DNA from: Fimbriimonadaceae bacterium
GTDB lineage: Bacteria; Armatimonadota; Fimbriimonadia; Fimbriimonadales; Fimbriimonadaceae
Direction: 5' to 3'
Assembly: GCA_019187105.1 (NCBI GenBank)
Contig: JABAQM010000001.1
Location: forward strand, 1,302,001-1,366,000
Length of the DNA stretch: 64,000 nt
The notes beneath the pieces were generated by a model, which had not been told where the DNA came from, made no database searches, and saw nothing but the letters and a program-made list of their open reading frames with translations. Shown here piece by piece: positions 1 to 64,000 of this stretch. Position 1 is the first letter of the stretch; each line of letters starts with the position of its first letter. The translations under genes were made by a program, and so were the position numbers.

Positions 1-336
1 GTCAAGGCCCAAGCCGTGCGAGCGAAGATGACGGCTGAATACAACGAGGCGTTCAGCCGCTTCGATGCGATTCTTGGGCCAACCAGTCCCATCACTGCGT
101 TTAAAATCGGAGAGCTCAATAGCGACCCGCTTGCTCTCAAGGTTCTGGACATTTGCACGATCCCCGCCAACATGGGTGGGTTTCCGGCGATATCCCTAAA
201 CTGCGGGTTTGAGAATGGGTTGCCAATCGGGCTCCAACTCGTCGGACCTCACATGGCAGATGAAAGGGTCCTCCAGCTAGCGCACGCCGTCGAACGGACG
301 CTGCCGAACGCTTGCCTCCAAGTTCCCGTACCATAA
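1..336 (+). CDS. gatA: Asp-tRNA(Asn)/Glu-tRNA(Gln) amidotransferase subunit A, C-terminal part
   Basis: The frame is open from base 1, so the 5' part lies outside the window. The translated end (VKAQAVRAKM, then FDAILGPTSP, IPANMGGFPAISLNCG and GLPIGLQLVGP) matches the C-terminal end of the amidase-signature family as found in GatA. GatA hydrolyses glutamine and passes ammonia to GatB for transamidation of mischarged Glu-tRNA(Gln) or Asp-tRNA(Asn). The catalytic Ser-Ser-Lys region is not in view, so another amidase is possible, but the C-terminal motif is very GatA-like. A membrane-protein gene starts 5 bases downstream. Confidence 0.88.
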   Translation, partial: VKAQAVRAKMTAEYNEAFSRFDAILGPTSPITAFKIGELNSDPLALKVLDICTIPANMGGFPAISLNCGFENGLPIGLQLVGPHMADERVLQLAHAVERTLPNACLQVPVP

Positions 337-341
337 CGGTG

Positions 342-1166
342 ATGGACGACATCCGCCGCGAAGACAGGCGTCTCTTCTGGAAGGCGGTCCTCACGCCGAG
401 TCGGTGGATTCCGTCGGTCGGTCTCATCCTCGTCGGCGGACTCATCATCAGATCTTCGATGGGAGCGTTTATGGCCTCCGTCAGCCAGATCCCCCTCTAT
501 ATCGGGATTGGCCTCGCTGCATTAGGCGTCGGCTCGTGGTACCAAAGCGCACGCCGCGAGGCGATCGCCAACCGGTTCAAAAACCCCCGCCACCGCATGC
601 TCTGGCAGGCCGCTGAAGACCGCATGGCGCAGTTTGACTCGTCCTTGCGGAAGCTCCGTTCCGACCGTGTTGCCGACTTGAGGGACCTTGCCGCCAACCT
701 TCATGCAACCTCCATCGCCTTGTACGCGGCCCTGCGCCGCGCCGACTTGCTGCTCGAGGAGATCCAGGGAAGCGAGGCCGTCGTTCAGCGGCGCCCACCG
801 CCGATACCTGCTCAGTCCAATGACCCCCAGGCTCAAGAGCTCTATCGCATTGCCGATCGCAACATCGCCGAATATCGCCAGCATCTCGCCGGCGTGATGG
901 CGGGGGTTCAGCGAACGGAAGCCCAGGCCGCCGTTTTCTCAACCACCTTGGACACGCTCCGCGTCCGCATGCTCGGACACCGCATCGTCGGGAGAAGTCC
1001 GGAGATCCACCAGCACGACTTCCTTGCCGCACTCAGCGAAGCGAAGATGCAGCTCAGCGCCATCGATCGCGCGCTTGAGGAAATCGAACTGACGCCTTTC
1101 CCGAAGTCCATCGTGATCTTGCCACCGGTCCCCGGCTCCGAAGTCCATATGCAGCAGGACGCTTGA
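342..1166 (+). CDS. Hypothetical membrane protein with two N-terminal TM segments
   Basis: A 274-residue protein starting at ATG 342, just after the gatA stop. Two hydrophobic segments lie at about residues 22-40 and 45-65, followed by a long, mostly alpha-helical, charged cytoplasmic-looking region (about residues 70-265) rich in Arg, Leu and Ala, with coiled-coil character. No enzymatic motif was recognised. Its TGA stop overlaps the ispE start (TGATG), so it is translationally coupled to ispE. An upstream in-frame TTG/ATG inside gatA could add ten residues but would overlap gatA; ATG 342 fits better. Function unknown. Confidence 0.75.
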   Translation: MDDIRREDRRLFWKAVLTPSRWIPSVGLILVGGLIIRSSMGAFMASVSQIPLYIGIGLAALGVGSWYQSARREAIANRFKNPRHRMLWQAAEDRMAQFDSSLRKLRSDRVADLRDLAANLHATSIALYAALRRADLLLEEIQGSEAVVQRRPPPIPAQSNDPQAQELYRIADRNIAEYRQHLAGVMAGVQRTEAQAAVFSTTLDTLRVRMLGHRIVGRSPEIHQHDFLAALSEAKMQLSAIDRALEEIELTPFPKSIVILPPVPGSEVHMQQDA

Positions 1167-1987
1167 TGCCGCTGACCGTCCGATGCCCGGCAAAGATCAA
1201 CCGCTTTCTGAGCGTCGGCCCGCCAGAGCCCAACGGCTTTCACCCGATCAGAACCATCTTCCAGGCGATTTCCCTCGCGGACACGCTCACGATTGCCGAG
1301 GCCGGAAAAGATCGCATCCTCTGCACCTGGAATGGCCTGCCTTCTGATAACACGCTGACCAAAGTCCTCCGCCTGGCGCGAGAGTTTACGGATGTTCCTT
1401 TCCTGCAGTTGGAGCTCGACAAGCAAATTCCCGCCGAGAGTGGCCTCGGTGGCGGCAGCTCAGACGCAGGAGGCTTGCTTCGAGCGCTCCCCCGCTTCAC
1501 CGACGGTCGGTTAACTGCGAGCAACCTGAGGGAAATCGCCGCCGCCGTTGGCAAGGATGTCCCCTTCTTTCTCGAAGGAGGAGCCGCACAGGGAACAGGC
1601 TATGGTGAAACGGTCGATCCACTTCCGAACCGTCCGGTAGAGCACGTTTTGATTGTCCGGCCCGATGTCGGCGTGTCCACCCAACAGGCCTATGCCGCAC
1701 TGGACTCCAAACCGAGGATCTGGCGGGACTTCCCAGACGAGCATGAGCCTTACAACGACTTTGAAAGGGTCGCGCCATGCGAATGCCTGGACCTCGCCGA
1801 ACGCCTGCGGAGATATGGTGCGACAGAAGCTCAGCTTTGCGGATCGGGCTCCGCTGTGTACGGCGTATTCGCTTCCGAGCAGAATGCCAGGGCCGCCGAA
1901 GAAAGAGCGCGACACGAAGGGTACGATCGGGCCTGGGCAGCAAGGACGCTGACTCGGGAAGAAAGCCTTTGGATGTCGTGGTCTTAG
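1166..1987 (+). CDS. ispE: 4-diphosphocytidyl-2-C-methyl-D-erythritol kinase
   Basis: A 273-residue GHMP kinase. The N-terminal CPAKINRFLSVG motif and the glycine-rich ATP loop PAESGLGGGSSDAGG are diagnostic of IspE, as is LCGSGSAVYGVF near the C-terminus. It phosphorylates CDP-methylerythritol in the MEP route to isoprenoid precursors; dxs, the first gene of that pathway, lies at 43.5-45.4 kb. ATG 1166 overlaps the previous stop by one base. The 3' end overlaps the next gene by 19 bases. Confidence 0.95.
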   Translation: MPLTVRCPAKINRFLSVGPPEPNGFHPIRTIFQAISLADTLTIAEAGKDRILCTWNGLPSDNTLTKVLRLAREFTDVPFLQLELDKQIPAESGLGGGSSDAGGLLRALPRFTDGRLTASNLREIAAAVGKDVPFFLEGGAAQGTGYGETVDPLPNRPVEHVLIVRPDVGVSTQQAYAALDSKPRIWRDFPDEHEPYNDFERVAPCECLDLAERLRRYGATEAQLCGSGSAVYGVFASEQNARAAEERARHEGYDRAWAARTLTREESLWMSWS

Positions 1988-2703
1988 CCGGCGGCCGATG
2001 TTCCGCAGAGTTACGCGAACTGAGCAGCTGCGAATTTCGTGCCGACCTGCCTTATCGAGGGGTATCGATGCTCCAGCACGTGTTGGAAGCCGTTCCAACT
2101 GATAATCCCCCTATTATCGTTGGCGGTAAGCCCGGGCTTTCACCACGGCAGGTCGAGTCGGGCGAGAACTTTATCGACAGCTTGGGAAAGGGGCTTGCAG
2201 CCGTCGAGACCGACCGATTCCTGCTTGCCACCGCCGATCTGCCATTTCTTACCAGAGAGTCGGTTGACGACTTTATCGACCGCTGCGATTCAAGTGCCCT
2301 CCTTAACTACCCGATCGTCCCAGAGTCGGTGGTTAAGGCGCGCTTTCCGGAAATGGCACGGACGACCCTCAAGTTGAGGGAAGGACGATTTACGGGAGGC
2401 AACATCGCCGTAATCCGGACCGACTTGATGCGCGGCTCTTTGCCTATCCTGGAAAAAGCCTATCGACTTCGCAAGCAGCCTCTTCGCTTGGCGGCGATAG
2501 TCGGCTTGAAGACGCTCATTCGCGTGGTGGCCGGCCAAGCTTTGCCAAGCCTATTGCCGATCGCAGCGCTTGAGCGCTCCGTCGGCAAGCTGATGGGCGG
2601 TCCCGTTCGTGCGATCATTACGGCCTATGCCGAGATCGGCGCGGATATTGACAACGCCGACCAATATCGAGAAATGCTGAAAATTGAACCGGTTTCGGCC
2701 TAA
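1969..2703 (+). CDS. MobA-like nucleotidyltransferase family protein
   Basis: A 244-residue protein with the N-terminal nucleotide-binding signature VVVLAGGRCSAEL, an LLATADLPFLT segment that resembles the metal-binding Asp motif of NTP transferases, and FTGGNIAVIR further on. It belongs to the MobA/GlmU-type NTP-transferase fold; the substrate cannot be read from sequence. The chosen start is TTG 1969, preceded at about six bases by GGAAG, and it sits inside the end of ispE (19-base overlap), so the two are probably co-translated. The C-terminal half (SVGKLMGGPVRAIITAYAEI) suggests a lineage-specific extension. Confidence 0.8.
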   Translation: MDVVVLAGGRCSAELRELSSCEFRADLPYRGVSMLQHVLEAVPTDNPPIIVGGKPGLSPRQVESGENFIDSLGKGLAAVETDRFLLATADLPFLTRESVDDFIDRCDSSALLNYPIVPESVVKARFPEMARTTLKLREGRFTGGNIAVIRTDLMRGSLPILEKAYRLRKQPLRLAAIVGLKTLIRVVAGQALPSLLPIAALERSVGKLMGGPVRAIITAYAEIGADIDNADQYREMLKIEPVSA

Positions 2704-2735
2704 AGAAAACGTCCAAAACGGCCAATGAGTCCGCT

Positions 2736-2981
2736 ATGGCGACAGCGTCGTTGCTCACGGACAAAGTGGTTCCAAAGACCACCGAAAATTTTTTGCTCAG
2801 TTGTGAAGGGGTTGCCGATGCCTCGGTATGGATCGATGGCGACGAGCTCCGCGCCCATGTCACGCTTCTCGATGACAATTACACGGAGCGGGATCTCAAG
2901 GCGATGTGCGGTAATGCGATTGGCATCCACCAAACGCCCAGCACGATCATGTTGATGCGAGCACGCCGCCGAGCGGCTTAA
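2736..2981 (+). CDS. Small hypothetical protein (81 aa)
   Basis: An 81-residue protein starting at ATG 2736. It has a mixed alpha/beta composition (VADASVWIDGDELRAHVTLL followed by a helix TERDLKAMC) that recalls the C-terminal small domain of acyl-activating enzymes, but it is too short to assign. A competing frame in the same stretch has a less protein-like composition. The last four bases overlap convergently with the zinc-ribbon gene on the other strand. Function unknown. Confidence 0.55.
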   Translation: MATASLLTDKVVPKTTENFLLSCEGVADASVWIDGDELRAHVTLLDDNYTERDLKAMCGNAIGIHQTPSTIMLMRARRRAA

Positions 2982-3226
2982 CCCTCGGCGACGGCTTCGG
3001 CTACCGCCTCGTCCTCTGCCGGGGTTTCCGCCTCTTCGACTTCGTCGACGTCCAACTTGCTGCTCATCGCGTCGGATTCAGCGTTTGTTGGAAAGGTGGT
3101 GAAGGTCATCTGCGTGATGTTTTTCGTCGTCCGGTTGGGACAGTTGTTGCAGATGAACTCGACTTGGACGCGATTGAGCCAGGAAGGCACACGATCGATG
3201 ACTTTGCCGCAAGAACAGGTAACCAT
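2978..3226 (-). CDS. Small zinc-ribbon protein with acidic tail
   Basis: An 82-residue protein. The N-terminus has CSCGK and, about 20 residues on, CNNCP, giving a four-cysteine set that could bind zinc. The last 30 residues are almost entirely Asp, Glu, Ala and Val. Such small proteins often act as nucleic-acid or protein-binding modules, but no specific role can be assigned. It lies three bases downstream of the small membrane-protein gene on the same strand, so the two are likely co-transcribed. Confidence 0.7.
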   Translation of the reverse strand: MVTCSCGKVIDRVPSWLNRVQVEFICNNCPNRTTKNITQMTFTTFPTNAESDAMSSKLDVDEVEEAETPAEDEAVAEAVAEG

Positions 3227-3229
3227 GGG

Positions 3230-3484
3230 TTATTCGTCTTCGAGCGCTTCCTGATAGTGCTGCACCGTTTGGGAATGGCTTATCAGACCGTTCACGAACA
3301 TCACCACCGCTGAACCAAAGTAGATCCACACCAGCCCCGGCTCCGCTCCTTGGCCTGGGTCGCGAATCGCTTGGTCACCTCCCAGAAACGGCAGCCCAAC
3401 GATTCCTAAAACGAACAAAATCCCTGCGATCCAGAAGTAGGTGTTTTTCCAAGCTGCCGGCTTGGGGAGCTGCTTCGCGCTCAA
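3230..3484 (-). CDS. Small membrane protein (84 aa), function unknown
   Basis: An 84-residue protein with two predicted membrane segments: about residues 15-33 (YFWIAGILFVLGIVGLPFL) and 49-66 (VWIYFGSAVVMFVNGLI). A short basic N-terminus precedes the first segment, and the second is followed by a polar tail ending ALEDE. It is followed closely by the zinc-ribbon gene. A TAAAAT -10-like element lies about 10-15 bases upstream of the start on the minus strand. No family recognised. Confidence 0.65.
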   Translation of the reverse strand: MSAKQLPKPAAWKNTYFWIAGILFVLGIVGLPFLGGDQAIRDPGQGAEPGLVWIYFGSAVVMFVNGLISHSQTVQHYQEALEDE

Positions 3485-3780
3485 AGTTCTACTATTTTAC
3501 CCTTTTGGGGCGGCTAGAGCAACCCACGTTCTTTTCTGCTGAGACGAGGGTGCAACACCGATTCGCAGCAAAAACGAACGACACTTTCCGGTTTCCGAAC
3601 GAATCGAAAGGATGCCTCCGTCCAATGGTTGTCGTGCAAGAAAGCCCGGCGAGCCCCGGCCCCCCGGAAGCTTAGTTCGGGCTTATAAACCTTACACGAT
3701 GCTGAGATAGTCTCGCAAAATCGTTCTGTCCCTCTCCTAAGGCATTCCCCCGATCCGAAAGTTAACGGGGAATGCTTGTT
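3485..3780. other. Intergenic region with several hairpins; possible small RNA
   Basis: Nearly 300 bases without a convincing gene. It holds an AAGCCCG/CGGGCTT inverted repeat (3642-3648 with 3678-3684), a TATAAA box at 3684-3689 on the + strand, a small hairpin at 3697-3723 (CGAT and GAGA arms) and a terminator-like hairpin at 3740-3777 followed by TTGTTTTAT on the + strand. No upstream + strand gene needs that terminator, so a short + strand RNA of about 85 nt is conceivable. The minus-strand part near 3490 also holds the promoter of the small membrane protein gene. Confidence 0.35.
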
Positions 3781-3783
3781 TTA
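3740..3783 (+). terminator. Terminator-like hairpin with U-rich tail
   Basis: AGGCATTCCCC (3740-3750) pairs with GGGGAATGCTT (3767-3777), 11 bp with one G-U pair and a 16-base loop, followed by TTGTTTTAT on the + strand. It overlaps the stop codon of the minus-strand glycosyltransferase gene. On the minus strand the hairpin is not followed by a U tract, so it may instead serve only as a 3' stem-loop for that gene. Confidence 0.45.
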
Positions 3784-5238
3784 TGGCGATCTCTCGGCGA
3801 GCCAAACCGCATACCGGTCCTGCCGATGAGGAGTCGCCACCCGCAAGAAGGTGAGACCTGAGTTCATTTCCTGCGGCGCGACGATGCGGTCGTCGCGAGT
3901 TAGAACGTAGATCGCGGGACGGGCAACTTCGCGCAGTTGCTCGAGCGTCTCCAGGTCGGGCACGACTCGATTCATGTAGAAAACAACGGAGGGATGACCT
4001 GTCTCCTGAATCTTCGGGCGCCCGGTTCCCCGGTCGACCTGGCGTCGAGACATTTGGAACATTGCGGTTGGAATCGGCTGTTGCCGCAGCCATTTGGCAT
4101 GCGCATGAAGTTCGGCGTGGTTGGGCGCCATGTCGAAGAAGCCGTGGTAATAGCTCCACATGGCCCAATTCAAGAGGAGGCAGAGGCCCGTCGGGGTCGC
4201 AAGCAGCCATCCACGCAATGACCTTTCCGACATATCGGGCCGCCGCCGACCGATCCAGTCGCCAACCAAGATAGCCGTCGCCGGAAGCAATGGCAGGATG
4301 TAGTGGGGGAGCTTGCTCCCGCTCAGGCTGAACACGATGAACACCGTGCCCGCCCAATAGGCACATAGCCTGAGCAGGGAGTGGGATTCCGCGGCATCGG
4401 ATTGCCGGGGCCAGGCTTGGACGAGGTGGAAAGACCAGGGCGCCCAGCCGACAACAACGACGATGAAGAAGAAGAGCCAGTTCAGCGGACCGCCGATCGA
4501 GTGAGCTTGGTCGCCTCCGGCAAATCGCTGCACATTTTGCTCGACAAGAAACCGCTGGACGAACTCCTCCCGGTTGGCAAGGTAGCAAGGCAGATACCAG
4601 GCGGCAATCACGACCGCACAGGCCATTAGAAAGCCGAGCCAACCGCCTCTTGAGCCTGCCCTCGCTGCGGGGGTCCGCCAAGTGAACAAGCCGATGATCA
4701 GCACGAAGAGAATGATCGCAATGGGGCCCTTGGCAAGAACCGCTGCACCCAACGCGGCTCCTGCCGCCCATCGCATCCTGACCAAACCGGCAAGAGCCTT
4801 CCAGTGCAGCAGGATAGCGGCGGAGAGGGCGAGGACGAATGGCGCGTCCGTCATCATCAGCCTTCCGATCCCGGCGGCCAGGATCGAACTTACCGAGATG
4901 ATCGCCGACGCTTGGGCGCTGACTTCTCCGAGTTCGTCCCTGAGCAGCCGATAGATGAGAAGCGCGGTACCCAGGGTGCAGACCACACTCGGCAACTTGG
5001 GACCAAAGGTCTCGCCGAAGACGGCAAGCGACGGAATCGCGAGCCAATAGATAAGGATGGGCTTCTCAAACCAGGGGGAGCCGTTGTAATAGGGGGTGAT
5101 CCACTCTCCCCGGCGGAGCATCTCCGACGCGACCGCACCGTAGAAGCCCTCATCGAGATCGAACAACCCAACCATCCAAAAGCCCACCAATGGCGCGATG
5201 AGCAACAATCCAAAGAGAGGTTTGGAGAGGGGCTTCAC
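3781..5238 (-). CDS. Glycosyltransferase family 39-like membrane protein (ArnT/PMT type)
   Basis: A 485-residue integral membrane protein. The N-terminal loop after the first TM segment (LFDLDEGFYGAVASEMLRRGEWITP, then GSPWFEKPILIYWLA) carries the DEGFY acidic motif and the FEKPIL signature of the dolichyl-phosphate mannosyltransferase/ArnT superfamily, which transfers sugars from polyprenyl-phosphate donors. About ten TM segments follow, then a C-terminal soluble domain (about residues 370-485). It overlaps the gmhA stop/start by four bases, so it is probably co-transcribed with gmhA and may act in glycan or LPS modification. Acceptor and donor unknown. Confidence 0.85.
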   Translation of the reverse strand: MKPLSKPLFGLLLIAPLVGFWMVGLFDLDEGFYGAVASEMLRRGEWITPYYNGSPWFEKPILIYWLAIPSLAVFGETFGPKLPSVVCTLGTALLIYRLLRDELGEVSAQASAIISVSSILAAGIGRLMMTDAPFVLALSAAILLHWKALAGLVRMRWAAGAALGAAVLAKGPIAIILFVLIIGLFTWRTPAARAGSRGGWLGFLMACAVVIAAWYLPCYLANREEFVQRFLVEQNVQRFAGGDQAHSIGGPLNWLFFFIVVVVGWAPWSFHLVQAWPRQSDAAESHSLLRLCAYWAGTVFIVFSLSGSKLPHYILPLLPATAILVGDWIGRRRPDMSERSLRGWLLATPTGLCLLLNWAMWSYYHGFFDMAPNHAELHAHAKWLRQQPIPTAMFQMSRRQVDRGTGRPKIQETGHPSVVFYMNRVVPDLETLEQLREVARPAIYVLTRDDRIVAPQEMNSGLTFLRVATPHRQDRYAVWLAERSP

Positions 5239-5813
5239 TGTACGTGCCCGAGACGGCTCTCCAGGCTCTCGACGAGGGCGTGAAGGGCCAGCATATGAAG
5301 CTCTTGGATGCGGTCCGCCCCCTCGCCCGGAAAGATGATGGCGCGGGTTACGACGTCCCTCAACGGTCCGCCGCCACGACCAAGTAGCGCGGTGACCCCG
5401 ACATTCCCGCTCTTCGCCGCCGAAGCCGCCTCGATTAGGTTGGGCGATTTTCCGGAGGTTGAGAGCAGGATCAGGTGGTCGCCTGGACGCCCGTATGCCG
5501 TCACGAGCCTTCGGAAGACTTGTTCATAGCCGTAGTCATTGGCCACGCATGACAGGTGGGTCGGATCGGTGAGGGCCAGTGCCGCGATCGGTTCGCGATC
5601 CCTTCTGAATCGGCCTGTGCATTCCTCGGCGAAGTGCATGGCATCCGCCATACTTCCCCCGTTGCCGGCAACGAGAATCTTGCCTCCCTTTTGAATTGTC
5701 GTTTCCAGATCAGAAGCCAAATCCGAGAGCTGGACCAAGAGATCGGCGTCTTGCCGAAGGGCTTCAAGCGCGGCCGTGGCCGAGCGAAAGGCCCCCTCGA
5801 ACGCATCCGGCAT
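5235..5813 (-). CDS. gmhA: D-sedoheptulose-7-phosphate isomerase
   Basis: A 192-residue SIS-domain protein. Motifs [34 protein letters not shown] and the C-terminal [15 protein letters not shown] match GmhA, which converts sedoheptulose 7-phosphate to D-glycero-manno-heptose 7-phosphate, the first step of ADP-heptose synthesis for LPS inner core. A kinase for the next step lies at 47.5-48.5 kb. The glycosyltransferase gene overlaps its 3' end by four bases. Divergent from hisI, 30 bases apart. Confidence 0.92.
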
Positions 5814-5843
5814 GGGCGTAGGTTACTCGGTAGACTTCCGGCG

Positions 5844-6203
5844 ATGTCGATCCTGGAGAGTCTCAAGTACGACGCCAACGGACTCATTCCTGCGATCATC
5901 CAAGACCACGCAAACGGGCAGGTGCTGATGATGGCTTGGATGAACAAGGAGTCGCTGGCCAAGACGATCGACACGGGACTCTGCACTTACTGGAGCCGTT
6001 CCCGGCAGAGTTTCTGGGTCAAAGGCGAAACGAGCGGCCACCTTCAGTACGTCAAGCGCATCTCGATCGACTGTGACCAGGATGCCCTTCTCATCCAGGT
6101 CGAGCAGGTCGGCGCCGCCTGCCACGACAACTACCGCAGTTGCTTCTATCGCGACTTCGCAGATGAGAGCCTTCAAATCAACGCCGTCAAGTTAGAGGGC
6201 TAG
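5844..6203 (+). CDS. hisI: Phosphoribosyl-AMP cyclohydrolase
   Basis: A 119-residue protein starting at ATG 5844. The motifs [26 protein letters not shown] and [12 protein letters not shown] are those of HisI, and the three zinc cysteines (in IDCD, ACH and SCF) are present. It opens the adenine ring of PR-AMP in histidine synthesis. There is no HisE (pyrophosphohydrolase) domain, so that step must be encoded elsewhere; hisF is at 27.1 kb. Its last 12 bases overlap convergently with the GH31 gene. Confidence 0.95.
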
Positions 6204-8501
6204 TCGTTCCGAAACCTTTGCGGTCGCCCCTGGCATGACCAGGTCTACTTTCTTCCGTGTCATCGACCGTTCGATGCCGTTCACTCTAAGGATGCGATGT
6301 TCACCATGGACGACAAATCTGGCTTTCAGCCGGCCGGCGCCGTCTTCGTCATGGTTCGCGTGCACATCGATTTCGTTTCCGTCCTCGCTAACTTGGATGG
6401 TGACGGCCGTCTCCTTCCCATCGCGGTAGCCGTAGGTGAGACCGTCGTCGAAGACGTATCGCGTTTCCGAGGTGCCCATACCGCCTGGCACAATGTGAAA
6501 CTCGACGTCGCTTAAGTCCATTCGCGCACCCTCGACCGCAGCCGGCGACATCGGAATGATCGATCCCTCCCGGAAATAAAGCGGCGTCATGTCACGGTGG
6601 TTTTTCGCCCCGGCGAATTCGTCGATTGCCAGCCGCATGGTCTGGAGATCCAACCAAAACTCACCGGGCAACACCACGCGACGTGACGGGGATTCGTCCA
6701 GGAAGGGCGCATGGAGCACGCGGTCCCCGACCAGGAACTGGTCATCGACCGAGTCTGCATCCGCATAGTGGTAAAGCAAGGGCCGAATGATCGGGTGACC
6801 GAACTGTTCGTGTTGCAAATACAACTGGTATAGATAGGGAAGGAACCGATACCGGAGCTTGATGAACTTGGCAGCGATGTCCCTTGTCTTGGCGTCGTAG
6901 CTCCACGGCTCCTGTTCCCGACTTCCCCGGTCGCTGTGCACCCGGAAAATCGGGAAGAGGAAGTGGGCCTTCGTCCAGTCCAGAAAGAGGTCGGCGGGAC
7001 AGTCACCCATGAAACCGCCAACGTCGTGGCCGTGGAACGACAAACCAGAGAGTCCCATATTAAGCGACATCGGAATCGACGTCTTCAGATAAAACCGATT
7101 CGAGACTGAGTCCCCCGTCCAGAGCGCGCTGTGACGCGGAGTGCCTTGGCACCCCGATCGGGACATCAGAAAAGGCCGCTCGTTAGGAAACGCCTTGAGA
7201 AATCCTTGCCGGCTGGCAATCTGCATGCCGAGCGCGTACTGGTTCCGGAAGGCCGCATGGGGGAGCTTTCCCTCCGCGAACAGCATGCCGTTTGGATCGA
7301 CTGCTCCAGTGGACGGATCATTCATGTCGATCCAAGCCGCACCAAAGCCCTGCTTCCTGAAATCAGCCGCCTGCCTCGCCCACCATTGCCGCCCGGCCTC
7401 TAAGGAAAAGTCGGGGAATACGGTCAAGCCGGGCCATACGATCCCCACAAACTCCTTCCCTTCAGGGTTTAGCGCGAATACTTTCGCTTTTGACCCCGAG
7501 CAATAGACATCAAACTCGCGATCCTGCTTAACGCCTGGGTCCAAAATCGGCACCACTCGGCGGTGATCAGCGGCTAGTTGGTCGCAAATGGGCGCCGAGC
7601 CTGCCGGAAACATATTCTTATCGACCGTAAACACTCGATAGCCGCTCATATAGTCGATGTCGAGCCACAGGCCGTCACAGGGTATTCGATGCCGCTTCAG
7701 CTCGCGGTTGAGCCGCAACAAGTCCCGCTCGCCGCCATAACCCCAGCGCGACTGGTGATAGCCCAGCGCCCAAAGGGGCGGCCGCTCGCTCCTGCCGGTC
7801 AGTGCTGTGAACTTCTCGGTCAGCTCGGCAAGCGTCGGACCAATCACGATCCAGAGCCGCGGCTGGCCGTCTTCGGCGCCAAGACAGATCGACAGCTCAT
7901 CTCGCGTTACACCCTCGCGGAAAAAGAACGGATTCGAAGCCGTATCGACAAACGTTGGAAACGGGGTTTCGAGCAAGAGGCCCACAAACACGCCCTTCTG
8001 CTCGACGATCAGATACGGAATCGAAACGTAGTACGGATCGGCCGGGTTCTCCCACCACTGCGCCCCATGAAAGTCGCCCAGCACATCGGTGTTCCAGAAC
8101 TTTGCACGAATTCCCGACAGCTCGAAGCGACCGAAGCTCTTCTCCCCCATGCCAAAGAAGCGGAGGCCGGCGGCGTTCCGGAATTGGAACATTGACGCGC
8201 TGCCGGAAACACCAAATCTGCCCTCCAGAATCGTCTGCCTGCCAACACGTACCGTGAGCGTGCCTGCCTCGTCAACCTCCACGGAACCTGTCGCGGCCGT
8301 TGCCGGTGGCGTGCAGGGCTCCAAACAGAGGTTCCCTTCCCATAGGCCGGTTCCTGGTGAGCTTAGGCAAGTGAGGTCTCCTCCGAACCGTTCGACAACG
8401 AAGGCTTGCATTCGGTCTCCGAGACGAACTTGCTCGCGACCGTCATCATAGGCGGAGGCGAAGGTGAAATTGGCAGGATGGGGCTGCTTTGTAAAAAACA
8501 T
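6192..8501 (-). CDS. Glycoside hydrolase family 31 (alpha-glucosidase-like)
   Basis: A 769-residue protein with an N-terminal beta-sandwich, a (beta/alpha)8 domain and C-terminal beta domains. The catalytic nucleophile region reads [10 protein letters not shown] (family consensus DMNEP, here with Asp for Glu) and the acid/base region reads [24 protein letters not shown] and [15 protein letters not shown] are also typical. No signal peptide is seen, so a cytoplasmic alpha-glucosidase or alpha-xylosidase-like enzyme is likely; exact substrate cannot be told. It is divergent from the epimerase gene, with only 59 bases between. Confidence 0.92.
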
Positions 8502-8560
8502 CTCAGGGGGCTCCTTGATTGTGGCTTACCGGGCTCCCATGCCGTGGGTACCCTGGGTTC

Positions 8561-9601
8561 GTGTTACGGGTGGAATTGCGCAAAGTCCCGCTTAAGAAGC
8601 GGTATCCCTTGCGCATCAGCCGAGGCATCAGCTACGGATCCGAAAACCTTTTCGTCCTGCTTGGCGACGGCCAGATTACGGGTATCGGCGAGGCTGCCCC
8701 TGGCACGGGCCACGGCGACGACTTTGCCGAAACCGCCTGCACCCAGATCCACGATTTCTTGCAGGGCATCGAGCTCTCCCCATATAATCTTGCCTCTATC
8801 GAGGCGGAAGCCAGAAAGACCGGCATGGAGGCCCCCGCGATTGCCGGGCTCGACACCGCTGTTTGGGATTACCTCGCCAAACGTGAGGCCAAGCCGCTTT
8901 TCCGGTATCTGGGTCTCATCGCCGACCAGCCTCCGACTTCGATTACCATCGGCATTAATCCCCTCGATGTGATTCGTGAGCGTGTGCCCGAGCTCTTGGA
9001 CCGTACTGGGGCGAGGTTTCTCAAAATCAAGCTTGGCAATCCGGAAGGCATCGAGGCCGATCGAGAGTCTTACGCCGTTGCTACCCAAGCCGCCGCTGCA
9101 CGACCCGTTCGATTTCGGGTCGATGCCAATGGCGGTTGGAGCACAGAAGATGCCCATTGCATGATCAACTGGCTCGCCGAGCGCGGATGCGACTACGTCG
9201 AGCAGCCCCTCGCCAAGGGAGAAGAAGCCGACTTGCCGAAGCTCTTTGAGACACGCCGGCTACCGATCTTTCTCGATGAGTCCGTGCATATCGCCGCCGA
9301 CGTCCACGGGGTCGCCGATCGCTGCGACGGAATCAACCTCAAGTTGATGAAAACGGGCGGCATCACCGAGGCATTGCGGGCGGTGGAATTGGCACGCCGT
9401 TACCGGCTTTCGACCATGATCGGCTGCATGGGAGAAAGCTCGGTCGCCATTGCCGCAGGAGCGGCGATCGGATCACTCTTTGACCACATCGATCTCGATT
9501 CTCACCTGAATCTCGATCCCGATCCCGCCACCGGCCTCGGCTTCGAGAAAGGCGTGCTTGTGCCCGCCGAACGGCCCGGCCACGGAGCCGAGCTACGGTG
9601 A
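8561..9601 (+). CDS. Enolase-superfamily epimerase (dipeptide epimerase / DgcA-like)
   Basis: About 346 residues. It shows the acid/base KxK motif (RFLKIKLGN), metal ligands in VDANGGW, VEQPL and FLDES, the second lysine in NLKLMKTGG, and the DLDSHLNLD motif near the end that marks L-Ala-D/L-Glu (dipeptide) epimerases. GTG 8561 gives a normal N-terminus (VLRVELRKVPL); TTG 8519 would add 14 unconvincing residues. The gene overlaps the next by GTGA, so the two are coupled. Epimerases paired with a DUF1611 protein are known as DgcA/DgcN in D-glutamate breakdown; a role in recycling murein peptides is the alternative. Confidence 0.85.
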   Translation: MLRVELRKVPLKKRYPLRISRGISYGSENLFVLLGDGQITGIGEAAPGTGHGDDFAETACTQIHDFLQGIELSPYNLASIEAEARKTGMEAPAIAGLDTAVWDYLAKREAKPLFRYLGLIADQPPTSITIGINPLDVIRERVPELLDRTGARFLKIKLGNPEGIEADRESYAVATQAAAARPVRFRVDANGGWSTEDAHCMINWLAERGCDYVEQPLAKGEEADLPKLFETRRLPIFLDESVHIAADVHGVADRCDGINLKLMKTGGITEALRAVELARRYRLSTMIGCMGESSVAIAAGAAIGSLFDHIDLDSHLNLDPDPATGLGFEKGVLVPAERPGHGAELR

Positions 9602-10626
9602 TCGCACCCCACCATCGCCTAGCCCTCTATATGCAGGGCGCGGTGGGCGATCCGACCGGAAAGATGGGATACGGACTGCTACGCTACCGGCCCGACCAAA
9701 TCGTCGCCGTGATCGATTCAACCCAGACCGCTCGGGCGTTGGGCGAAGTGGCTGGAATCGATCATCCCGCCCCCATCGTCACTTCGGTCGCCGATGCGAT
9801 GAATCTGGGCGCCGACGTCCTCATTCTTGGCATAGCGCCCAGCGGCGGCAAGCTGCCCGAAGAGTGGCTGAAAGAGCTGGACATCGCCATCGAAAGTGGG
9901 ATGTCGCTCGTTAATGGCTTGCATGACAAGCTGGCAGTCCGCTACGGCGATCTGGGTTCGGGACAGTTCGTCTGGGACATCCGGACCGAGCCGGACGGCA
10001 TCGGCGTCGGTACCGCCAAGGCTTCCAAACTAGCCGCCCGACGAATCTTGATGGTCGGCACCGACATGGCGGTGGGCAAGATGACGGCTGGCCTCGAGCT
10101 TCTTCGGGCCGCGCGGGAACGGGGCATCGATGCCCGTTTCGTCGCCACCGGGCAAATCGGGATCGCGATTACGGGAAAGGGCGTACCTTTGGACGCGATC
10201 CGGCTGGACTACGCCTGCGGCGCCGTGGAATCCGCCGTTCTGGACGAAAGCGAGGGTGAGTGGATCATCGTCGAGGGGCAGGGCGCGATCAATCATCCGG
10301 GCAGCACGGCAACCTTACCGCTGCTCCGAGGCAGCTGTCCGACCCATCTGATCCTCTGCTGCCGCGCCGGACAAGACCACCTTCTCAAACTGCCAGAGAT
10401 TGCAATTCCGCCGCTGCGGGACCTGATCAAGCTTTACGAGGACCTCGGCGGGGCGGGCGGCACCTTTCCACGCCCAAAGACGGTGGGCGTCGCCGTCAAT
10501 ACGTCCCACTTGGACGAAGCCGAGGCGTGCCGTGCCGTCCGGTCGATCGAGGCTGAAACAGGCCTGCCCGCCACCGACCCGGTGAGATTCGGCTGTTCTT
10601 CATGGTTGGATTCGATGAAGGTGTGA
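9598..10626 (+). CDS. DUF1611 P-loop protein (DgcN-like)
   Basis: A 342-residue protein with the DUF1611 layout: an N-terminal Rossmann-like domain (ALYMQGAVGDPTGKMGYGLL, VLILGIAPSGGKLP) and a C-terminal P-loop domain with GTDMAVGKMTAG at about residues 158-169 and IVEGQGAINHPG further on. Proteins of this family have been characterised as DgcN, an N-acetyltransferase acting on D-glutamate with the partner racemase DgcA. Here the gene begins with GTG overlapping the epimerase stop, which supports a two-enzyme module. The biochemical role in this organism is inferred from pairing. Confidence 0.82.
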   Translation: MIAPHHRLALYMQGAVGDPTGKMGYGLLRYRPDQIVAVIDSTQTARALGEVAGIDHPAPIVTSVADAMNLGADVLILGIAPSGGKLPEEWLKELDIAIESGMSLVNGLHDKLAVRYGDLGSGQFVWDIRTEPDGIGVGTAKASKLAARRILMVGTDMAVGKMTAGLELLRAARERGIDARFVATGQIGIAITGKGVPLDAIRLDYACGAVESAVLDESEGEWIIVEGQGAINHPGSTATLPLLRGSCPTHLILCCRAGQDHLLKLPEIAIPPLRDLIKLYEDLGGAGGTFPRPKTVGVAVNTSHLDEAEACRAVRSIEAETGLPATDPVRFGCSSWLDSMKV

Positions 10627-10640
10627 TCCAGCGGCAGACA

Positions 10641-10671
10641 GAAGAAAGCCCCGCAGCCTAAGCTGCGGGGC
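10641..10671 (-). terminator. Rho-independent terminator of the 10.7-11.6 kb gene
   Basis: A perfect 10-bp stem (GCCCCGCAGC with GCTGCGGGGC, 10648-10671) with a CTAA/TTAG loop. On the minus strand it is followed by TTTCTTCT and lies 17 bases after the stop of the gene at 10689. The + strand side has no U tract. Confidence 0.8.
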
Positions 10672-10688
10672 GGAAAGGCAAGACTAGC

Positions 10689-11564
10689 TTAAGCAGCCTT
10701 GGCGGTGTTGTTCCACGAGACGGTCGTGCTGAAGACACCCTTGGTGTTGTTCGAACCCACCCAGCAAGCTCGGTAGTAAACCTTCTTGCTGCTATTGAGC
10801 GAGTGGATGAACGGGAACTTGGCGCCCTGGGTCAGTCGCGTCCAAGCGCCGCCCTCGTAGCGATATTCGACGTAGGCAGCGCTAGCGCCCTCAGGGAGCT
10901 TGAACGTGCCGTTCTTGGTGCTGCCAACCCAAACGTTGACCTGGCCCTTCTTCGTACTGGTGAACCAGACGATCGGTGCGCTCTTGAGCACGCTCGAGTT
11001 GGAACTGCTCGATCGAACCGTCGTCGACTTCTTCGAGACGGTCTTTCGGGCGGTGCTGGTCGATCGAACCGGTGTGGTTGATCGCGAAGTGGTCGACTTG
11101 CTCTTCGAAGTGGTCTTCGAGGCAACCTTTGCGGCAGGCTTCGAAACCGTGCTTGAGATCGACGTCGTGGACGTGGTCGCCTTCTTGGCGGTGGTCTTCT
11201 TGCTGGTCGACTTCTTAGCAGTCGACTTGATCGACGGAACGCTCTTCACAGCGGTGTTACCGAACCAATACTGGCCATTGCCATTGAAGTTCTTGTTCTT
11301 CTGGATCTGGGCGAAGACCCACGAGAAGTACGACTGGAAGTTTGAATACTCGTTGTTCCAGAACTTGGTGAAGAAGTCATTCATCGCCGAGAACTGGGTG
11401 TACATGGCGTAGTTCTGCTGCCAGCTCTTGTAGAACTGGTTGAACACGCGAACGTCGCTCTGTGAGAAGCCATACGTTCGGTAGTGCGCATTGAACGTCT
11501 TGTGGAAGGCGGTCAGATACGTGTTGAACTGCGTCACATTGTTAGGAAACTTGAAGTTAGCCAA
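10689..11564 (-). CDS. Unknown three-part protein: aromatic-rich helical head, Ser/Thr/Lys linker, beta tail
   Basis: A 291-residue protein starting at TTG 11564, with AGAGG about eight bases upstream. Residues 1-100 are extremely rich in Phe, Tyr, Trp and Asn with an aromatic every three to five positions (FNTYLTAFHKTFNAHYRTYG, FWNNEYSNFQSYFSWVF). Residues 105-195 form a low-complexity Ser/Thr/Lys/Ala linker resembling H1 tails. Residues 200-291 look like a beta domain (VWFTSTKKGQVNVWVGSTKN, YVEYRYEGGAWTRL). No signal peptide or TM segment. It is a single-gene unit with its own terminator. I recognise no family; a structural, granule-surface or DNA-binding protein are open possibilities. Confidence 0.8.
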   Translation of the reverse strand: MANFKFPNNVTQFNTYLTAFHKTFNAHYRTYGFSQSDVRVFNQFYKSWQQNYAMYTQFSAMNDFFTKFWNNEYSNFQSYFSWVFAQIQKNKNFNGNGQYWFGNTAVKSVPSIKSTAKKSTSKKTTAKKATTSTTSISSTVSKPAAKVASKTTSKSKSTTSRSTTPVRSTSTARKTVSKKSTTVRSSSSNSSVLKSAPIVWFTSTKKGQVNVWVGSTKNGTFKLPEGASAAYVEYRYEGGAWTRLTQGAKFPFIHSLNSSKKVYYRACWVGSNNTKGVFSTTVSWNNTAKAA

Positions 11565-11791
11565 ATTTTAAACCTCTTTTTGACATGGTCCGCCACATGC
11601 GTGGTCGAACGAGACTGATCAATCCAGGTGTCGGCGGCGCCCGAAAGATTCTTTAGGCCAACTTGTGAAAAAAGTCGCAGAATGAGAGAAAAAAGTGGTT
11701 GCGCATGCCTGATTGGCCCGGAAATTGAAGAAAAGACGCCTTCCGCGAAGGACGGAAGGCGCCACAAAAAATAGGAAGGTTGACGGGTCTC
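11565..11791. other. Intergenic region between two minus-strand genes
   Basis: Contains the ribosome binding site (AGAGG) and presumably the promoter of the aromatic-rich protein gene, and the terminator of the sigma-factor gene at 11735-11763. Short open frames here have no protein-like composition. Confidence 0.6.
11731..11763 (-). terminator. Rho-independent terminator of the sigma-GGDEF gene
   Basis: CGCCTTCCG (11737-11745) pairs with CGGAAGGCG (11753-11761) around a seven-base loop, extended by G-C pairs outside. On the minus strand it is followed by TTTTCTTC. It lies about 30 bases beyond the stop of the sigma factor gene. Confidence 0.8.
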
Positions 11792-13066
11792 TTAGGCTGC
11801 AAGATCTTGACGAAAATCGACGGCGACGGGCAATGGGTTCGCCTTCTCGATGAGCTCCTCAACCGTCCGACCAAAGTCGGGGGCGAAGGTCGATCCCGTG
11901 CGAGCGCGGATGGGTCCCGAGGGCGTCGTTCGAGAGCCCAACCAGGCTTCGAATCGGCTACGGATTCGGTCCTCCAAAACCTCCACGTTAGGGCCGGTGG
12001 CCGGCAGAATGATCCCAAAGCCGGTGGCGCCCCAGCGGCAAACGATATCAAGCCGCCTGACATTGTCCTTTAGGAAGTCCGCGACATCGAGCAAGAGATC
12101 GCGGACGCTGTCGTCACCATAGAAACTCTGTAGCTGCTTGATTCCCTGGAAGTCGATGAGCATGACGCCGATGACGCTGTCTTCTGCCACCGCCCGGTGG
12201 ACTTCCTCCGTCAAACGTTTGCGGAAGTAGTTCTCGCTATAAATCCCCGTCACGTCATCGAGTTCCTCACACTGCACGACGTTGTGGGCTGCGCTGAGCA
12301 TCCGGTCAGATGCTTCTTCGTTGCTGAGAATCCGACGCAGTTTGGAAAGCGATTGCCGCAGGATGTGGGACACGTAATTACAGGAGATACCGAGTTCGGT
12401 GGCTATTTCAGTCTGACTCTTCGCGTCAAAATGGAACGCAACGAGCACCTTTTGCTCCAGCTCCCGAAGCTGCGAGATCGCGGATTCGAGGACCACCCGA
12501 TCTTCAACCGTTAGCTGTTCGGGACAAAAGTCGGCGGAGTCGATTCGGTCGAGATCGGTGTCACCGTCTTCGTCGTTCGGAGTCGAGTCGAGCGATGCCA
12601 CCCGCAGCATCTCCTGGGTAGCGAAAACGTCCCGCACGGTGCTTTCGCTCACCTGGAGGTGTTCGGCGATTTCACGTTCAGTCGGCTGACGTCCGAATTC
12701 GGACTGCAGCATCAACGCCGCACGATGGACCTTTTGGCGAAGTTCTTGGAGCCAGGCTGGATGCCGAATGACTTGGGACCGGTCGCGGAGGTAGTGCTTG
12801 ATCTCTCCGGCAACCAGATGGGTGGCATAGGTATTGAAACGTACGCCGGCATTCACATCGAACTTCGAGAGCGCATTCAGCAAGCCAATGTAGCCGACCT
12901 GCACGAGGTCGTCAAAGGGCTCGATGCCACTGAAGCGGCGAGCGATGCGCTCGACCAACCCCGAGTATTCGACAATGATAAGATCCTTCAGGTCCGGCCG
13001 CGGATCGTCCAGGTACCGCACGACCAGGCTTTCAGGGTCCTGATCAAACTTGTAAAGTTCAACCAC
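11792..13066 (-). CDS. Sigma-70 family factor fused to a degenerate GGDEF domain
   Basis: A 424-residue protein from GTG 13066 with GGAG seven bases upstream. Residues about 30-100 are sigma region 2 (FDDLVQVGYIGLLNALSKFD, FNTYATHLVAGEIKHYLRDR), about 105-155 region 3, and about 190-247 region 4 with the HTH QTEIATELGISCNYVSHIL; the pattern is closest to SigB/SigF-type or FliA-type group 3 factors. From residue 270 (DDVTGIYSENYFRKRL) a GGDEF domain follows. Its active site reads GATGF (346-350) instead of GGDEF, so cyclase activity is unlikely, but an inhibitory-site RxxD (RRLD, 337-340) sits exactly five residues before it. This suggests c-di-GMP binding. The gene is alone, followed by its own terminator. 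Confidence 0.88.
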   Translation of the reverse strand: MVELYKFDQDPESLVVRYLDDPRPDLKDLIIVEYSGLVERIARRFSGIEPFDDLVQVGYIGLLNALSKFDVNAGVRFNTYATHLVAGEIKHYLRDRSQVIRHPAWLQELRQKVHRAALMLQSEFGRQPTEREIAEHLQVSESTVRDVFATQEMLRVASLDSTPNDEDGDTDLDRIDSADFCPEQLTVEDRVVLESAISQLRELEQKVLVAFHFDAKSQTEIATELGISCNYVSHILRQSLSKLRRILSNEEASDRMLSAAHNVVQCEELDDVTGIYSENYFRKRLTEEVHRAVAEDSVIGVMLIDFQGIKQLQSFYGDDSVRDLLLDVADFLKDNVRRLDIVCRWGATGFGIILPATGPNVEVLEDRIRSRFEAWLGSRTTPSGPIRARTGSTFAPDFGRTVEELIEKANPLPVAVDFRQDLAA

Positions 13067-13198
13067 AATTTCACTCCGTTGATGCTGCTGAGCCAGATTC
13101 CTTTCTGGCTTGCCGCGGTTCGCGCCATCCTGGCGACCAACGCGGCGACTCCTATTCCTTATTCACGATTCGATTTAGAACGATTACGTCATAGATGG

Positions 13199-14401
13199 TT
13201 AGTTCACACTGTTAACGAGTTTGAAGATCGGGGTCATAACCGAGATCGCGATGAAGCCGACAATGCCACCCATGAAGATGATGAGCATCGGCTCGATCAT
13301 CGACGTCAGGCCCTTGACGGTTTGTTCGACGTCCTGGTCGTAGAAGTCACCGATTTTGACGAGCATCTCCGAAAGTCGTCCTGACTCTTCGCCGATGTCG
13401 ATCATATGGGTGACCATGGTGGGAAAGAGGCCCGCCTGAGTCAGCGGCAGCGAAAGCTTGTTACCTTCGCGGATGCTGTGACGAGTCTGCTCGACGGCGC
13501 TCGACAGGACGACGTTGCCCAATGTCTCGCCGACGATCTCAAGGCTGCGCATGATCGGCACACCGCTACTGATGAGCGTGCCGAAGGTGCGGCAGAAGCG
13601 GGCCACGCTCATCTTGAGCGAGAGCTCGCCGACAACGGGAAATTTCAGTTTCAGGTAGTCCACCTGCCACCGGCCGTGCTCTGTCTTGATCCAGAACTTC
13701 AGGCCAATGAAGCCGCCGAACATGACGAGGATGATGATCCACCAAAACTGCTGCATGAAGTCGCCGACGCCGAAGAGCGCGGCGGTAACCGGCGGCATCT
13801 CAACGCTCATGCCCGTGAAAATCTCTTTGAATTTGGGAAGCACGAAGCTGAACAGTACGAACAGCATCAGGAAGCTGAAGATGAGCACCAACACGGGGTA
13901 CATCATCGCGCTCTTGATCTTGCTCCGGATCTCGGACTCGTATTCGAGGAAGCCAGCCAAGCGGTCAAGGATCACGTCGAGGATGCCACCCAGCTCAGCT
14001 GCCCGCACCATGTTGACGTAGAGCTTGCTGAAAACTTTGGGATGCTTAACCAGAGCCTCATTAAGCGCTGCGCCACCCTTGACGTCGATTACTACCTGCT
14101 CAAGAGCAGGTCTAAGGACGGGATCCTTAGTCTGCGAGGTCAAGATATCCAGGCATCGCAGAATCGGAATGCCCGCATCGATCATCGTTGCGAACTGGCG
14201 TGAGAAGACAACCAGGCTCTTGGCTTTGAGCTTCCCTCCCCGCCGCGCGGCCGTCTTCGCCTTACGGGTCTGTTTGACCTCCAAGACATGCAGCGACTGG
14301 TCGCGGAGCTTCGAGAGAATCATGCCTTCGCTCTCGGCTTCCATCACGGCTTTGACGGTACGACCCGAAGGATCGAGGGCGGTGTAGGCAAACAGAGGCA
14401 T
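13199..14401 (-). CDS. pilC: Type IV pilus / type II secretion inner-membrane platform protein
   Basis: A 400-residue GspF/PilC protein. It starts MPLFAYTALDPSGRTVKAVMEAES, has two T2SSF repeats (about residues 68-190 and 272-393; VVFSRQFATMIDAGIPILRCL and MSVARFCRTFGTLISSGVPIMRSL) and three TM segments (about 169-190, 219-240, 370-395). It forms the platform on which the PilB/PilT motors act. No motor ATPase gene is adjacent; the rest of the pilus machinery in this window is at 49-56 kb. AAGGAAG gives a good ribosome site. Confidence 0.93.
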   Translation of the reverse strand: MPLFAYTALDPSGRTVKAVMEAESEGMILSKLRDQSLHVLEVKQTRKAKTAARRGGKLKAKSLVVFSRQFATMIDAGIPILRCLDILTSQTKDPVLRPALEQVVIDVKGGAALNEALVKHPKVFSKLYVNMVRAAELGGILDVILDRLAGFLEYESEIRSKIKSAMMYPVLVLIFSFLMLFVLFSFVLPKFKEIFTGMSVEMPPVTAALFGVGDFMQQFWWIIILVMFGGFIGLKFWIKTEHGRWQVDYLKLKFPVVGELSLKMSVARFCRTFGTLISSGVPIMRSLEIVGETLGNVVLSSAVEQTRHSIREGNKLSLPLTQAGLFPTMVTHMIDIGEESGRLSEMLVKIGDFYDQDVEQTVKGLTSMIEPMLIIFMGGIVGFIAISVMTPIFKLVNSVN

Positions 14402-14535
14402 GGTCGCTTCCTTTCGAACTTCAGGAGGAGGTTCCGTATCCCGGCGCCCAATTCTCCCAAGAAAATGATCGGCATCGGATTTCGGGCCGCTTGGTGAAAT
14501 GCGGAAAATTCAGGAAATCCCGCAAGACTTGCAGG

Positions 14536-15465
14536 CTAGGAGCGAATGTAGGGGGTATCCGGCATTCCCGCGAGGCTACGGAGCCGTCGGATCCGCTCGT
14601 CGGTCGGCGGGTGGGTGCTGAACAAGCCCAAAAGTGCCTGACCGGAATGGCGGAGAGGGTTAATGATGTACATGTGCTGCGTCGCCCGGTTCGCCGCTTC
14701 CAGTGGCTCCGTGTCTGCGGCGATGCGTTGAAGCGCGTTCGCCAATCCTTCCGGATAGCGAGTCAGCTCGGCGGCGGTGGCATCGGCCAGATATTCCCGC
14801 TGACGGCTAACCGCCAGTTCAAGCAGCTTTGCAAAGATGGGAGCCACGATCGCAAGTATCAACCCGATGATGACGAAGATCCCGTTGTCGTCGCGATCTC
14901 GCCGTCGGCCACCACCCCAGAATATGGACCGCCCAAGAAAATCCGCCATCAGGGGAATCAGCCCGGCAACGATCGCCAGGGTCGTCATCAGCTGAATGTC
15001 GTTGTTCCGAATGTGACCGATCTCGTGGGCCACGACACCCTGGAGTTCATCGCGATTCAGCTTGTCGAGCAATCCGGTAGTCACCACGACGACCCCCCGC
15101 TTTGGACTGTTTCCCGTCGCAAAGGCGTTCGGAGCCGAATCGTCGATCACATAGACATGCGGCGTCGGGATTCCCGCCGCAAGAGCCATCTCCTCCGTCA
15201 CGTTATCAAGCCGGCGGAGTTCCAGGGGGCTCACTTCCCGAGCCTGAGAAATGGACAGCACAATGTCGGGCCCTTTGGCCAGCGAGATCATGCCGAGAAC
15301 GAGCCCTATGAGTGAAGCTCCCAAGCCGCCGTAAACCCAATAGTCAGGAGCGTAATAGCCGACCAATGCCGAGCCCAGCGCCGCGAGCAAGAGCATTAGC
15401 AGAAAGATGTAGAAGTAGCTGGCGCGACGGTTGCCGTCGATCTGCTGCCGAATGGTCCGTCGCAT
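14536..15465 (-). CDS. htpX: HtpX-like zinc metalloprotease (M48)
   Basis: A 309-residue membrane protease. Two N-terminal TM segments (about 20-36 and 40-62), the zinc motif VVAHEIGHIRNND (about 142-154), two more TM segments (about 162-180 and 200-220) and the third ligand in REYLADATAAEL match HtpX. It degrades misfolded inner-membrane proteins together with FtsH, which is encoded at 36-38 kb. It is 70 bases downstream of the cyclase start on the same strand direction, with no obvious operon partner. Confidence 0.92.
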   Translation of the reverse strand: MRRTIRQQIDGNRRASYFYIFLLMLLLAALGSALVGYYAPDYWVYGGLGASLIGLVLGMISLAKGPDIVLSISQAREVSPLELRRLDNVTEEMALAAGIPTPHVYVIDDSAPNAFATGNSPKRGVVVVTTGLLDKLNRDELQGVVAHEIGHIRNNDIQLMTTLAIVAGLIPLMADFLGRSIFWGGGRRRDRDDNGIFVIIGLILAIVAPIFAKLLELAVSRQREYLADATAAELTRYPEGLANALQRIAADTEPLEAANRATQHMYIINPLRHSGQALLGLFSTHPPTDERIRRLRSLAGMPDTPYIRS

Positions 15466-15510
15466 GCCTGTCCGTGATTGTTACGGAAACGGGTGTCAGT
15501 TCGCTTCGAA

Positions 15511-16404
15511 CTAGGCTTTTCGGCGGGTGGTGTCGGGCTTTCGCAGATACATCATCCGATCGGCGGCACCCAACAAGTCTTCAAAGTCGGTAGAGCTATG
15601 TGCCCATCCGACAGACGTGGTTAGGGCAAAGTGAAGACCATCAACCGGCAAATCGCCACGGACGGACATCTCAAGCCGCTCGGCAACCTCCCGGCATTCG
15701 GCCTCGGAAGCGCCCGGCAGCAAGACACAGAATTCGTCTCCACCGAGCCGGGCGACCACGTCATAGGAGCGGGTAGCTTCCCGTAACTTCTGGGCGATTA
15801 GCTGCAGAGCTCGGTCTCCCGCCTCGTGCCCAAACTGGTCATTGGTCTGCTTTAGACCATTCATGTCGAGAAGAACCAGGCCAAAGGGCACCTCGCCGTT
15901 CTGTCGCTTCAGATTCTCCAGGTGAGTTTCGAAGCCGCGGCGATTCAGCAGGTGCGTGAGGGGATCAATTCCTGCCAGCACTGCCATTTTGCGCACATCG
16001 CTCATTAGCTGCTGCTGCACGGCATGCTCAACCGTGATGTCGGTGATGATTTCGAGCCGGTCTCGCCGATCCGGTCCCTCTACCGAGGTCGGCGTCGAAA
16101 TCACAATTGCCTGGCGTTTGTCGCCGTTCTCGGTCAGGAATGCGGCTTCGAATCTTTCGCTGACGTTTCCGCCTTCGACATCAGGAGCGGGATGCCGGTT
16201 AAGAATGAAGTCCGATTCATAGCGACCGATCATTCGTTGGGGCGAGGAGTGGAGCCACTTTGCCAGGAAGGGGTTGACCCAAAGAATCTTGCCGAACGGA
16301 TCAACACGCCAGATTCCCTGCCGAATCGTGTCGATCACGAACTCAAACTCCTGCACCTGGTTCAGGGTCGTACTGATATCACTTGGCTCTCGACTGGTTG
16401 ACAC
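15511..16404 (-). CDS. PAS-GGDEF diguanylate cyclase
   Basis: A 297-residue protein without TM segments. Residues about 20-130 form a PAS sensor (VIDTIRQGIWRVDPFGKILWVNP), residues about 135-295 a GGDEF domain with the intact active site RLGGDEFCVLLPG and an I-site RSYD five residues before it, so it should make c-di-GMP and be product-inhibited. DPLTHLLNRRGFETHL marks the domain start. A PilZ protein (42.3 kb) and the sigma-GGDEF fusion (11.8 kb) are potential receivers in the same window. Confidence 0.92.
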   Translation of the reverse strand: MSTSREPSDISTTLNQVQEFEFVIDTIRQGIWRVDPFGKILWVNPFLAKWLHSSPQRMIGRYESDFILNRHPAPDVEGGNVSERFEAAFLTENGDKRQAIVISTPTSVEGPDRRDRLEIITDITVEHAVQQQLMSDVRKMAVLAGIDPLTHLLNRRGFETHLENLKRQNGEVPFGLVLLDMNGLKQTNDQFGHEAGDRALQLIAQKLREATRSYDVVARLGGDEFCVLLPGASEAECREVAERLEMSVRGDLPVDGLHFALTTSVGWAHSSTDFEDLLGAADRMMYLRKPDTTRRKA

Positions 16405-16473
16405 AGCAATCTATTCAACGCGTTTTTTGGGATTCCGCGACTCCCTTCGGACCAAAGGCCCAGGCAATTCAGC

Positions 16474-18378
16474 CTAATGTACGGACGTGCCCTCGGGGGC
16501 CTCTTGTTCAGGCGTCAGGAGAATCGCCGTTCCATCGGGACCGTCAGCGGCAAGGATCATGCCTTGGCTCTCGGTGCCCCTCATTTTTCTTGGCGCCAGG
16601 TTCGCAACGACGATCACTTGGCGACCGATGAGATCCTTGGGTTCGTAGCTCTTGCGGATTCCTGCCAGAACCTGTCGCTTTTCGTCACCTACCATCAATT
16701 GGAGCTTGAGCAGCTTATCGCTGTCGGGCACCACTTCGGCTTCAAGAACACGGGCTACCCGCAGCTTGATCTTGGCGAAGTCGTCGATGGAAATGATGTC
16801 ATCCGGTCTTTCGGCGACTGGCTGCGGGGGATCGGTAACGGCCATGGCTTTCTTTGGGTCGATGCGCGGGAAGATAGGCTGCGGTTCAGCCAGAGCCTGA
16901 CCCGAGGGCAGGGACGCTTCGGAACCGAGCTCGGACCAGTTAACCGGATCGAGCCTGAGTTGCGCTGCGATTCCTGCGGAGGCATGCGGCATATAGGGCC
17001 GGATCAGACCTTCGGCAGAGCGCAGGACTAATAACATGGTGCGGAGCACCGCTGGCAGGGCGGGGTCGCCCTGCTTTGCCAACGCCCATGGAGACCGCTC
17101 ATCGATGTACTTGTTGAGCCATCGGATCAGCCCGATTGCCTGTTCGGCAGCATGGTCGACTCGGTGCAACTCCAAAGCGGCGAGATAACCGGCGATAGCC
17201 GCACGAATAGCGTCAAGTCCCTTCGCTTCGGATTCTCCGGCAGGAATGGTGCCCCCGGCAAACTTGTGCGTCATCGCCAAGGTGCGGTTGAGGGCATTGC
17301 CGAGGTCGTTGGCAAGATCTGAATTGTAGCGCCGGTCCAGTTCGTCGACGGAGAAGGACGAGTCGTTCTCAAAGGGCAGGGTGACCGCGAGGGCATATCG
17401 AACTGCGTCGATCCCGATCTGTGGAGCACATCCTGAACGGGCACAGATTCCGTCGACCAGTTCCTGCGGCGAGACCACGTTGCCCTTGGACTTGCTCATT
17501 TTCGAGTCGTTGAATAGCAGATAGGCGTGCCCGACCAAGGTTTCTGGGAGCGGCAAGCCGACACCCATCAGCATTGCGGGCCAAAGCGTGGCGTGGAAGC
17601 GCGTAAGGATGTCCTTTGCCATCCACTGGGCGGAGGCGGGCCACAGCTGTTCCCATCCCTCCTCCGGCCACCCGGTAGCGGCGAGGTAGTTGATCAGGGC
17701 CTCGAACCAAACATAGATAACCTTCGATTCGTCGCCTGGCACGGGGATCCCCCAGCCCTGGTTGTTCCGACTGACGCACATGTCGCGGAGGCCCTGCCTG
17801 ACAAAGGCGACCACCTCATTCTTGCGAACCTCGGGAACGATAAACCCTGGATGGCTCTCGATATGTTCGAGCAGCGCGTCGCCAAATGCGCTGAGTCGGA
17901 AGAAGTAATTTTCCTCGCTGACCCAGCGGACCTCGTTACCATCCGGACTCTTTCCGTCCACGAGGTCGGCTTCCCGAAAGAAGGTCTCCGAGCTGACGTC
18001 GTACCAGCCTTCGTACTTATCTAGATAGATGTGGCCCTTCTCCTGGAGCAGGCTGAAGAACTTCTGGGCGCACTCCTTATGACGAGGTTCGGTGGTACGG
18101 ATAAAGTCGTCGTATCGGAGATCCAAGCTCGCCCAGCAAGTTCGGAAAGCTTCGCTTACCCGATCGACAAAGGCCATCGGATCCTGTCCGGCCCGCTGAG
18201 CGGCCTCGAGGACCTTCGTTGCGTTCTCGTCGGTTCCCGTCAGGAAGAACGCTTCCTGTCCCATCATTTCTCGGGCTCGCTTTTCGATGTCGCAAGCAAG
18301 AGTCGTCAAGGCCGTTCCCGCATGGGGAACGCTGTTGACGTAGTAAATGGGGGTAGTGACGAAATATCGCCGGGACAT
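16474..18378 (-). CDS. metG: Methionyl-tRNA synthetase
   Basis: 634 residues from ATG 18378 (MSRRYFVTTPIYYVN); a more upstream start would add 17 unlikely residues. The catalytic domain carries KMSKS exactly (DSKMSKSKGN), and the C-terminus holds a Trbp111-type tRNA-binding domain (IDDFAKIKLRVARVLEAE, then LVVGDEK-like strand). The HIGH motif is altered to HAGT (residues 19-22) and the following DEHG to DENA. Charges tRNA(Met) and thus supplies all translation initiation. Divergent from the IMPase gene, 26 bases apart. Confidence 0.94.
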   Translation of the reverse strand: MSRRYFVTTPIYYVNSVPHAGTALTTLACDIEKRAREMMGQEAFFLTGTDENATKVLEAAQRAGQDPMAFVDRVSEAFRTCWASLDLRYDDFIRTTEPRHKECAQKFFSLLQEKGHIYLDKYEGWYDVSSETFFREADLVDGKSPDGNEVRWVSEENYFFRLSAFGDALLEHIESHPGFIVPEVRKNEVVAFVRQGLRDMCVSRNNQGWGIPVPGDESKVIYVWFEALINYLAATGWPEEGWEQLWPASAQWMAKDILTRFHATLWPAMLMGVGLPLPETLVGHAYLLFNDSKMSKSKGNVVSPQELVDGICARSGCAPQIGIDAVRYALAVTLPFENDSSFSVDELDRRYNSDLANDLGNALNRTLAMTHKFAGGTIPAGESEAKGLDAIRAAIAGYLAALELHRVDHAAEQAIGLIRWLNKYIDERSPWALAKQGDPALPAVLRTMLLVLRSAEGLIRPYMPHASAGIAAQLRLDPVNWSELGSEASLPSGQALAEPQPIFPRIDPKKAMAVTDPPQPVAERPDDIISIDDFAKIKLRVARVLEAEVVPDSDKLLKLQLMVGDEKRQVLAGIRKSYEPKDLIGRQVIVVANLAPRKMRGTESQGMILAADGPDGTAILLTPEQEAPEGTSVH

Positions 18379-18404
18379 GGATGATCCAGTGTACCGAGGG
18401 CGGC

Positions 18405-19190
18405 ATGGACGCCCCGCCGATTCAGCCAAACTCTAGCTTCATGTCGCCGCGACTTGCCTTTGCTCTCCAAGCCGTATCAGAGGCGGGAAAGGTTATCATG
18501 GACGTGTTCCGATCAGAGGCGTCCTTCAACCTCAAGAACGATGAATCCCCGGTAACCGCGGCCGACCTCGCCGCCGAGCGACTTATGCGGGAGAGAATCG
18601 AGGACGCGTTTCCGGGGGAGGCTATCCTCGGCGAAGAGGAGGGCGAATCGGTCTCCGCCGCCAACCGGTGGGTAATCGACCCGATCGACGGGACCAAGTC
18701 CTTCGTAGCCAGAGTCCCGCTTTTTGCGACTCTGCTGTCCTACGAGGTCGATGGTGAGCCGATTCTCGGGGTCTGTGCCTTCCCCGCTTTAGGCGAAATG
18801 GTGTACGCAGAGCGTGGCGCCGGCGCCTTCTGGAATGACCGGCTCTGCCATGTCTCGACCGAGACGGCGCGGACTCGGGGAATTCTGGCAACCGGCAGTA
18901 TGAGTTCGCTTGCGGCGGCGAAACGTCTGGACGGCATCATGCAACTGAGCGATAAGGTTATGGCGATCCGGAACTGGACGGACGCCTACGGCCACGCGCT
19001 CGTCGCAACCGGGAGAATACAGGCGATGATCGATCCGGTCGTCGCGCACTGGGACATTTCGGCAATCAAGATCATCGTAGAGGAGGCCGGCGGGCGATTC
19101 ACCGACTTCTCTGGAGTTTCGCAATTCGGAACCGAAGCGATATCCTCCCATGGACTTTGGCACGACGAAATCGTGGCGGCCTTTTCCTGA
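18405..19190 (+). CDS. Inositol monophosphatase family phosphatase
   Basis: About 261 residues from ATG 18405 (GAGGG four bases upstream); ATG 18441 is a possible alternative. Metal-binding motifs are intact: GEEEGES, DPIDGTKSFV and the C-terminal AHWDISAIKIIVEEAGG. The family covers inositol-1-phosphatase, histidinol-phosphatase (HisN type) and 3'-phosphoadenosine phosphatase; with hisI and hisF in the window, a HisN role is plausible but unproven. The TGA stop overlaps the ruvX start (TGATG). Confidence 0.85.
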   Translation: MDAPPIQPNSSFMSPRLAFALQAVSEAGKVIMDVFRSEASFNLKNDESPVTAADLAAERLMRERIEDAFPGEAILGEEEGESVSAANRWVIDPIDGTKSFVARVPLFATLLSYEVDGEPILGVCAFPALGEMVYAERGAGAFWNDRLCHVSTETARTRGILATGSMSSLAAAKRLDGIMQLSDKVMAIRNWTDAYGHALVATGRIQAMIDPVVAHWDISAIKIIVEEAGGRFTDFSGVSQFGTEAISSHGLWHDEIVAAFS

Positions 19191-19582
19191 TGCGAGTCCT
19201 TGCCGTCGACTACGGCTCGAAGCGCATCGGCTTAGCCGTCGGTGATCTGGAGAGCGGCTTGCCGCGGCCGCTGGCCACTCTCGCAGCAAAGCCGGCGATC
19301 GTTCAGGACGCCGAGATCATCCGTACGATTGCCGCGAGCGAAGAAGCAAGGCTGGTTGTTGTTGGGCTCCCGATGCAAGCTGACGGAACCAAAGGTCCTC
19401 GGGCAATCGTTTGCGAGAGGCTGGCACAGGCGCTGGCGGGCGCAGGTCTCGCCGTTGCGATGATCGATGAGCGGCACTCCACTCAGGACGGTTCGGCTGC
19501 AGCCGCAGGAAGCTTGGACGACGATGCGGCAGCTGCGATCGAGATCTGGCAGCGCTACCAGGAGGCCCATGCCTCGCCGTAA
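19190..19582 (+). CDS. ruvX: Putative pre-16S rRNA nuclease (YqgF/RuvX)
   Basis: 130 residues from ATG 19190. VLAVDYGSKRIGLAVGD is the RNase H-like start motif, and VVGLPMQADGTKGPRA and VAMIDERHST follow as in YqgF, which matures the 5' end of 16S rRNA. The usual Arg/Lys-rich region after DER is replaced by an Ala-rich stretch (SAAAAGSLDDDAAAA), though the final DDDAAA motif holds the catalytic acids. It overlaps mltG by 14 bases, an arrangement seen in many bacteria. Confidence 0.9.
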   Translation: MRVLAVDYGSKRIGLAVGDLESGLPRPLATLAAKPAIVQDAEIIRTIAASEEARLVVVGLPMQADGTKGPRAIVCERLAQALAGAGLAVAMIDERHSTQDGSAAAAGSLDDDAAAAIEIWQRYQEAHASP

Positions 19583-20579
19583 GCGCCGCAATCCTTTCAG
19601 GCGGCTGGCCATGTTCATCGCCGTGCTCCTTGCCCTCGGCGCCGCTGGTTTCGTTTACCTACTTCAACCCACTGGGGCCACCCCTAAGGAGTGGATCCGC
19701 TTTGACAGGTCCACGCCTCTCGACGACGCCCTCGCGCGACTTCAGACAAAGGGGATGGTGCGGCACGCAGGAGCAGCATGGCTGTGGGCACGGATCAATC
19801 GAAAGGCGGATCCAGTTGCCGAGGGCACCTATCTGCTGGCCGGAGGGCTGGCGCCCCTGGATCTCGTCCAGTCCCTTCGAAAGCCGATTCGGCAAATGGT
19901 GACCCTGCCCGAGGGTTGGTGGATCGCCCGGACGGCAAAGCGTATCGGCGAGAAGAACATTGACAGCGCTGATTCCTATAACAGGCTTGCGAACGACCCG
20001 TCACACTTCCAGTCTGAACTCCCCGTTGCTGAGGGGCTCGATTCCTTGGAGGGGCTTCTCTATCCGGACACCTACGATCTCCCGCCATTGCTGGGTGCCG
20101 AAGGGGTCATTCGGCGGCAGCTTCGAACCTTCAAGGCGAAAGTCGGTGACGATTTCTTCAAGAAGTCGAATTGGCGAGAGATTGTGGTCATCGCATCCAT
20201 GGTCGAAGCGGAAACGAAGTTGGACGAGGAGAAACCGGTGGTCGCCGGAGTGATCGCCAACCGGATTCGAGCACGAATGCGACTCCAGATCGACGCAACC
20301 GTCCTCTACGGTCTGCAAGAATGGAAGCAATTGAAGCCGGGAGAAGTGAGAAAGGTCGATTCAAAGTACAACACCTACTTGCACGATGGACTGCCACCGG
20401 GCCCCATCGGCTCCCCAAGCATCTCCAGCATTCGAGCTGCGGAGAATCCTGCCCGCCACGAGTACCTTTATTACGTTGCCATGCCAGGTGGCTATCATCG
20501 CTTCGCCAAGACCTATGCCGATCACCTCAAGAACATTCGCGTGAGTAGGAAAGCGTTTGCCAAGGGGGAGAAGCCCTGA
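19569..20579 (+). CDS. mltG: Endolytic murein transglycosylase
   Basis: 336 residues from ATG 19569, with AGGAGG directly upstream. An N-terminal basic stretch and one TM segment (about 12-32) anchor it to the inner membrane. The YceG domain has EGLLYPDTYDLP, the catalytic Glu region IVVIASMVEAETK, VAGVIANRIRARMRLQIDATVLYGL and YNTYLHDGLPPGPIGSPS. It cleaves nascent peptidoglycan strands and sets glycan length. Its TGA overlaps the ATG of the next gene. Confidence 0.95.
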   Translation: MPRRKRRNPFRRLAMFIAVLLALGAAGFVYLLQPTGATPKEWIRFDRSTPLDDALARLQTKGMVRHAGAAWLWARINRKADPVAEGTYLLAGGLAPLDLVQSLRKPIRQMVTLPEGWWIARTAKRIGEKNIDSADSYNRLANDPSHFQSELPVAEGLDSLEGLLYPDTYDLPPLLGAEGVIRRQLRTFKAKVGDDFFKKSNWREIVVIASMVEAETKLDEEKPVVAGVIANRIRARMRLQIDATVLYGLQEWKQLKPGEVRKVDSKYNTYLHDGLPPGPIGSPSISSIRAAENPARHEYLYYVAMPGGYHRFAKTYADHLKNIRVSRKAFAKGEKP

Positions 20580-21667
20580 TGGCCTTTCGCACTGGACGAT
20601 TCGATCGTAACAGCCTTCCGCTTCATCTGAGGCACCTCTGCCCTACTGAGGCGGTACCCGACCTCATGGCGATTGACCTTTCGATCGTTGCCAAGGCAGG
20701 CAAGAAGCTCATTCTGCTGGACGTCGACAACACCCTGCTGCCTTGGCGAAGCAAAGATATCCCCACCGAGACACGGGATTGGCTGGAAGGCGGAAAACAA
20801 CTCGGACTGAAGTTCTGCATCGTCAGCAACACGCGAAACAAGGAGCGGCTCCAACACCTTGCCCATGCATTGGGAATTGACTTCGTGGACGGAAGGTCCA
20901 AACCCAGTCGTCGGATGTTTCGCGCGGCAATGCACCGGCACCACGTCACCCCAGACCAAACGCTGATGGTGGGCGACCAGCTAATGACCGATATTCTGGG
21001 CGCCAACCGAGCGGGCATCGAGGCAATCTGGGTGAAGCCGATGTCGAGCTACGAGTTCGTCGGGACCAAGGTCAACCGTTTCGCGGAAAGCCTCGTCATT
21101 CGAAGGCTCCACGACGCGCTCGAGGCCTCCGATGACGATATGCCGGGCGTACCCCACACCGGCATCCTGCGGAGCAAGATCGCCCGCCAGTTCCTGAAGT
21201 TCTGCATCGTGGGAGGGACTTCGTTCGCGATCGATGCGGGACTCCACAATCTCCTCATGTTCCGAGCAACGATAGGCGGCGAGCTGCTGAGCCAGAAGAT
21301 CGGCGCTGATCTCGCGGCGTCCTTTGGAGGAGTCCGACCGATATCGCCGAGCTTGGCTCACGACACAGCATTCACGGTCTTCAAAGTCGTTTCGGCGTCG
21401 CTGGCGATCTTGAACAGCTTTATTTGGAACCGCTTGTGGACCTTCAACATCCGGGGCAAAGAGGAGCGAATGGCTCAGCTGACGAAGTTCGTTATCGTGA
21501 GCCTCATTGGCCTGCTCCTCAATACGGTCATCGCGAGTGCACTCAACCAGTTGATTCCGGGTGAGGAAGGTCGCCGCTGGCTCATCGCAACCGTCATAGC
21601 TGCCGGAGTCGTCGCGATCTGGAACTTCACCGGTCAGCGGCTCTGGGCCTTCCGGAAGAGCGAATGA
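20579..21667 (+). CDS. YqeG-like HAD phosphatase fused to GtrA-family membrane domain
   Basis: A 362-residue two-domain protein. Residues about 1-170 are a YqeG/HAD-IIIA phosphatase: DVDNTLLPW (48-56) with both nucleophile aspartates, IVSNTRN, Lys108 and MVGDQLMTDILGANRAG. Residues about 203-358 are a GtrA-like domain with four TM segments (QFLKFCIVGGTSFAIDAGL to NFTGQRLWAF). YqeG usually is a lone phosphatidylglycerophosphate phosphatase-like protein and GtrA proteins are thought to flip polyprenyl-linked sugars, so the fusion suggests a lipid-phosphate or lipid-linked sugar substrate. Start overlaps the mltG stop; end overlaps aroE. Confidence 0.85.
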   Translation: MAFRTGRFDRNSLPLHLRHLCPTEAVPDLMAIDLSIVAKAGKKLILLDVDNTLLPWRSKDIPTETRDWLEGGKQLGLKFCIVSNTRNKERLQHLAHALGIDFVDGRSKPSRRMFRAAMHRHHVTPDQTLMVGDQLMTDILGANRAGIEAIWVKPMSSYEFVGTKVNRFAESLVIRRLHDALEASDDDMPGVPHTGILRSKIARQFLKFCIVGGTSFAIDAGLHNLLMFRATIGGELLSQKIGADLAASFGGVRPISPSLAHDTAFTVFKVVSASLAILNSFIWNRLWTFNIRGKEERMAQLTKFVIVSLIGLLLNTVIASALNQLIPGEEGRRWLIATVIAAGVVAIWNFTGQRLWAFRKSE

Positions 21668-22472
21668 CAACCGCCTACCCATGGAAGGAGGCGCCGCAAG
21701 CTGGATATGCCGTCATCGGCGACCCGATCGCCCATTCCTGGTCACCCATCATTCAGACCGCTGCCATGAGACAAGCCGGAATCTCGGGGCGGTATGTCGC
21801 GATTCAGGTCCCGGATCTTGAGTTCGACGCCGCGGTGGTTCGACTAAAGCAGCTTGGATACGAAGGGTTGAACGTGACCGTACCGCTGAAGGAGCGTGCG
21901 TACCGGTATGCCAAGCCCGAACCCGAAGCCCGCAAGTACGGGGTTGCCAATGTCTTGAATCTCATCGAGGGCACCGCGACCAATACCGACGCTGCCGGCT
22001 TCCTGGACAGCTTGCTGGAAGTGGCGGCTGAACCCGGCCATGTTCTCGTTCTTGGCGCAGGTGGAACCGCGCGAGCGCTCGTCCGTGCCCTCAAGGATCA
22101 GGGCTGGAGCGTTTCGATATGGAATCGGACGCAGGAACGGGCAGAGCGCCTGGTCGACGACCTCGGCTTTTCGATGACGATCCCAACCGATCCCGATCCG
22201 CGCGGCTTTGATCTCATTTTAAACACAACATCAGCCTCGCTCGAAGGTGAGAGTCTGCCGATACCGTGGGAACGGGCCGACCCGACGACCCTGGCTTACG
22301 ACGTCGCCTACGGTCCTTCGATGTCGCCATTCTTGGCCGAAGCTCGTAATCACGGCCTTCGCATTCGCGATGGAGTCGAAATGCTGATCGCCCAGGCGGC
22401 ACGATCCTTCGCCTGGTGGCACGGCATCGAGCCCGATCGCGACGTGATGCGGCGCTCGGTGGAGCATCTTCG

Positions 22473-22482
<10 letters not shown>
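21664..22482 (+). CDS. aroE: Shikimate dehydrogenase
   Basis: 272 residues. Substrate residues appear in HSWSPIIQ, NVTVPLKERA (catalytic Lys), NTDAAGF and LIAQAARSFAWW; the NADP-binding loop is VLGAGGTARALV with NRTQERA after it. It reduces 3-dehydroshikimate in the aromatic amino-acid pathway. Overlaps its neighbours on both sides (ATGA with the YqeG-GtrA gene; 10 bases with tsaC). Confidence 0.94.
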
Positions 22483-24706
<2,224 letters not shown>

Positions 24707-24763
24707 TCAGTTTGCGCAAAAAACCCTTGGCGCCTGTGCAATCGGTGTGCAGAAACTTGGGGC

Positions 24764-26002
24764 CTACTCCGCAGCCAGCAGAGCCTCCCGCAGTCGGAAT
24801 AGGGCGGCCTGAACCGATCGTTGCCGAACTACCTCACGGCTGCCAGGGAAACTGTACTGGAAGGCCTCGACCGATCCGGGTGCAGCCACGCCGATGTAGA
24901 CCAAGCCCACCGGTTTCTCGGCGGAGCCCCCTCCCGGTCCGGCGATTCCGGTAACGGAAAGCGTGAAGTCTGCGCTGCACAGCTCTTTGACCCCGAGCGC
25001 CATCTCCTTCGCGCATTCGGCCGACACGGCGCCATGCTGGACGAGCGTCTCTTCGGTGACGCCGGCCAGTTTGACCTTCATTGAATTCGCATAGGTTATC
25101 GCCCCACCGACAACGACATCCGATGATCCGGGTATCGACGTCAGGCGCGCACCCAGCATTCCCCCCGTGCAGCTTTCGGCCACCGCGACCATTGCCGACT
25201 TCTGGCGTAATAGCTCGATGCAGGCGCCTTCAAGGGTTTCCGTATCGCAGCCATAAACAGCCTGACCCAAACGCCTGCGAACCTCCGCTTCGAGGGGCTC
25301 TATCATCTTGGCCGCCTCTGAATGATTGGCGGCCCGCGCCGTGACTCGGAGATGAACCTCGCCGGTGTGCGCCAGGGGGGCGATGGTCGGGTTTTTGCTA
25401 ACCAGCAGATCCTTAACCTTCGACTCGACCACGCTCTCGCCCAGTCCGATGATCCGGATGACCCGTGACAGGATGATCCCGCTACCGGATTTCTCAGCGA
25501 GGTACGGTTTCACGAAGTTCTCCACCATCGGTCCGAGTTCCGCCGGTGGACCGGGAAGGCAAATGACGACCTTGCCTCCCTTTTCACAAATCAAGCCCGG
25601 CGCGGTGCCGTTCGGATTCGAAAGGGGGCGGGAGTTGGCCGGACGTTTGGCTTGGCGAAGCTGCGTCTCCAGCCACGGGAAGTTCCGGCGGGCGAAAATC
25701 TCGCGCAGCTCCGCTTCGAGATCCGGGTCGTGAATGAGTTTGTCTCCGAGGGCAGCGGCAACTCCGTCCCGGGTCAGGTCGTCTTCGGTTGGGCCAAGTC
25801 CACCGATGGTGATAACAACGTCAGCTCGTGCGAGAGCCGCCGCAACTGCACGGGTGACTCGCTCCAGGTTGTCGCCGACTGTCTGGCGGTGGAGGTTGGC
25901 TACACCCACTTCGGCCAGCATCCGACCAAGCAGCGCGGCGTTCGTATCCACGATTTGACCCAATAGCAGCTCGGTTCCGACCGAAACGACCTCGGCATTC
26001 AT
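24764..26002 (-). CDS. cinA: CinA-family protein (nicotinamide-nucleotide amidase)
   Basis: 412 residues from ATG 26002 (MNAEVVSVGTELLLGQIVDTN). Residues about 1-170 are the MoCF/COG1058 domain (TIGGLGPTEDDLTRD), and residues about 255-412 the CinA C-terminal NMN amidase domain (VAESCTGGMLGARLTSIPGSS, then SVTGIAGPGGG). CinA recycles NMN released by NAD-consuming reactions such as DNA ligation. A longer frame upstream would run through the divergent promoter region and is unlikely. Confidence 0.93.
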   Translation of the reverse strand: MNAEVVSVGTELLLGQIVDTNAALLGRMLAEVGVANLHRQTVGDNLERVTRAVAAALARADVVITIGGLGPTEDDLTRDGVAAALGDKLIHDPDLEAELREIFARRNFPWLETQLRQAKRPANSRPLSNPNGTAPGLICEKGGKVVICLPGPPAELGPMVENFVKPYLAEKSGSGIILSRVIRIIGLGESVVESKVKDLLVSKNPTIAPLAHTGEVHLRVTARAANHSEAAKMIEPLEAEVRRRLGQAVYGCDTETLEGACIELLRQKSAMVAVAESCTGGMLGARLTSIPGSSDVVVGGAITYANSMKVKLAGVTEETLVQHGAVSAECAKEMALGVKELCSADFTLSVTGIAGPGGGSAEKPVGLVYIGVAAPGSVEAFQYSFPGSREVVRQRSVQAALFRLREALLAAE

Positions 26003-26046
26003 TCTTCGAGGATAGACCGTATCGCGCTTGCGAGTACTCTCATCCC

Positions 26047-26262
26047 ATGGAGCGATGGAATAGCGAAGGGCTGCCTCGGGACCAGCTGGGCTGGGCCCTG
26101 AAGACGCCACATGTCGTCGCGGATGCCATCGCCAAGAGCTCGTGCCTGCTCTGCTGCGCGAAGACGATTAACGAGGCCGGGTTATGCTCGGTGTGCTGGG
26201 CGCTGCTTACGGAAGAAGAGCTGCGGCTCGCTGTCCACTGGCTGAGAGGCACGCAACCCTAG
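26047..26262 (+). CDS. Small zinc-ribbon protein (71 aa)
   Basis: A 71-residue protein with two CxxC-type knuckles (SCLLCCAK and GLCSVCWALL), about ten residues apart, similar in spacing to the ComF N-terminal zinc ribbon but without any phosphoribosyltransferase domain. The rest is helical. It is divergent from cinA and two bases upstream of the next gene. Function unknown. Confidence 0.6.
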   Translation: MERWNSEGLPRDQLGWALKTPHVVADAIAKSSCLLCCAKTINEAGLCSVCWALLTEEELRLAVHWLRGTQP

Positions 26263-26264
26263 GA

Positions 26265-27080
26265 ATGGGCATTGCCGCCGCCATCGCGGTTGCGGGAGTC
26301 ATTGCCGGGCTCTGGGCATGGCGTCGGAGCCAGCAGCCGATCACGTTTCCGGTCCATATCGAGTACTGGGTCTACCTGCCATCCCCAGAAATGCCGTCCC
26401 AGGAGGCCGTGATGACGTGGTTGGTAGCGGAAAATCCATTCCACCGGCCGGGAAAGCCGCCGATCGGGCCAAAGGAAGGCCTCATGCTGTCCGATATCCG
26501 GCTTCATATCGGAATCGCCCTGCGCTCGAAGAACCCCTTCCTCTTTCGACCCGATGTATTCGAGACCTCTTTCGGACTGACACCGGAGGGGATCGCCGCG
26601 ATCGCAAGATCAGAAGCCGTGGTCCAAATGCGATTCGTGTCCGAACAGCCGGTACCGGACGGACGCCAGCTAGCGTTCATGCCGCATCTCGCAGCCGCCT
26701 ATGCCGACCTTGGCGGCGGCCAGGTGATCTTCGACAAAGTACAAGGTCGAATGTTCTCGAAGGAAGAGCTGTTCAGTTACCTTGCGGATGACATTCCTGC
26801 CGACCTTCACCTGCGGACGTCATGGAACCCCGAAACCAGCGAGGTGGTCACCCATGGACTGGGCAAAGTCGGCCTCAGCGAATGGGCGACCAGCCTTGAT
26901 CGGGAGGATAAGCGTTCGATGGTCGCTGGCATCGTGCAAACCGCTGCCGAGAAGGCTTTCGAATCGGCAGCGCTGCCCGAAGGAGAGAGGGTCCGATACC
27001 TCGACGACGACTATGTGGTCAGCTTCGTAACCACCCGCAAGGAAGGCACGCGCCTCCAAATCGGGAGGATTGAGCCATAA
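26265..27080 (+). CDS. Membrane-anchored protein of unknown function
   Basis: 271 residues from ATG 26265. A single N-terminal TM segment ([19 protein letters not shown]) followed by an extracytoplasmic region with mixed alpha/beta composition ([30 protein letters not shown]). No motif recognised. Its TAA stop overlaps the apparent AUA start of hisF (ATAA), and the hisF ribosome site lies inside its last codons, so the pair is translationally coupled. Confidence 0.65.
27063..27079 (+). promoter_or_regulatory. Ribosome binding site and AUA start codon of hisF
   Basis: GGGAGGA at 27063-27069 precedes ATA at 27077-27079 by seven bases. ATA overlaps the TAA stop of the upstream gene as ATAA, the analogue of the common ATGA coupling. 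Confidence 0.7.
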
Positions 27081-27835
27081 GGTCCCTCCGGGTTATCCCC
27101 TGCCTGGATATCAAGGACGAGCGAGTCGTGAAGGGCGTTCAGTTCGTCGGCTTGCGCGACGCGGGCGACCCGGTGGAATTGGCCTCTCGCTATTACGAAG
27201 AGGGAGCGGACGAGCTCGTGTTCTTGGATATCTCCGCCTCGCATCAGGGTGTTGCTCCCGTGATCCACCTCGCCGAACGGGTGGCCGAAGCCGTTTTCAT
27301 TCCGTTCACGGTCGGTGGTGGGTTGCGCGATCCAGATGCGATACGCGACGCGCTTCTCGCCGGAGCTGACAAGGTGAGCCTGAACTCCGCTGCCCTTCTC
27401 GATGCCGACTTGATCTCGCGCTGTGCGGATCGCTTCGGGTCCCAGTGCATCGTGCTGGCAATCGATGCCAAGCGCGAGACCGACGGCTGGCACGTTTACA
27501 GCCACGGAGGGCGAAACGACACTGGACGGCAAGCGGTCGAGTGGGCAGCTGAAGGGGTCAGTCGCGGGGCCGGAGAGATCCTCCTCACCAGTATGGATGC
27601 CGATGGGAGCCAAGCCGGCTATGATCTCGAGCTCACTCGGGCTGTCGCTGAAGCGGTCAACGTGCCTGTGATCGCCAGCGGCGGGGCCGGAAAGCCGGAG
27701 GACCTGGTCGAGGCGGTGACCAAGGGCAATGCAGACGCGGTGCTGGTTGCCGGCATTGTCCATAGCGGGCGCTATAGCATCCATCAACTAAAACAGGCCA
27801 TGCATGAGCATGGCCTGCCGGTTCGGCTCGCCTAG
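27077..27835 (+). CDS. hisF: Imidazole glycerol phosphate synthase, cyclase subunit, with AUA start
   Basis: 252 residues if it starts at ATA 27077. The N-terminal strand [16 protein letters not shown] with catalytic Asp, [22 protein letters not shown] (second catalytic Asp), [16 protein letters not shown] and [10 protein letters not shown] are all HisF. No ATG, GTG or TTG exists between the upstream in-frame TGA (27071) and the first GTG (27128), and starting at that GTG would remove the first beta strand and catalytic Asp. GGGAGGA (27063-27069) lies seven bases before ATA 27077, an ideal distance. HisF makes the imidazole ring and AICAR with HisH. HisH is not in the window. Confidence 0.9.
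27788..27818 (-). terminator. Terminator embedded in the 3' end of hisF
   Basis: CAGGCCATGC (27795-27804) and GCATGGCCTG (27809-27818) form a perfect 10-bp stem with a four-base loop. On the minus strand it is followed by TTTTAGTT, so it can end transcription of the pseudopilin gene (stop at 27839) while lying within hisF codons on the other strand. Confidence 0.65.
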
Positions 27836-27838
27836 GTT

Positions 27839-28732
27839 TTAGTTAAGGTCCCAGACGTAAATGGAATCGTCGAGCAGGCGCCCAGCCCAGCCGTCTCTCA
27901 CGTCGCAGCCAGCGGTCAGATAGGAGAGGGCCTTGGTGTTGGCGTGGCCGTCGAGCCAGCCAATGTTAACCTTGCCGCCGTGAAGGCCGTTGACTCCGCC
28001 CCACTCGGTCCAATCGTTCTTGCGACTGGGGTACCAACCATAGGCCTGCGAATAATACTGCGAGCAGCCAGCCGGCTTCGGCGGTCGCATATCGACACCG
28101 TTCTGGTTTAGCACGCAAGGCGAGTCGATCATCCAGATGCCACCGTCCTTGGGCGCGCCGCTGCTGCCGCGATCCCAAGCGCTCGTCACGGTTAGAACCG
28201 TTGCCGCCGGCTCCGCGGCCTGCGCAGCGTTTACGGCTCCGGCCATGAAATCTGCAGGACAATTGAGGCCACCAGGGGCTAGGAACTGCGAGTTGACGCC
28301 ATAGTTCGACTTCATCGCGAAATTGTAGCGACGTTGGGCATCCTTGTAAGCCTTGCCGTTGGGATCGACCGGCACACCGTTGTACTCCCGAGCCTGGGAA
28401 CCGGTACCATCGCCCGGCGAGGCGAGAATCTCCTGGGTCTTGATGTAAGGCACGATCAGGATGTGGAAGTTGGAGTCAGGATTCTGCGGGTTGGCATCAA
28501 AGGTGCCGGTTGTCTGGACGAGGGGGAGGTTGTCGTCGTTGTCGCCCTGGTACATCTGCACCGCGAGGGCGACCTGCTTGGTGTTGGAAATACAAGCCGT
28601 TTTCTTTGCAGCGGCCTTGGCCTGCGCGAAAACGGGAAAAAGAATGGCGGCTAGGATCGCAATAATGGCGATAACCACCAGCAGTTCAATAAGAGTAAAG
28701 GCTTTTTGTTTCAAGATATTTCGGCTCCGCAC
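27839..28732 (-). CDS. Type II secretion/type IV pseudopilin-like protein (DUF1559-like)
   Basis: 297 residues from a GTG start. The short basic leader [11 protein letters not shown] is followed by [20 protein letters not shown], the prepilin methylation/cleavage region, with Ala rather than Gly at position -1. [19 protein letters not shown] and the C-terminal [11 protein letters not shown] (H-X9-DG-like motif) are typical of the large secreted pseudopilin families of Armatimonadota and Planctomycetes. It should be processed by a PilD-type peptidase and may be a surface or pilus-associated protein. Single-gene unit. Confidence 0.9.
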
Positions 28733-28805
28733 GGCGACTGGCCCCCTATGTCGCTGCTCACAAGGGATCGCTATCCTTCTGACGACCTAATCGGCATCCA
28801 AAGTT

Positions 28806-28834
28806 CTACGGTCCATGCAAGGTGCATGCCGTAG
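28806..28834 (-). terminator. Hairpin after nuoE
   Basis: CTACGG plus CATGCA (28806-28819, with a two-base bulge) pairs with TGCATG plus CCGTAG (28823-28834), a 12-bp stem with a three-base loop, 16 bases after the nuoE stop on the minus strand. The tail (AACTTTGG) is only weakly U-rich. Confidence 0.5.
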
Positions 28835-28849
28835 CGTAGGACTTTTGGC

Positions 28850-29488
28850 CTAACCAGCAGCGTTGCTGACTCTTTCCTTATCGGTCGCTCGGAGGTGGAC
28901 TTGGACGATTTCGTCGGCCAGCTTCACGTTGCTGGAGTTCGGGTCCTTCCGTAGGCGGTCGATCAGCTCGTCCACGTCCTTTTCGGTGACCGGGCCGATA
29001 TATTGGTCGCCGATCTGCAGCAGCGGAGCGCGGTCGCAAGCGTTCAGGCATTCGACTTCCTCCAGGAAGAAGACGCCGTCCGAAGTCGTCTGGCCGAAAC
29101 CAACACCCAACTTCTGCTTGAGATAGTCTGCGATTTTGTAGGCCCCGCAGACCTGGCACGTCAGGCACGTGCAGACTTCGATCTTGTGCCGGCCCGGGTC
29201 GTGACCGGTGTTGTACATCGTGTAGAACGTCGCAACCCCCTCGACCTCGACATAGCTCCGTTCGAGGCGGTGGGCAACTTCCGCGATAGCTTCTCCGGGG
29301 AGCACGCCGCCGTACTCGCGTTGCGCGATCCAGAGGGCAGGGAGGATGCAGCTCTTTAGATCGGGGTAGTGGCCCTTTAGCTGCTCGAGCTCAGCAATCG
29401 CCTTTGCCGAGAACTTCAGGTCGAGTTCTTCTGGCCGCGGGGGTTTCGGCCGGTCGTGACGGCTGCCGATCTGGATGAAATCCGACAT
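28850..29488 (-). CDS. nuoE: NADH-quinone oxidoreductase subunit E
   Basis: 212 residues with a thioredoxin-like 2Fe-2S domain. Four ligands are seen: two in CTCLTC and two in EVECLNACDRAP. ALWIAQREYGGVLPGEAI and VEGVATFYTMYNT are the classical NuoE motifs. It carries the N1a cluster of complex I. The other nuo genes are not adjacent, so either it is a displaced nuoE or belongs to another NADH-linked enzyme such as a bifurcating hydrogenase. The C-terminal 30 residues extend beyond the usual domain. Confidence 0.9.
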   Translation of the reverse strand: MSDFIQIGSRHDRPKPPRPEELDLKFSAKAIAELEQLKGHYPDLKSCILPALWIAQREYGGVLPGEAIAEVAHRLERSYVEVEGVATFYTMYNTGHDPGRHKIEVCTCLTCQVCGAYKIADYLKQKLGVGFGQTTSDGVFFLEEVECLNACDRAPLLQIGDQYIGPVTEKDVDELIDRLRKDPNSSNVKLADEIVQVHLRATDKERVSNAAG

Positions 29489-29541
29489 GCTTGGCTTCGA
29501 AGTCTACCGATTTGGCAGAAAACTGGTGGTAGGATGAGCCC

Positions 29542-29982
29542 ATGATTGGAGCGATCACGGCTGTGTTTATGTTTGGTGCGCTTAGCCTTAATGCACCACC
29601 TCCTGTGAACGACGTCGTCGGCAAGTACACCGCCCAGATCTTCGTGGACGAGTCGATCATTCCCGCCAATGCGGGAGACTATAACGAGACCCAATACCGA
29701 AAAGGCATTGCGAGTCTCCGAAAGACCAAAGGAAATCTGGAGCTCCTGCCAGGCGACAAGTTCAAGATGCTCTACTCCGGACCCAGCCTCAAGAAGCCTT
29801 TGGCCTCCTCAGGTACCTGGAGCCGAAAGGATGACCACGTCACTCTCGTCTACACGGGAGCCAAGGGAAAACCCCTGAAGAAGGCGATTACGCTCGTGCT
29901 GCAGATCCGGCAAGAGGGTGTGCTCGTTCACAACAACACCTACGGTCCAAACTCGATGACGGTGTACACGAAGGTCAAGTAG
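29542..29982 (+). CDS. Secreted hypothetical protein (146 aa)
   Basis: 146 residues with a short hydrophobic N-terminus (MIGAITAVFMFGALSLNAPP) that could be a signal peptide. The rest is basic and beta-rich (GKYTAQIFVDESII, GDKFKMLYSGPSLKK, GTWSRKDDHVTLVYTGAKGK), resembling lipocalin-like or META-type small secreted domains. Its 3' end is six bases from the convergent thioredoxin-like gene. No specific family recognised. Confidence 0.7.
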   Translation: MIGAITAVFMFGALSLNAPPPVNDVVGKYTAQIFVDESIIPANAGDYNETQYRKGIASLRKTKGNLELLPGDKFKMLYSGPSLKKPLASSGTWSRKDDHVTLVYTGAKGKPLKKAITLVLQIRQEGVLVHNNTYGPNSMTVYTKVK

Positions 29983-29987
29983 CAGCG

Positions 29988-31127
29988 TTATTCCCCAACC
30001 CGCGGTCGCTGGTACTCGTTCCCGTAGAACACCGCCTGCGGTGTCACGTGGCGCGATAAGGCGTCGGTGGTCAGGTCGAGCGCGAACACCATGGGGAACT
30101 TGCCCTCGGGCGGGTTCGGCGTATAGGTGCTCCTTCCCCAGGCGGTTGCCTCACCGTAGGCCCGGAACTCGGCAAGCTTCCCACCATCCACGCGAATCCG
30201 GCCCTCCAGAGTCGCCTTGAGCCCGCGAGAGCCGTTGGCCGTGGCCATCTCGAACGACCCCTTGAATTCGAACCGCTTGCCACCCCCGCTCGGGGTCAAC
30301 GTGATGGTGGCGGCCCTGACCTCGGCTGCTTGCCAATGGTCGGGCTCGCCGCGGATGTTGTCAACGAGATGGAATCGGGCGATCCGCCACACCAAACTCT
30401 CCGGTATTTTCGCATCCTTGACGATCGCCTCGATTTCGGCGGGATAGATCCAGAGGTGATCTCGGGCGACGTTGGCGTTCGAAGAATCGCAGCCTTCTGG
30501 CAACGGCCGAATGCGGGCATGGACTCGGACCGAAGCCCCGCCTGCGGGCAGCTCGGCATGCCACTTCGAAGCGAGATCGGTCTCCTCGACCTTGGCAGCG
30601 GCGGGCGGGTCGGCGGCGAAGGAGTCCAATCCGCGCTGGATGAAGTTGGTGACCCGTTCCACACTGCGGTTGTTGTTGAACCCGTAGGCCTTGCCATCGG
30701 CGTTCATGACGTAGAAGCCTTGCGAGGTCATTCCTTTGTCGATATCCGGCTTGACCGTCTTTGCGGCTTTCATGAACCATTCGCGCGACGGTGAGCGGCC
30801 GTTCTGCAACTCGTGGGTGTTGCCGGCGTAAGGGATAAATTTCTCGCTGAGCAGCTTGCGGACGCTGGCATCGCTGAAGAGGAACCGACGGTCCCAAAGG
30901 CCGTTGTTTCACGTGCAGCCCATCGGGTGGCCGTTCATGATCCAGAGGAAAATCGGCTTGCCCTGTTCGACGGATGCCTTTCTGGCTTCCATCAGGTTCA
31001 GCCGCCAGGGGATCTGCAGCCAGAGTTCCTCGTCGGCCGTGGGCAGGACCGAGCGCACCTTCTCGTCCAAGCCGGAATCGCCTGAGGCAAATCCCAGGGC
31101 CATCGCGATCGCAATCAGCAACCTCAT
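29988..31127 (-). CDS. Thioredoxin-like secreted protein, candidate selenoprotein (in-frame UGA = Sec73)
   Basis: The frame is continuous from ATG 31127 to the stop at 29988 (379 residues) except for one TGA at 30911-30909. Residues 1-16 form a signal peptide (MRLLIAIAMALGFASG). Residues about 50-130 look thioredoxin-like: KPIFLWIMNGHPMGCT, then UGA, then NNGLWDRRFLFSDASVRKLL. The UGA falls in a C-T-U redox motif. Downstream of the UGA a hairpin with a GU apical loop sits at the position of the E. coli fdhF SECIS. The C-terminal half (about 130-379) is a beta-rich domain of unknown type. If not a selenoprotein, this would be a pseudogene with a single nonsense mutation; the rest of the frame is undamaged. 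Confidence 0.72.
30867..30911 (-). promoter_or_regulatory. Candidate bacterial SECIS element following UGA
   Basis: Counting from the base after the UGA (30911-30909), GGGACC at +14 to +19 pairs with GGUUCC at +23 to +28, leaving loop GUC with G20 and U21; E. coli fdhF has its essential loop GU at the same offset. A lower stem GGC (+7 to +9) with GCC (+40 to +42) is also possible. Pairing was judged by eye, not by a folding program. Confidence 0.6.
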
Positions 31128-31660
31128 CCGATCTATTGTCCAACAGAAATTCCAAAACGCACGCTAGGGGCCCTTGTTCGTTCCTTGGAGAACGAGGTCC
31201 ACAACCGCACACAGCTTCAGACGGTAAGGCGGCTTCTGATACATCGTCCTGCCGGAGCCAAAACCGATCGGGGCGAGGCGTAGCCAACCTGATATCGGTG
31301 GATGACCAGCCGGTTCACGTCCATGTCGCGCTCCAGTTCCCGATACTCGGCTGCGACCAAGGCTGGCAGATCGCCAGAGCCTCGCTCTGCTTGACGCGCA
31401 CAGTGTTGCCTTCTACCTTCGTCGTGGTGTCATCCCAATCCACAGAAGGCCGCCCGCCTGCCCGTCGATGGCGATTCCAATCCCATTGCTGTGGTCGCAT
31501 GCTAAAGCCGTTCGGGCGGTCTTCGAACTGGATACTGGCTCTAGCCCTGTCTGACATGCAACAAACGTGGTTCGTTTTCCGATGACATTGGGGCAAGCTT
31601 TCCTCCTGCCGATTTCTGCCCCCTGAGGCCTTTCTCGGCGTAAACTGGTAGTAGACGCGC
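31128..31660. other. Gene-free stretch upstream of tRNA-Arg, possible decayed coding sequence
   Basis: No intact gene is supported. On the minus strand two adjacent frames look partly protein-like: one with VDWDDTTTKVEGNTVRVKQS around 31390-31450 and another with AAEYRELERDMDVNRLVIHR around 31280-31350, which suggests a frameshifted remnant. The right end holds the promoter of the tRNA gene (TAAACT box near 31641). No transposase or repeat was seen. Confidence 0.3.
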
Positions 31661-31736
31661 GCGGCTGTAGCTCAGTGGATAGAGCGCTTCCCTCCGGAGG
31701 AAGAAGTCGGAGGTTCGAGTCCTCTCAGCCGCGCCA
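31661..31736 (+). tRNA. tRNA-Arg (anticodon CCG), CCA encoded
   Basis: A 76-base cloverleaf. Acceptor GCGGCTG (31661-31667) pairs perfectly with CAGCCGC (31726-31732), followed by discriminator G and encoded CCA. D arm GCTC...GAGC, anticodon stem CTTCC/GGAAG with loop CTCCGGA (anticodon CCG, reading CGG arginine), and T arm GGAGG-TTCGAGT-CCTCT. Confidence 0.95.
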
Positions 31737-31746
31737 TGACCGAGCA

Positions 31747-32613
31747 ATGAAACTTTTCGTTACCCTGCTCGCCGTAATCGCCGTTGCCGGCGGCGCCTTT
31801 TGGTACTTCGCAGCCGGAAATGATGAGCCAGCAGCGGGCATCGCGGCCACGGGCCATCAGCCGCAGATTCGGGCGGTGGCCAAGGCTGGCACCCGGGTCC
31901 CGGTCATGCTGATGAACAAGCTCGCCAGTGGCGACTCCAAGGTCGGAGAGACGGGGGTGTTCCTCGTCACCGAGGACATCAAGGACGCTGCCGGCCATAC
32001 CGTGATTCCGCAAGGCGCGATCGTAACGGCCACAGTCGTGCAGTCACGATCGGCAGGAGCGGTATCGGCACTATTGAACGAACCCGCCCGTCTTGTGATC
32101 GAGTTTGGCGAGCTACGGTCCAGTGACGCCACGGCTAAAGTCGAAACCCGCAGCAAGAAGCCGGGCGAGTTGCAGCTGACGGCGGATAACACCGGTCTCC
32201 CTGACTTGGCCACCGACATCGGCGAGGTGTGGGACGATCCCGAGACCCGGCAGGGCCTGCAGGAACTGGCGAGGGTCGTACTGGAAGGCAGGGTTCCAGG
32301 CGCGGAGGCGGCCAAGCTGATGGAGCATGCCGCCGAACGCCTAAAGCTGAACTCCACGGCGGACGCCATTCGGGGCAACAACCTCGACACGCTGGCCCGG
32401 GTCGGCGACAGCCTGGCGTCAGGTTCCCTGTCAGTGGCGACAGGCGACGTCATGGCGACCGCAGCCGCGCTTCAGGAGCTGCTGGGCCTTGCCGGAGCGG
32501 TTTCCAGCCGGCTGGAAGGGATCTTCAAGGGCCGCAACGTCCGAGCCTATCCCGGCACCGAGTTTGAGGTCTTCCTGGCGGAAGATGTGGTGCGCACGGT
32601 TCAGCCGCGCTAG
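31747..32613 (+). CDS. Membrane-anchored/secreted hypothetical protein
   Basis: 288 residues from ATG 31747, ten bases after the tRNA. An N-terminal hydrophobic segment (LFVTLLAVIAVAGGAFWYFAA) acts as signal or anchor. Residues about 45-140 form a beta domain (GTRVPVMLMNKLASGDSKVGETGVFLVTEDIK) that recalls TrbI/VirB10-like or DUF4124-type beta barrels, and residues about 230-288 end in a second beta motif (FKGRNVRAYPGTEFEVFLAEDV), which together resemble the capping pattern of TrbI-like proteins. Function unknown. The stop overlaps convergently with a clpS-like gene. Confidence 0.75.
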   Translation: MKLFVTLLAVIAVAGGAFWYFAAGNDEPAAGIAATGHQPQIRAVAKAGTRVPVMLMNKLASGDSKVGETGVFLVTEDIKDAAGHTVIPQGAIVTATVVQSRSAGAVSALLNEPARLVIEFGELRSSDATAKVETRSKKPGELQLTADNTGLPDLATDIGEVWDDPETRQGLQELARVVLEGRVPGAEAAKLMEHAAERLKLNSTADAIRGNNLDTLARVGDSLASGSLSVATGDVMATAAALQELLGLAGAVSSRLEGIFKGRNVRAYPGTEFEVFLAEDVVRTVQPR

Positions 32614-32942
32614 TCTTCTTTGGTGACGTCCACGCGGATGCCGATCGTTGAAATGACCGACGCGACCTTGCGGCACTCTTCTTCGGAAGCCTGGTGCACG
32701 ACCGACTGGCCGAGATGGTCGACTTCCCAGGTTTCCATAGAAGCCTCGTCCATGGAACATCTCGTCGCGACGACGAGGATGCCTATCACCTGGTCGTAGG
32801 TGTTGTAGTCGTTGTTATAGACCGTCACGATCCATTCGCCGCGCCCGGTTGCCGTACCGCTGTCGGCAATTTCCGGTCGCTCGATGACCGTCGTGTTCGA
32901 AACAGGGATGGCAAACGAAACTTCCCGCACGTCTATTTTCAT
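32610..32942 (-). CDS. ClpS-like adaptor, copy 1
   Basis: 110 residues. After a variable N-terminus, VYNNDYNTYDQVIGILVVAT and DEASMETWEVDHLGQSVV follow the ClpS pattern (VNDDYTPMEFVIDVL and AVHYQGKA in E. coli). ClpS delivers N-degron substrates to ClpAP. Here the Asp that contacts the substrate amino group aligns with Asn44 and the usual His aligns with Asp, so substrate choice may differ. It is the last gene of a minus-strand series, 52 bases after a second ClpS-like gene. Confidence 0.75.
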   Translation of the reverse strand: MKIDVREVSFAIPVSNTTVIERPEIADSGTATGRGEWIVTVYNNDYNTYDQVIGILVVATRCSMDEASMETWEVDHLGQSVVHQASEEECRKVASVISTIGIRVDVTKED

Positions 32943-32994
32943 TCTCGCCCGTTAGGACGGCAAATTGCAACCGTCAACCTTGACAACGACAAAA

Positions 32995-33282
32995 TCAATC
33001 ATTCCACTCCGGCACGACGTCGGTTTGAACGCCGATCCTGGCAATGACCTTGGCCGCATCGGAACACTTTCTTTCCGAATCGAAGTGAACATCGGCGCGC
33101 CCGTAGTGATGCGCCTCCCAGGTTTCGATTTGGGCTTCCTCAAGGGTGCACCCGGTCGCTTCGATCAGCGCGAGGATGACCTCCTCGAACGTATTGGTGC
33201 TGTTGTTGTGGATGACCACCTTCCACCGCCCAACGCCAATCGACGGGTCCTGGATCTGAGGTTCTAAGAGAATTTGAGACAT
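32995..33282 (-). CDS. ClpS-like adaptor, copy 2
   Basis: 95 residues from ATG 33282 (MSQILLEPQI); an upstream frame would overlap the YfhO-like gene. WKVVIHNNSTNTFEEVILALIEATG and EEAQIETWEAHHYGRADV match the ClpS fold, and the conserved His of the substrate pocket is kept here. Both copies end with a similar strand (ARIGVQTDV and STIGIRVDV), indicating duplication. Eleven bases separate it from the upstream YfhO-like gene. Confidence 0.72.
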   Translation of the reverse strand: MSQILLEPQIQDPSIGVGRWKVVIHNNSTNTFEEVILALIEATGCTLEEAQIETWEAHHYGRADVHFDSERKCSDAAKVIARIGVQTDVVPEWND

Positions 33283-33293
33283 TGGAATAAAAA

Positions 33294-35597
33294 TCACCTT
33301 TCGCCATCTTTTGGCCTGGAAACCGTGCTCTTTCGATCTCGCAGCCATGGCGCAAATACCAAAAAACCAAATCCCGCGAGCAAGGCAAGCGGAGCGATCA
33401 GGATACCCGTGGCAACGGCGCGAGGTCGATACTTAAGCTCAATTTTTGTAGCATCCCGAGGAGGTTCAAACTCGATGCCCAGAGGATGTCTCTTGAGGAC
33501 CACGGCTCCCTTATCGGAAGCTGCCGTCCAACCTGGGATCAAGCGGTCCCGAAGGAGAATGGGTCCGGCTCCGGTGGTCTCGATAACCAACCCGTCCAGC
33601 CGCTCCTCGACGATCCGTGCCGTACCACGCTGACGATGGACCCGGCCGGGGCCATCGAGGCGGTACCGAAGCAAACCATTCCAACTGTCGTGTGGCGCGC
33701 CCCAACCCTCCAGGGGCATCCGGGCCAAGACCCACCGTACGCCAAGGTCGGCAAGTTTGGTGGCGTCGGCGGTTGGCTTCACAAACATGATGTTGCCGTT
33801 CGCGGGTGGTGCGGGATCCTGGCCGTTTACTGCACGAAGCGCCTCCAGCGAGTCCTTCTGGAGCAGCGAGTCGTAGCCGGCTATGTCGTGGGTTCTCAGA
33901 ATGGTGCCTGTATTGGGCGGAAGCACGGCAGGCGCTGCAACCACCAGTGCCCATGGTTCGTTGATCGCCGCAACGCGTGCATTCGGGTCTCGCTCTTGGT
34001 TCAACTGGGTTGCCAGCGGCTTGCCCAGGGGTACGAGGTCAAGCACGCCGGTCACGAAGCTTGCGGCCACGACGCTCCCGATCGCCATTCCCTTAGCCAT
34101 ACGCGTTTGCTCCTTGGTCAGGGCCAGGAATGCGATGGCAGCGAAGAGTAGAACCACCATCATCGCAAGATTCGAGGCCGAATGGGATTTAAGGAGTTCC
34201 CACTGACTGGCATCGAATCCGCTCGGCAGACCACTCCGGTTTGGCCAAAAAGCGGACGCCACGAAGAGAAGGCAGGCAAGTACGGCCGCAGTGGGGAACG
34301 TGGAACGCCAACGATCATCGATCTTGCCTCCGAGACCCAGCCCGGCAACGATTGAGGACATGAGCACCATCAGGGCGATCGCTCGGCCCGGCGATCCGGT
34401 TCCCGACCAGCCGGGCACCTGAAAATACAGGAGGTGGTTAAGCGGCGAACCGAAGGCCATCAGGCCAGCCAGCAGGATCACGAGAAGTGCGGGAGTAAGC
34501 GCCCGCCACGGCGCGGAAAACACCGCGAACAAGAAGAAGACAACGACAATTGGACCGAGCGTCACCGCAGATTCTGCAAAATTGGCGCCGGTCCGGGCGA
34601 GTGCGGGCCAAAACGTCGAAACCGGCGTTTCAGGACCGAGGGCCACCGTCGGGTTGCCCTGGCCCATCGGATCGAAGAGACGTTGCATCAGGTCCCCGAG
34701 GGGCAAAGCGGACGCATTGTAAGCGGCGTATCCCTCCTCGGTCGGCCCGACCCTTCGATGCGAAGTCTGCGAATACTCGAGGACCGAGCCCAGCTGTGGC
34801 CAGGCGATGGCGCCGGCAAGAATCAAAGCAACCAGGGCCAAGCCAGTTGCCGCCAATCGACGGGCAGCCGTGATGCCTGGACCCAAGAGCCGGCAGAGCG
34901 CGAAGACGAGCAGGGTAAGGCTGCCATAGGCCGCAAACTGAAGGTGGCCGCCTAGTAGCATCATAGCAAGGGCGGCAGAGAGGCCAAACGCGGACAAACA
35001 CGCTGGCCTCCATTTCCCGTTCCCGGCATGCTCCCACAGAGCCTCAAAGGCAACCAAACACCACGGAACCCAGCAAAGCGTTGTGAGCACACTGGGAAGC
35101 GACAACCAGCCCAGGGCGAACGACGACAGAGAGAAGCTCAGGCCAGCCAGCATGCCGCCCGCTCGGCTCCCTCCCAGTCTGGTGACGAGGGCGAAGCAAC
35201 CCCAGGCCGCGGCCACGAGGTGAATCCAAGCAAGTATCCCGATCGCCAGCGCCGTAGGTACCTGCAATAAGCCCAATAGAATATGAAGCGGGTACATCGG
35301 GGCACTTTGCGAGTTGCCGATTAGGCTCGCGCCTCCTAGCTGGAAGGGGTTCCAAAGGGGAAGCTGACCCCTGCTCCAGCCCTCGAAGACTAGGTCTCGC
35401 CAGCCGTAGAACTGAAGGACGCTGTCAGCCTGTAGGACATCCCATGGGCGAGTTGGCTTTGGACCGTTCCAAGGCGCCATTTGGCGAATTTGATCAAAAG
35501 TGCCGATGGTCTCGCCGCCGAAAACGGCCTTCCAAACCGGCAGCATGCACGCCGCTGCAATTACAACGATCAGGGCCCAAGTGGGAATCTGCCGCAT
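33294..35597 (-). CDS. YfhO-like multispanning membrane protein
   Basis: 767 residues with about 12-13 TM segments in the first 560 residues and a C-terminal beta-rich soluble region plus one last TM segment (IAPLALLAGFGFLVF). The first loop (GETIGTFDQIRQMAPWNG, QFYGWRDLVFEGWSRGQLPLWNPFQLGGASL) has the pattern of the YfhO/GT-C glycosyltransferase-like family, linked to lipoteichoic acid or envelope glycosylation in other phyla. Substrate unknown. It begins three bases after the TPR gene, so they are co-transcribed. Confidence 0.85.
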   Translation of the reverse strand: MRQIPTWALIVVIAAACMLPVWKAVFGGETIGTFDQIRQMAPWNGPKPTRPWDVLQADSVLQFYGWRDLVFEGWSRGQLPLWNPFQLGGASLIGNSQSAPMYPLHILLGLLQVPTALAIGILAWIHLVAAAWGCFALVTRLGGSRAGGMLAGLSFSLSSFALGWLSLPSVLTTLCWVPWCLVAFEALWEHAGNGKWRPACLSAFGLSAALAMMLLGGHLQFAAYGSLTLLVFALCRLLGPGITAARRLAATGLALVALILAGAIAWPQLGSVLEYSQTSHRRVGPTEEGYAAYNASALPLGDLMQRLFDPMGQGNPTVALGPETPVSTFWPALARTGANFAESAVTLGPIVVVFFLFAVFSAPWRALTPALLVILLAGLMAFGSPLNHLLYFQVPGWSGTGSPGRAIALMVLMSSIVAGLGLGGKIDDRWRSTFPTAAVLACLLFVASAFWPNRSGLPSGFDASQWELLKSHSASNLAMMVVLLFAAIAFLALTKEQTRMAKGMAIGSVVAASFVTGVLDLVPLGKPLATQLNQERDPNARVAAINEPWALVVAAPAVLPPNTGTILRTHDIAGYDSLLQKDSLEALRAVNGQDPAPPANGNIMFVKPTADATKLADLGVRWVLARMPLEGWGAPHDSWNGLLRYRLDGPGRVHRQRGTARIVEERLDGLVIETTGAGPILLRDRLIPGWTAASDKGAVVLKRHPLGIEFEPPRDATKIELKYRPRAVATGILIAPLALLAGFGFLVFAPWLRDRKSTVSRPKDGER

Positions 35598-35600
35598 GCC

Positions 35601-35948
35601 TTACGGACAGTACGCGATCTGCTGAAGCGCCTTCTCGTGGGTGGGATTTTGGCGAAGCACTTCCTTGAATTCGGCGCACGCCTCATCGATCATGCCAAGC
35701 ATCATCATCGTCATTGCAAGATCGTAACGGGCGTCCAGGTGACCGGGGTTGCGTGTGACAATGTCCTGCAGCGTGGCCAACGATCCGTCGAAGTCGCCTT
35801 CAAACCCCTGTATAAGGCCTATTTGCCATTGGGCCTCGACGTGACCAGGATCCTGGGCCAAGACTTGCTGCAATGCGACCTTGGCTTCGGCGTATCTGCC
35901 TTCACATCGAAGCTGGAAACCGCTTTGGTACGTTTCTTCGATGCTCAT
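35601..35948 (-). CDS. TPR-repeat protein
   Basis: About 115 residues from ATG 35948 (MSIEETYQSGFQLRCEGRYAEA). Three tetratricopeptide repeats are visible, each ending in a DPGH, NPGH or NPTH turn (ALQQVLAQDPGHVEAQWQIG; TLQDIVTRNPGHLDARYDLA; EFKEVLRQNPTHEKALQQIA). TPRs mediate protein contacts; the partner is unknown. It lies between ftsH and the YfhO-like gene on the same strand. Confidence 0.85.
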   Translation of the reverse strand: MSIEETYQSGFQLRCEGRYAEAKVALQQVLAQDPGHVEAQWQIGLIQGFEGDFDGSLATLQDIVTRNPGHLDARYDLAMTMMMLGMIDEACAEFKEVLRQNPTHEKALQQIAYCP

Positions 35949-36062
35949 TCCGACGGCGCCCAGGGAGACCAGTATATCACCCACTTCTTCAACGTTGGAA
36001 TCCGCGCGAGGCGGCTCAACCCCCTAATCTATCGGACGTTACCCGAACCGTTAGAGAAACGG

Positions 36063-38000
36063 TTAGGCAGGTCCGGGTTCGAAACGGGGAGGGGGTACGC
36101 GGTGTGTGCCCTTCTCATCCACGGATTCTGCCGGTGAGTCGTCGTCTTGCTTCGACTCGGTCTTCGCCGGCATGGGGGGAAGCTCCTTGCCCTCCATGAT
36201 CATCAGGAATTCCTCTCGGCTCAACGTTTCCCGTTCGAGAAGAGCTGCAACGAGGGAATCCATCTTTTCCCGGTTTTGCTGCAGGATCTCTTGTGCCCGC
36301 TGTCGCGCGGAATCGACGATGTGGCGAACTTCCTCGTCGATCACACGGGCCACATCTTCGCTGTAGTCGCGATCTTCGACATAATCGCGTCCCAGGAACG
36401 GATTGCGCGAGCGTCTGCCGATCGCGAGGGTACCGAGCTTGTCGCTCATGCCGAATTCGCAGACCATCGCGCGAGCGATCCGCGTTACCCGAACAAGATC
36501 GCTGCTGGCTCCGGTCCAGCGCTCGCCGTAGACGATCTCCTCAGAAACCAAGCCACCCAGGCTCATGGTGATATCGTCGATAAGCTCTGATCGGCTCTTG
36601 CTGAACTTTTCGGTCTCTGGTAGCGACCAGGTGACGCCCAAAGCCATTCCACGAGGGAGGATCGTGACCTTATGGATCGGATCGCAGTGCTCGAGCAGCT
36701 CGCCGACGATGGCGTGGCCTGCCTCGTGATAGGCGGTCAATTCCCGCTCCTTGGCGACCATGACGCGGCTCTTTCTCGCGGGGCCCACCATCACTCGATC
36801 GAGGGCTTCCTCGATGTCTTCCATCGCGATGCGGGAGCGGTTGCGTCGTGCTGCCAGCAGGGCGGCTTCGTTCAAACTGTTGGCCAAATCGGCGCCGGTG
36901 AAGCCAGGAGTTCTTTTGGCGATGATCTCCATGTCGACATCGCCGGAAAACGGTTTTCCTTTCGAATGGATCTTCAGGATGGCTTCGCGACCGTTAACGT
37001 CGGGAGCGTCCACGACGATCTGACGGTCGAAACGTCCCGGCCGAAGGAGGGCCGGATCGAGGACATCGGGTCGGTTGGTGGCGGCGATCATGATAACGCC
37101 GGAATTCGGGTCGAAGCCGTCCATCTCGACGAGAAGCTGGTTCAGGGTCTGCTCGCGCTCGTCGTGGCCGCCGCCGAGTCCTGCGCCACGCTGACGGCCC
37201 ACCGCATCGATTTCATCCACGAAGATCAGGCAGGGCCGGTGAGCCTTGGCGGTCTCAAACAGATCGCGAACTCGCGCCGCGCCAACGCCGACGAACATTT
37301 CAACGAAATCCGAACCACTGATGTGGAAAAAGGGCACGCCTGCCTCGCCGGCAATCGCCCTCGCCAGGTAGGTCTTGCCAACGCCCGGAGGACCGGTCAG
37401 AAGAATTCCCTTGGGAATCTTCGCGCCGAGGGCCACATACTTCTTGGTGTTCTTGAGGAAGTCGACGATCTCATAAAGCTCAGCCTTCGCCTCGTCAATA
37501 CCAGCGACATCTTCGAACGTGATCTTCGGTCCGTTCTCCCCCACTCGCTTCGCTCGGCTTCGGCCGAAGCTCATGGCTTGGTTTCCGCCCATTTGAGCGG
37601 ACCGGAATACGAAGAACCAGAGGGCGAAGATGAGCAGTGCCGGGACGATAAGCATCGACAAGAAGGCGATAACACCCTGGCTGATCGGCGGGTCGAGAAT
37701 CGACCACGTGACCTTGTAATCGTTCAGAACCTTCTGAATCTCAAGTCCGCCTGAGCTGTTGACATCCGGGACTTTCGCGTAAAACTTCTTGCCGTCCGCG
37801 AATTCGCCGCTGATCTCCGTCTGGCGCCATTCCGCCTTGGCGATCTTGCCTTCCTTTACGTTGCTGATCAGGGTGCCAACGTTGAGCTCAGTCGGTCCTC
37901 TTCCCATGTTGAACCCGGCTGGGTTCATCAGGTTTAGCAGGAAAATAAGGCTCATCACGAGGACGACCGTGACTAGAAGGGTGCGGGCAGTTCGATTCAA
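36063..38000 (-). CDS. ftsH: ATP-dependent zinc metalloprotease FtsH
   Basis: 645 residues. TM segments at about 8-25 and 109-132 flank a periplasmic domain; Walker A GPPGVGKT is at 203-210, then Walker [12 protein letters not shown], the second region of homology [21 protein letters not shown] and the zinc site [14 protein letters not shown]. FtsH degrades unassembled membrane proteins and regulators. A hairpin (AACCGTT/AACGGTT, about 36046-36064) overlaps its stop. It follows tilS by 63 bases on the same strand. Confidence 0.97.
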
Positions 38001-38063
38001 GCTTGCTCCAAAGGGACGGACCCTGTAGTTAGCTTACGCCTGGCTACCGGGGACCGTTTCCTA

Positions 38064-39461
38064 TTATGAATGATGGTAGGCACGAGGCTGGCCAAACTCC
38101 AGCGTCAGCATGGTCGCCGTTTCCGGAAGAACCTTTACTCGCTCGTCGATTGGCCCGCCAGGTACCCATACCGGTCCTACCATGTCATAGACGACGGGGA
38201 GCCTCTGGCGGGCACGCAGGCTGATTTTGAGATCGTGAAGGATGTCGGAAAGTTTTCGGTGTCCGGCCATGCCGAAAGGCTGCATCTTTGCCTCTTCTGG
38301 ACCCGACCGTGTGAATAACCCGCCGACCAGGCGGTCTGCGTCGAGATGCGCGGTCCATGACCCTGGTTCGGTTCTGGGATCTACCACCGGACCCGGATGG
38401 ACCCCGACGTGCCATCGCCCATCCGGGTCGGAAGTCCAACTCCCCCGCGGTAGAACCACCCGTTCACGGTCGACGGCGTCCGTACGCGTCGCGTGGATCC
38501 GGGATTCCAGCAGGTGGAGCGAAACCGGGCCACCTCCGAAGTTGACCGTGTCACACGCTCCCAGGCGAACAGAATCCACCACACGATCGACGAGAGCCAG
38601 CTCCGGGTTCGCGCCCAACGTCTTGGCGACCAGCCGGATTGCGCGACGCACAAGAACCGCTGGAAAGGCCGCGAGCGCAACCCGGTCGATGAAGATCTCC
38701 TCGTCTTGTGTCAGAAAGGTATAGCGCCCGTTATCCTCAACTTCGCTGCGCTCAAGTGCCGCAACCGCGAGCGAGTCGAGATAACGATCCTCCTCCCCCA
38801 ACATGACGGCCGATCGGCCGATTGTCTGAAGGAGCTTTGGCTGGACGATTTGCAGCTCAGGGATCACGCGGTGTCGGATACGAGCCCGAGAAAAGGAGAG
38901 ATCGAAATTGGCCGGATCGTCATGGAACCACAGTCCGTGCAATTCGCAATAGGATCGCGTTTCTTCGCGGGTAAACGGCAGCAGTGGCCGGATGAGCGCT
39001 CCTCTCTGCTCGGGAATGCCGGTCAATCCGGTCAACCCGGCCCCTCGAATCAGATTGAGCAGAATCGTCTCTGCGCAGTCGTCCGCGGTATGTGCGGTCG
39101 CCGTCCATGAGGTGCCAACTTGGCTAGCAGCACGGTCGAAAAACTCGTATCTGGCAAGCCGTCCCGCCTCCTCGAGGCCAATCCCTCTTTCCTCTGCAAT
39201 AGCGGGCACATCGGCTTTCCCGCTAACGAACGGAACCCCAAGCTGCTCGCAGAACCGGGCGCACTGCTCCTCCTCGAGCGCGCCCTCTGGGCGCTGCCCA
39301 TGGTTCAGATGGGCGGCGATGATGTCGTACTTCTGCTTGGCGAGAAGGTCCAGCAGAGCGGTCGAGTCGGCCCCGCCGCTGTAAGCGACAAGCACTGAGC
39401 TGCCCCTTAAAAAGCCAAACCCGGTTTGAAGGTGTGCTTCAAACCGGGTCGGAAAATCCAT
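38064..39461 (-). CDS. tilS: tRNA(Ile)-lysidine synthase
   Basis: 465 residues. The PP-loop VAYSGGADSTALLDLL, AAHLNHGQRPE, TAHTADDCAETILLNLIRGAG and HDDPANFDLSFSRARIRHRVIPEL define TilS, which converts C34 of tRNA(Ile2) to lysidine. The extended C-terminal region (about 300-465) is the tRNA-binding TilS_C part. tilS next to ftsH is a common order. The A-type Fe-S gene ends 12 bases upstream. Confidence 0.94.
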   Translation of the reverse strand: MDFPTRFEAHLQTGFGFLRGSSVLVAYSGGADSTALLDLLAKQKYDIIAAHLNHGQRPEGALEEEQCARFCEQLGVPFVSGKADVPAIAEERGIGLEEAGRLARYEFFDRAASQVGTSWTATAHTADDCAETILLNLIRGAGLTGLTGIPEQRGALIRPLLPFTREETRSYCELHGLWFHDDPANFDLSFSRARIRHRVIPELQIVQPKLLQTIGRSAVMLGEEDRYLDSLAVAALERSEVEDNGRYTFLTQDEEIFIDRVALAAFPAVLVRRAIRLVAKTLGANPELALVDRVVDSVRLGACDTVNFGGGPVSLHLLESRIHATRTDAVDRERVVLPRGSWTSDPDGRWHVGVHPGPVVDPRTEPGSWTAHLDADRLVGGLFTRSGPEEAKMQPFGMAGHRKLSDILHDLKISLRARQRLPVVYDMVGPVWVPGGPIDERVKVLPETATMLTLEFGQPRAYHHS

Positions 39462-39473
39462 CAGCTCGGATGC

Positions 39474-39854
39474 TTAAGATCGGCAGCCGCAACTGCCGCA
39501 ACCGCCGCCGCCCGCCTCGCTTTCCTCCGTCTTGAACGATGATCCGCAGCCACAGGACGATACGGCATTGGGATTCTCGATCTTGAAACCGCCGCCCATG
39601 ACGTCGTCCACATAGTCAACACTGGAGCCGTCCATGTACTGGAGGCTCAGATTGTCGACAAAGACTTTGATGCCCTCCTGTTCAAAGACCTGATCGTCAG
39701 CCTCGGGTTGGGCATCGTCGAGGGCCATCCCATAGGACAGGCCTGAGCAGCCACCGCCAGCCACCCACACCCGAAGTGCGGATTGGCCCTTGTCTTGGCT
39801 TGCCATGAGTTCCTTCAGCTCGGAAATGGCTCGGGTCGAAAGCGTGATTGGCAT
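39474..39854 (-). CDS. A-type iron-sulfur carrier (IscA/ErpA family) with extra Cys-rich tail
   Basis: 126 residues. The three cluster ligands are Cys36 (GGGCSGLSY) and Cys101/Cys103 (SSCGCGSSF), as in IscA, SufA and ErpA. Unusually, a glycine-rich tail adds Cys119, Cys122 and Cys124 (GCGSCGC). It receives and delivers Fe-S clusters. It is the first gene of the minus-strand run that includes tilS and ftsH. Confidence 0.9.
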   Translation of the reverse strand: MPITLSTRAISELKELMASQDKGQSALRVWVAGGGCSGLSYGMALDDAQPEADDQVFEQEGIKVFVDNLSLQYMDGSSVDYVDDVMGGGFKIENPNAVSSCGCGSSFKTEESEAGGGGCGSCGCRS

Positions 39855-39920
39855 TGCAGTTCTATGTTGAGGTACGCGCCCTCAGTACAAATTGTGCCAC
39901 ATCGGGGATGACAAATCAGC

Positions 39921-39954
39921 GCGCGACCGAGCCTTGCACAAGACTCGGTCGCGC
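39921..39954 (-). terminator. Strong hairpin after the outer-membrane protein gene
   Basis: GCGCGACCGAG (39921-39931) pairs with CTCGGTCGCGC (39944-39954), 11 bp, with an inner CTTG/CAAG helix. It lies 16 bases past the stop at 39970 on the minus strand. The tail (GCTGATTTGTC) has few U, so it may stabilise the 3' end rather than terminate alone. Confidence 0.55.
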
Positions 39955-39969
39955 AAAAGGAGATTCCGC

Positions 39970-41307
39970 CTAGAACTTAAAGGCAGCGCTAACGGTCGTC
40001 GGCAAGTTCTCCGCGAACGTGAATGATATTCCGAAGATCGTGCCGCCGAAACAGAATTTGGTCTTGGAACCGTAGCCCGCGCGAATGCCAAAGGCGGGAC
40101 TCAGCATGTACTCGGCGCCGAGTCGAAGTTCGCCCTGCCTGTTGGCGTTGCCGATGTCATACCAGTCGGCTCCAGCCAGGAACTTGCCGCGCTTCATGCC
40201 GTATCCTAGGCTCACCAGCGTCTTGAACGGCAAGATCTCCTTCTGGCCGGCGTTGATGAGGTTGCCGTTGTTGTCAAAGACGGGATTGTCGCCGAGCGGC
40301 CCCGTACCATTGATCCCGACGGACGGTCGAATGAAGTTCTCGATCGAGAGGCCGACGTGGTTGTTGCGCTCCTCGCCGAACGAATAGATGACGCCAAGGT
40401 CCATGCCAAATCCACTCTTGCGGAGCACGTTGCTGGTACCCATTTCAGGGGCGTTGACGACATTGTTGTTGTTTGACGAGTTGACGATCAAATGCGTGTA
40501 GTAAGCGTTAACGATCTTGCCCCGGGCGCCAACTGAAATGTCGGCGTTTGCCCGCGTCTTGAGCTTGACTCCATACGAAATGTTGGCGCTGTAATAGCCG
40601 TAGCCGTAGGTGTCGACGCCAGCCGCGTTTTGAAACGTGCGCCCATCAACCGTGACGCCAGCTTGGGTCAAGTTGTTGAGGAGCTCGGGAATCTGCTGGA
40701 AGATTGCCTGGTATTTCGGGTCGTTGATAATAGCATTCAGGTCGCCCTGAATATTGTTGTTGTTGATGTTGAGGATGGCATTGCCCAGATCGATCGCGTC
40801 TTGGGTGTTGATCCTTCCGATAAACTGTCCAAAAGCACCGCTATAGGCTCGGGTCGCCCGATTCGGCAAGGCGCTTGCACCGACCTGACCGTCGAGCGTG
40901 AAGTCGAAGTTGCCACCGCCAAAGCCAAAGTCGAGAACGACACCGGCCTCGATTTGATCCTGCTGTAGGAGCCGCGCGAGGGTCTGGGCACCCGACGCAT
41001 CCAAGCCGCCGTCCCGTACGTTCTTCAGGATATCGTTGATATCGCTGAGCTTGATACCCTGCAGTTTCAGGCCAAACGTTGGCGAATTCAGTCTGAATCT
41101 CTTGCTGGCAAATCCGTAAAAAGCCGGATTGAACTTGCCCTGAGCCCCAATGATGTATGGCAAGGCAACGCCGACGTTGGCCATCCCGGAGGCACGGCTT
41201 CCGCCAAGACCGAAAGCGAGATCGCTATCTTCCGCGAATGCCGGAAGCGCCATCGTGGCTGACGCGAACACCGGGATAAACCGGCGACACATGGTTCCGT
41301 ATTTCAT
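39970..41307 (-). CDS. Predicted outer-membrane beta-barrel protein
   Basis: 445 residues from ATG 41307, with AGGAAGGGAAACC directly before it. A signal peptide (MKYGTMCRRFIPVFASATMALPAFA) is followed by ADLAFGLGGSRASGMANVGVAL-like sequence and many alternating strands; the last residues are TVSAAFKF, ending in Phe as for BAM substrates. The layout (SGMANVGVAL, NPAFYGFASKRF) resembles the TraF_2/conjugal-transfer TraF or FadL-like outer-membrane family. Asn-rich loops (INNNNIQ, SSNNNNVV) are present. It is divergent from a TetR gene that may control it. Confidence 0.8.
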   Translation of the reverse strand: MKYGTMCRRFIPVFASATMALPAFAEDSDLAFGLGGSRASGMANVGVALPYIIGAQGKFNPAFYGFASKRFRLNSPTFGLKLQGIKLSDINDILKNVRDGGLDASGAQTLARLLQQDQIEAGVVLDFGFGGGNFDFTLDGQVGASALPNRATRAYSGAFGQFIGRINTQDAIDLGNAILNINNNNIQGDLNAIINDPKYQAIFQQIPELLNNLTQAGVTVDGRTFQNAAGVDTYGYGYYSANISYGVKLKTRANADISVGARGKIVNAYYTHLIVNSSNNNNVVNAPEMGTSNVLRKSGFGMDLGVIYSFGEERNNHVGLSIENFIRPSVGINGTGPLGDNPVFDNNGNLINAGQKEILPFKTLVSLGYGMKRGKFLAGADWYDIGNANRQGELRLGAEYMLSPAFGIRAGYGSKTKFCFGGTIFGISFTFAENLPTTVSAAFKF

Positions 41308-41400
41308 GGTTTCCCTTCCTCTGACCGGTTCCCCTGTTTTCCATCTCGGCCGGTCTTCGGTGACAATACCCGAGTGCTTGGACATATTGCGTCTTCTGTG

Positions 41401-41442
41401 CTGACCTCTTGTCAATTAATGGTCTATAATGTGAACTATAGG
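41401..41442 (+). promoter_or_regulatory. Promoter and possible operator of the TetR-ferredoxin genes
   Basis: A perfect -10 box TATAAT at 41425-41430 with a weak -35 (CTGACC, 41401-41406, spacer 18). Transcription would begin near 41437, six bases before ATG 41443, so the message may be leaderless. Arms CTATA (41424-41428) and TATAG (41437-41441) form an inverted repeat over the -10 and start site, a likely self-operator. Confidence 0.55.
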
Positions 41443-42006
41443 ATGAGCTCAAGGGAAGAAATCCTGGCAGCAGCGGCCGAAACCTTTCGCTATCGGGGGT
41501 TCGAGGCCAGCGGAGTAGCCGAGATTCTCAAGCGAGCCGGCTACAAGCCGCCAACACTCTACTACCACTTCGGCGACAAGGAGGGCCTCTATGTCTCGTG
41601 GTGCGAGACTGCCCTGGCCGAACTCGGCGCCGCTCTGCACGAGGTTCAGTCTGCTTCCCAGATTGCGGCGGTGCTGATCGATGCCAAGTATGCCGATCCC
41701 GTCGCGATCCGACGGGACTTGGGCCTGATGTCCAGGAAGGACTCGCGCGAACGGATCCTGCAAGCCCTTGGCGTGAATGTCGACGAGCCCATGACCAATG
41801 TCTTCTTTGCGATGGTCCAGGCGGAAGGCGAACCTGAATTACTGGATGTCTGGATAACTGGACTGCTTGGAGCCATATCCGCGATGCGCGTTCCGGCTCC
41901 AAGAGGGAAGGCACTCGCGGCCGAGACGGCAGTCCGCTGGGCAATCAAGGCGGAAACTGGCTGGCGGCGACGCGAAGCCAAAGTTGGGCCCGATCACGTA
42001 GAATGA
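41443..42006 (+). CDS. TetR/AcrR family transcriptional regulator
   Basis: 187 residues from ATG 41443. The N-terminal HTH is typical: EEILAAAAETFRYRGFEASGVAEILKRAGYKPPTLYYHFGDKEGLYVSW. The C-terminal ligand domain is variable. Ten bases downstream is a ferredoxin gene, and an outer-membrane protein gene is divergent; either may be the target. No good ribosome site precedes the ATG. Confidence 0.88.
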   Translation: MSSREEILAAAAETFRYRGFEASGVAEILKRAGYKPPTLYYHFGDKEGLYVSWCETALAELGAALHEVQSASQIAAVLIDAKYADPVAIRRDLGLMSRKDSRERILQALGVNVDEPMTNVFFAMVQAEGEPELLDVWITGLLGAISAMRVPAPRGKALAAETAVRWAIKAETGWRRREAKVGPDHVE

Positions 42007-42015
42007 TGGGTTGAA

Positions 42016-42264
42016 ATGCCATACGTGGTAACCGAGCCGTGCATTGGCGTCAAGGACAAGTCGTGCCTGACGGTGTGTCCAGTTGACTGCATCTACGAGG
42101 GTGACGACATGGTTTACATCCATCCCGACGAGTGCATAGACTGCGGACTGTGCGAACCTGAGTGCCCGGTTTCAGCCATTTTTGTGGATACCGACGTTCC
42201 TTCCAACTGGAAGGACTTCATCGAGAAGAACGCCGAAAAAGCAAAAGAGATCAGCGGAAAGTAA
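42016..42264 (+). CDS. fdxA: Ferredoxin of the 7Fe (FdxA) type
   Basis: 82 residues. [21 protein letters not shown] then [19 protein letters not shown] follow FdxA; the second cysteine of the first set is replaced by Val, which fits one 3Fe-4S and one 4Fe-4S cluster. It transfers low-potential electrons; the partner is not visible. Co-transcribed with the TetR gene. Its stop directly abuts the convergent PilZ gene. Confidence 0.9.
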
Positions 42265-42849
42265 CTAGGCGGCGCGGTCAAAAAGCATCATCCAGCGGGC
42301 GGACTCCACTCGGTTCATGTCGCCGATCTGCAATCCAACCCGGAACGTGCCATCCTCGTCGGCTCGACAGTAGCGCACTTCGGCGGGACACGTCGCCCGC
42401 TTAGAGTCGTATTCGAACGTAACGACGAGATTGGCTCCTCGCTCGACGGCAACGGGCAACTCAATTCCGGCCCCGCTGATACTGAGGTCCACGACGCGAC
42501 CGCAAACTTCGGCGCCGTCGATCTCCAGGAGGGCGGTCATGTGCGGTACGCGAATACGAGGAGCCTTTGAAGCGGCCGTCTTTCGTGGCGCTTCGACTAC
42601 GCCGAACTCGGCGAAGTTCTGCAAAGCCGGATGCCGCATAACTGCTCTCAAGGTTACGCTGGCATGCTTTCCCTCAATCTCAAATTGCAGCGCATCGTTC
42701 ACTTCGAGGTCATGCTTGCCGTGAATCGTGACGCCGAGCATCGCATCCTTCAAGTTCTCGACCCATCCGTAAAAGAGCCGGGCATCGCGAAGCCGTTGAG
42801 CCCTAAATCGGGCGCCCTTGATGGTTTCCAGCCCAAGAGAATCAGACAT
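42265..42849 (-). CDS. PilZ-domain protein (putative c-di-GMP receptor)
   Basis: About 194 residues from ATG 42849, though a longer start up to 42909 cannot be excluded. Residues about 20-95 form an N-terminal YcgR-like beta domain (VNDALQFEIEGKHASVTLRAV), and residues about 100-194 a PilZ domain (RIRVPHMTALLEIDGAEVCGRVVDLSISGAGIELP), where RVVDLSISGAGI matches the D/NxSxxG motif. The usual RxxxR is weakly kept. It may read c-di-GMP from the PAS-GGDEF cyclase. Divergent from a GbsR/MarR gene. Confidence 0.82.
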   Translation of the reverse strand: MSDSLGLETIKGARFRAQRLRDARLFYGWVENLKDAMLGVTIHGKHDLEVNDALQFEIEGKHASVTLRAVMRHPALQNFAEFGVVEAPRKTAASKAPRIRVPHMTALLEIDGAEVCGRVVDLSISGAGIELPVAVERGANLVVTFEYDSKRATCPAEVRYCRADEDGTFRVGLQIGDMNRVESARWMMLFDRAA

Positions 42850-42923
42850 ACCTCTAGTAGATGCATTGTCGGATCGTTTCGCATCGCCGCTCAGTCCCTG
42901 TCGGCGCACTGTAAACTTTCAGA

Positions 42924-43481
42924 GTGGCTGAAAGTTCCGAAATTTCACACCGGGGCGACAAACTGCGGGAGGTCCAGGACCAATTCATCATTGAGTGGGG
43001 CCGCATGAGCTCAAGATGGGGCATCAACCGCACGATGGCCCAGATCCACGCCCTTCTCTTCGTAACCGGCGAACAGCTCGGCGTCGATGAGATCATCTCG
43101 AGGCTTCACATCAGCCGCGGTAACGCGAGCATGACGCTACGCGATTTAATGGACTGGGGGCTGGTGCGACGCTCCCGCCAACCCGGCGAAAGGCACGACA
43201 CCTACTCGTGCGACACTGACGCTTGGCAAATGTTCGCCCGCGTGATTCGCGAGCGGAAACGCCGCGAAATTGATCCGACCGAAACCGTTATTCGGGAGTG
43301 CCTGGCCAACCTCGAATCGGCGCCGAAGCGCGAAGACACCGATATCTTTCAGCAGCGGCTAACCGACCTTTTGGCTGTTTTCGAACTGATTGACATGGTG
43401 TACAAGCAGGTCTTTCGGACCGATCAGACATTTGTCGAATCCATCGAAAGTCTACGAACCTCAGGCCAGCTTGGCGGATGA
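42924..43481 (+). CDS. GbsR/MarR-family transcriptional regulator
   Basis: 185 residues. The winged helix reads WGINRTMAQIHALLFVTGEQLGVDEIISRLHISRGNASMTLRDLMDWGLVRRSR, the GbsR pattern, with the family's helical C-terminus. GbsR proteins often repress osmolyte or envelope genes. Its last 21 bases overlap convergently with dxs, and it is divergent from the PilZ gene, so it may control that gene or itself. Confidence 0.85.
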   Translation: MAESSEISHRGDKLREVQDQFIIEWGRMSSRWGINRTMAQIHALLFVTGEQLGVDEIISRLHISRGNASMTLRDLMDWGLVRRSRQPGERHDTYSCDTDAWQMFARVIRERKRREIDPTETVIRECLANLESAPKREDTDIFQQRLTDLLAVFELIDMVYKQVFRTDQTFVESIESLRTSGQLGG

Positions 43482-45359
43482 AACGAGCCCCATCGCGGCA
43501 GCTTCTTCAAGGACTCGCTCCAACGAGTAGCCTTCTTGTTCGCGAATGATCGGCTGAGCGCCATGCTCCACAAACTTGTCTGGCAGTCCAACCAGGGCAT
43601 GCTGGAAATCCAGCCCCCGCCGGTGCAGTTCCACAACGATCTGTTGGCCCACACCGCCGGCAATGACATTCTCTTCGATCACAATGAGCCGACCGCTTGA
43701 ACGAACCAGATCGACGACCGTCTCGTAGTCAATCGGCTTGGCAAATCTCAGGTTCACGACCGAAACTCGCCGTCCGAGCTTTTCCAATTGCTCTCTTGCC
43801 TGCCAGGCGATGCTGACGCCGGTGCCGATTGCGGCAAGGGTGATGTCATCCCCCTTTGACAAGATTTCGGCTTTTCCCAACGACACCGGAGAGCGCGACT
43901 CGGGTAATCGGTCATCTCCCGCACCCCTCGGATACCGCACCGCAATCGGTCCTGAATCAAATCCGACGGCGAACTTCACCATCTCGAACAGCTCCGTCGT
44001 GTCCCGTGGAGCTGCAACCGTCATATTCGGCATTGCGGTGAGGTAGCTAAGGTCGAAGGCTCCGTGGTGAGTCGGCCCGTCATCGCCGACCAGGCCAGCA
44101 CGATCCAGAAAGAACCGGACGGGAAGGCCCTGAATCGCGACGTCGTGCAGAACCTGATCGTAACCTCGCTGCAAGAAGGTGGAGTAGATGGCACAGAGCG
44201 GCTTGATGCCCCCGGCGGCCAATCCTGCCGCAAATGTCACCGCATGCTGTTCGGCAATGCCGACATCATAGTAGCGGTCGGGGAATTTCTCGGCAAACCC
44301 GGTCAGGCCCGTACCATCCGGCATTGCTGCCGTGATCGCGACGACGGTCGGATCTTCCTCAGCGGCCTGCAGGGCAGCGTCCCCGAAGGTTTGGGTGAAC
44401 GTCACCGGCCCCATCGCCTTCTTCATTTCCTGGGCTTCGATGTCGAAAGGAACCACGCCATGCCACTTTCGAGAATCTAGCTCGGCGACTTCGTAGCCCT
44501 TGCCTTTGACGGTCATCGCGTGGACAAACAGCGGACCGCGAAGCTCGCGAACGTTGCGGAACACTTCGAGCATGGTCACCAGATCGTGGCCATCGATCGG
44601 TCCGATATATTCAAATCCAATCTCCTCGAATATCGTGCCGGTCTCTTCCGGAGCGAAATAGTGAGTGAGGCCATGCCGAAGTCCGGCGGCAACCCTCGTC
44701 ATCGGCTGCGGCAGCCGTTCCACGGCGCGCTTGGCACGAGCCGCCAGGGATTGCAGGTGGGGCCGGGATCGGAGCCTTGTAAAGTATTTCGTGAGCGCTC
44801 CGACGTTCGGAGCGATCGACATCCGGTTGTCGTTGAGTACGACCAGGAGATCGGTGCCTAGCTCCCCGGCATGGTTAAGCGCTTCCCAGCTCATGCCAGA
44901 ACAGATCGCCGCGTCGCCGGTTATGGCGATGACTTTCTCCGTCGTACCACGGCGGTCCCGCGCGGCGGCGAAGCCCAAGGCGGCAGAAATCGCCGTCCCA
45001 GCATGGCCCGCGCCGAACGAATCCAGTTCGTGCTCTTCGCGACGGAGAAAACCTGAGATTCCGCCGTGCTTGCGCAAGGTCTCGAACCGGTCCAGCCTGC
45101 CGGTTAGCAGTTTGTGCGGATACGCCTGATGCCCCGTGTCCCACACCGCGATGTCGGGTGGAATATTGAAGGCCGCATAAAGGGCGACCGTCAGTTCGAC
45201 GGTGCCTAGGTTCGAACTCAAGTGGCCGCCGGTCGAGCTGACCTTGCTCAGGATCGCATGCCGAACTTCCCTCGCCAGCTCGACGAGCTGAGGGTCGCTA
45301 AGGCGGTGAAGGTCGGTCGGCTCGGCGATGCCGGAGAGGAGGGGAAACGGTTCACTCAT
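43461..45359 (-). CDS. dxs: 1-deoxy-D-xylulose-5-phosphate synthase
   Basis: 632 residues. Thiamine diphosphate-binding motif GDAAICSGMSWEALNHAGE..N, IGPIDGHDLVTMLEVF, the pyrimidine-domain GIAEQHAVTFAAGLA and DRAGLVGDDGPTHHGAFDLSYL identify Dxs, the first enzyme of the MEP isoprenoid pathway. ispE of the same pathway is at 1.2 kb. The GAF-domain gene ends 48 bases upstream on the same strand. Confidence 0.96.
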   Translation of the reverse strand: MSEPFPLLSGIAEPTDLHRLSDPQLVELAREVRHAILSKVSSTGGHLSSNLGTVELTVALYAAFNIPPDIAVWDTGHQAYPHKLLTGRLDRFETLRKHGGISGFLRREEHELDSFGAGHAGTAISAALGFAAARDRRGTTEKVIAITGDAAICSGMSWEALNHAGELGTDLLVVLNDNRMSIAPNVGALTKYFTRLRSRPHLQSLAARAKRAVERLPQPMTRVAAGLRHGLTHYFAPEETGTIFEEIGFEYIGPIDGHDLVTMLEVFRNVRELRGPLFVHAMTVKGKGYEVAELDSRKWHGVVPFDIEAQEMKKAMGPVTFTQTFGDAALQAAEEDPTVVAITAAMPDGTGLTGFAEKFPDRYYDVGIAEQHAVTFAAGLAAGGIKPLCAIYSTFLQRGYDQVLHDVAIQGLPVRFFLDRAGLVGDDGPTHHGAFDLSYLTAMPNMTVAAPRDTTELFEMVKFAVGFDSGPIAVRYPRGAGDDRLPESRSPVSLGKAEILSKGDDITLAAIGTGVSIAWQAREQLEKLGRRVSVVNLRFAKPIDYETVVDLVRSSGRLIVIEENVIAGGVGQQIVVELHRRGLDFQHALVGLPDKFVEHGAQPIIREQEGYSLERVLEEAAAMGLVSSAKLA

Positions 45360-45407
45360 TCGGCGGATACCTGTTGGAACATACGCTGAAAGTCAACGCT
45401 TGGTTTA

Positions 45408-45866
45408 TCAATCCTGATCCCGCCATCGTTGGGCAAGCAGTTCCGCCAGTTGTTCGAGCAGGGACTCGTCGGAGTCGTCGAACGCTCCGACCCGATGGCT
45501 GTCGATGTCGATTTGACCCAGGATTTCCCCGTTCTTGCGAATGAGGACCACGATCTCAGAACGAGTGCTAACGCTGCAGGCGAGGTAGTTGGCAAGCTCG
45601 CGAACATCCTCGATCAGCTGGTTGGCATCCTGGGCCACGGCCGTGCCGCACACACCAACTCCCACCGGAATCCGGACATGGTCCGTATCCGCTCCCACAA
45701 AGGCATCGAGCAGGAGATCGTTCCCTTCCAGGCGATAGATGCCAGACCAGTCGTAGTCGGGAAGCGCGTCCAGGCGTTCCATGGCAAATTGACGAAGGCG
45801 AGACCCGGTCAAAGGACTGGAACTCACCGCCTGGATGACATCGGAGTGCTGCTCTGGTGTTACCAT
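45408..45866 (-). CDS. GAF-domain protein, free methionine-R-sulfoxide reductase-like
   Basis: 152 residues. WSGIYRLEGNDLLLDAFVG, RIPVGVGVCGTAVA, and NYLACSVSTRSEIVVLI follow fRMsr. Two of the three fRMsr cysteines are present (GVCGTA and YLACS), but the one preceding RIPVG in E. coli (a CTRIP-type sequence) is replaced by DHVRIP. It could be an active variant or a GAF sensor. Possibly co-transcribed with dxs. Confidence 0.8.
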   Translation of the reverse strand: MVTPEQHSDVIQAVSSSPLTGSRLRQFAMERLDALPDYDWSGIYRLEGNDLLLDAFVGADTDHVRIPVGVGVCGTAVAQDANQLIEDVRELANYLACSVSTRSEIVVLIRKNGEILGQIDIDSHRVGAFDDSDESLLEQLAELLAQRWRDQD

Positions 45867-45919
45867 CGCTCATTTGGGGCGAACGCTAGGGCACGCGGTC
45901 GCGTAGTTCATCATGAATC

Positions 45920-46690
45920 GTGGCATGGTTTAGGACAATCGGGTTGTACACGCTTGCCGTTGCGCTTATGAGCGGCTGCCAGTTGCCTACTCTTCCCAAC
46001 CCGAACGAACCCATTTCAGGAGTCAACCGCCCGCCGAAAGCGCTGTTGGCCGACCTTCGTAGCGCCTATGGGATGCTGAGCGTCCGACGCATGAAGGGTG
46101 AGTTGAATCAAGAAGCGATGCGGCGATACATGCGAAAGTTCGCGGCGGAGCTCGTCGAAGAAATCGACCTGACGGCAATCAAGGCGAACGAAGCCTGGGA
46201 ATATGCGGAGGTTTTTCGAACGGCGGAGCGGTGGGACCTCGCCGAAAAGGCATACCGAATGTCTCTGATGAAGAAGCGTTCGGAGGATCGGCGAATCAAC
46301 GACTCGCTTCACCTTGCCCAAACGCTCGCGATGCAGGACCGCGTTGCGGAAGCCATCAGCACCGCTGAATCCGTGTTCGATGCCAAGCCAAACGACTCTG
46401 CTCCGATTCTCCCTGCCGTTCTCCTCGAAATTGTGCCGGCAGCACGCGGGAAAAAACACGATCCTGAACTTGCGGAGCTGCTTCGCCGGGCAATCGACAT
46501 CCATCTCGCCACCGTCGTGGACCCCAAGTCCGAGGGTGGCAAGGCGTTCCTCCTGGCCCAGCCCCACCATATCCAGGACGCCTGGAGCGCAATCGCGCAG
46601 TTGTTTTGGCGCAACAACCTGATCACCGAGGCCAAAGCAGCTGAGGCTGAAGGTGCGAAGATGATGGCCGAGCGGTTCGCGAAAGTGTAG
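45920..46690 (+). CDS. Lipoprotein with TPR-like helical domain, function unknown
   Basis: 256 residues from GTG 45920. The N-terminus IGLYTLAVALMSGC ends in a lipobox (LMSGC), so it is probably lipidated by Lgt, encoded directly downstream. The mature part is alpha-helical with TPR-like pairs (ANEAWEYAEVFRTAERWDLAEKAYRMSLMKK, VAEAISTAESVFDAKPNDSA). Partner unknown. It lies 28 bases upstream of lgt. Confidence 0.75.
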   Translation: MAWFRTIGLYTLAVALMSGCQLPTLPNPNEPISGVNRPPKALLADLRSAYGMLSVRRMKGELNQEAMRRYMRKFAAELVEEIDLTAIKANEAWEYAEVFRTAERWDLAEKAYRMSLMKKRSEDRRINDSLHLAQTLAMQDRVAEAISTAESVFDAKPNDSAPILPAVLLEIVPAARGKKHDPELAELLRRAIDIHLATVVDPKSEGGKAFLLAQPHHIQDAWSAIAQLFWRNNLITEAKAAEAEGAKMMAERFAKV

Positions 46691-46718
46691 GCGATATACT
46701 TTTTTTCGGCCCAGCGCG

Positions 46719-47525
46719 ATGCACCCAGTCCTTTTCAAAATCGGCGGATTCGAACTTCGAACATTTGGCCTGATGCTCGTTATCGGATTCCTGCTATCGA
46801 TTCTATGGTCGCTCAAGCGGGCCGAACGCTACGGGATCTCGCGGGACAAGATCTTGGACCTGTCCTTCTGGACGTTGTTGTCCGGCATCTTGGGAGCACG
46901 AATCGCGTTTGTGCTTCAAGAGTGGTCGTATTATTCGTCCCGGCCACAGGAGCTTTGGACCCTCAAGTTCGAAGGTCTCACGAGTTTCGGCGGATTCATT
47001 CTAGGCGGCATCGTGATGCTGCTTTGGTGTCGGAGGAACCGTATCTCGCCGATCCAGATTTTCGACCTCGCCGGTCCGCCTGCTCTTCTGGCGCACAGTG
47101 TGGGAAGGCTCGGCTGCTTTTTCAATGGATGCTGCTATGGGGTGCCATGCCCACCCCCCTTGGGCGTCCACTTCGATGGATTGGTCGGCACCCACCATCC
47201 CGCCCAGCTTTACGATATGGCGATGTCCCTGGCTGGGTTAGTCGGGATCGTCATGCTGGAGAAGCGACCAGGATGGTTGCCCGGTTTCTCGCTCGCCGGT
47301 TTCTTTATCGTCTTCGGCTTATCGCGGTTCATCTATGAGTTCTGGCGAGCAGGGACGCTTGCCCAGGTACGCGCCGGGATTGCCAGCTCGACATACTGGG
47401 GCTCGCTGCCGATCACCGAAGCCCAAGCAATGGCGCTTGCCTTTGTCTTGTTTGGACTGGCGGTTGGATTTGTGTCGGCCCGACGCACCAACCGATCGGT
47501 TCCCCTAGAGAGCACGCCGACGTGA
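46719..47525 (+). CDS. lgt: Prolipoprotein diacylglyceryl transferase
   Basis: 268 residues with about seven TM segments. HSVGRLGCFFNGCCYG stands where enterobacterial Lgt has the RxGNFxNGE signature; this Cys-rich variant is known in Planctomycetes-like lineages. HPAQLYDMAMSL and the late GLSRFIYEFWRAG are conserved. It transfers diacylglycerol to the lipobox cysteine of lipoproteins, several of which are in this window (45.9, 55.9, 57.3 kb). It overlaps the next gene by four bases. Confidence 0.92.
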   Translation: MHPVLFKIGGFELRTFGLMLVIGFLLSILWSLKRAERYGISRDKILDLSFWTLLSGILGARIAFVLQEWSYYSSRPQELWTLKFEGLTSFGGFILGGIVMLLWCRRNRISPIQIFDLAGPPALLAHSVGRLGCFFNGCCYGVPCPPPLGVHFDGLVGTHHPAQLYDMAMSLAGLVGIVMLEKRPGWLPGFSLAGFFIVFGLSRFIYEFWRAGTLAQVRAGIASSTYWGSLPITEAQAMALAFVLFGLAVGFVSARRTNRSVPLESTPT

Positions 47526-48517
47526 CGCTTGCCGGCCTTCTTGACGGCATGAAAGGCAGAACCGCGCTCGTCGTTGGCGACGTGATGCTCGACCGCTATA
47601 TTCATGGCAGGGCGACTCGGGTTAGTCCGGAGGCGCCGGTCATGGTGATTCGACGGCACGAGGACCGCCACCTGCCGGGTGGCGCCGCCAACGTGGCCGC
47701 CAACCTGGCCGCTCTGGGTTTAGAAGTTCACTTGGTCGGCGTCGTTGGGGATGACGTCCATGGCAGGTCACTCGCCGAGTGCTTCGAAGGCTATGCGGTT
47801 GTTCCCCACTTTGTCATTGACCCGAACCGGCCCACGATCACCAAGACCCGCGTGCTAGCCGACCATGCCCATCAGGTCTTGCGAATCGACGACGAGTCCG
47901 AAGAGGATCTCGATCCGGCGGTCGAAGGACAAGTGATCGATATCGTCGCCTCGTTGGTGGATTCCGCAGACACGGTTCTGTGTAGCGATTATCAGAAAGG
48001 CGCGCTTAACGCCTCGACGGTTGCTGGCATTTCGGACGCCGCCAAGAATGCCGGCAAGCCCCGCCTGGCCAATGTGAAGCCCAACTCGGCAAGTTCGTAT
48101 CGCGGATTCGACCTGGTGAGTGTGAATCGTGCCGAGTTGAGCGCCATTTGCCTTTCCAGGCGAGTGCTCACCGATGACCAGGCGAAGGATGCGATTCAGT
48201 CCGCGCGGGCGGATATCGGCTGCCTTACCCTTATGGCCACCCTCGGCGAAAGCGGGGTTCTGGTGGCGGATGACCGGAGCGTAAGGCACTTCCCCGCCCG
48301 CAAGGTGGAAGTCTACGACACGGCTGGTGCGGGTGATACCGTGATCGCCACGGTGGCGGCAGGGTGGACGGTGGAAGCGAGATCGGATGCGGTGTTTCGG
48401 CTCGCGATCGAGACGAGCGCCCGAGTCGTGCAGCGCGTGGGGGTCGCCGCACCTTCCGCGGCAGACCTCGATTCGATTCGAAGACTCGATGCCGAGGTAT
48501 CCTCACTCTTCGATTAG
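47522..48517 (+). CDS. D-glycero-beta-D-manno-heptose-7-phosphate kinase
   Basis: 331 residues of the PfkB/ribokinase family: VGDVMLDRYIHGRATRVSPEAPVMVI, LPGGAANVAANLAALGLEVHLVGVVGDD and the catalytic YDTAGAGDTVIATVAAGW. It matches the kinase half of HldE (RfaE1/HldA) and lacks the adenylyltransferase half, which must be encoded separately. With gmhA at 5.2 kb it supports ADP-heptose and LPS synthesis. GTG start overlaps lgt. Confidence 0.9.
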   Translation: MTLAGLLDGMKGRTALVVGDVMLDRYIHGRATRVSPEAPVMVIRRHEDRHLPGGAANVAANLAALGLEVHLVGVVGDDVHGRSLAECFEGYAVVPHFVIDPNRPTITKTRVLADHAHQVLRIDDESEEDLDPAVEGQVIDIVASLVDSADTVLCSDYQKGALNASTVAGISDAAKNAGKPRLANVKPNSASSYRGFDLVSVNRAELSAICLSRRVLTDDQAKDAIQSARADIGCLTLMATLGESGVLVADDRSVRHFPARKVEVYDTAGAGDTVIATVAAGWTVEARSDAVFRLAIETSARVVQRVGVAAPSAADLDSIRRLDAEVSSLFD

Positions 48518-48532
48518 CGGACATAAGGACCT

Positions 48533-48823
48533 ATGCGAATTCGGAATAAAGAACTGCGGCAGCGATGGCACCGAAAGGAACAGACCATCAAGGCCGATAT
48601 CAAGGCAAGAAAGGAAGAGAAGGCAGGCGGCGTTAAGGCGGCCCCTGCAGCCGCGAAGAAGGCTGCGCCAAAGGAAGCCGCACCCGTAGAAAAGAAGCCG
48701 GCAGCCGCGAAAAAGGTCGCAACGCCCAAGGCCGATGCCGCTGCAAAGCCGAAGAAACCCGCCAAGAAGCCGGAAGCCGCCGAAGAAGCGCCGGTAGTGG
48801 AAGAGACGACGGCCGAAGCATAA
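48533..48823 (+). CDS. Small Ala/Lys/Pro-rich basic protein (H1-like)
   Basis: 96 residues from ATG 48533 with AAGGA upstream. A charged helical head (MRIRNKELRQRWHRKEQTIK) is followed by a low-complexity Ala-Lys-Pro tail (AAPKEAAPVEKKPAAAKKVA) resembling histone H1 or bacterial H1-like nucleoid proteins, and an acidic end (EEAPVVEETTAEA). Binding to nucleic acids is likely but not shown. It ends before a strong terminator. Confidence 0.75.
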   Translation: MRIRNKELRQRWHRKEQTIKADIKARKEEKAGGVKAAPAAAKKAAPKEAAPVEKKPAAAKKVATPKADAAAKPKKPAKKPEAAEEAPVVEETTAEA

Positions 48824-48847
48824 ACTCAAAAACCCGCTGAATCACCC

Positions 48848-48885
48848 AGTGCCCGATGGATCGCCATCGGGCACTTTATTTTTTG
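48848..48885 (+). terminator. Strong rho-independent terminator
   Basis: AGTGCCCGATGG (48848-48859) pairs with CCATCGGGCACT (48864-48875), 12 perfect bp, loop ATCG, followed by TTATTTTTTG. It ends the lgt-heptose kinase-basic protein unit and separates it from the pilus operon. Confidence 0.9.
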
Positions 48886-49002
48886 CCAATCTTCGATCAC
48901 CGCATTCGGTTCTTCAACGAAAAACCTGAACCGACATCTAAGGTTCCACCCTGGAACGCCCAATAAATCCACTAGGATCGACCGACCTGGAGCTGATTTG
49001 CA
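48886..49002 (+). promoter_or_regulatory. Upstream region of the type IV pilus operon
   Basis: 117 bases between terminator and the first pilus-operon gene. It holds an inverted repeat GTTCCA-CCC-TGGAAC (48943-48957) that could be an operator, and TGGAG before ATG 49003. No -35/-10 pair is clear. Confidence 0.4.
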
Positions 49003-49818
49003 ATGTATGAAGCCTATTGGGGATTAACCGAGCAGCCATTCGCGTTGACGCCCGACCCCAGATTTCTTTTCTTGAGTCGGCAGCATGAGGACGCGCTCAT
49101 GATGCTGCACTATGCCATCACGCGGAATAAGGGAGCGGCGATGCTCTCCGGTGACATCGGCTTGGGGAAGACCACCGTTAGCCGGAAGCTTCTCGAGCTG
49201 TTGAGCCCGGTCCAGTATCGCATCGTCTTGATCGTCAATCCGATCCTGACGCCCGTGCAGATTCTGCAAGAGGTCTTGACCCAGCTGGAAGCCCCGTCGA
49301 ATTCCCGAAACCGCCAAAACCTGGTCCAAGAGCTGCACAAGCTTCTTGTCTCCATGTACGAGCGGGGGAAGCAAGCCGTGCTGATGATCGATGAGGCCCA
49401 TCTCATCCGGTCCTCAACGACGTTCGAGGAGCTTCGGCTCCTGTTGAACTGCCAGATGAACGATCAGTTCCTGATTAGCCTCGTCCTGCTCGGGCAAACG
49501 GAACTGCGTGGGAAGATCGCCAAGGTGCCTGCACTTGAGCAGCGAATGGCCGTACGCCACACGCTAAAACCCCTGGATGCGAATGACACGGGTGAACTGA
49601 TTCTCCATCGCCTTCGCGTTGCCGGATACACCGGCGACAAAAGTCCCTTCACACCGGACGCGATACACCAGATTCACAAAGCGAGCGGCGGCACGCCCCG
49701 ACTGATCAGCCAGTACGCGGACAACGCCCTCCTGATTGCCATGGCCCAGCAGGCCAAGCAGGTCGACGGATTCCTCATGCACGAAGTCCTAAACGATCAC
49801 CTGGAGGTGGCAGCATGA
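49003..49818 (+). CDS. ExeA/GspA-like AAA ATPase of the pilus operon
   Basis: 271 residues. MYEAYWGLTEQPFALTPDPRFLFLS is the typical ExeA start; Walker A is GDIGLGKT (50-57), Walker B VLMIDEAHLI (about 126-135). ExeA-type ATPases help assemble secretins through the peptidoglycan; here it heads the operon ending with the pilQ secretin. It lacks the periplasmic peptidoglycan-binding C-terminus of ExeA. It overlaps the next gene by four bases (ATGA). Confidence 0.87.
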   Translation: MYEAYWGLTEQPFALTPDPRFLFLSRQHEDALMMLHYAITRNKGAAMLSGDIGLGKTTVSRKLLELLSPVQYRIVLIVNPILTPVQILQEVLTQLEAPSNSRNRQNLVQELHKLLVSMYERGKQAVLMIDEAHLIRSSTTFEELRLLLNCQMNDQFLISLVLLGQTELRGKIAKVPALEQRMAVRHTLKPLDANDTGELILHRLRVAGYTGDKSPFTPDAIHQIHKASGGTPRLISQYADNALLIAMAQQAKQVDGFLMHEVLNDHLEVAA

Positions 49819-50255
49819 ACTTCGCGGACGCCCTCCGACAAGTACAAGGTCCGACGCCTGGAACTGGCGAAGCGGTTCCCGGTACCAACAACCAGGATCA
49901 AGCTTCGGCCCAAAGCGCCTTCGTTCCAGATCCTTCAATTGAAATCTCGACCCTCAACGATCATGGGCTCGCTGCCGGCAGCGGCAATGTGGTCCGCCTC
50001 GAGCTTTTCCTCGATCCGTCGCAAATGAACGCGATGCTCAAGGCCCTTATCAACAGCCACCAATATGTCATGACCCTCCGCGAAGCTGCCAGCTATCTCC
50101 GGATCAGCTCGCAAAAGCTGGAGCGGATGGCCGGCGACCACGAGGTTCCTGGCTTCCTCATTGACGGAAGGTGGCGATTCCCGAAGGTCGCTTTGGATGA
50201 GTGGCTCTCGGTTCAATCGACTCCGGCAGGAGAGGATCAGAATAATGCCGCTTAA
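49815..50255 (+). CDS. Excisionase-type HTH protein within the pilus operon
   Basis: 146 residues. The first 80 residues look unstructured (Gly, Ala, Gln, Asn-rich); the C-terminus is a MerR/excisionase-like HTH_17 domain: YVMTLREAASYLRISSQKLERMAGDHEVPGFLIDGRWRF. It is translated with the ATPase upstream and overlaps pilM by 11 bases. It may regulate the operon or another pilus gene. Confidence 0.8.
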   Translation: MNFADALRQVQGPTPGTGEAVPGTNNQDQASAQSAFVPDPSIEISTLNDHGLAAGSGNVVRLELFLDPSQMNAMLKALINSHQYVMTLREAASYLRISSQKLERMAGDHEVPGFLIDGRWRFPKVALDEWLSVQSTPAGEDQNNAA

Positions 50256-51327
50256 GCTCTTCAAGAAGCGATCCGTCATTGGCATCGATCTCGGCCACCA
50301 CACCATTCACGTGGCAAAAATGGAGCGAGTATCCGGCGTCTGGAAGGTCGTCAACCTTGTCTCGACCCGTACGCCGGATGACGCCGTCAAGGAAGGCATC
50401 GTCGTCGACCACGAAGCCGTCACCCTGGCACTAAAGCAACTCCTCCGACAGTCCGGAATCAGCGCGGGCTCGGCATGCATTGCCGTTGCGGGCGGCTCGG
50501 TGGTGGTTCGTACCGTGCGGATCCCGAAGATGCCTGAAGCCACCCTACGCAAGTCGATCAAGTATGAGGCCGGACGGTATGTGCCGAACTCGGTTGAAGA
50601 CTCCTACATCGAATTTGAGATTGTCGGCGACGTTGGCGACGGCCAAATGGACGTTCTCATCGTGGCTGCACCGAAGGAAATCGTGGAGAGCCGGGTGAAA
50701 GTCTGCAGGGATGCCGGCCTGGACGTCGAAGCCGTCGACATCGAGGCATTCGCCGTCTTTCGGTCAATTGTCGAAGCCGACGAGCTCGGTACCTGGATGG
50801 AATCCAACATCGCCATCGTCGACATCGGAGCAGCATCGACCAATGTAAGCGTTGTTTCGAAGGGCGTTTTTTCGATGACCCGCACGATTCCTCAGGGCGG
50901 TCAAACCCTGACCGACGCCCTGAAGCAGTACTTCAACCTCTCAAGCGAGGATGCCGAGGATGGGAAAGCCGCACTGGATTTCACCTCTCTCATCGAAGAC
51001 AAGCCCGCCGAAAACCCGCCCCTGAGGGTTATTCAGCCTCACGTCGACGACCTCATTCGTGAGATTCGCCGATCGCTGAATTACTATCAGTCGCAGCATG
51101 CCGATGCCGGGACCTCACAAGTGACCCAGGTGCTCGTCCTTGGCGGAGCCGCCAAGATGAAGGGCCTGCCTGAATACATCGCTCACAAGCTGGGGGTTGA
51201 AGTGTTCTCCGTCGGTATCTTCGACAACCCTCGCATCACTTACGCGGGGATGGAAGAGGTCGGAAACGGATTGGAACTGGCCGTGGCAGGTGGACTCGCG
51301 ATGCGTGCCCACGCCAAGGCCGCTTAA
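50245..51327 (+). CDS. pilM: Type IV pilus assembly protein PilM
   Basis: 360 residues of the actin-like fold: LFKKRSVIGIDLGHHTIHVAKM (phosphate 1), VRTVRIPKMPEATLRKSIKYEAGRY, AIVDIGAASTNVSVV and LGGAAKMKGLPEYIA. PilM sits in the cytoplasm and binds the N-terminus of PilN. Start ATG 50245 overlaps the HTH gene. Confidence 0.95.
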   Translation: MPLKLFKKRSVIGIDLGHHTIHVAKMERVSGVWKVVNLVSTRTPDDAVKEGIVVDHEAVTLALKQLLRQSGISAGSACIAVAGGSVVVRTVRIPKMPEATLRKSIKYEAGRYVPNSVEDSYIEFEIVGDVGDGQMDVLIVAAPKEIVESRVKVCRDAGLDVEAVDIEAFAVFRSIVEADELGTWMESNIAIVDIGAASTNVSVVSKGVFSMTRTIPQGGQTLTDALKQYFNLSSEDAEDGKAALDFTSLIEDKPAENPPLRVIQPHVDDLIREIRRSLNYYQSQHADAGTSQVTQVLVLGGAAKMKGLPEYIAHKLGVEVFSVGIFDNPRITYAGMEEVGNGLELAVAGGLAMRAHAKAA

Positions 51328-51342
51328 AGGGGAAGGAAACCT

Positions 51343-51957
51343 ATGCCCTGGATTAATTTAATTGAAGTTCAAAGGAACGAAGTCAAGCAGCTCGGCCGAA
51401 AGGCCCGCATGTTCTTTCTCGCCTTCGTGTCGGTTTCTGCAGTCGGAGTGGTCGGCTTTGGCTACCTTTGGTATGAAACGGAAATCGCCAATACGCTGGA
51501 GCGAAAGCTTTCCAAGCAGATCACCCGCATCGAGCCCCTCCTCACAAGGATCAAAACCCAAGACGCTCAACTGGCGGCGATGGGGCCACGTTTATCGACT
51601 CTTGAGGGAGCGCAGCAAGACACGCAGCGTTGGAAACGGATTCTTGATCACCTGACCCAGAACACTCCGGAAGACATCTGGCTCACCAACGTGCGCTGCA
51701 CGGGTGGAAGCGATGGCAAGCCCGTCGTGATGGAGGTCAAGGGAATGGGGTCCGGGCTGGAGAGCATCGGACAGTTCCTGCTTCGCCAGGAAGCCTGCCC
51801 AGACTTTCGGTCGGTGACGCTCAAGCAAAGCACCGAACGGTCGCAAGGTGGCTTTACGGGCATCGAATTCTCTGCCCTCATCACGGTCGAGGGAATTGAG
51901 GAAGAGGCTCCAAAGGCCTCGGAGAATTCCAAGGACGACAAAGGGGGTCCAGCGTGA
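51343..51957 (+). CDS. pilN: Type IV pilus assembly protein PilN
   Basis: 204 residues. The PilM-binding start MPWINLIEVQRNEV (INLLP-like) precedes one TM segment (about 24-46), a coiled coil (TLERKLSKQITRIEPLL) and a ferredoxin-like periplasmic domain. It is 15 bases after pilM and overlaps pilO by four bases. The C-terminal tail is rich in Glu, Lys and Asp. Confidence 0.9.
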   Translation: MPWINLIEVQRNEVKQLGRKARMFFLAFVSVSAVGVVGFGYLWYETEIANTLERKLSKQITRIEPLLTRIKTQDAQLAAMGPRLSTLEGAQQDTQRWKRILDHLTQNTPEDIWLTNVRCTGGSDGKPVVMEVKGMGSGLESIGQFLLRQEACPDFRSVTLKQSTERSQGGFTGIEFSALITVEGIEEEAPKASENSKDDKGGPA

Positions 51958-52607
51958 CGAAACTGCCAAATCCAAGAATCTACATGCTGTTAACCGCCGT
52001 CGCTCTGGCGGGAGCTGGCGGCGCCTGCTATTACCAGTACACGCAGCTCCAGACGTCGCAAGAGCGCACGGGCAAGCTCAAGGCGCAGCTTCTGGACGAG
52101 AAGGGCCTTCAAAGAAAGGTCGATGAGAGCTTGGGTGTCGTCGAAGAGGCCGAGCAAATGCTCGAGCACCTCGAAAAGGGTGTTCCGCAGTTCGCTTACG
52201 TTCCAACAATGCTCAGAGAGCTGGAAGAGGTTGGCAAAAGCAACGGCTGCCTGATCTACGGCGTCAAGCCAAAGCTGCCAAAGGCGGAAAAGCCCAAGAA
52301 GGACAAGAAGACCGTCGGGAAGTCCCCTGCCAAGAGCAAGAAGCCATACACCGAGCTGGAGATCGAAGTTACCGGCCGAGGCCAGTATGGCCGCATTCTC
52401 AGCCTTGTCACTGCACTCGAGGGTTTCCCCAAGATCATTGCGGTCCGCGCCGTCGATATGACGCCGAAGAAGTCCGGCAAGGACGACGAGTCTGTCCTCA
52501 ACCTGGAATTCACCCTCAGCATCCGCGCATTCGCATTCCCACCTGAACCTGCCCCACAACAGCCGGCGGAACAGCCGACCGCTGGAGCGGGACGATCGAT
52601 CGGATAG
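51954..52607 (+). CDS. pilO: Type IV pilus assembly protein PilO
   Basis: 217 residues. One TM segment (about 10-28), a coiled coil (QLQTSQERTGKLKAQLLDEK) and a ferredoxin-like domain (about 85-185) as in PilO. Divergent in sequence; order after pilN is the main support. A Lys-rich insert (KAEKPKKDKKTVGKSPAKSK) separates two parts of the domain. Confidence 0.85.
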   Translation: MTKLPNPRIYMLLTAVALAGAGGACYYQYTQLQTSQERTGKLKAQLLDEKGLQRKVDESLGVVEEAEQMLEHLEKGVPQFAYVPTMLRELEEVGKSNGCLIYGVKPKLPKAEKPKKDKKTVGKSPAKSKKPYTELEIEVTGRGQYGRILSLVTALEGFPKIIAVRAVDMTPKKSGKDDESVLNLEFTLSIRAFAFPPEPAPQQPAEQPTAGAGRSIG

Positions 52608-52611
52608 ACGT

Positions 52612-53310
52612 ATGGAAACACCCACCCTCAATGAAGCCGTCGGGCTTGAAAAGCCACGCGACAAGAGAAAGCTCCTTGTAATCGCCTGTTTGACGATTGC
52701 GGTCTTTGGGATAGGCGCTTTCCAGTTTGTCGGGATGTCTGGAAACGCGCCCAAGTCCAGGGCCAAGAAGACAAAGGAGTCGACGACGAAGCACGAACAG
52801 ACATCGGATTCGAAGCTCTCGGCGGATGACGAGATCAAGAAGCAGCTGGTTTCACAACTTGTCTCTGGCGTCCTCCCACGACGGGACCCTTTCCAGCCTA
52901 ACCATGCCCCGGCTCCGACGGATACACCTGCGGTCGAGAAGGAGCATGTTCCGGATCGGCCAAAGCCGCCGTCGGTTCCGAGAGGCGGAGGCAACCAAGG
53001 CTACCGGGAAGTTCCGCCGTTCGATCCCAAGATCGAGGGCGAGTTGCCACCGGCGCGAGGAGGCGAAAAGCCTGTCAACGTCGAAAAGTCCGCTCCCCTC
53101 AGGCAGCCAAACGAATTCGCCTACACCCTTACCGGCGTGATCGTCGGCGAGAAGTCCATGTGCGTGTTCCAAAACGACGCCGGCAATCAGTTCCTGGTTC
53201 CGGTTGGAGGAACGTTGGACGGCGACAGTCGGATTACGAAAATCACCCGCGGCGAGGTGACGGTTCGCCATCGCGGAAAGGACGTCACCTTTAAGATCGG
53301 AGGACATTAA
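52612..53310 (+). CDS. PilP-like pilus protein
   Basis: 232 residues. A cytoplasmic N-terminus and TM segment (about 20-40), a long Pro/Lys-rich linker and a C-terminal beta domain (FAYTLTGVIVGEKSMCVFQNDAGNQFLVPVGG, then ITKITRGEVTVRHRGKDVTFKIGG) that matches the PilP/GspC homology region. PilP links PilNO to the PilQ secretin. Unlike proteobacterial PilP it is not a lipoprotein. Confidence 0.78.
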   Translation: METPTLNEAVGLEKPRDKRKLLVIACLTIAVFGIGAFQFVGMSGNAPKSRAKKTKESTTKHEQTSDSKLSADDEIKKQLVSQLVSGVLPRRDPFQPNHAPAPTDTPAVEKEHVPDRPKPPSVPRGGGNQGYREVPPFDPKIEGELPPARGGEKPVNVEKSAPLRQPNEFAYTLTGVIVGEKSMCVFQNDAGNQFLVPVGGTLDGDSRITKITRGEVTVRHRGKDVTFKIGGH

Positions 53311-53311
53311 T

Positions 53312-55933
53312 TTGAGATTCCAGATAACCAAATGTTGGACCCTGCTCGGGTTACTTTCCGCTTCCGCTTGGGCTGTTTCCCAGGGGAAGCTCGACGGGGT
53401 TGAGACCCACGCCAATTCCAAGGGCGTGCAGGTCGATATCCGTGGCGAGAACCTCGGAAAGCCGAAGGAACTCCGGGTCAATGGCGGAAATTCGTACTTG
53501 CTCGAATTCAACGCGACGATGGTGGGACGTGGCCAGCGAAACGGCGTCAACAAGGCCGGAGTCGAGTTTGTCCAGTACGCCTGGTTCAAAGCCAAGCCGC
53601 CGACGATCCGCGTCCACGTGCGAATGAAGCCGGACGTCGAGCCCGTGCTTAGCAAGACCGACGAGGGCTGGAAAGTCGTAATCGGTTCGGCTGAGGACGA
53701 GGAGAAGTCCAAACAGAAACCCAACATTGCCTCGATCAACTCGGAGCCGAAGAACCCCGTCAAGATCGAACCCCCCTTCCTGCCCTATCCGAAGGGCAGC
53801 GATTCGTCTGCCAAGACCACCCATCGACCGGTTGAAACACCGGCCCGGACGGAAACCGACACCCAGACGAAGGGCGTTACTCTCGACTTCGTCAACACCG
53901 ATGTCATCCAGATTCTCAAGGCTCTCTCCATCCAGGCGGGAGTGAACATCGTGGCTTCGCCGGACGTCAGCCCGGCGGACAAGCCGCTTCGTTTGACGAT
54001 TTCGCTGCACAAGGTAACGGTTGACGAGGCCCTCAGCTTTGTCACCGCACTATCAAAGCTGCGGTTCGGACGGGTTGGCAATACATTCGTCGTTTCGCTC
54101 TCCGAGAACTTCGGGGCAGCCATGCGCCAGATCATGGACCGCGACTCCGAGCGATTCACCACCAAGGTCGTTGCCTTAAAGAGCGGCGAAGGCATTCAGA
54201 TTCGTCAGGCAGTCGTCAAGGCGCTCCCACCAGAAGGCCGGGGCGGCTGGTATGACCTCATCGTTCCGGGCTACACGCCGACGGGCACCTCTCCGAGCAG
54301 CGGCAAGGGTGGATCTGCACCCGCAGAACTTGGCGGTGGAGCCTCGATTCACGATGCTCTCAACAATGCGCTTGGCGGTGGTGGCCAGGGCCTGCCCGCC
54401 GGCGCTGGTGGACCGCAGACCAAGACCGAGGAACCCAAGGCCTCGCCGGGAACGGAAGTGCTTTCCACCGGTGGGCTGCGGGAGCGTGCCTTTTACCTGA
54501 TGATCGTTGGCGAGCCGAAGCGGATCGACGCGATCTCCAAGTACGTCGAGGACCTGGACGCCCGCATCATCGAGAGCTTCTGCCTTGCAATGACCACCGA
54601 CATGGGCACGCTCGTCGTTCCCGTCAACTCCGGTCGACCGGAGCAGATCACGGCCATGCTGCAGCGGATTCTCTCGAGCAACCCGCGTGCTCACGAGTAC
54701 AGCTTCAACACGACAACGGTCAAGGACCTGCAGGAAGGTGAGGAATCGACTCACATCCTCCTGGTGATGGGCCCCACTGCCGAGATCAAGCGTCTCGAAG
54801 AAATGATCATCACGATGGACAACGAGATGTGCTTGGCGGCCGGCATTACAATCGCCCGCACACCGGAAGAGCGTGAACGGGTTTACGCTGTCATCGACCT
54901 GAAGTACGCGGAGCCGAAGATGGCCGAGTTCGATCTCAAATCGAAGATCCGCGGCCTTCAAGTCTCAGTTTTGCCTGACCCGGTTACGCCGGGACTCCGC
55001 GGAAAACTGAAAGATACCAAGCTGGACGATCCGCAGGACCCTGCCGCCAAGGCGCCGTCAAAGGTCGACGAAGAGACGATCAAGAAGGGCGTTGGGCGAG
55101 AGCCGATGCGGCTGGTTGTCCGTGGCACTCGTGAGCAAATCCAAAAGGCCAAGGATTACATAGCGCTCGTCGACGTTCCCGCCCGGCAGGTTGCCCTTGA
55201 GCTTCGCGTTATGGACCTGAGCAAGGAAGATGCTCTGAAGTCGGGCATCGACTGGAGCATCTTCACCGGTGGCGCTGTGAAGATCATTCGGCTTAACAAT
55301 GCCCTGACTGGCGCGAGCAACACCGGAAATGCTTCGCTGGGTGGCTATGGTTCGGTTACCGCGATGCTCGACAGCATCACCAACAACACGAATCTCATTG
55401 CTCGACCCAACACCATGGCCATCGATGGCATGCCGTCTACGATCTTCATCGGCGACGTCATTCGCTACGTCGAGTCCATTACGGCCAGCCAAAACGGTGT
55501 GACGGTCAAGACAGCGGCGCTGGAAGTTGGTGTCAAGCTGAGCGTTCTTCCGCGTATCGGTTCCGATGGAACCATTACGATGGTGGTGAATCCGCTGGTC
55601 AGCTTCCTCAAGTCCTTCACGCCGGTACCGGGTGGCGGCCAGCTGCCGCAAACCAGTGACCGAAGTGCGATGAACACCTTGAGCATCAAGAGTGGCGAGA
55701 CTATTGCGATTGGCGGACTCATCCAGCATCAGGACACGATGAACGTATCAGGGATTCCGATCCTCAAGGATCTGCCTCTGATCGGACGACTGTTCAGCAA
55801 GACCGAGAACATTCGCAACAAGAAGGAAGTCGTCATCTTCCTCACCGCCCGAGTTATCGAGGGCGCGGCCACTTCAGAGACCGCTCCTCCGATCGACAAG
55901 AACATGCCAAAGAACGGCAAGGGGGACAAGTAA
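53312..55933 (+). CDS. pilQ: Type IV pilus secretin PilQ
   Basis: 873 residues from TTG 53312, with GGAGG about 12 bases upstream. Signal peptide (MRFQITKCWTLLGLLSASAWA), an AMIN domain (about 30-115, peptidoglycan-binding), STN domain (VTLDFVNTDVIQILKALSIQAGVNI, about 190-265), N domains with a Gly-rich insert (about 325-375), and the secretin beta domain (about 640-850) ending in LPLIGRLFSKTENIRNKKEVVIFLT. It forms the outer-membrane pore for the pilus. The start codon follows the previous stop by one base. Confidence 0.95.
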   Translation: MRFQITKCWTLLGLLSASAWAVSQGKLDGVETHANSKGVQVDIRGENLGKPKELRVNGGNSYLLEFNATMVGRGQRNGVNKAGVEFVQYAWFKAKPPTIRVHVRMKPDVEPVLSKTDEGWKVVIGSAEDEEKSKQKPNIASINSEPKNPVKIEPPFLPYPKGSDSSAKTTHRPVETPARTETDTQTKGVTLDFVNTDVIQILKALSIQAGVNIVASPDVSPADKPLRLTISLHKVTVDEALSFVTALSKLRFGRVGNTFVVSLSENFGAAMRQIMDRDSERFTTKVVALKSGEGIQIRQAVVKALPPEGRGGWYDLIVPGYTPTGTSPSSGKGGSAPAELGGGASIHDALNNALGGGGQGLPAGAGGPQTKTEEPKASPGTEVLSTGGLRERAFYLMIVGEPKRIDAISKYVEDLDARIIESFCLAMTTDMGTLVVPVNSGRPEQITAMLQRILSSNPRAHEYSFNTTTVKDLQEGEESTHILLVMGPTAEIKRLEEMIITMDNEMCLAAGITIARTPEERERVYAVIDLKYAEPKMAEFDLKSKIRGLQVSVLPDPVTPGLRGKLKDTKLDDPQDPAAKAPSKVDEETIKKGVGREPMRLVVRGTREQIQKAKDYIALVDVPARQVALELRVMDLSKEDALKSGIDWSIFTGGAVKIIRLNNALTGASNTGNASLGGYGSVTAMLDSITNNTNLIARPNTMAIDGMPSTIFIGDVIRYVESITASQNGVTVKTAALEVGVKLSVLPRIGSDGTITMVVNPLVSFLKSFTPVPGGGQLPQTSDRSAMNTLSIKSGETIAIGGLIQHQDTMNVSGIPILKDLPLIGRLFSKTENIRNKKEVVIFLTARVIEGAATSETAPPIDKNMPKNGKGDK

Positions 55934-55935
55934 CC

Positions 55936-56373
55936 ATGGTAGCTCGTCGTTTGTGGAATCGCCTGGCTCTCGGAGCCGTGATCGTGGGCGCTATCGGCTG
56001 TGGAGGCACGGGCGAAGGTGCCGACGCCAACAACGCCTTCGTGGGGTTGTGGAACGGTTCCTGGGATAGCAATGGCCTGCAGCAGACGGGGACGCTGGAC
56101 CTTGCCGTCTACTTTGACGGCAGCGTTGTCGGAACCATGTCGATCGATCAGCTTGCCCTGACCGGCAACGTGGTCGGCAAGATCACCAAAGCTGGAGATC
56201 TCGAAGCGATCGCCGGATTTGGTTCGATCGGCAACTATGTGCTGAAGGGCGGCGTTGCCCTGACCCAGACGAACACGATGGCGTCCTCGGGCAATATCCG
56301 TTTCCTCAGCAAGGACTACGGCTTTGATTTCGACCTGCCTCCGAAGTCGGGTGGCAGCGAGACAAGCGAATAG
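55936..56373 (+). CDS. Small lipoprotein at the end of the pilus operon
   Basis: 145 residues. MVARRLWNRLALGAVIVGAIGC ends in a lipobox (GAIGCG). The mature part is a beta-rich domain (GLWNGSWDSNGLQQTGTLDLAVYFDGSVVGTMSI) that resembles small calycin-like lipoproteins. It is two bases after pilQ, so it could be a secretin pilotin-like partner, but that is inference from position. Confidence 0.8.
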   Translation: MVARRLWNRLALGAVIVGAIGCGGTGEGADANNAFVGLWNGSWDSNGLQQTGTLDLAVYFDGSVVGTMSIDQLALTGNVVGKITKAGDLEAIAGFGSIGNYVLKGGVALTQTNTMASSGNIRFLSKDYGFDFDLPPKSGGSETSE

Positions 56374-56384
56374 GTAACGAGATG

Positions 56385-56420
56385 AAAAGCCGAGCCGGGA
56401 TTCCCGGCTCGGCTTTTTTA
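56385..56420. terminator. Bidirectional terminator between pilus operon and lipoprotein gene
   Basis: AAGCCGAGCCGGG (56387-56399) pairs with CCCGGCTCGGCTT (56403-56415), 13 perfect bp, loop ATT, with T6 on the + side and A4 (T4 on the minus strand) on the other. It serves the pilus operon and the convergent gene, whose TAA stop lies in the T tract. Confidence 0.92.
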
Positions 56421-57329
56421 TGGCTGGCAGATTGCGCGGAGCTCAAGTTTGCCGATCGCAGCGGCCTCCGGATACAAGCCCCAAAACACCTCGCCAGTAA
56501 ACTCGTCGATCTCGCCGTTGGACTCGACGATCTTTCCAGGAAGCTTCACGGCGATCAGCATGGCCACAGGTCCATTGGCGTTGTTCTCGCTTGCGCTGGG
56601 TTCTTCCTCACCACTTTTGTTCATCAGGGTTTCGGTGTCGAACTCTGTCAGGACCGAACCCACAATCTGCTTCCTCGTGGCCTCATCGATCTCGTCGCCA
56701 AAGATTGCCGTGAGGTGCTTGTTCATCGACGATGAAATCCCGCGCTTCAATCGCTTCTCGGCTAAATCGATGTGAAAGAGGAATAGCCCGAGGAGCGGGT
56801 CACCCGGTCCAAAGAGCATCTTCCACAGATCCTGCGCAACCGCAACCACGAGCTTCTCCATTCGAGGGTCGGTCGCGTACTTCTCCGGCAAGCCGGACTT
56901 CTTGATAAAGTCCGCGAAGAGGGCATCCTTCTGCAGTTCCTTTGCCGGCTTTCCTTTCCATTCGATGGTCTCGATGTATTCGATGCGTCCGTCTTCGAGC
57001 TTCGTGACCTTAACGCTGTTGACGATGAGTGGCTTTTTGCCCTTGTCGTAAACCGTCAGATCTCCGCTGACCGTTTGCTCCAGCTTCAAGTTCCGGGTTG
57101 CGGTGAAGATCACGTCGGTTTCAGTCTCTTTCTTCGATACCTTCCATTCGGGACCGGAAGGGATCTGGAAGGTCTCCTCGGGCTTCATGTCCTCCGAGCC
57201 GCCGGACTTCGACAACGTGTATTTCGTGGTTCGTGTCCAACCATCTTCCCGAACCGTCGAGACGGTATTGGTCTTGGCACACCCCGTGAAAAGAATAGAG
57301 GCAAGGACGATGCTGGCAGCCCACTTCAT
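56418..57329 (-). CDS. Lipoprotein of unknown function
   Basis: 303 residues from ATG 57329 (MKWAASIVLASILFTGCAK), with a lipobox LFTGC. The mature protein has an N-terminal beta-rich half (GWTRTTKYTLSKSG, VIFTATRNLKLEQTVSGDL) and a helical half (EKLVVAVAQDLWKMLFGPGDPLLGLF, MNKHLTAIFGDEIDEATRKQIV). No known domain recognised. A longer start would disrupt the signal peptide. Confidence 0.75.
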   Translation of the reverse strand: MKWAASIVLASILFTGCAKTNTVSTVREDGWTRTTKYTLSKSGGSEDMKPEETFQIPSGPEWKVSKKETETDVIFTATRNLKLEQTVSGDLTVYDKGKKPLIVNSVKVTKLEDGRIEYIETIEWKGKPAKELQKDALFADFIKKSGLPEKYATDPRMEKLVVAVAQDLWKMLFGPGDPLLGLFLFHIDLAEKRLKRGISSSMNKHLTAIFGDEIDEATRKQIVGSVLTEFDTETLMNKSGEEEPSASENNANGPVAMLIAVKLPGKIVESNGEIDEFTGEVFWGLYPEAAAIGKLELRAICQP

Positions 57330-57402
57330 GCTCCGATCAGCATACACTCGCGTCGACCGAGGCGTCACTTGTTCCATTTACCTGTAAGATGGAGTGGAGG
57401 GT

Positions 57403-58638
57403 ATGGGTTTGATTGCGCTAATCGCCCTGATGATTTCTGCGCCCGGCGGTCGATCGCCGCTGCAGAACGGGCTTGCCGACTTAGAGGCAGCGTGTGCCAT
57501 CATTGCGTCGCCGCGGTTTGCCAGCGACTATCGCGCCTTTCTACGAGCTCTTGATGATCAGGGATTGGCTCTGCGGCGAGGTGTTGCGCTAACGCCGCAG
57601 ATGAGAACCAAGCGAGCCCGCCTCATCGGGCCCTTCGTCAAGAAGCACGGGATCATCTGCCAGCACGCCGCCCGGGCGGTAAGTAAGCCGATTCAGTACC
57701 CTCGTAACTGGACCGGCGGGTTCTCCTTTCCTCAGTTCGCCAAGTTGAAGGAGGTCGCGAGGTTCCTGGCTTTCGATGCAGAGGCTCAGATAGTCGCCAG
57801 GCAATCCGGTCAAGCGGCACAGCGGATACTCGTGGCAATGAAGCTAGCCACCAGCCTGCAAGGTGCGGAGGTCATCCGCGAAATGGTTGGCATCGGCATC
57901 TGGTCGCAGGCACTGGCCACCCTCGATCTTTTCAAGGACGACTTGCATGGGCACGATTGGCCACCCTTGGCCGACTACTCTGAAAAGTGCCTAAAACTGC
58001 CCCCACCGATCGCGAGGGTCATCGAGCACCAGATTGTGGAGATTCCAACGACGACTTCCACGATGAAGCCGTACCGAGAAGGACTCGATTTTCTAACTAC
58101 TTACGACCCCGCCGACAATAGGGAACGCCCAGCTCCCCAAGCGGTAAAGCAACTCACCGAAAAACGCGCGACCGAGATCGTGGAACTAGGAGCCAGTCGG
58201 GCGAGACGGAACTTCCGGCGGCAGCTAGAATGGCTAAGGGCGCCGGAAGCCACCTGGTGGCCCGCCTTCACGCGCTACCCTCAAGAGGATCTCGACCTTC
58301 TGAAAGCCGAAACCGAAGATGACTTGGTTACGGGCGTCCAGAGCCTATTGGGAAGCGACAACCGACAAATGCTCCGCAACACCATGCTGCTACGGACCCA
58401 GCAGCGGCTGGTGGTTCTTCATGCCAGAGTCCGCAGTTATCGAGCAGCGAAAGGTCGCTATCCGGAGAGCCTGAGTAACCTCGTGGGCAAGCAGGTTGCT
58501 TTCGATCCCTTCGCAAACAAGCCTTTTCACTACCGTTCGCTGCCAAAGGACTCGTTCGAGTTGTATTCCCACGGAATAGCTGAGACCGGCCGCATCCATC
58601 TGCGTTACCGGCCTCAGATTGGGTTGGCGAAAACTTAG
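57403..58638 (+). CDS. Secreted protein of unknown function
   Basis: About 411 residues from ATG 57403 (GGAGTGGAGG upstream; GTG 57394 is also possible). A hydrophobic start (MGLIALIALMISAPGG) is probably a signal peptide. The body is helical; the C-terminus VLHARVRSYRAAKGRYPESLSNLVGKQVAFDPFANKPFHYRS has the pattern seen at the end of many Planctomycetes/Armatimonadota secreted proteins of unknown role and in pseudopilin-like G proteins. Six bases separate its stop from the convergent BNR gene. Confidence 0.72.
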   Translation: MGLIALIALMISAPGGRSPLQNGLADLEAACAIIASPRFASDYRAFLRALDDQGLALRRGVALTPQMRTKRARLIGPFVKKHGIICQHAARAVSKPIQYPRNWTGGFSFPQFAKLKEVARFLAFDAEAQIVARQSGQAAQRILVAMKLATSLQGAEVIREMVGIGIWSQALATLDLFKDDLHGHDWPPLADYSEKCLKLPPPIARVIEHQIVEIPTTTSTMKPYREGLDFLTTYDPADNRERPAPQAVKQLTEKRATEIVELGASRARRNFRRQLEWLRAPEATWWPAFTRYPQEDLDLLKAETEDDLVTGVQSLLGSDNRQMLRNTMLLRTQQRLVVLHARVRSYRAAKGRYPESLSNLVGKQVAFDPFANKPFHYRSLPKDSFELYSHGIAETGRIHLRYRPQIGLAKT

Positions 58639-58644
58639 CCGACG

Positions 58645-60039
58645 TTATGGCTGGACGTTGATCGCGTTCTGGACCGTTGCCAATCCAATTCGGAGATAGT
58701 ACACGTCCTGCTCGTTGTTGAAGGTTGTCGCAAACGTTAGGCTTGCCCCGCCGTTGTCCGAAATCATGTCGTAGTAGTCGCCAATCTTGTTCTGATTCGG
58801 CCAACCCACATGCGGATCCCAGGACACGGTGAGCGGGATGTTCTTCGACCACGTATCGCCGCCATTCATCGAGTAGCTGTAGAAGAGCTGACTTCGCCGG
58901 TTGCCGCTGTCGTTTCGCGTGTCGTTCCACACCACATCGATGCGGCCATTTGGCGCGACCGACATCGTTCCAAACCACTGGTACTTATTGCCGCTGGTAG
59001 GGTCGTCGTTGATTCGTTTGCTGCTGCTCCACGTACTGCCGCCGTCGGTGCTGCGGATGAATCGAACATCCATCGGGTCGGTGCCGGATGGATTGACGGA
59101 CGCAAGGACATAGATCCAGCCCCGCCGGGGTCCGTTACCCGTATCGCACGCGATGTTGCACTGGCCGAGAAGGCCATCGGGGTTGATGTTCCCGGTAAAG
59201 CCTTCGAGAGCTCCGCCCATACTCATCGATCGCGTCAGGTCGAAGGACGGTGACTGCCCGGCGTTTCGCGCGTTGCTGCTGCGAGCGAAGACGAAATTCG
59301 AATTCGATGCGAAGGGTCCGTCCACACCTGCAACATAAACTTCACCGTTCGGCCCGACCGCGACTTGTCCGAATACCGGGGAGTTCGGGATCGTTATCGG
59401 ATTGAGGAACGATGTGCCCCCGTTCGTCGACCGCGTGAAAATACGAGAGCCCGTTGCGGTGCTCCAACTGATGTAAATGTGACCCTGCCCAACACTGTTG
59501 GTGCGGTCGATTTCCATCCAGGCTTTGTCCCCGCCATAAGCCGCAACGGGGGCTGTGTAGCTGGCGCCACCGTTTGTCGACTTGAACATGTCGCAAAGGA
59601 ATGTCTCCTTCAGACTGTAATAGAAGAACGTGCCGTTGAGGTCTGCCCGTAAGACAGGGTCGCTCCGGAAGATCCCGTTGGTGAGGACCGTGTTGTTCTT
59701 CCAGGTTTTCCCACCGTCAGTTGAGTAGGCGTTTCCGGCCTCTCGGAAGTTGGACGCCTTGTTATCGAACTGTCGCCAGCCGATCGCCATCCGGTTGGGA
59801 TTCGTGGGGTCGATACAAAGCGACGGTTCGTTGCCGGCGTCGTTCAGGATGTTCTGACCTGAAGCGTTCGTGTTGACCTGGACGGGTTTGAAGCCACCGA
59901 TCCCGTAACCGAACGGGTGCTGCGCCGATACGGTGGTGCTTGGCGGGCCCGGCGGATCGTCCGGAAACTCCATCCCCTGGGCGGACACGCCATAGGCAGC
60001 CGCAAACGCCAAACCCACAATTCCAATACGAATGACCAT
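58645..60039 (-). CDS. Secreted BNR-repeat (sialidase-like beta-propeller) protein
   Basis: 464 residues with signal peptide (MVIRIGIVGLAFAAAYGVSAQG). Several Asp-box (SxDGGxTW) repeats are seen: YSTDGGKTWKNN, KSTNGGASYTAP, RSTNGGTSFLNP, RSTDGGSTWSSS and YSMNGGDTWSKN, marking a six-bladed propeller. Catalytic sialidase residues were not identified, so a non-enzymatic or other glycan-binding role is possible. Confidence 0.85.
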   Translation of the reverse strand: MVIRIGIVGLAFAAAYGVSAQGMEFPDDPPGPPSTTVSAQHPFGYGIGGFKPVQVNTNASGQNILNDAGNEPSLCIDPTNPNRMAIGWRQFDNKASNFREAGNAYSTDGGKTWKNNTVLTNGIFRSDPVLRADLNGTFFYYSLKETFLCDMFKSTNGGASYTAPVAAYGGDKAWMEIDRTNSVGQGHIYISWSTATGSRIFTRSTNGGTSFLNPITIPNSPVFGQVAVGPNGEVYVAGVDGPFASNSNFVFARSSNARNAGQSPSFDLTRSMSMGGALEGFTGNINPDGLLGQCNIACDTGNGPRRGWIYVLASVNPSGTDPMDVRFIRSTDGGSTWSSSKRINDDPTSGNKYQWFGTMSVAPNGRIDVVWNDTRNDSGNRRSQLFYSYSMNGGDTWSKNIPLTVSWDPHVGWPNQNKIGDYYDMISDNGGASLTFATTFNNEQDVYYLRIGLATVQNAINVQP

Positions 60040-60129
60040 TTTCCTCTCCAGTTTCCGCCGCCCGTGGGCGGAGCGTCATACACCTGACGCCTTCTATGGT
60101 ATCGCAGGTTCGCGGTACCCTCACCGCGA

Positions 60130-61620
60130 ATGGACGTAATCCGCGAGCTCGAGGTGCTCGTTAGGGCAAAGTACTCGGTTCTTTACCTAAACACTTGGGA
60201 GGAGAGCCGCGTCGAGGACGCGCTCAAGGACATTTGTACGAAGCTCAACCGCAAGCTTTACGTTTGGTCGGTTACGCAGGGAATGAAGCCGGCTCTGGCA
60301 TCGGCGAACCGGCCGGGCCCCGCCCTGCCCGGCGAGCTGGAAGCTCTCGCGCAGGTTCATGAAGGCCCTGAATTCGCTGTCTTCCTGCTAAAGGATTTTC
60401 ATGCCTACATGAAGGACTACCGGGTCGTCAGGCTCCTTCGGGACCTGTCATCCCGGCTCCGCGGGCGTGCTCAAACTCTGATCCTCTGTGCCCCAACCCT
60501 AAACTTGCCGGTTGAACTCGAAAAGGACGTCACCGTGATCGACTTCCCCCTGCCCGGGCGGCAGGATATCGAGGAAATGGTGGACCTCGCCCTTAAGGCT
60601 ACGGAGTCACAAGGCGTAACCGCCCCCGAACCTGAAGAGCGGGAATTGATTGTCAAGAGCGCCTACGGGCTCACGATGCACGAGATTGAGTCGTCCTTCG
60701 CCCGCAGCCTGGTTGAGAAGAAGAAACTCGACGTCGAAACCCTTCTTGAGGAGAAAAAACAGATCGTGCGCAAGAGCGGCCTCCTTGAGTTCTATCCGGC
60801 GGAGGCGAAGCTTGCGGACGTGGGCGGCATGGACTTGCTGAAGGACTGGCTCAACAAGCGCCAGGAAGCCTTTACGGACAAAGCGAAGGACTTTGGCATT
60901 CCCGCCCCAAAGGGGATTCTGCTTCTCGGCGTCCAAGGCTGCGGCAAGTCGCTGCTCGCCAAGGCCATTGCCGCCACGTGGAATCTGCCGATGTTAAAGA
61001 TGGATATTGGCCGCATCTTTGGGTCACTGGTGGGCCAAAGCGAAGAGAACATCCGTCGGGCGATCCGCATCGCGGAATCGGTGTCCCCCTGTTGCCTGTG
61101 GGCCGATGAGCTTGAAAAGGGGTTTGCGGGCATTGGAAGCAGCGGGGTGAGCGACAGCGGCACCACCATGCGCGTTTTTGCCACGTTCCTGACCTGGATG
61201 CAAGAGAAGACACGCCCCGTGTTTATCATTGCAACGGCGAACGACGTCACCGCGCTACCGCCGGAACTACTACGAAAGGGCCGCTTCGACGAGATTTTCT
61301 TCGTCGACTTACCCGACCGGGAAGAGCGCGAGGACATCTTCCGCATCCACCTTTCGAAGCGTAAGCGCGACCCTGCGAACTACGACATTCCTGAAATCGC
61401 GAAGCTGACCAAAGGGTTCAGTGGAGCGGAAATCGAGCAAGTCGTCGTGGGCGCCCTCTACTACGCCTTCGATGCCGGCCGCGAGCTCAACATGGACGAC
61501 CTCAAGAAGGAGGCCGATCAGCTCGTACCGCTGTCCGTGATGATGGCGGAGGACATCGACGAGCTTCGCGATTGGGCAAGAATGCGCACCCGTCCGAGCT
61601 CGACGCAAGACGGCGACTAA
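60130..61620 (+). CDS. Ycf46-like AAA+ ATPase
   Basis: 496 residues. Residues about 1-240 are a divergent N-terminal AAA-like domain (SVLYLNTWEESRVEDALKDI, AVFLLKDFHAYMKD); residues about 245-490 a canonical AAA+ module with Walker A GVQGCGKSLLAKAIA (about 270-284), Walker B CLWADELEKGFAG, ATANDVTALPPELLRKGRFDE and a C-terminal lid domain. This is the arrangement of chloroplast/cyanobacterial Ycf46, linked to CO2 or photosynthesis control in cyanobacteria, but general role unknown. Single-gene unit. Confidence 0.88.
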   Translation: MDVIRELEVLVRAKYSVLYLNTWEESRVEDALKDICTKLNRKLYVWSVTQGMKPALASANRPGPALPGELEALAQVHEGPEFAVFLLKDFHAYMKDYRVVRLLRDLSSRLRGRAQTLILCAPTLNLPVELEKDVTVIDFPLPGRQDIEEMVDLALKATESQGVTAPEPEERELIVKSAYGLTMHEIESSFARSLVEKKKLDVETLLEEKKQIVRKSGLLEFYPAEAKLADVGGMDLLKDWLNKRQEAFTDKAKDFGIPAPKGILLLGVQGCGKSLLAKAIAATWNLPMLKMDIGRIFGSLVGQSEENIRRAIRIAESVSPCCLWADELEKGFAGIGSSGVSDSGTTMRVFATFLTWMQEKTRPVFIIATANDVTALPPELLRKGRFDEIFFVDLPDREEREDIFRIHLSKRKRDPANYDIPEIAKLTKGFSGAEIEQVVVGALYYAFDAGRELNMDDLKKEADQLVPLSVMMAEDIDELRDWARMRTRPSSTQDGD

Positions 61621-61647
61621 GCCGCGTAAAATCTACTGGTTCGTTTC

Positions 61648-61695
61648 TTGCGGTATCCAATCAGAATCAGCTATAATTTGAGTGAGCACTCAACT
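61648..61695 (+). promoter_or_regulatory. Promoter and operator of the second TetR gene
   Basis: TATAAT at 61672-61677 with TTGCGG (61648-61653) as a weak -35. Directly after lies the palindrome TTGAGTG-AG-CACTCAA (61678-61693), covering the expected transcription start and ending three bases before ATG 61696. This is a typical TetR self-operator. Confidence 0.75.
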
Positions 61696-62349
61696 ATGAG
61701 CGAAGGACAGGGTACCCGCGAGCGATTGGTCGAGACAGCAAGGGACTTATTCTTGCTGCAGGGCTATCACCAGACTGGCGTTGCTGAGATAGTTCGAACC
61801 GCCAACGTCCGGATGGGAAGTCTCTATTACTTCTTTCCGACGAAGGAAGATCTGTTGCTCGCGGTTCTGGACTGGTATCGGGACAACATCTATGAGGGTC
61901 TGCTTCAGCCAGTGTACGAGCGCATCGACGATCCGGTCGAACGGGTGTTCGGCATTTTGGACGGCTACCGGCAGATGCTGCTGATGACCAACTATTACCA
62001 GGGATGCCCGATCGGCAACCTGGCTCTGGAAGTCGCCAATTCGCATCCCCAAGCTCGTGAACGGCTGACCGAGAACTTCCGACAATGGGCCAATGAAATC
62101 GAAAAGTGCCTTGAAGCAGCAAGTGGCCGGCTACCGGAAGAAATCAACCGCGGTCGCCTAGCCGACTACGTGCTTGCAGTGATGGAGGGCGCAATCATGC
62201 TGGCGAGGACCTACCGGAACCTTGAGCCGTATGACAACGCAATCGAGCACGTGCGGGACTACTTCGATCGATTGATCAAGGATGGCACGGACTGGTCCGT
62301 TCAAGTCAGAGCAAGAAATAGTGGCTACGGCGAACTTCGCTATGAATAA
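61696..62349 (+). CDS. TetR/AcrR-family regulator
   Basis: 217 residues from ATG 61696. The HTH reads TRERLVETARDLFLLQGYHQTGVAEIVRTANVRMGSLYYFFPTKEDLLLAVLDW, typical of TetR; the C-terminus (YYQGCPIGNLALEVANSHPQARERL) matches the TetR_C_11/LmrA-YxaF group, whose members use operators of the kind seen upstream. 15 bases downstream starts the YHS-like protein gene. Confidence 0.9.
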   Translation: MSEGQGTRERLVETARDLFLLQGYHQTGVAEIVRTANVRMGSLYYFFPTKEDLLLAVLDWYRDNIYEGLLQPVYERIDDPVERVFGILDGYRQMLLMTNYYQGCPIGNLALEVANSHPQARERLTENFRQWANEIEKCLEAASGRLPEEINRGRLADYVLAVMEGAIMLARTYRNLEPYDNAIEHVRDYFDRLIKDGTDWSVQVRARNSGYGELRYE

Positions 62350-62364
62350 CAGGAGGAATGACAA

Positions 62365-63384
62365 TTGACGGCGATGATAGCGATGATCTTGGTTCAGGGC
62401 CAAGCCGTTTTGGTGTTAAAGGGACTCGATCCCATCGACCTGGTCGCGGGCAAAGAGGTTCTCGGTAAGCAGGAGCTTTCGGCAACCTATCTTCGGCACG
62501 AATACCGATTCAGCTCGAAGGCTCACGTCGACGAGTTTCGAAGGAACCCAGTCAAGTACGCCGTCCAGGACGGTGGCGCTTGTGGAAAGATGGGGGCGTT
62601 GACCGGTAAGGGGAGCCCGGATCGGTTCGCAGTCGTGCGAGGGAAGATCTACCTCTTCGCTTCGGATCGTTGCCGATCGGTCATGCTTGCGAGTCAGGAC
62701 AGTTACTTTGCTGAGCTTCGAAAACCGCCACGAGCTTCGCTTAACGAGCGAAATCAGGCAGCGACGACCTATGCCTCCATGGTGAAGGCACATGGTGGAG
62801 CAGCGGTCAGCAGCAGCAAGTTCATTGGTTGGGTCTATGAAACGGCCTACAAGGACGACGGCAAAAACAAAATCTGGCTAACCCACTTTGCGCTTGCGGG
62901 CCGCGACAAGTTTGCCCAATGGGAAAGCTGGGACTTAGGGCGTGCCTTTTTCGTCGTAGACGGTCACAGGGACGCAGAGGGATACCCCAATGATTTCTAC
63001 GGCATCCACCCCCGAGAGCGCAGGGCCTTGACAGCCCTTTTCGCTCGGCACCCGGCCGGAATCCTTCGGGGACTGGCCGGGACTCCCGTTGCGCCACTCA
63101 AGGACGGCCTTACACTGGTAAGGGATGACATCGTTTTGGACGTTCACCTCGATGCCAAAACCCGGCGAATCACTCAAGTCGCATTTCGCGACCGTCATGC
63201 CGGCCCCGTGTCCGATGTGATCATCGAGTACAGCGACTATGAGGAGGTTAACGGGATCTGGCTACCCATGAAGAGCCGGCATCAGATCAACGGCGGCGAA
63301 TGGTCCGCGCCCAAGGTTGTTGCGCGCTACACGGTCGATGACGCCACTCCCCAGCCGCTCTTGGACGCCTTCGGGAGACGATAA
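62365..63384 (+). CDS. Secreted YHS-domain-like protein
   Basis: 339 residues from TTG 62365, with AGGAGG eight bases upstream. A short hydrophobic N-terminus (MTAMIAMILVQGQAVLVL) is followed by a YHS-like module (GLDPIDLVAGKEVLGKQEL..YRFSSKAHVDEFRRNPVKY, ending in GGACGKMG), a domain thought to bind metal. The rest (about 100-339) is a beta-rich domain of unknown type. Co-transcribed with the TetR gene. Confidence 0.8.
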   Translation: MTAMIAMILVQGQAVLVLKGLDPIDLVAGKEVLGKQELSATYLRHEYRFSSKAHVDEFRRNPVKYAVQDGGACGKMGALTGKGSPDRFAVVRGKIYLFASDRCRSVMLASQDSYFAELRKPPRASLNERNQAATTYASMVKAHGGAAVSSSKFIGWVYETAYKDDGKNKIWLTHFALAGRDKFAQWESWDLGRAFFVVDGHRDAEGYPNDFYGIHPRERRALTALFARHPAGILRGLAGTPVAPLKDGLTLVRDDIVLDVHLDAKTRRITQVAFRDRHAGPVSDVIIEYSDYEEVNGIWLPMKSRHQINGGEWSAPKVVARYTVDDATPQPLLDAFGRR

Positions 63385-63400
63385 CCAGGAAATGAAGAGG

Positions 63401-63426
63401 GCTCCTTCGCCTCACGGCGGAGGAGC
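63401..63426 (-). terminator. Hairpin after the C-terminal repeat-protein gene
   Basis: GCTCCTTCGCC (63401-63411) pairs with GGCGGAGGAGC (63416-63426), 11 bp with one G-U, loop TCAC. It is followed by CCTCTTCATTTCC on the minus strand, a weak U tract, 23 bases after the stop at 63449. Confidence 0.5.
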
Positions 63427-63448
63427 TCGTTACTGTCGTGCCTAGGCC

Positions 63449-64000
63449 TTATCGGCCGATTCCGCCGCCACCGCCGCGGGGTTGCTCGGTTGCCTTAAAG
63501 GGCTTGCCACCCATGGTCTTCAGCTTGGCTGCCTGATCGGCAGTGAGAACCTTGCCAAGCTCGGTGTTCATGGTTTCGCTGTTCTTGGTCTGGATCTCGC
63601 GCATTTGGTCGCGGTCGATCTCCTGATTGCGCATTCGCTCCATTAGGCTCTGCATGGCTTCCTGCTGCTTGGTTTGAAGATCCTTAACCTTGGTCTTCTG
63701 CTCAGCCGAGAAGCCCAGTTCGGTCTGTACCTTTTCATCCAGGATGGCGCGGTTGCCGTTGAGCTGGACCCAAATCTCTCGGATGCGCTTGTTCTGCTCT
63801 TCAGTGAGAATTGCGGCAACTGCCTTGTCGTTCTTCTCCTGCATCTCGCGGAACTGCTTCATCATCTCTTCTCGGTCGCCGCCACCACCGCGCATGTTCT
63901 CCATGTTCGCGCGCATTTCTTCCTGCTGCTTTTCGCGCAGGGCGGTGAGCTTGCTCTTCTGATCGGCGGTGAGGTTTAGGTCGGCCTGAACGTCGGTTCG
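63449..64000 (-). CDS. Spy/CpxP-like repeat protein, 5' part beyond window
   Basis: The frame is open to the right edge (base 64000), so the N-terminus is missing; the visible part is 183 residues. It carries three related helical repeats beginning LTADQKSKL, LTEEQNKRI and LTADQAAKL, plus a FSAEQKTKV variant, each followed by Gln/Met/Arg-rich helices (REKQQEEMRANMENMR, QTKQQEAMQSLMERMR), as in the LTxxQ family of periplasmic chaperones (Spy, CpxP). It ends in a Gly-rich tail. The signal peptide would be outside the window. Confidence 0.75.
   Translation of the reverse strand, partial: RTDVQADLNLTADQKSKLTALREKQQEEMRANMENMRGGGGDREEMMKQFREMQEKNDKAVAAILTEEQNKRIREIWVQLNGNRAILDEKVQTELGFSAEQKTKVKDLQTKQQEAMQSLMERMRNQEIDRDQMREIQTKNSETMNTELGKVLTADQAAKLKTMGGKPFKATEQPRGGGGGIGR

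What the first reader, a model, noticed from the sequence alone, without database searches (positions are those of the whole stretch)
29988..31127. Candidate selenoprotein: thioredoxin-like protein with C-T-U motif and SECIS-like hairpin
One TGA (30911-30909) interrupts an otherwise intact 379-codon frame with a signal peptide. It falls directly after Cys-Thr in HPMGCT, in a thioredoxin-like region where a redox-active residue is expected. Immediately downstream a six-bp stem with loop GUC puts the loop G and U at +20 and +21 after the UGA, the same offset as in E. coli fdhF. Sequence before and after the UGA is protein-like with no other stop. This seems a less common selenoprotein type (C-x-U rather than C-x-x-U).
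Basis: partly seen in the sequence, partly recalled or inferred. Interest (0 to 1): 0.9.

Follow-up and report, generated by a model that had tools for sequence, protein, structure and literature searches.

The report
New CxU thioredoxin-fold selenoprotein family
This gene really does use a "stop" codon to insert selenocysteine, and it belongs to a large, apparently undescribed family of probably exported redox proteins, found in at least seven bacterial phyla, in which selenocysteine is almost never replaced by ordinary cysteine.

Summary
The 379-codon minus-strand frame (31127..29988) has one in-frame TGA (30911-30909, residue 73). The genome has SelA, SelB, SelD and tRNA-Sec(UCA); TGA otherwise serves as a normal stop. 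Of 101 related genomes 35 have homologues; 31 carry TGA at this exact column, 30 of those with SelA (the exception is a 73% complete MAG). A scan of 85,000 prokaryotic species with the Sec position masked found 228 relatives; all 80 inspected have TGA there (Armatimonadota, Planctomycetota, Latescibacterota, Gemmatimonadota, Chloroflexota, Verrucomicrobiota, Kiritimatiellota). Sequence downstream of the TGA is under purifying selection. The hairpin is real as a family feature: stems at +19/20 or +23/24 far exceed synonymous-codon shuffles and covary. AlphaFold gives a thioredoxin-fold domain (pLDDT 95) with Sec at the nucleophile position, plus an unassigned beta-rich C-terminal domain. Sec is better conserved than Cys71; one natural Cys form and one Ser/Asp clade, mostly in SelA-less genomes, were found. 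No Pfam or NCBIfam model and no entry of a 2026 catalogue of 119 prokaryotic selenoprotein families covers it. Function (extracytoplasmic selenol/thiol oxidoreductase) is inferred.

The parts
29988..31127 (-). Selenoprotein gene, 379 codons + TAA, one in-frame TGA = Sec73
   Evidence: near full-length homologues at 39-56% identity in relatives
31074..31127 (-). Probable signal peptide, residues 1-18 (MRLLIAIAMALGFASGDS)
   Evidence: sequence by eye; hydrophobic N-termini also in homologues; no dedicated predictor was available
30594..31073 (-). N-terminal thioredoxin-fold domain (residues 19-178)
   Evidence: AF2 pLDDT 95.3, pTM 0.90; Foldseek 3f9u E 1.4e-4, 1sen E 4.3e-4, prob 1.0; weak Pfam Thioredoxin_7 in 18 of 56 members
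30909..30917 (-). C71-T72-U73 motif in MNGHPMGCTUNNG; TGA Sec codon at 30911-30909
   Evidence: U column invariant in Sec-type members; Cys71 replaced in L048 (T), L050 (S), L054 (M) and shifted to -1 in the HCU subfamily
30881..30895 (-). SECIS-like hairpin: 6-bp stem GGGACC/GGUUCC, loop GUC at +20..+22 after the UGA
   Evidence: covariation
29991..30593 (-). C-terminal domain (residues 179-379), mostly beta strands, no confident known fold
   Evidence: AF2 whole-protein model pLDDT 95.7; Foldseek against PDB no hit at E <= 0.001; no significant Pfam match

Best explanation
The gene encodes a genuine selenoprotein: UGA at codon 73 is decoded as selenocysteine by the cell's SelA/SelB/SelD/tRNA-Sec system, directed by a bacterial SECIS hairpin whose loop lies 20 nt downstream (strongly supported comparatively). 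The product is exported (inferred from a hydrophobic N-terminus) and consists of a Thioredoxin_7/DsbD-gamma/ERp18-like thioredoxin-fold domain with Sec at the N-cap of the active-site helix, where the nucleophilic first Cys of CxxC sits, followed by a beta-rich domain of unknown fold. Most likely it acts outside the cytoplasm as a thiol/selenol oxidoreductase: Sec73 attacks a disulfide or a peroxide/sulfoxide-type substrate, and Cys71 resolves it as a Cys71-Sec73 selenenylsulfide (C-x-U), since the usual resolving Cys of CxxC is a nearly invariant Gly (UNNG). The redox chemistry and substrate are inference; I put the C-x-U mechanism at about 0.5 and selenoprotein status at about 0.97.
For: Machinery: SelA E 1.7e-112, tRNA-Sec with UCA anticodon, SelB C-terminal wing domain, SelD, itself with an in-frame TGA. 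Conservation: homologues in 35 of 101 relatives with TGA in the identical column; 80 of 80 inspected relatives from a scan in which the Sec position was masked; full-length matches across 291 genomes of the phylum nearly all with one TGA. Machinery link: TGA-type homologues in 30 of 62 SelA-positive genomes and 1 of 39 SelA-negative (Fisher p = 3e-7); three of the four genomes having only Ser/Asp homologues lack SelA. Selection: protein constrained downstream as upstream of the TGA, e.g. dN/dS about 0.03-0.1 in close pairs. SECIS. Fold; the HMMER alignment to 3f9u puts U73 on the first Cys of CxxC and G76 on the second. Natural Cys form: L032, QPSCDDC, Cys at the Sec column.
Against: No experiment. 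The hairpin of this one gene is not exceptional by energy alone. Some members lack Cys71 (L048, L050, L054) or place it directly before U (HCU subfamily), so C-x-U cannot be essential for the whole family. G005 has SelA and tRNA-Sec yet carries an Asp homologue. G078 has a TGA homologue but no SelA or tRNA-Sec over cut-off in a 73% complete assembly. No conserved gene neighbour points to a substrate.
Confidence: 0.88

Rival explanations
1. The TGA is a sequencing error, or the gene is a pseudogene truncated at codon 73.
For: A single TGA in an otherwise open frame is what a point nonsense mutation would look like.
Against: The same TGA in the same column in 80 of 80 scanned relatives and in dozens of Armatimonadota genomes, with purifying selection downstream.
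Confidence: 0.01
2. UGA is read as another amino acid (a code change or near-cognate readthrough to Trp), not Sec.
For: Readthrough would give the same open frame.
Against: No Trp at the column in any homologue inspected; TGA terminates other genes of the window; the gene tracks SelA presence; SECIS-like hairpins covary; complete Sec machinery is present.
Confidence: 0.02
3. A real selenoprotein, but Sec73 is not a thiol-disulfide redox residue: the thioredoxin-fold domain is a metal-binding, methyl/selenium-transfer or peroxide-reducing site, with Cys71 an accessory.
For: Cys71 is dispensable in some members while Sec is not; Cys replacement of Sec is very rare, unlike most Sec/Cys families; invariant His and Asn nearby (MNGHP...UNN) could be ligands or catalytic residues; the C-terminal domain is unassigned.
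Against: The domain resembles thiol-disulfide oxidoreductases in sequence and fold, Sec sits at the nucleophile position, and the one Cys homologue has a canonical-looking CxxC (L032).
Confidence: 0.35

Closest known systems
VPGUxxT family thioredoxin-like (seleno)proteins, NCBIfam NF041383 and NF041382
   Same: Thioredoxin-like bacterial selenoproteins; distant similarity over about 65 residues of the N-terminal domain (best E 4.2e-6, 26.6 bits, to the Cys homologue L032)
   Different: Far under the curated cut-offs (275 and 350 bits); no VPGU motif; no match in 61 genomes of the group passes the NF041383 cut-off
Thioredoxin_7 (PF13899) / Thioredox_DsbH (PF03190) proteins; structures 3f9u, 1sen (ERp18/ERp19), DsbD-gamma, AGR2/3
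   Same: Thioredoxin fold; the Sec column coincides with the first Cys of CxxC in the 3f9u alignment
   Different: Sec instead of Cys, Gly instead of the resolving Cys, a GHPxGC insertion before the active site, extra C-terminal domain; sequence matches are weak
Trx7/PDZ (seleno)protein NF041199
   Same: A Trx_7-type selenoprotein family
   Different: CxxU motif and PDZ domain; best match here E 0.001, 18 bits against a 300-bit cut-off
SELENOF (Sep15) of eukaryotes
   Same: C-x-U redox motif in a thioredoxin-like fold (from memory)
   Different: Not compared directly here; no Sep15 match appeared in the Pfam scans; eukaryotic SECIS lies in the 3' UTR

Membership tests
Bacterial selenoprotein | In-frame UGA conserved at one column in homologues with conserved sequence on both sides | tested here: met
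Bacterial selenoprotein | SelA, SelB, SelD and tRNA-Sec in the genome | tested here: met
Bacterial selenoprotein | bSECIS hairpin: G in the first two apical-loop positions, 16-37 nt from UGA, upper stem 4-16 bp, MFE <= -7.5 (model as given in PMC13188914) | tested here: met
   Window: loop G at +20, 6-bp stem; local fold -8.1 kcal/mol, the hairpin alone -6.2; an approximate version of the criteria was met by 112 of 118 homologues; covariation
Bacterial selenoprotein | Selenium in the protein (75Se or mass spectrometry) | not testable with these tools
   needs culture
Bacterial selenoprotein | Cys homologues at the Sec column | tested here: met
   One only: L032 (G070), QPSCDDC; other Sec-less homologues have Ser or Asp
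Thioredoxin-fold superfamily | Thioredoxin topology with the redox residue at the N-terminus of the first active-site helix | tested here: met
   residue 55 of the model (Sec73) directly precedes helix 56-65
VPGUxxT selenoprotein (NF041382/NF041383) | Score over the curated cut-off (350/275 bits) and VPGU motif | tested here: not met
   no window hit, best member 26.6 bits, motif absent
Trx7/PDZ selenoprotein (NF041199) | Score over 300 bits, CxxU, PDZ domain | tested here: not met
   18.1 bits at best
Any of the 119 prokaryotic selenoprotein families of the 2026 catalogue | Match to the listed Pfam/NCBIfam model at its cut-off | tested here: not met
   Table read; 84 rows (28 of A1, 56 of A6, window in both) scanned against NCBIfam and A1 and A7 against Pfam: only weak matches reported. 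Families listed only by CDD or PANTHER ids were not scanned

The most novel reading that the evidence does not exclude
A large, previously uncatalogued selenoprotein family, spread over at least seven phyla, that depends almost obligately on Sec: losing the Sec machinery leads to a Ser/Asp relic or gene loss and hardly ever to a Cys enzyme. Sec would then do chemistry here that Cys cannot, and the lack of Cys homologues would explain why Sec/Cys-pair searches missed the family.
Probability: 0.5. Interest if true: 0.75.

Novelty: new variant of a known kind. Interest (0 to 1): 0.66.

Why it matters
Selenoproteins in bacteria are mostly found by pairing a UGA with a Cys in homologues. This family has almost no Cys form, so annotation pipelines are likely to cut it at residue 72, and it is absent from the Pfam and NCBIfam releases searched. 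It is common in Planctomycetota and Armatimonadota and may account for part of the selenium use of these poorly cultured phyla. It also gives a natural test of why Sec is kept: related genomes with Sec, Cys, Ser and Asp at one position of one protein, some with and some without the Sec machinery.

Tried and rejected
A plain protein search of genome contigs with the window sequence found nothing, because the patterns came from poorly conserved stretches; the alignment with the Sec position masked succeeded. Plasmid search: no match. Rfam on the hairpin region: no match, as expected for SECIS elements, which vary. Foldseek with the whole two-domain model gave no significant hit; the N-terminal domain alone did. 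The START/Polyketide_cyc2-like hints for the C-terminal domain are far under significance and were not adopted. Gene neighbourhoods within about 3 kb: no partner recurs in more than 7 of 80 loci (the clusters were not followed further). The 308-aa ORF 30361-31287 in another frame was rejected as the gene: conservation lies in the TGA frame. A paper by Haft and Tolstoy 2025 (not held) and one by Deng et al. on groundwater MAGs (not found) could not be read; the family could be in them.

Full report
Observation. The minus-strand frame 31127..29988 is open for 379 codons except for one TGA, codon 73 at 30911-30909, in MNGHPMGCT-U-NNGLWDRR. The hairpin GGGACC-GUC-GGUUCC lies at +14 to +28, loop G and U at +20 and +21.

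Is the codon Sec? The genome (3.3 Mb, 99.6% complete) carries SelA, a 95-nt tRNA-Sec with anticodon UCA, SelB and SelD, which itself has an in-frame TGA. TGA is otherwise a normal stop in this window.

Conservation. P0001 has homologues in 35 of 101 related genomes. Read with TGA translated, all Sec-type homologues have the TGA in the same column, although the sequences fall to about 25% identity. To avoid circularity I masked the Sec position (alignment A3) and scanned one genome for each of 84,980 species: 228 confirmed relatives from one peptide pattern, MNGHP[LMF][GA]C, which does not include the Sec codon. All 80 that were kept have TGA at the column. By record title they come from Armatimonadota, Planctomycetota (the majority), Latescibacterota, Gemmatimonadota, Chloroflexota, Verrucomicrobiota and Kiritimatiellota; MAG labels can err. 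The other 148 were not inspected. In 291 genomes of the window's phylum 98 have a match to A1; the full-length ones nearly all have one TGA.

Link to the machinery. Of the 101 relatives 62 have SelA. TGA-type homologues occur in 30 of these 62 and in 1 of 39 without (Fisher p = 3e-7); the exception, G078, is a 73% complete assembly in which tRNA-Sec was not found over cut-off either. Four genomes carry only homologues without Sec: G045 and G034 (Ser) and G024 (Asp) lack SelA; G005 (Asp) has SelA and tRNA-Sec. In a quick tree these four form one clade inside the Sec-bearing family, and the single Cys form, L032 (QPSCDDC), is a lone branch inside the window's subfamily (FastTree, midpoint root, Sec column not removed). 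So Sec looks ancestral to the sampled family.

Selection. Codons downstream of the TGA evolve under the same purifying selection as those upstream (close pairs: dN 0.02-0.04 against dS 0.26-0.77 downstream).

SECIS. By energy alone the window's hairpin is ordinary (z = -0.5 against synonymous shuffles). Over 118 distinct homologues, stems of 5 or more bp at fixed places are far in excess of synonymous-codon shuffles of the same proteins: 52 against 9.9 (loop +19..+23), 31 against 2.7 (loop +23..+27), 25 against 1.8 (loop at +24), 25 against 4.4 (loop at +20); 94 against 31 have a stable hairpin with G in the loop. In 40 aligned sequences of the +19/20 register 82.5% of cells pair against 35-49% when partners are slid, with 44 double changes against 16.6 in shuffles. 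Ten of those rows were chosen after seeing the register; the 30 rows chosen by clade alone give 89% for the inner five pairs against 33-53% slid and 76% (maximum 83%) shuffled. Subfamilies differ in register: the +24 type in the VIAR group, and apparently a hairpin with a GGUC loop further downstream in the VRGR group, to which the second copy in this genome belongs (by eye).

Protein. AlphaFold with window and scan sequences (Cys modelled for Sec) gives a confident two-domain model (pLDDT 95.7). The N-terminal domain alone (pLDDT 95.3) matches 3f9u, ERp18 (1sen), a DsbH-type domain and DsbD-gamma. In the profile alignment to 3f9u, U73 falls on the first Cys of CxxC and the family's nearly invariant Gly76 on the second; in the model Sec73 directly precedes the active-site helix. 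Cys71 is common but not universal: T, S or M in L048, L050 and L054, and the Cys stands directly before U in the FGDPRGHCUQNG subfamily. The C-terminal domain has no assignable fold.

How it most likely works. Shown: UGA, machinery, conservation, hairpin constraint; predicted with high confidence: the fold. Inferred: export, and redox catalysis by Sec73 as nucleophile with Cys71 as resolving residue through a C-x-U selenenylsulfide. Variants without Cys71 mean that another thiol must resolve Sec there, or that the chemistry differs; I therefore give the C-x-U step about 0.5.

Known or new. A 2026 review tabulates 119 prokaryotic selenoprotein families (PMC13188914). None matches: NCBIfam gives only sub-threshold similarity to VPGUxxT (NF041383, NF041382) and Trx7/PDZ (NF041199) selenoproteins, Pfam only weak Thioredoxin_7. 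Literature searches for selenoproteins or selenocysteine with Armatimonadota, Armatimonadetes, Fimbriimonas or Planctomycetes gave nothing on this family; PMC4807772 lists planctomycete selenoprotein candidates in a supplement that I could not read. The general kind, a thioredoxin-fold bacterial selenoprotein, is known; the family, its C-x-U/UxxG site, the fused domain and the near absence of Cys homologues appear new. Hence 'new variant of a known kind'.

Noticed in passing
L055:922-2031 (own genome C1:1077921-1079030): Second member of the family in the same genome (MNGHPLGCTUNNGVRGR type, about 33% identical), also with the in-frame TGA and a different hairpin register.
   Followed up: yes
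L003 (own genome C1:397944-398309, minus): Peroxiredoxin-like (PF00578) frame with TGA at TPGUTAQ: another likely selenoprotein of a known kind.
   Followed up: partly
L078 (own genome C1:1769561-1770469, minus): SelD (TIGR00476) with one in-frame TGA, presumably Sec-containing SelD, a known type.
   Followed up: no
L063, L065, L066, L067, L072: Subfamily with a directly adjacent Cys-Sec pair (FGDPRGHCUQNGVKTR) instead of C-x-U; the Sec column is unchanged. A remote relative, L071, has NTGRCUGG.
   Followed up: partly
L064, L068, L069, L070: Clade with Ser or Asp in place of Sec, three of four in genomes without SelA; one (L069, genome G005) in a genome with SelA and tRNA-Sec. Possibly non-redox relics.
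   Followed up: partly
G117:C93:71441-72540: Family member interrupted by 4 TGA and 1 TAG: a decayed or frameshifted copy, beside intact-looking copies in the same genome.
   Followed up: no
window 30361-31287 (-): A 308-aa ORF in another frame covers the 5' part of the gene and could mislead gene callers into missing the selenoprotein.
   Followed up: yes
window 29542-29982 (+): Small ORF (146 aa, hydrophobic N-terminus) convergent with the selenoprotein gene; unknown function.
   Followed up: no
window 27839-28732 (-): Prepilin-type protein ([26 protein letters not shown]), a typical type II pseudopilin-like N-terminus.
   Followed up: no
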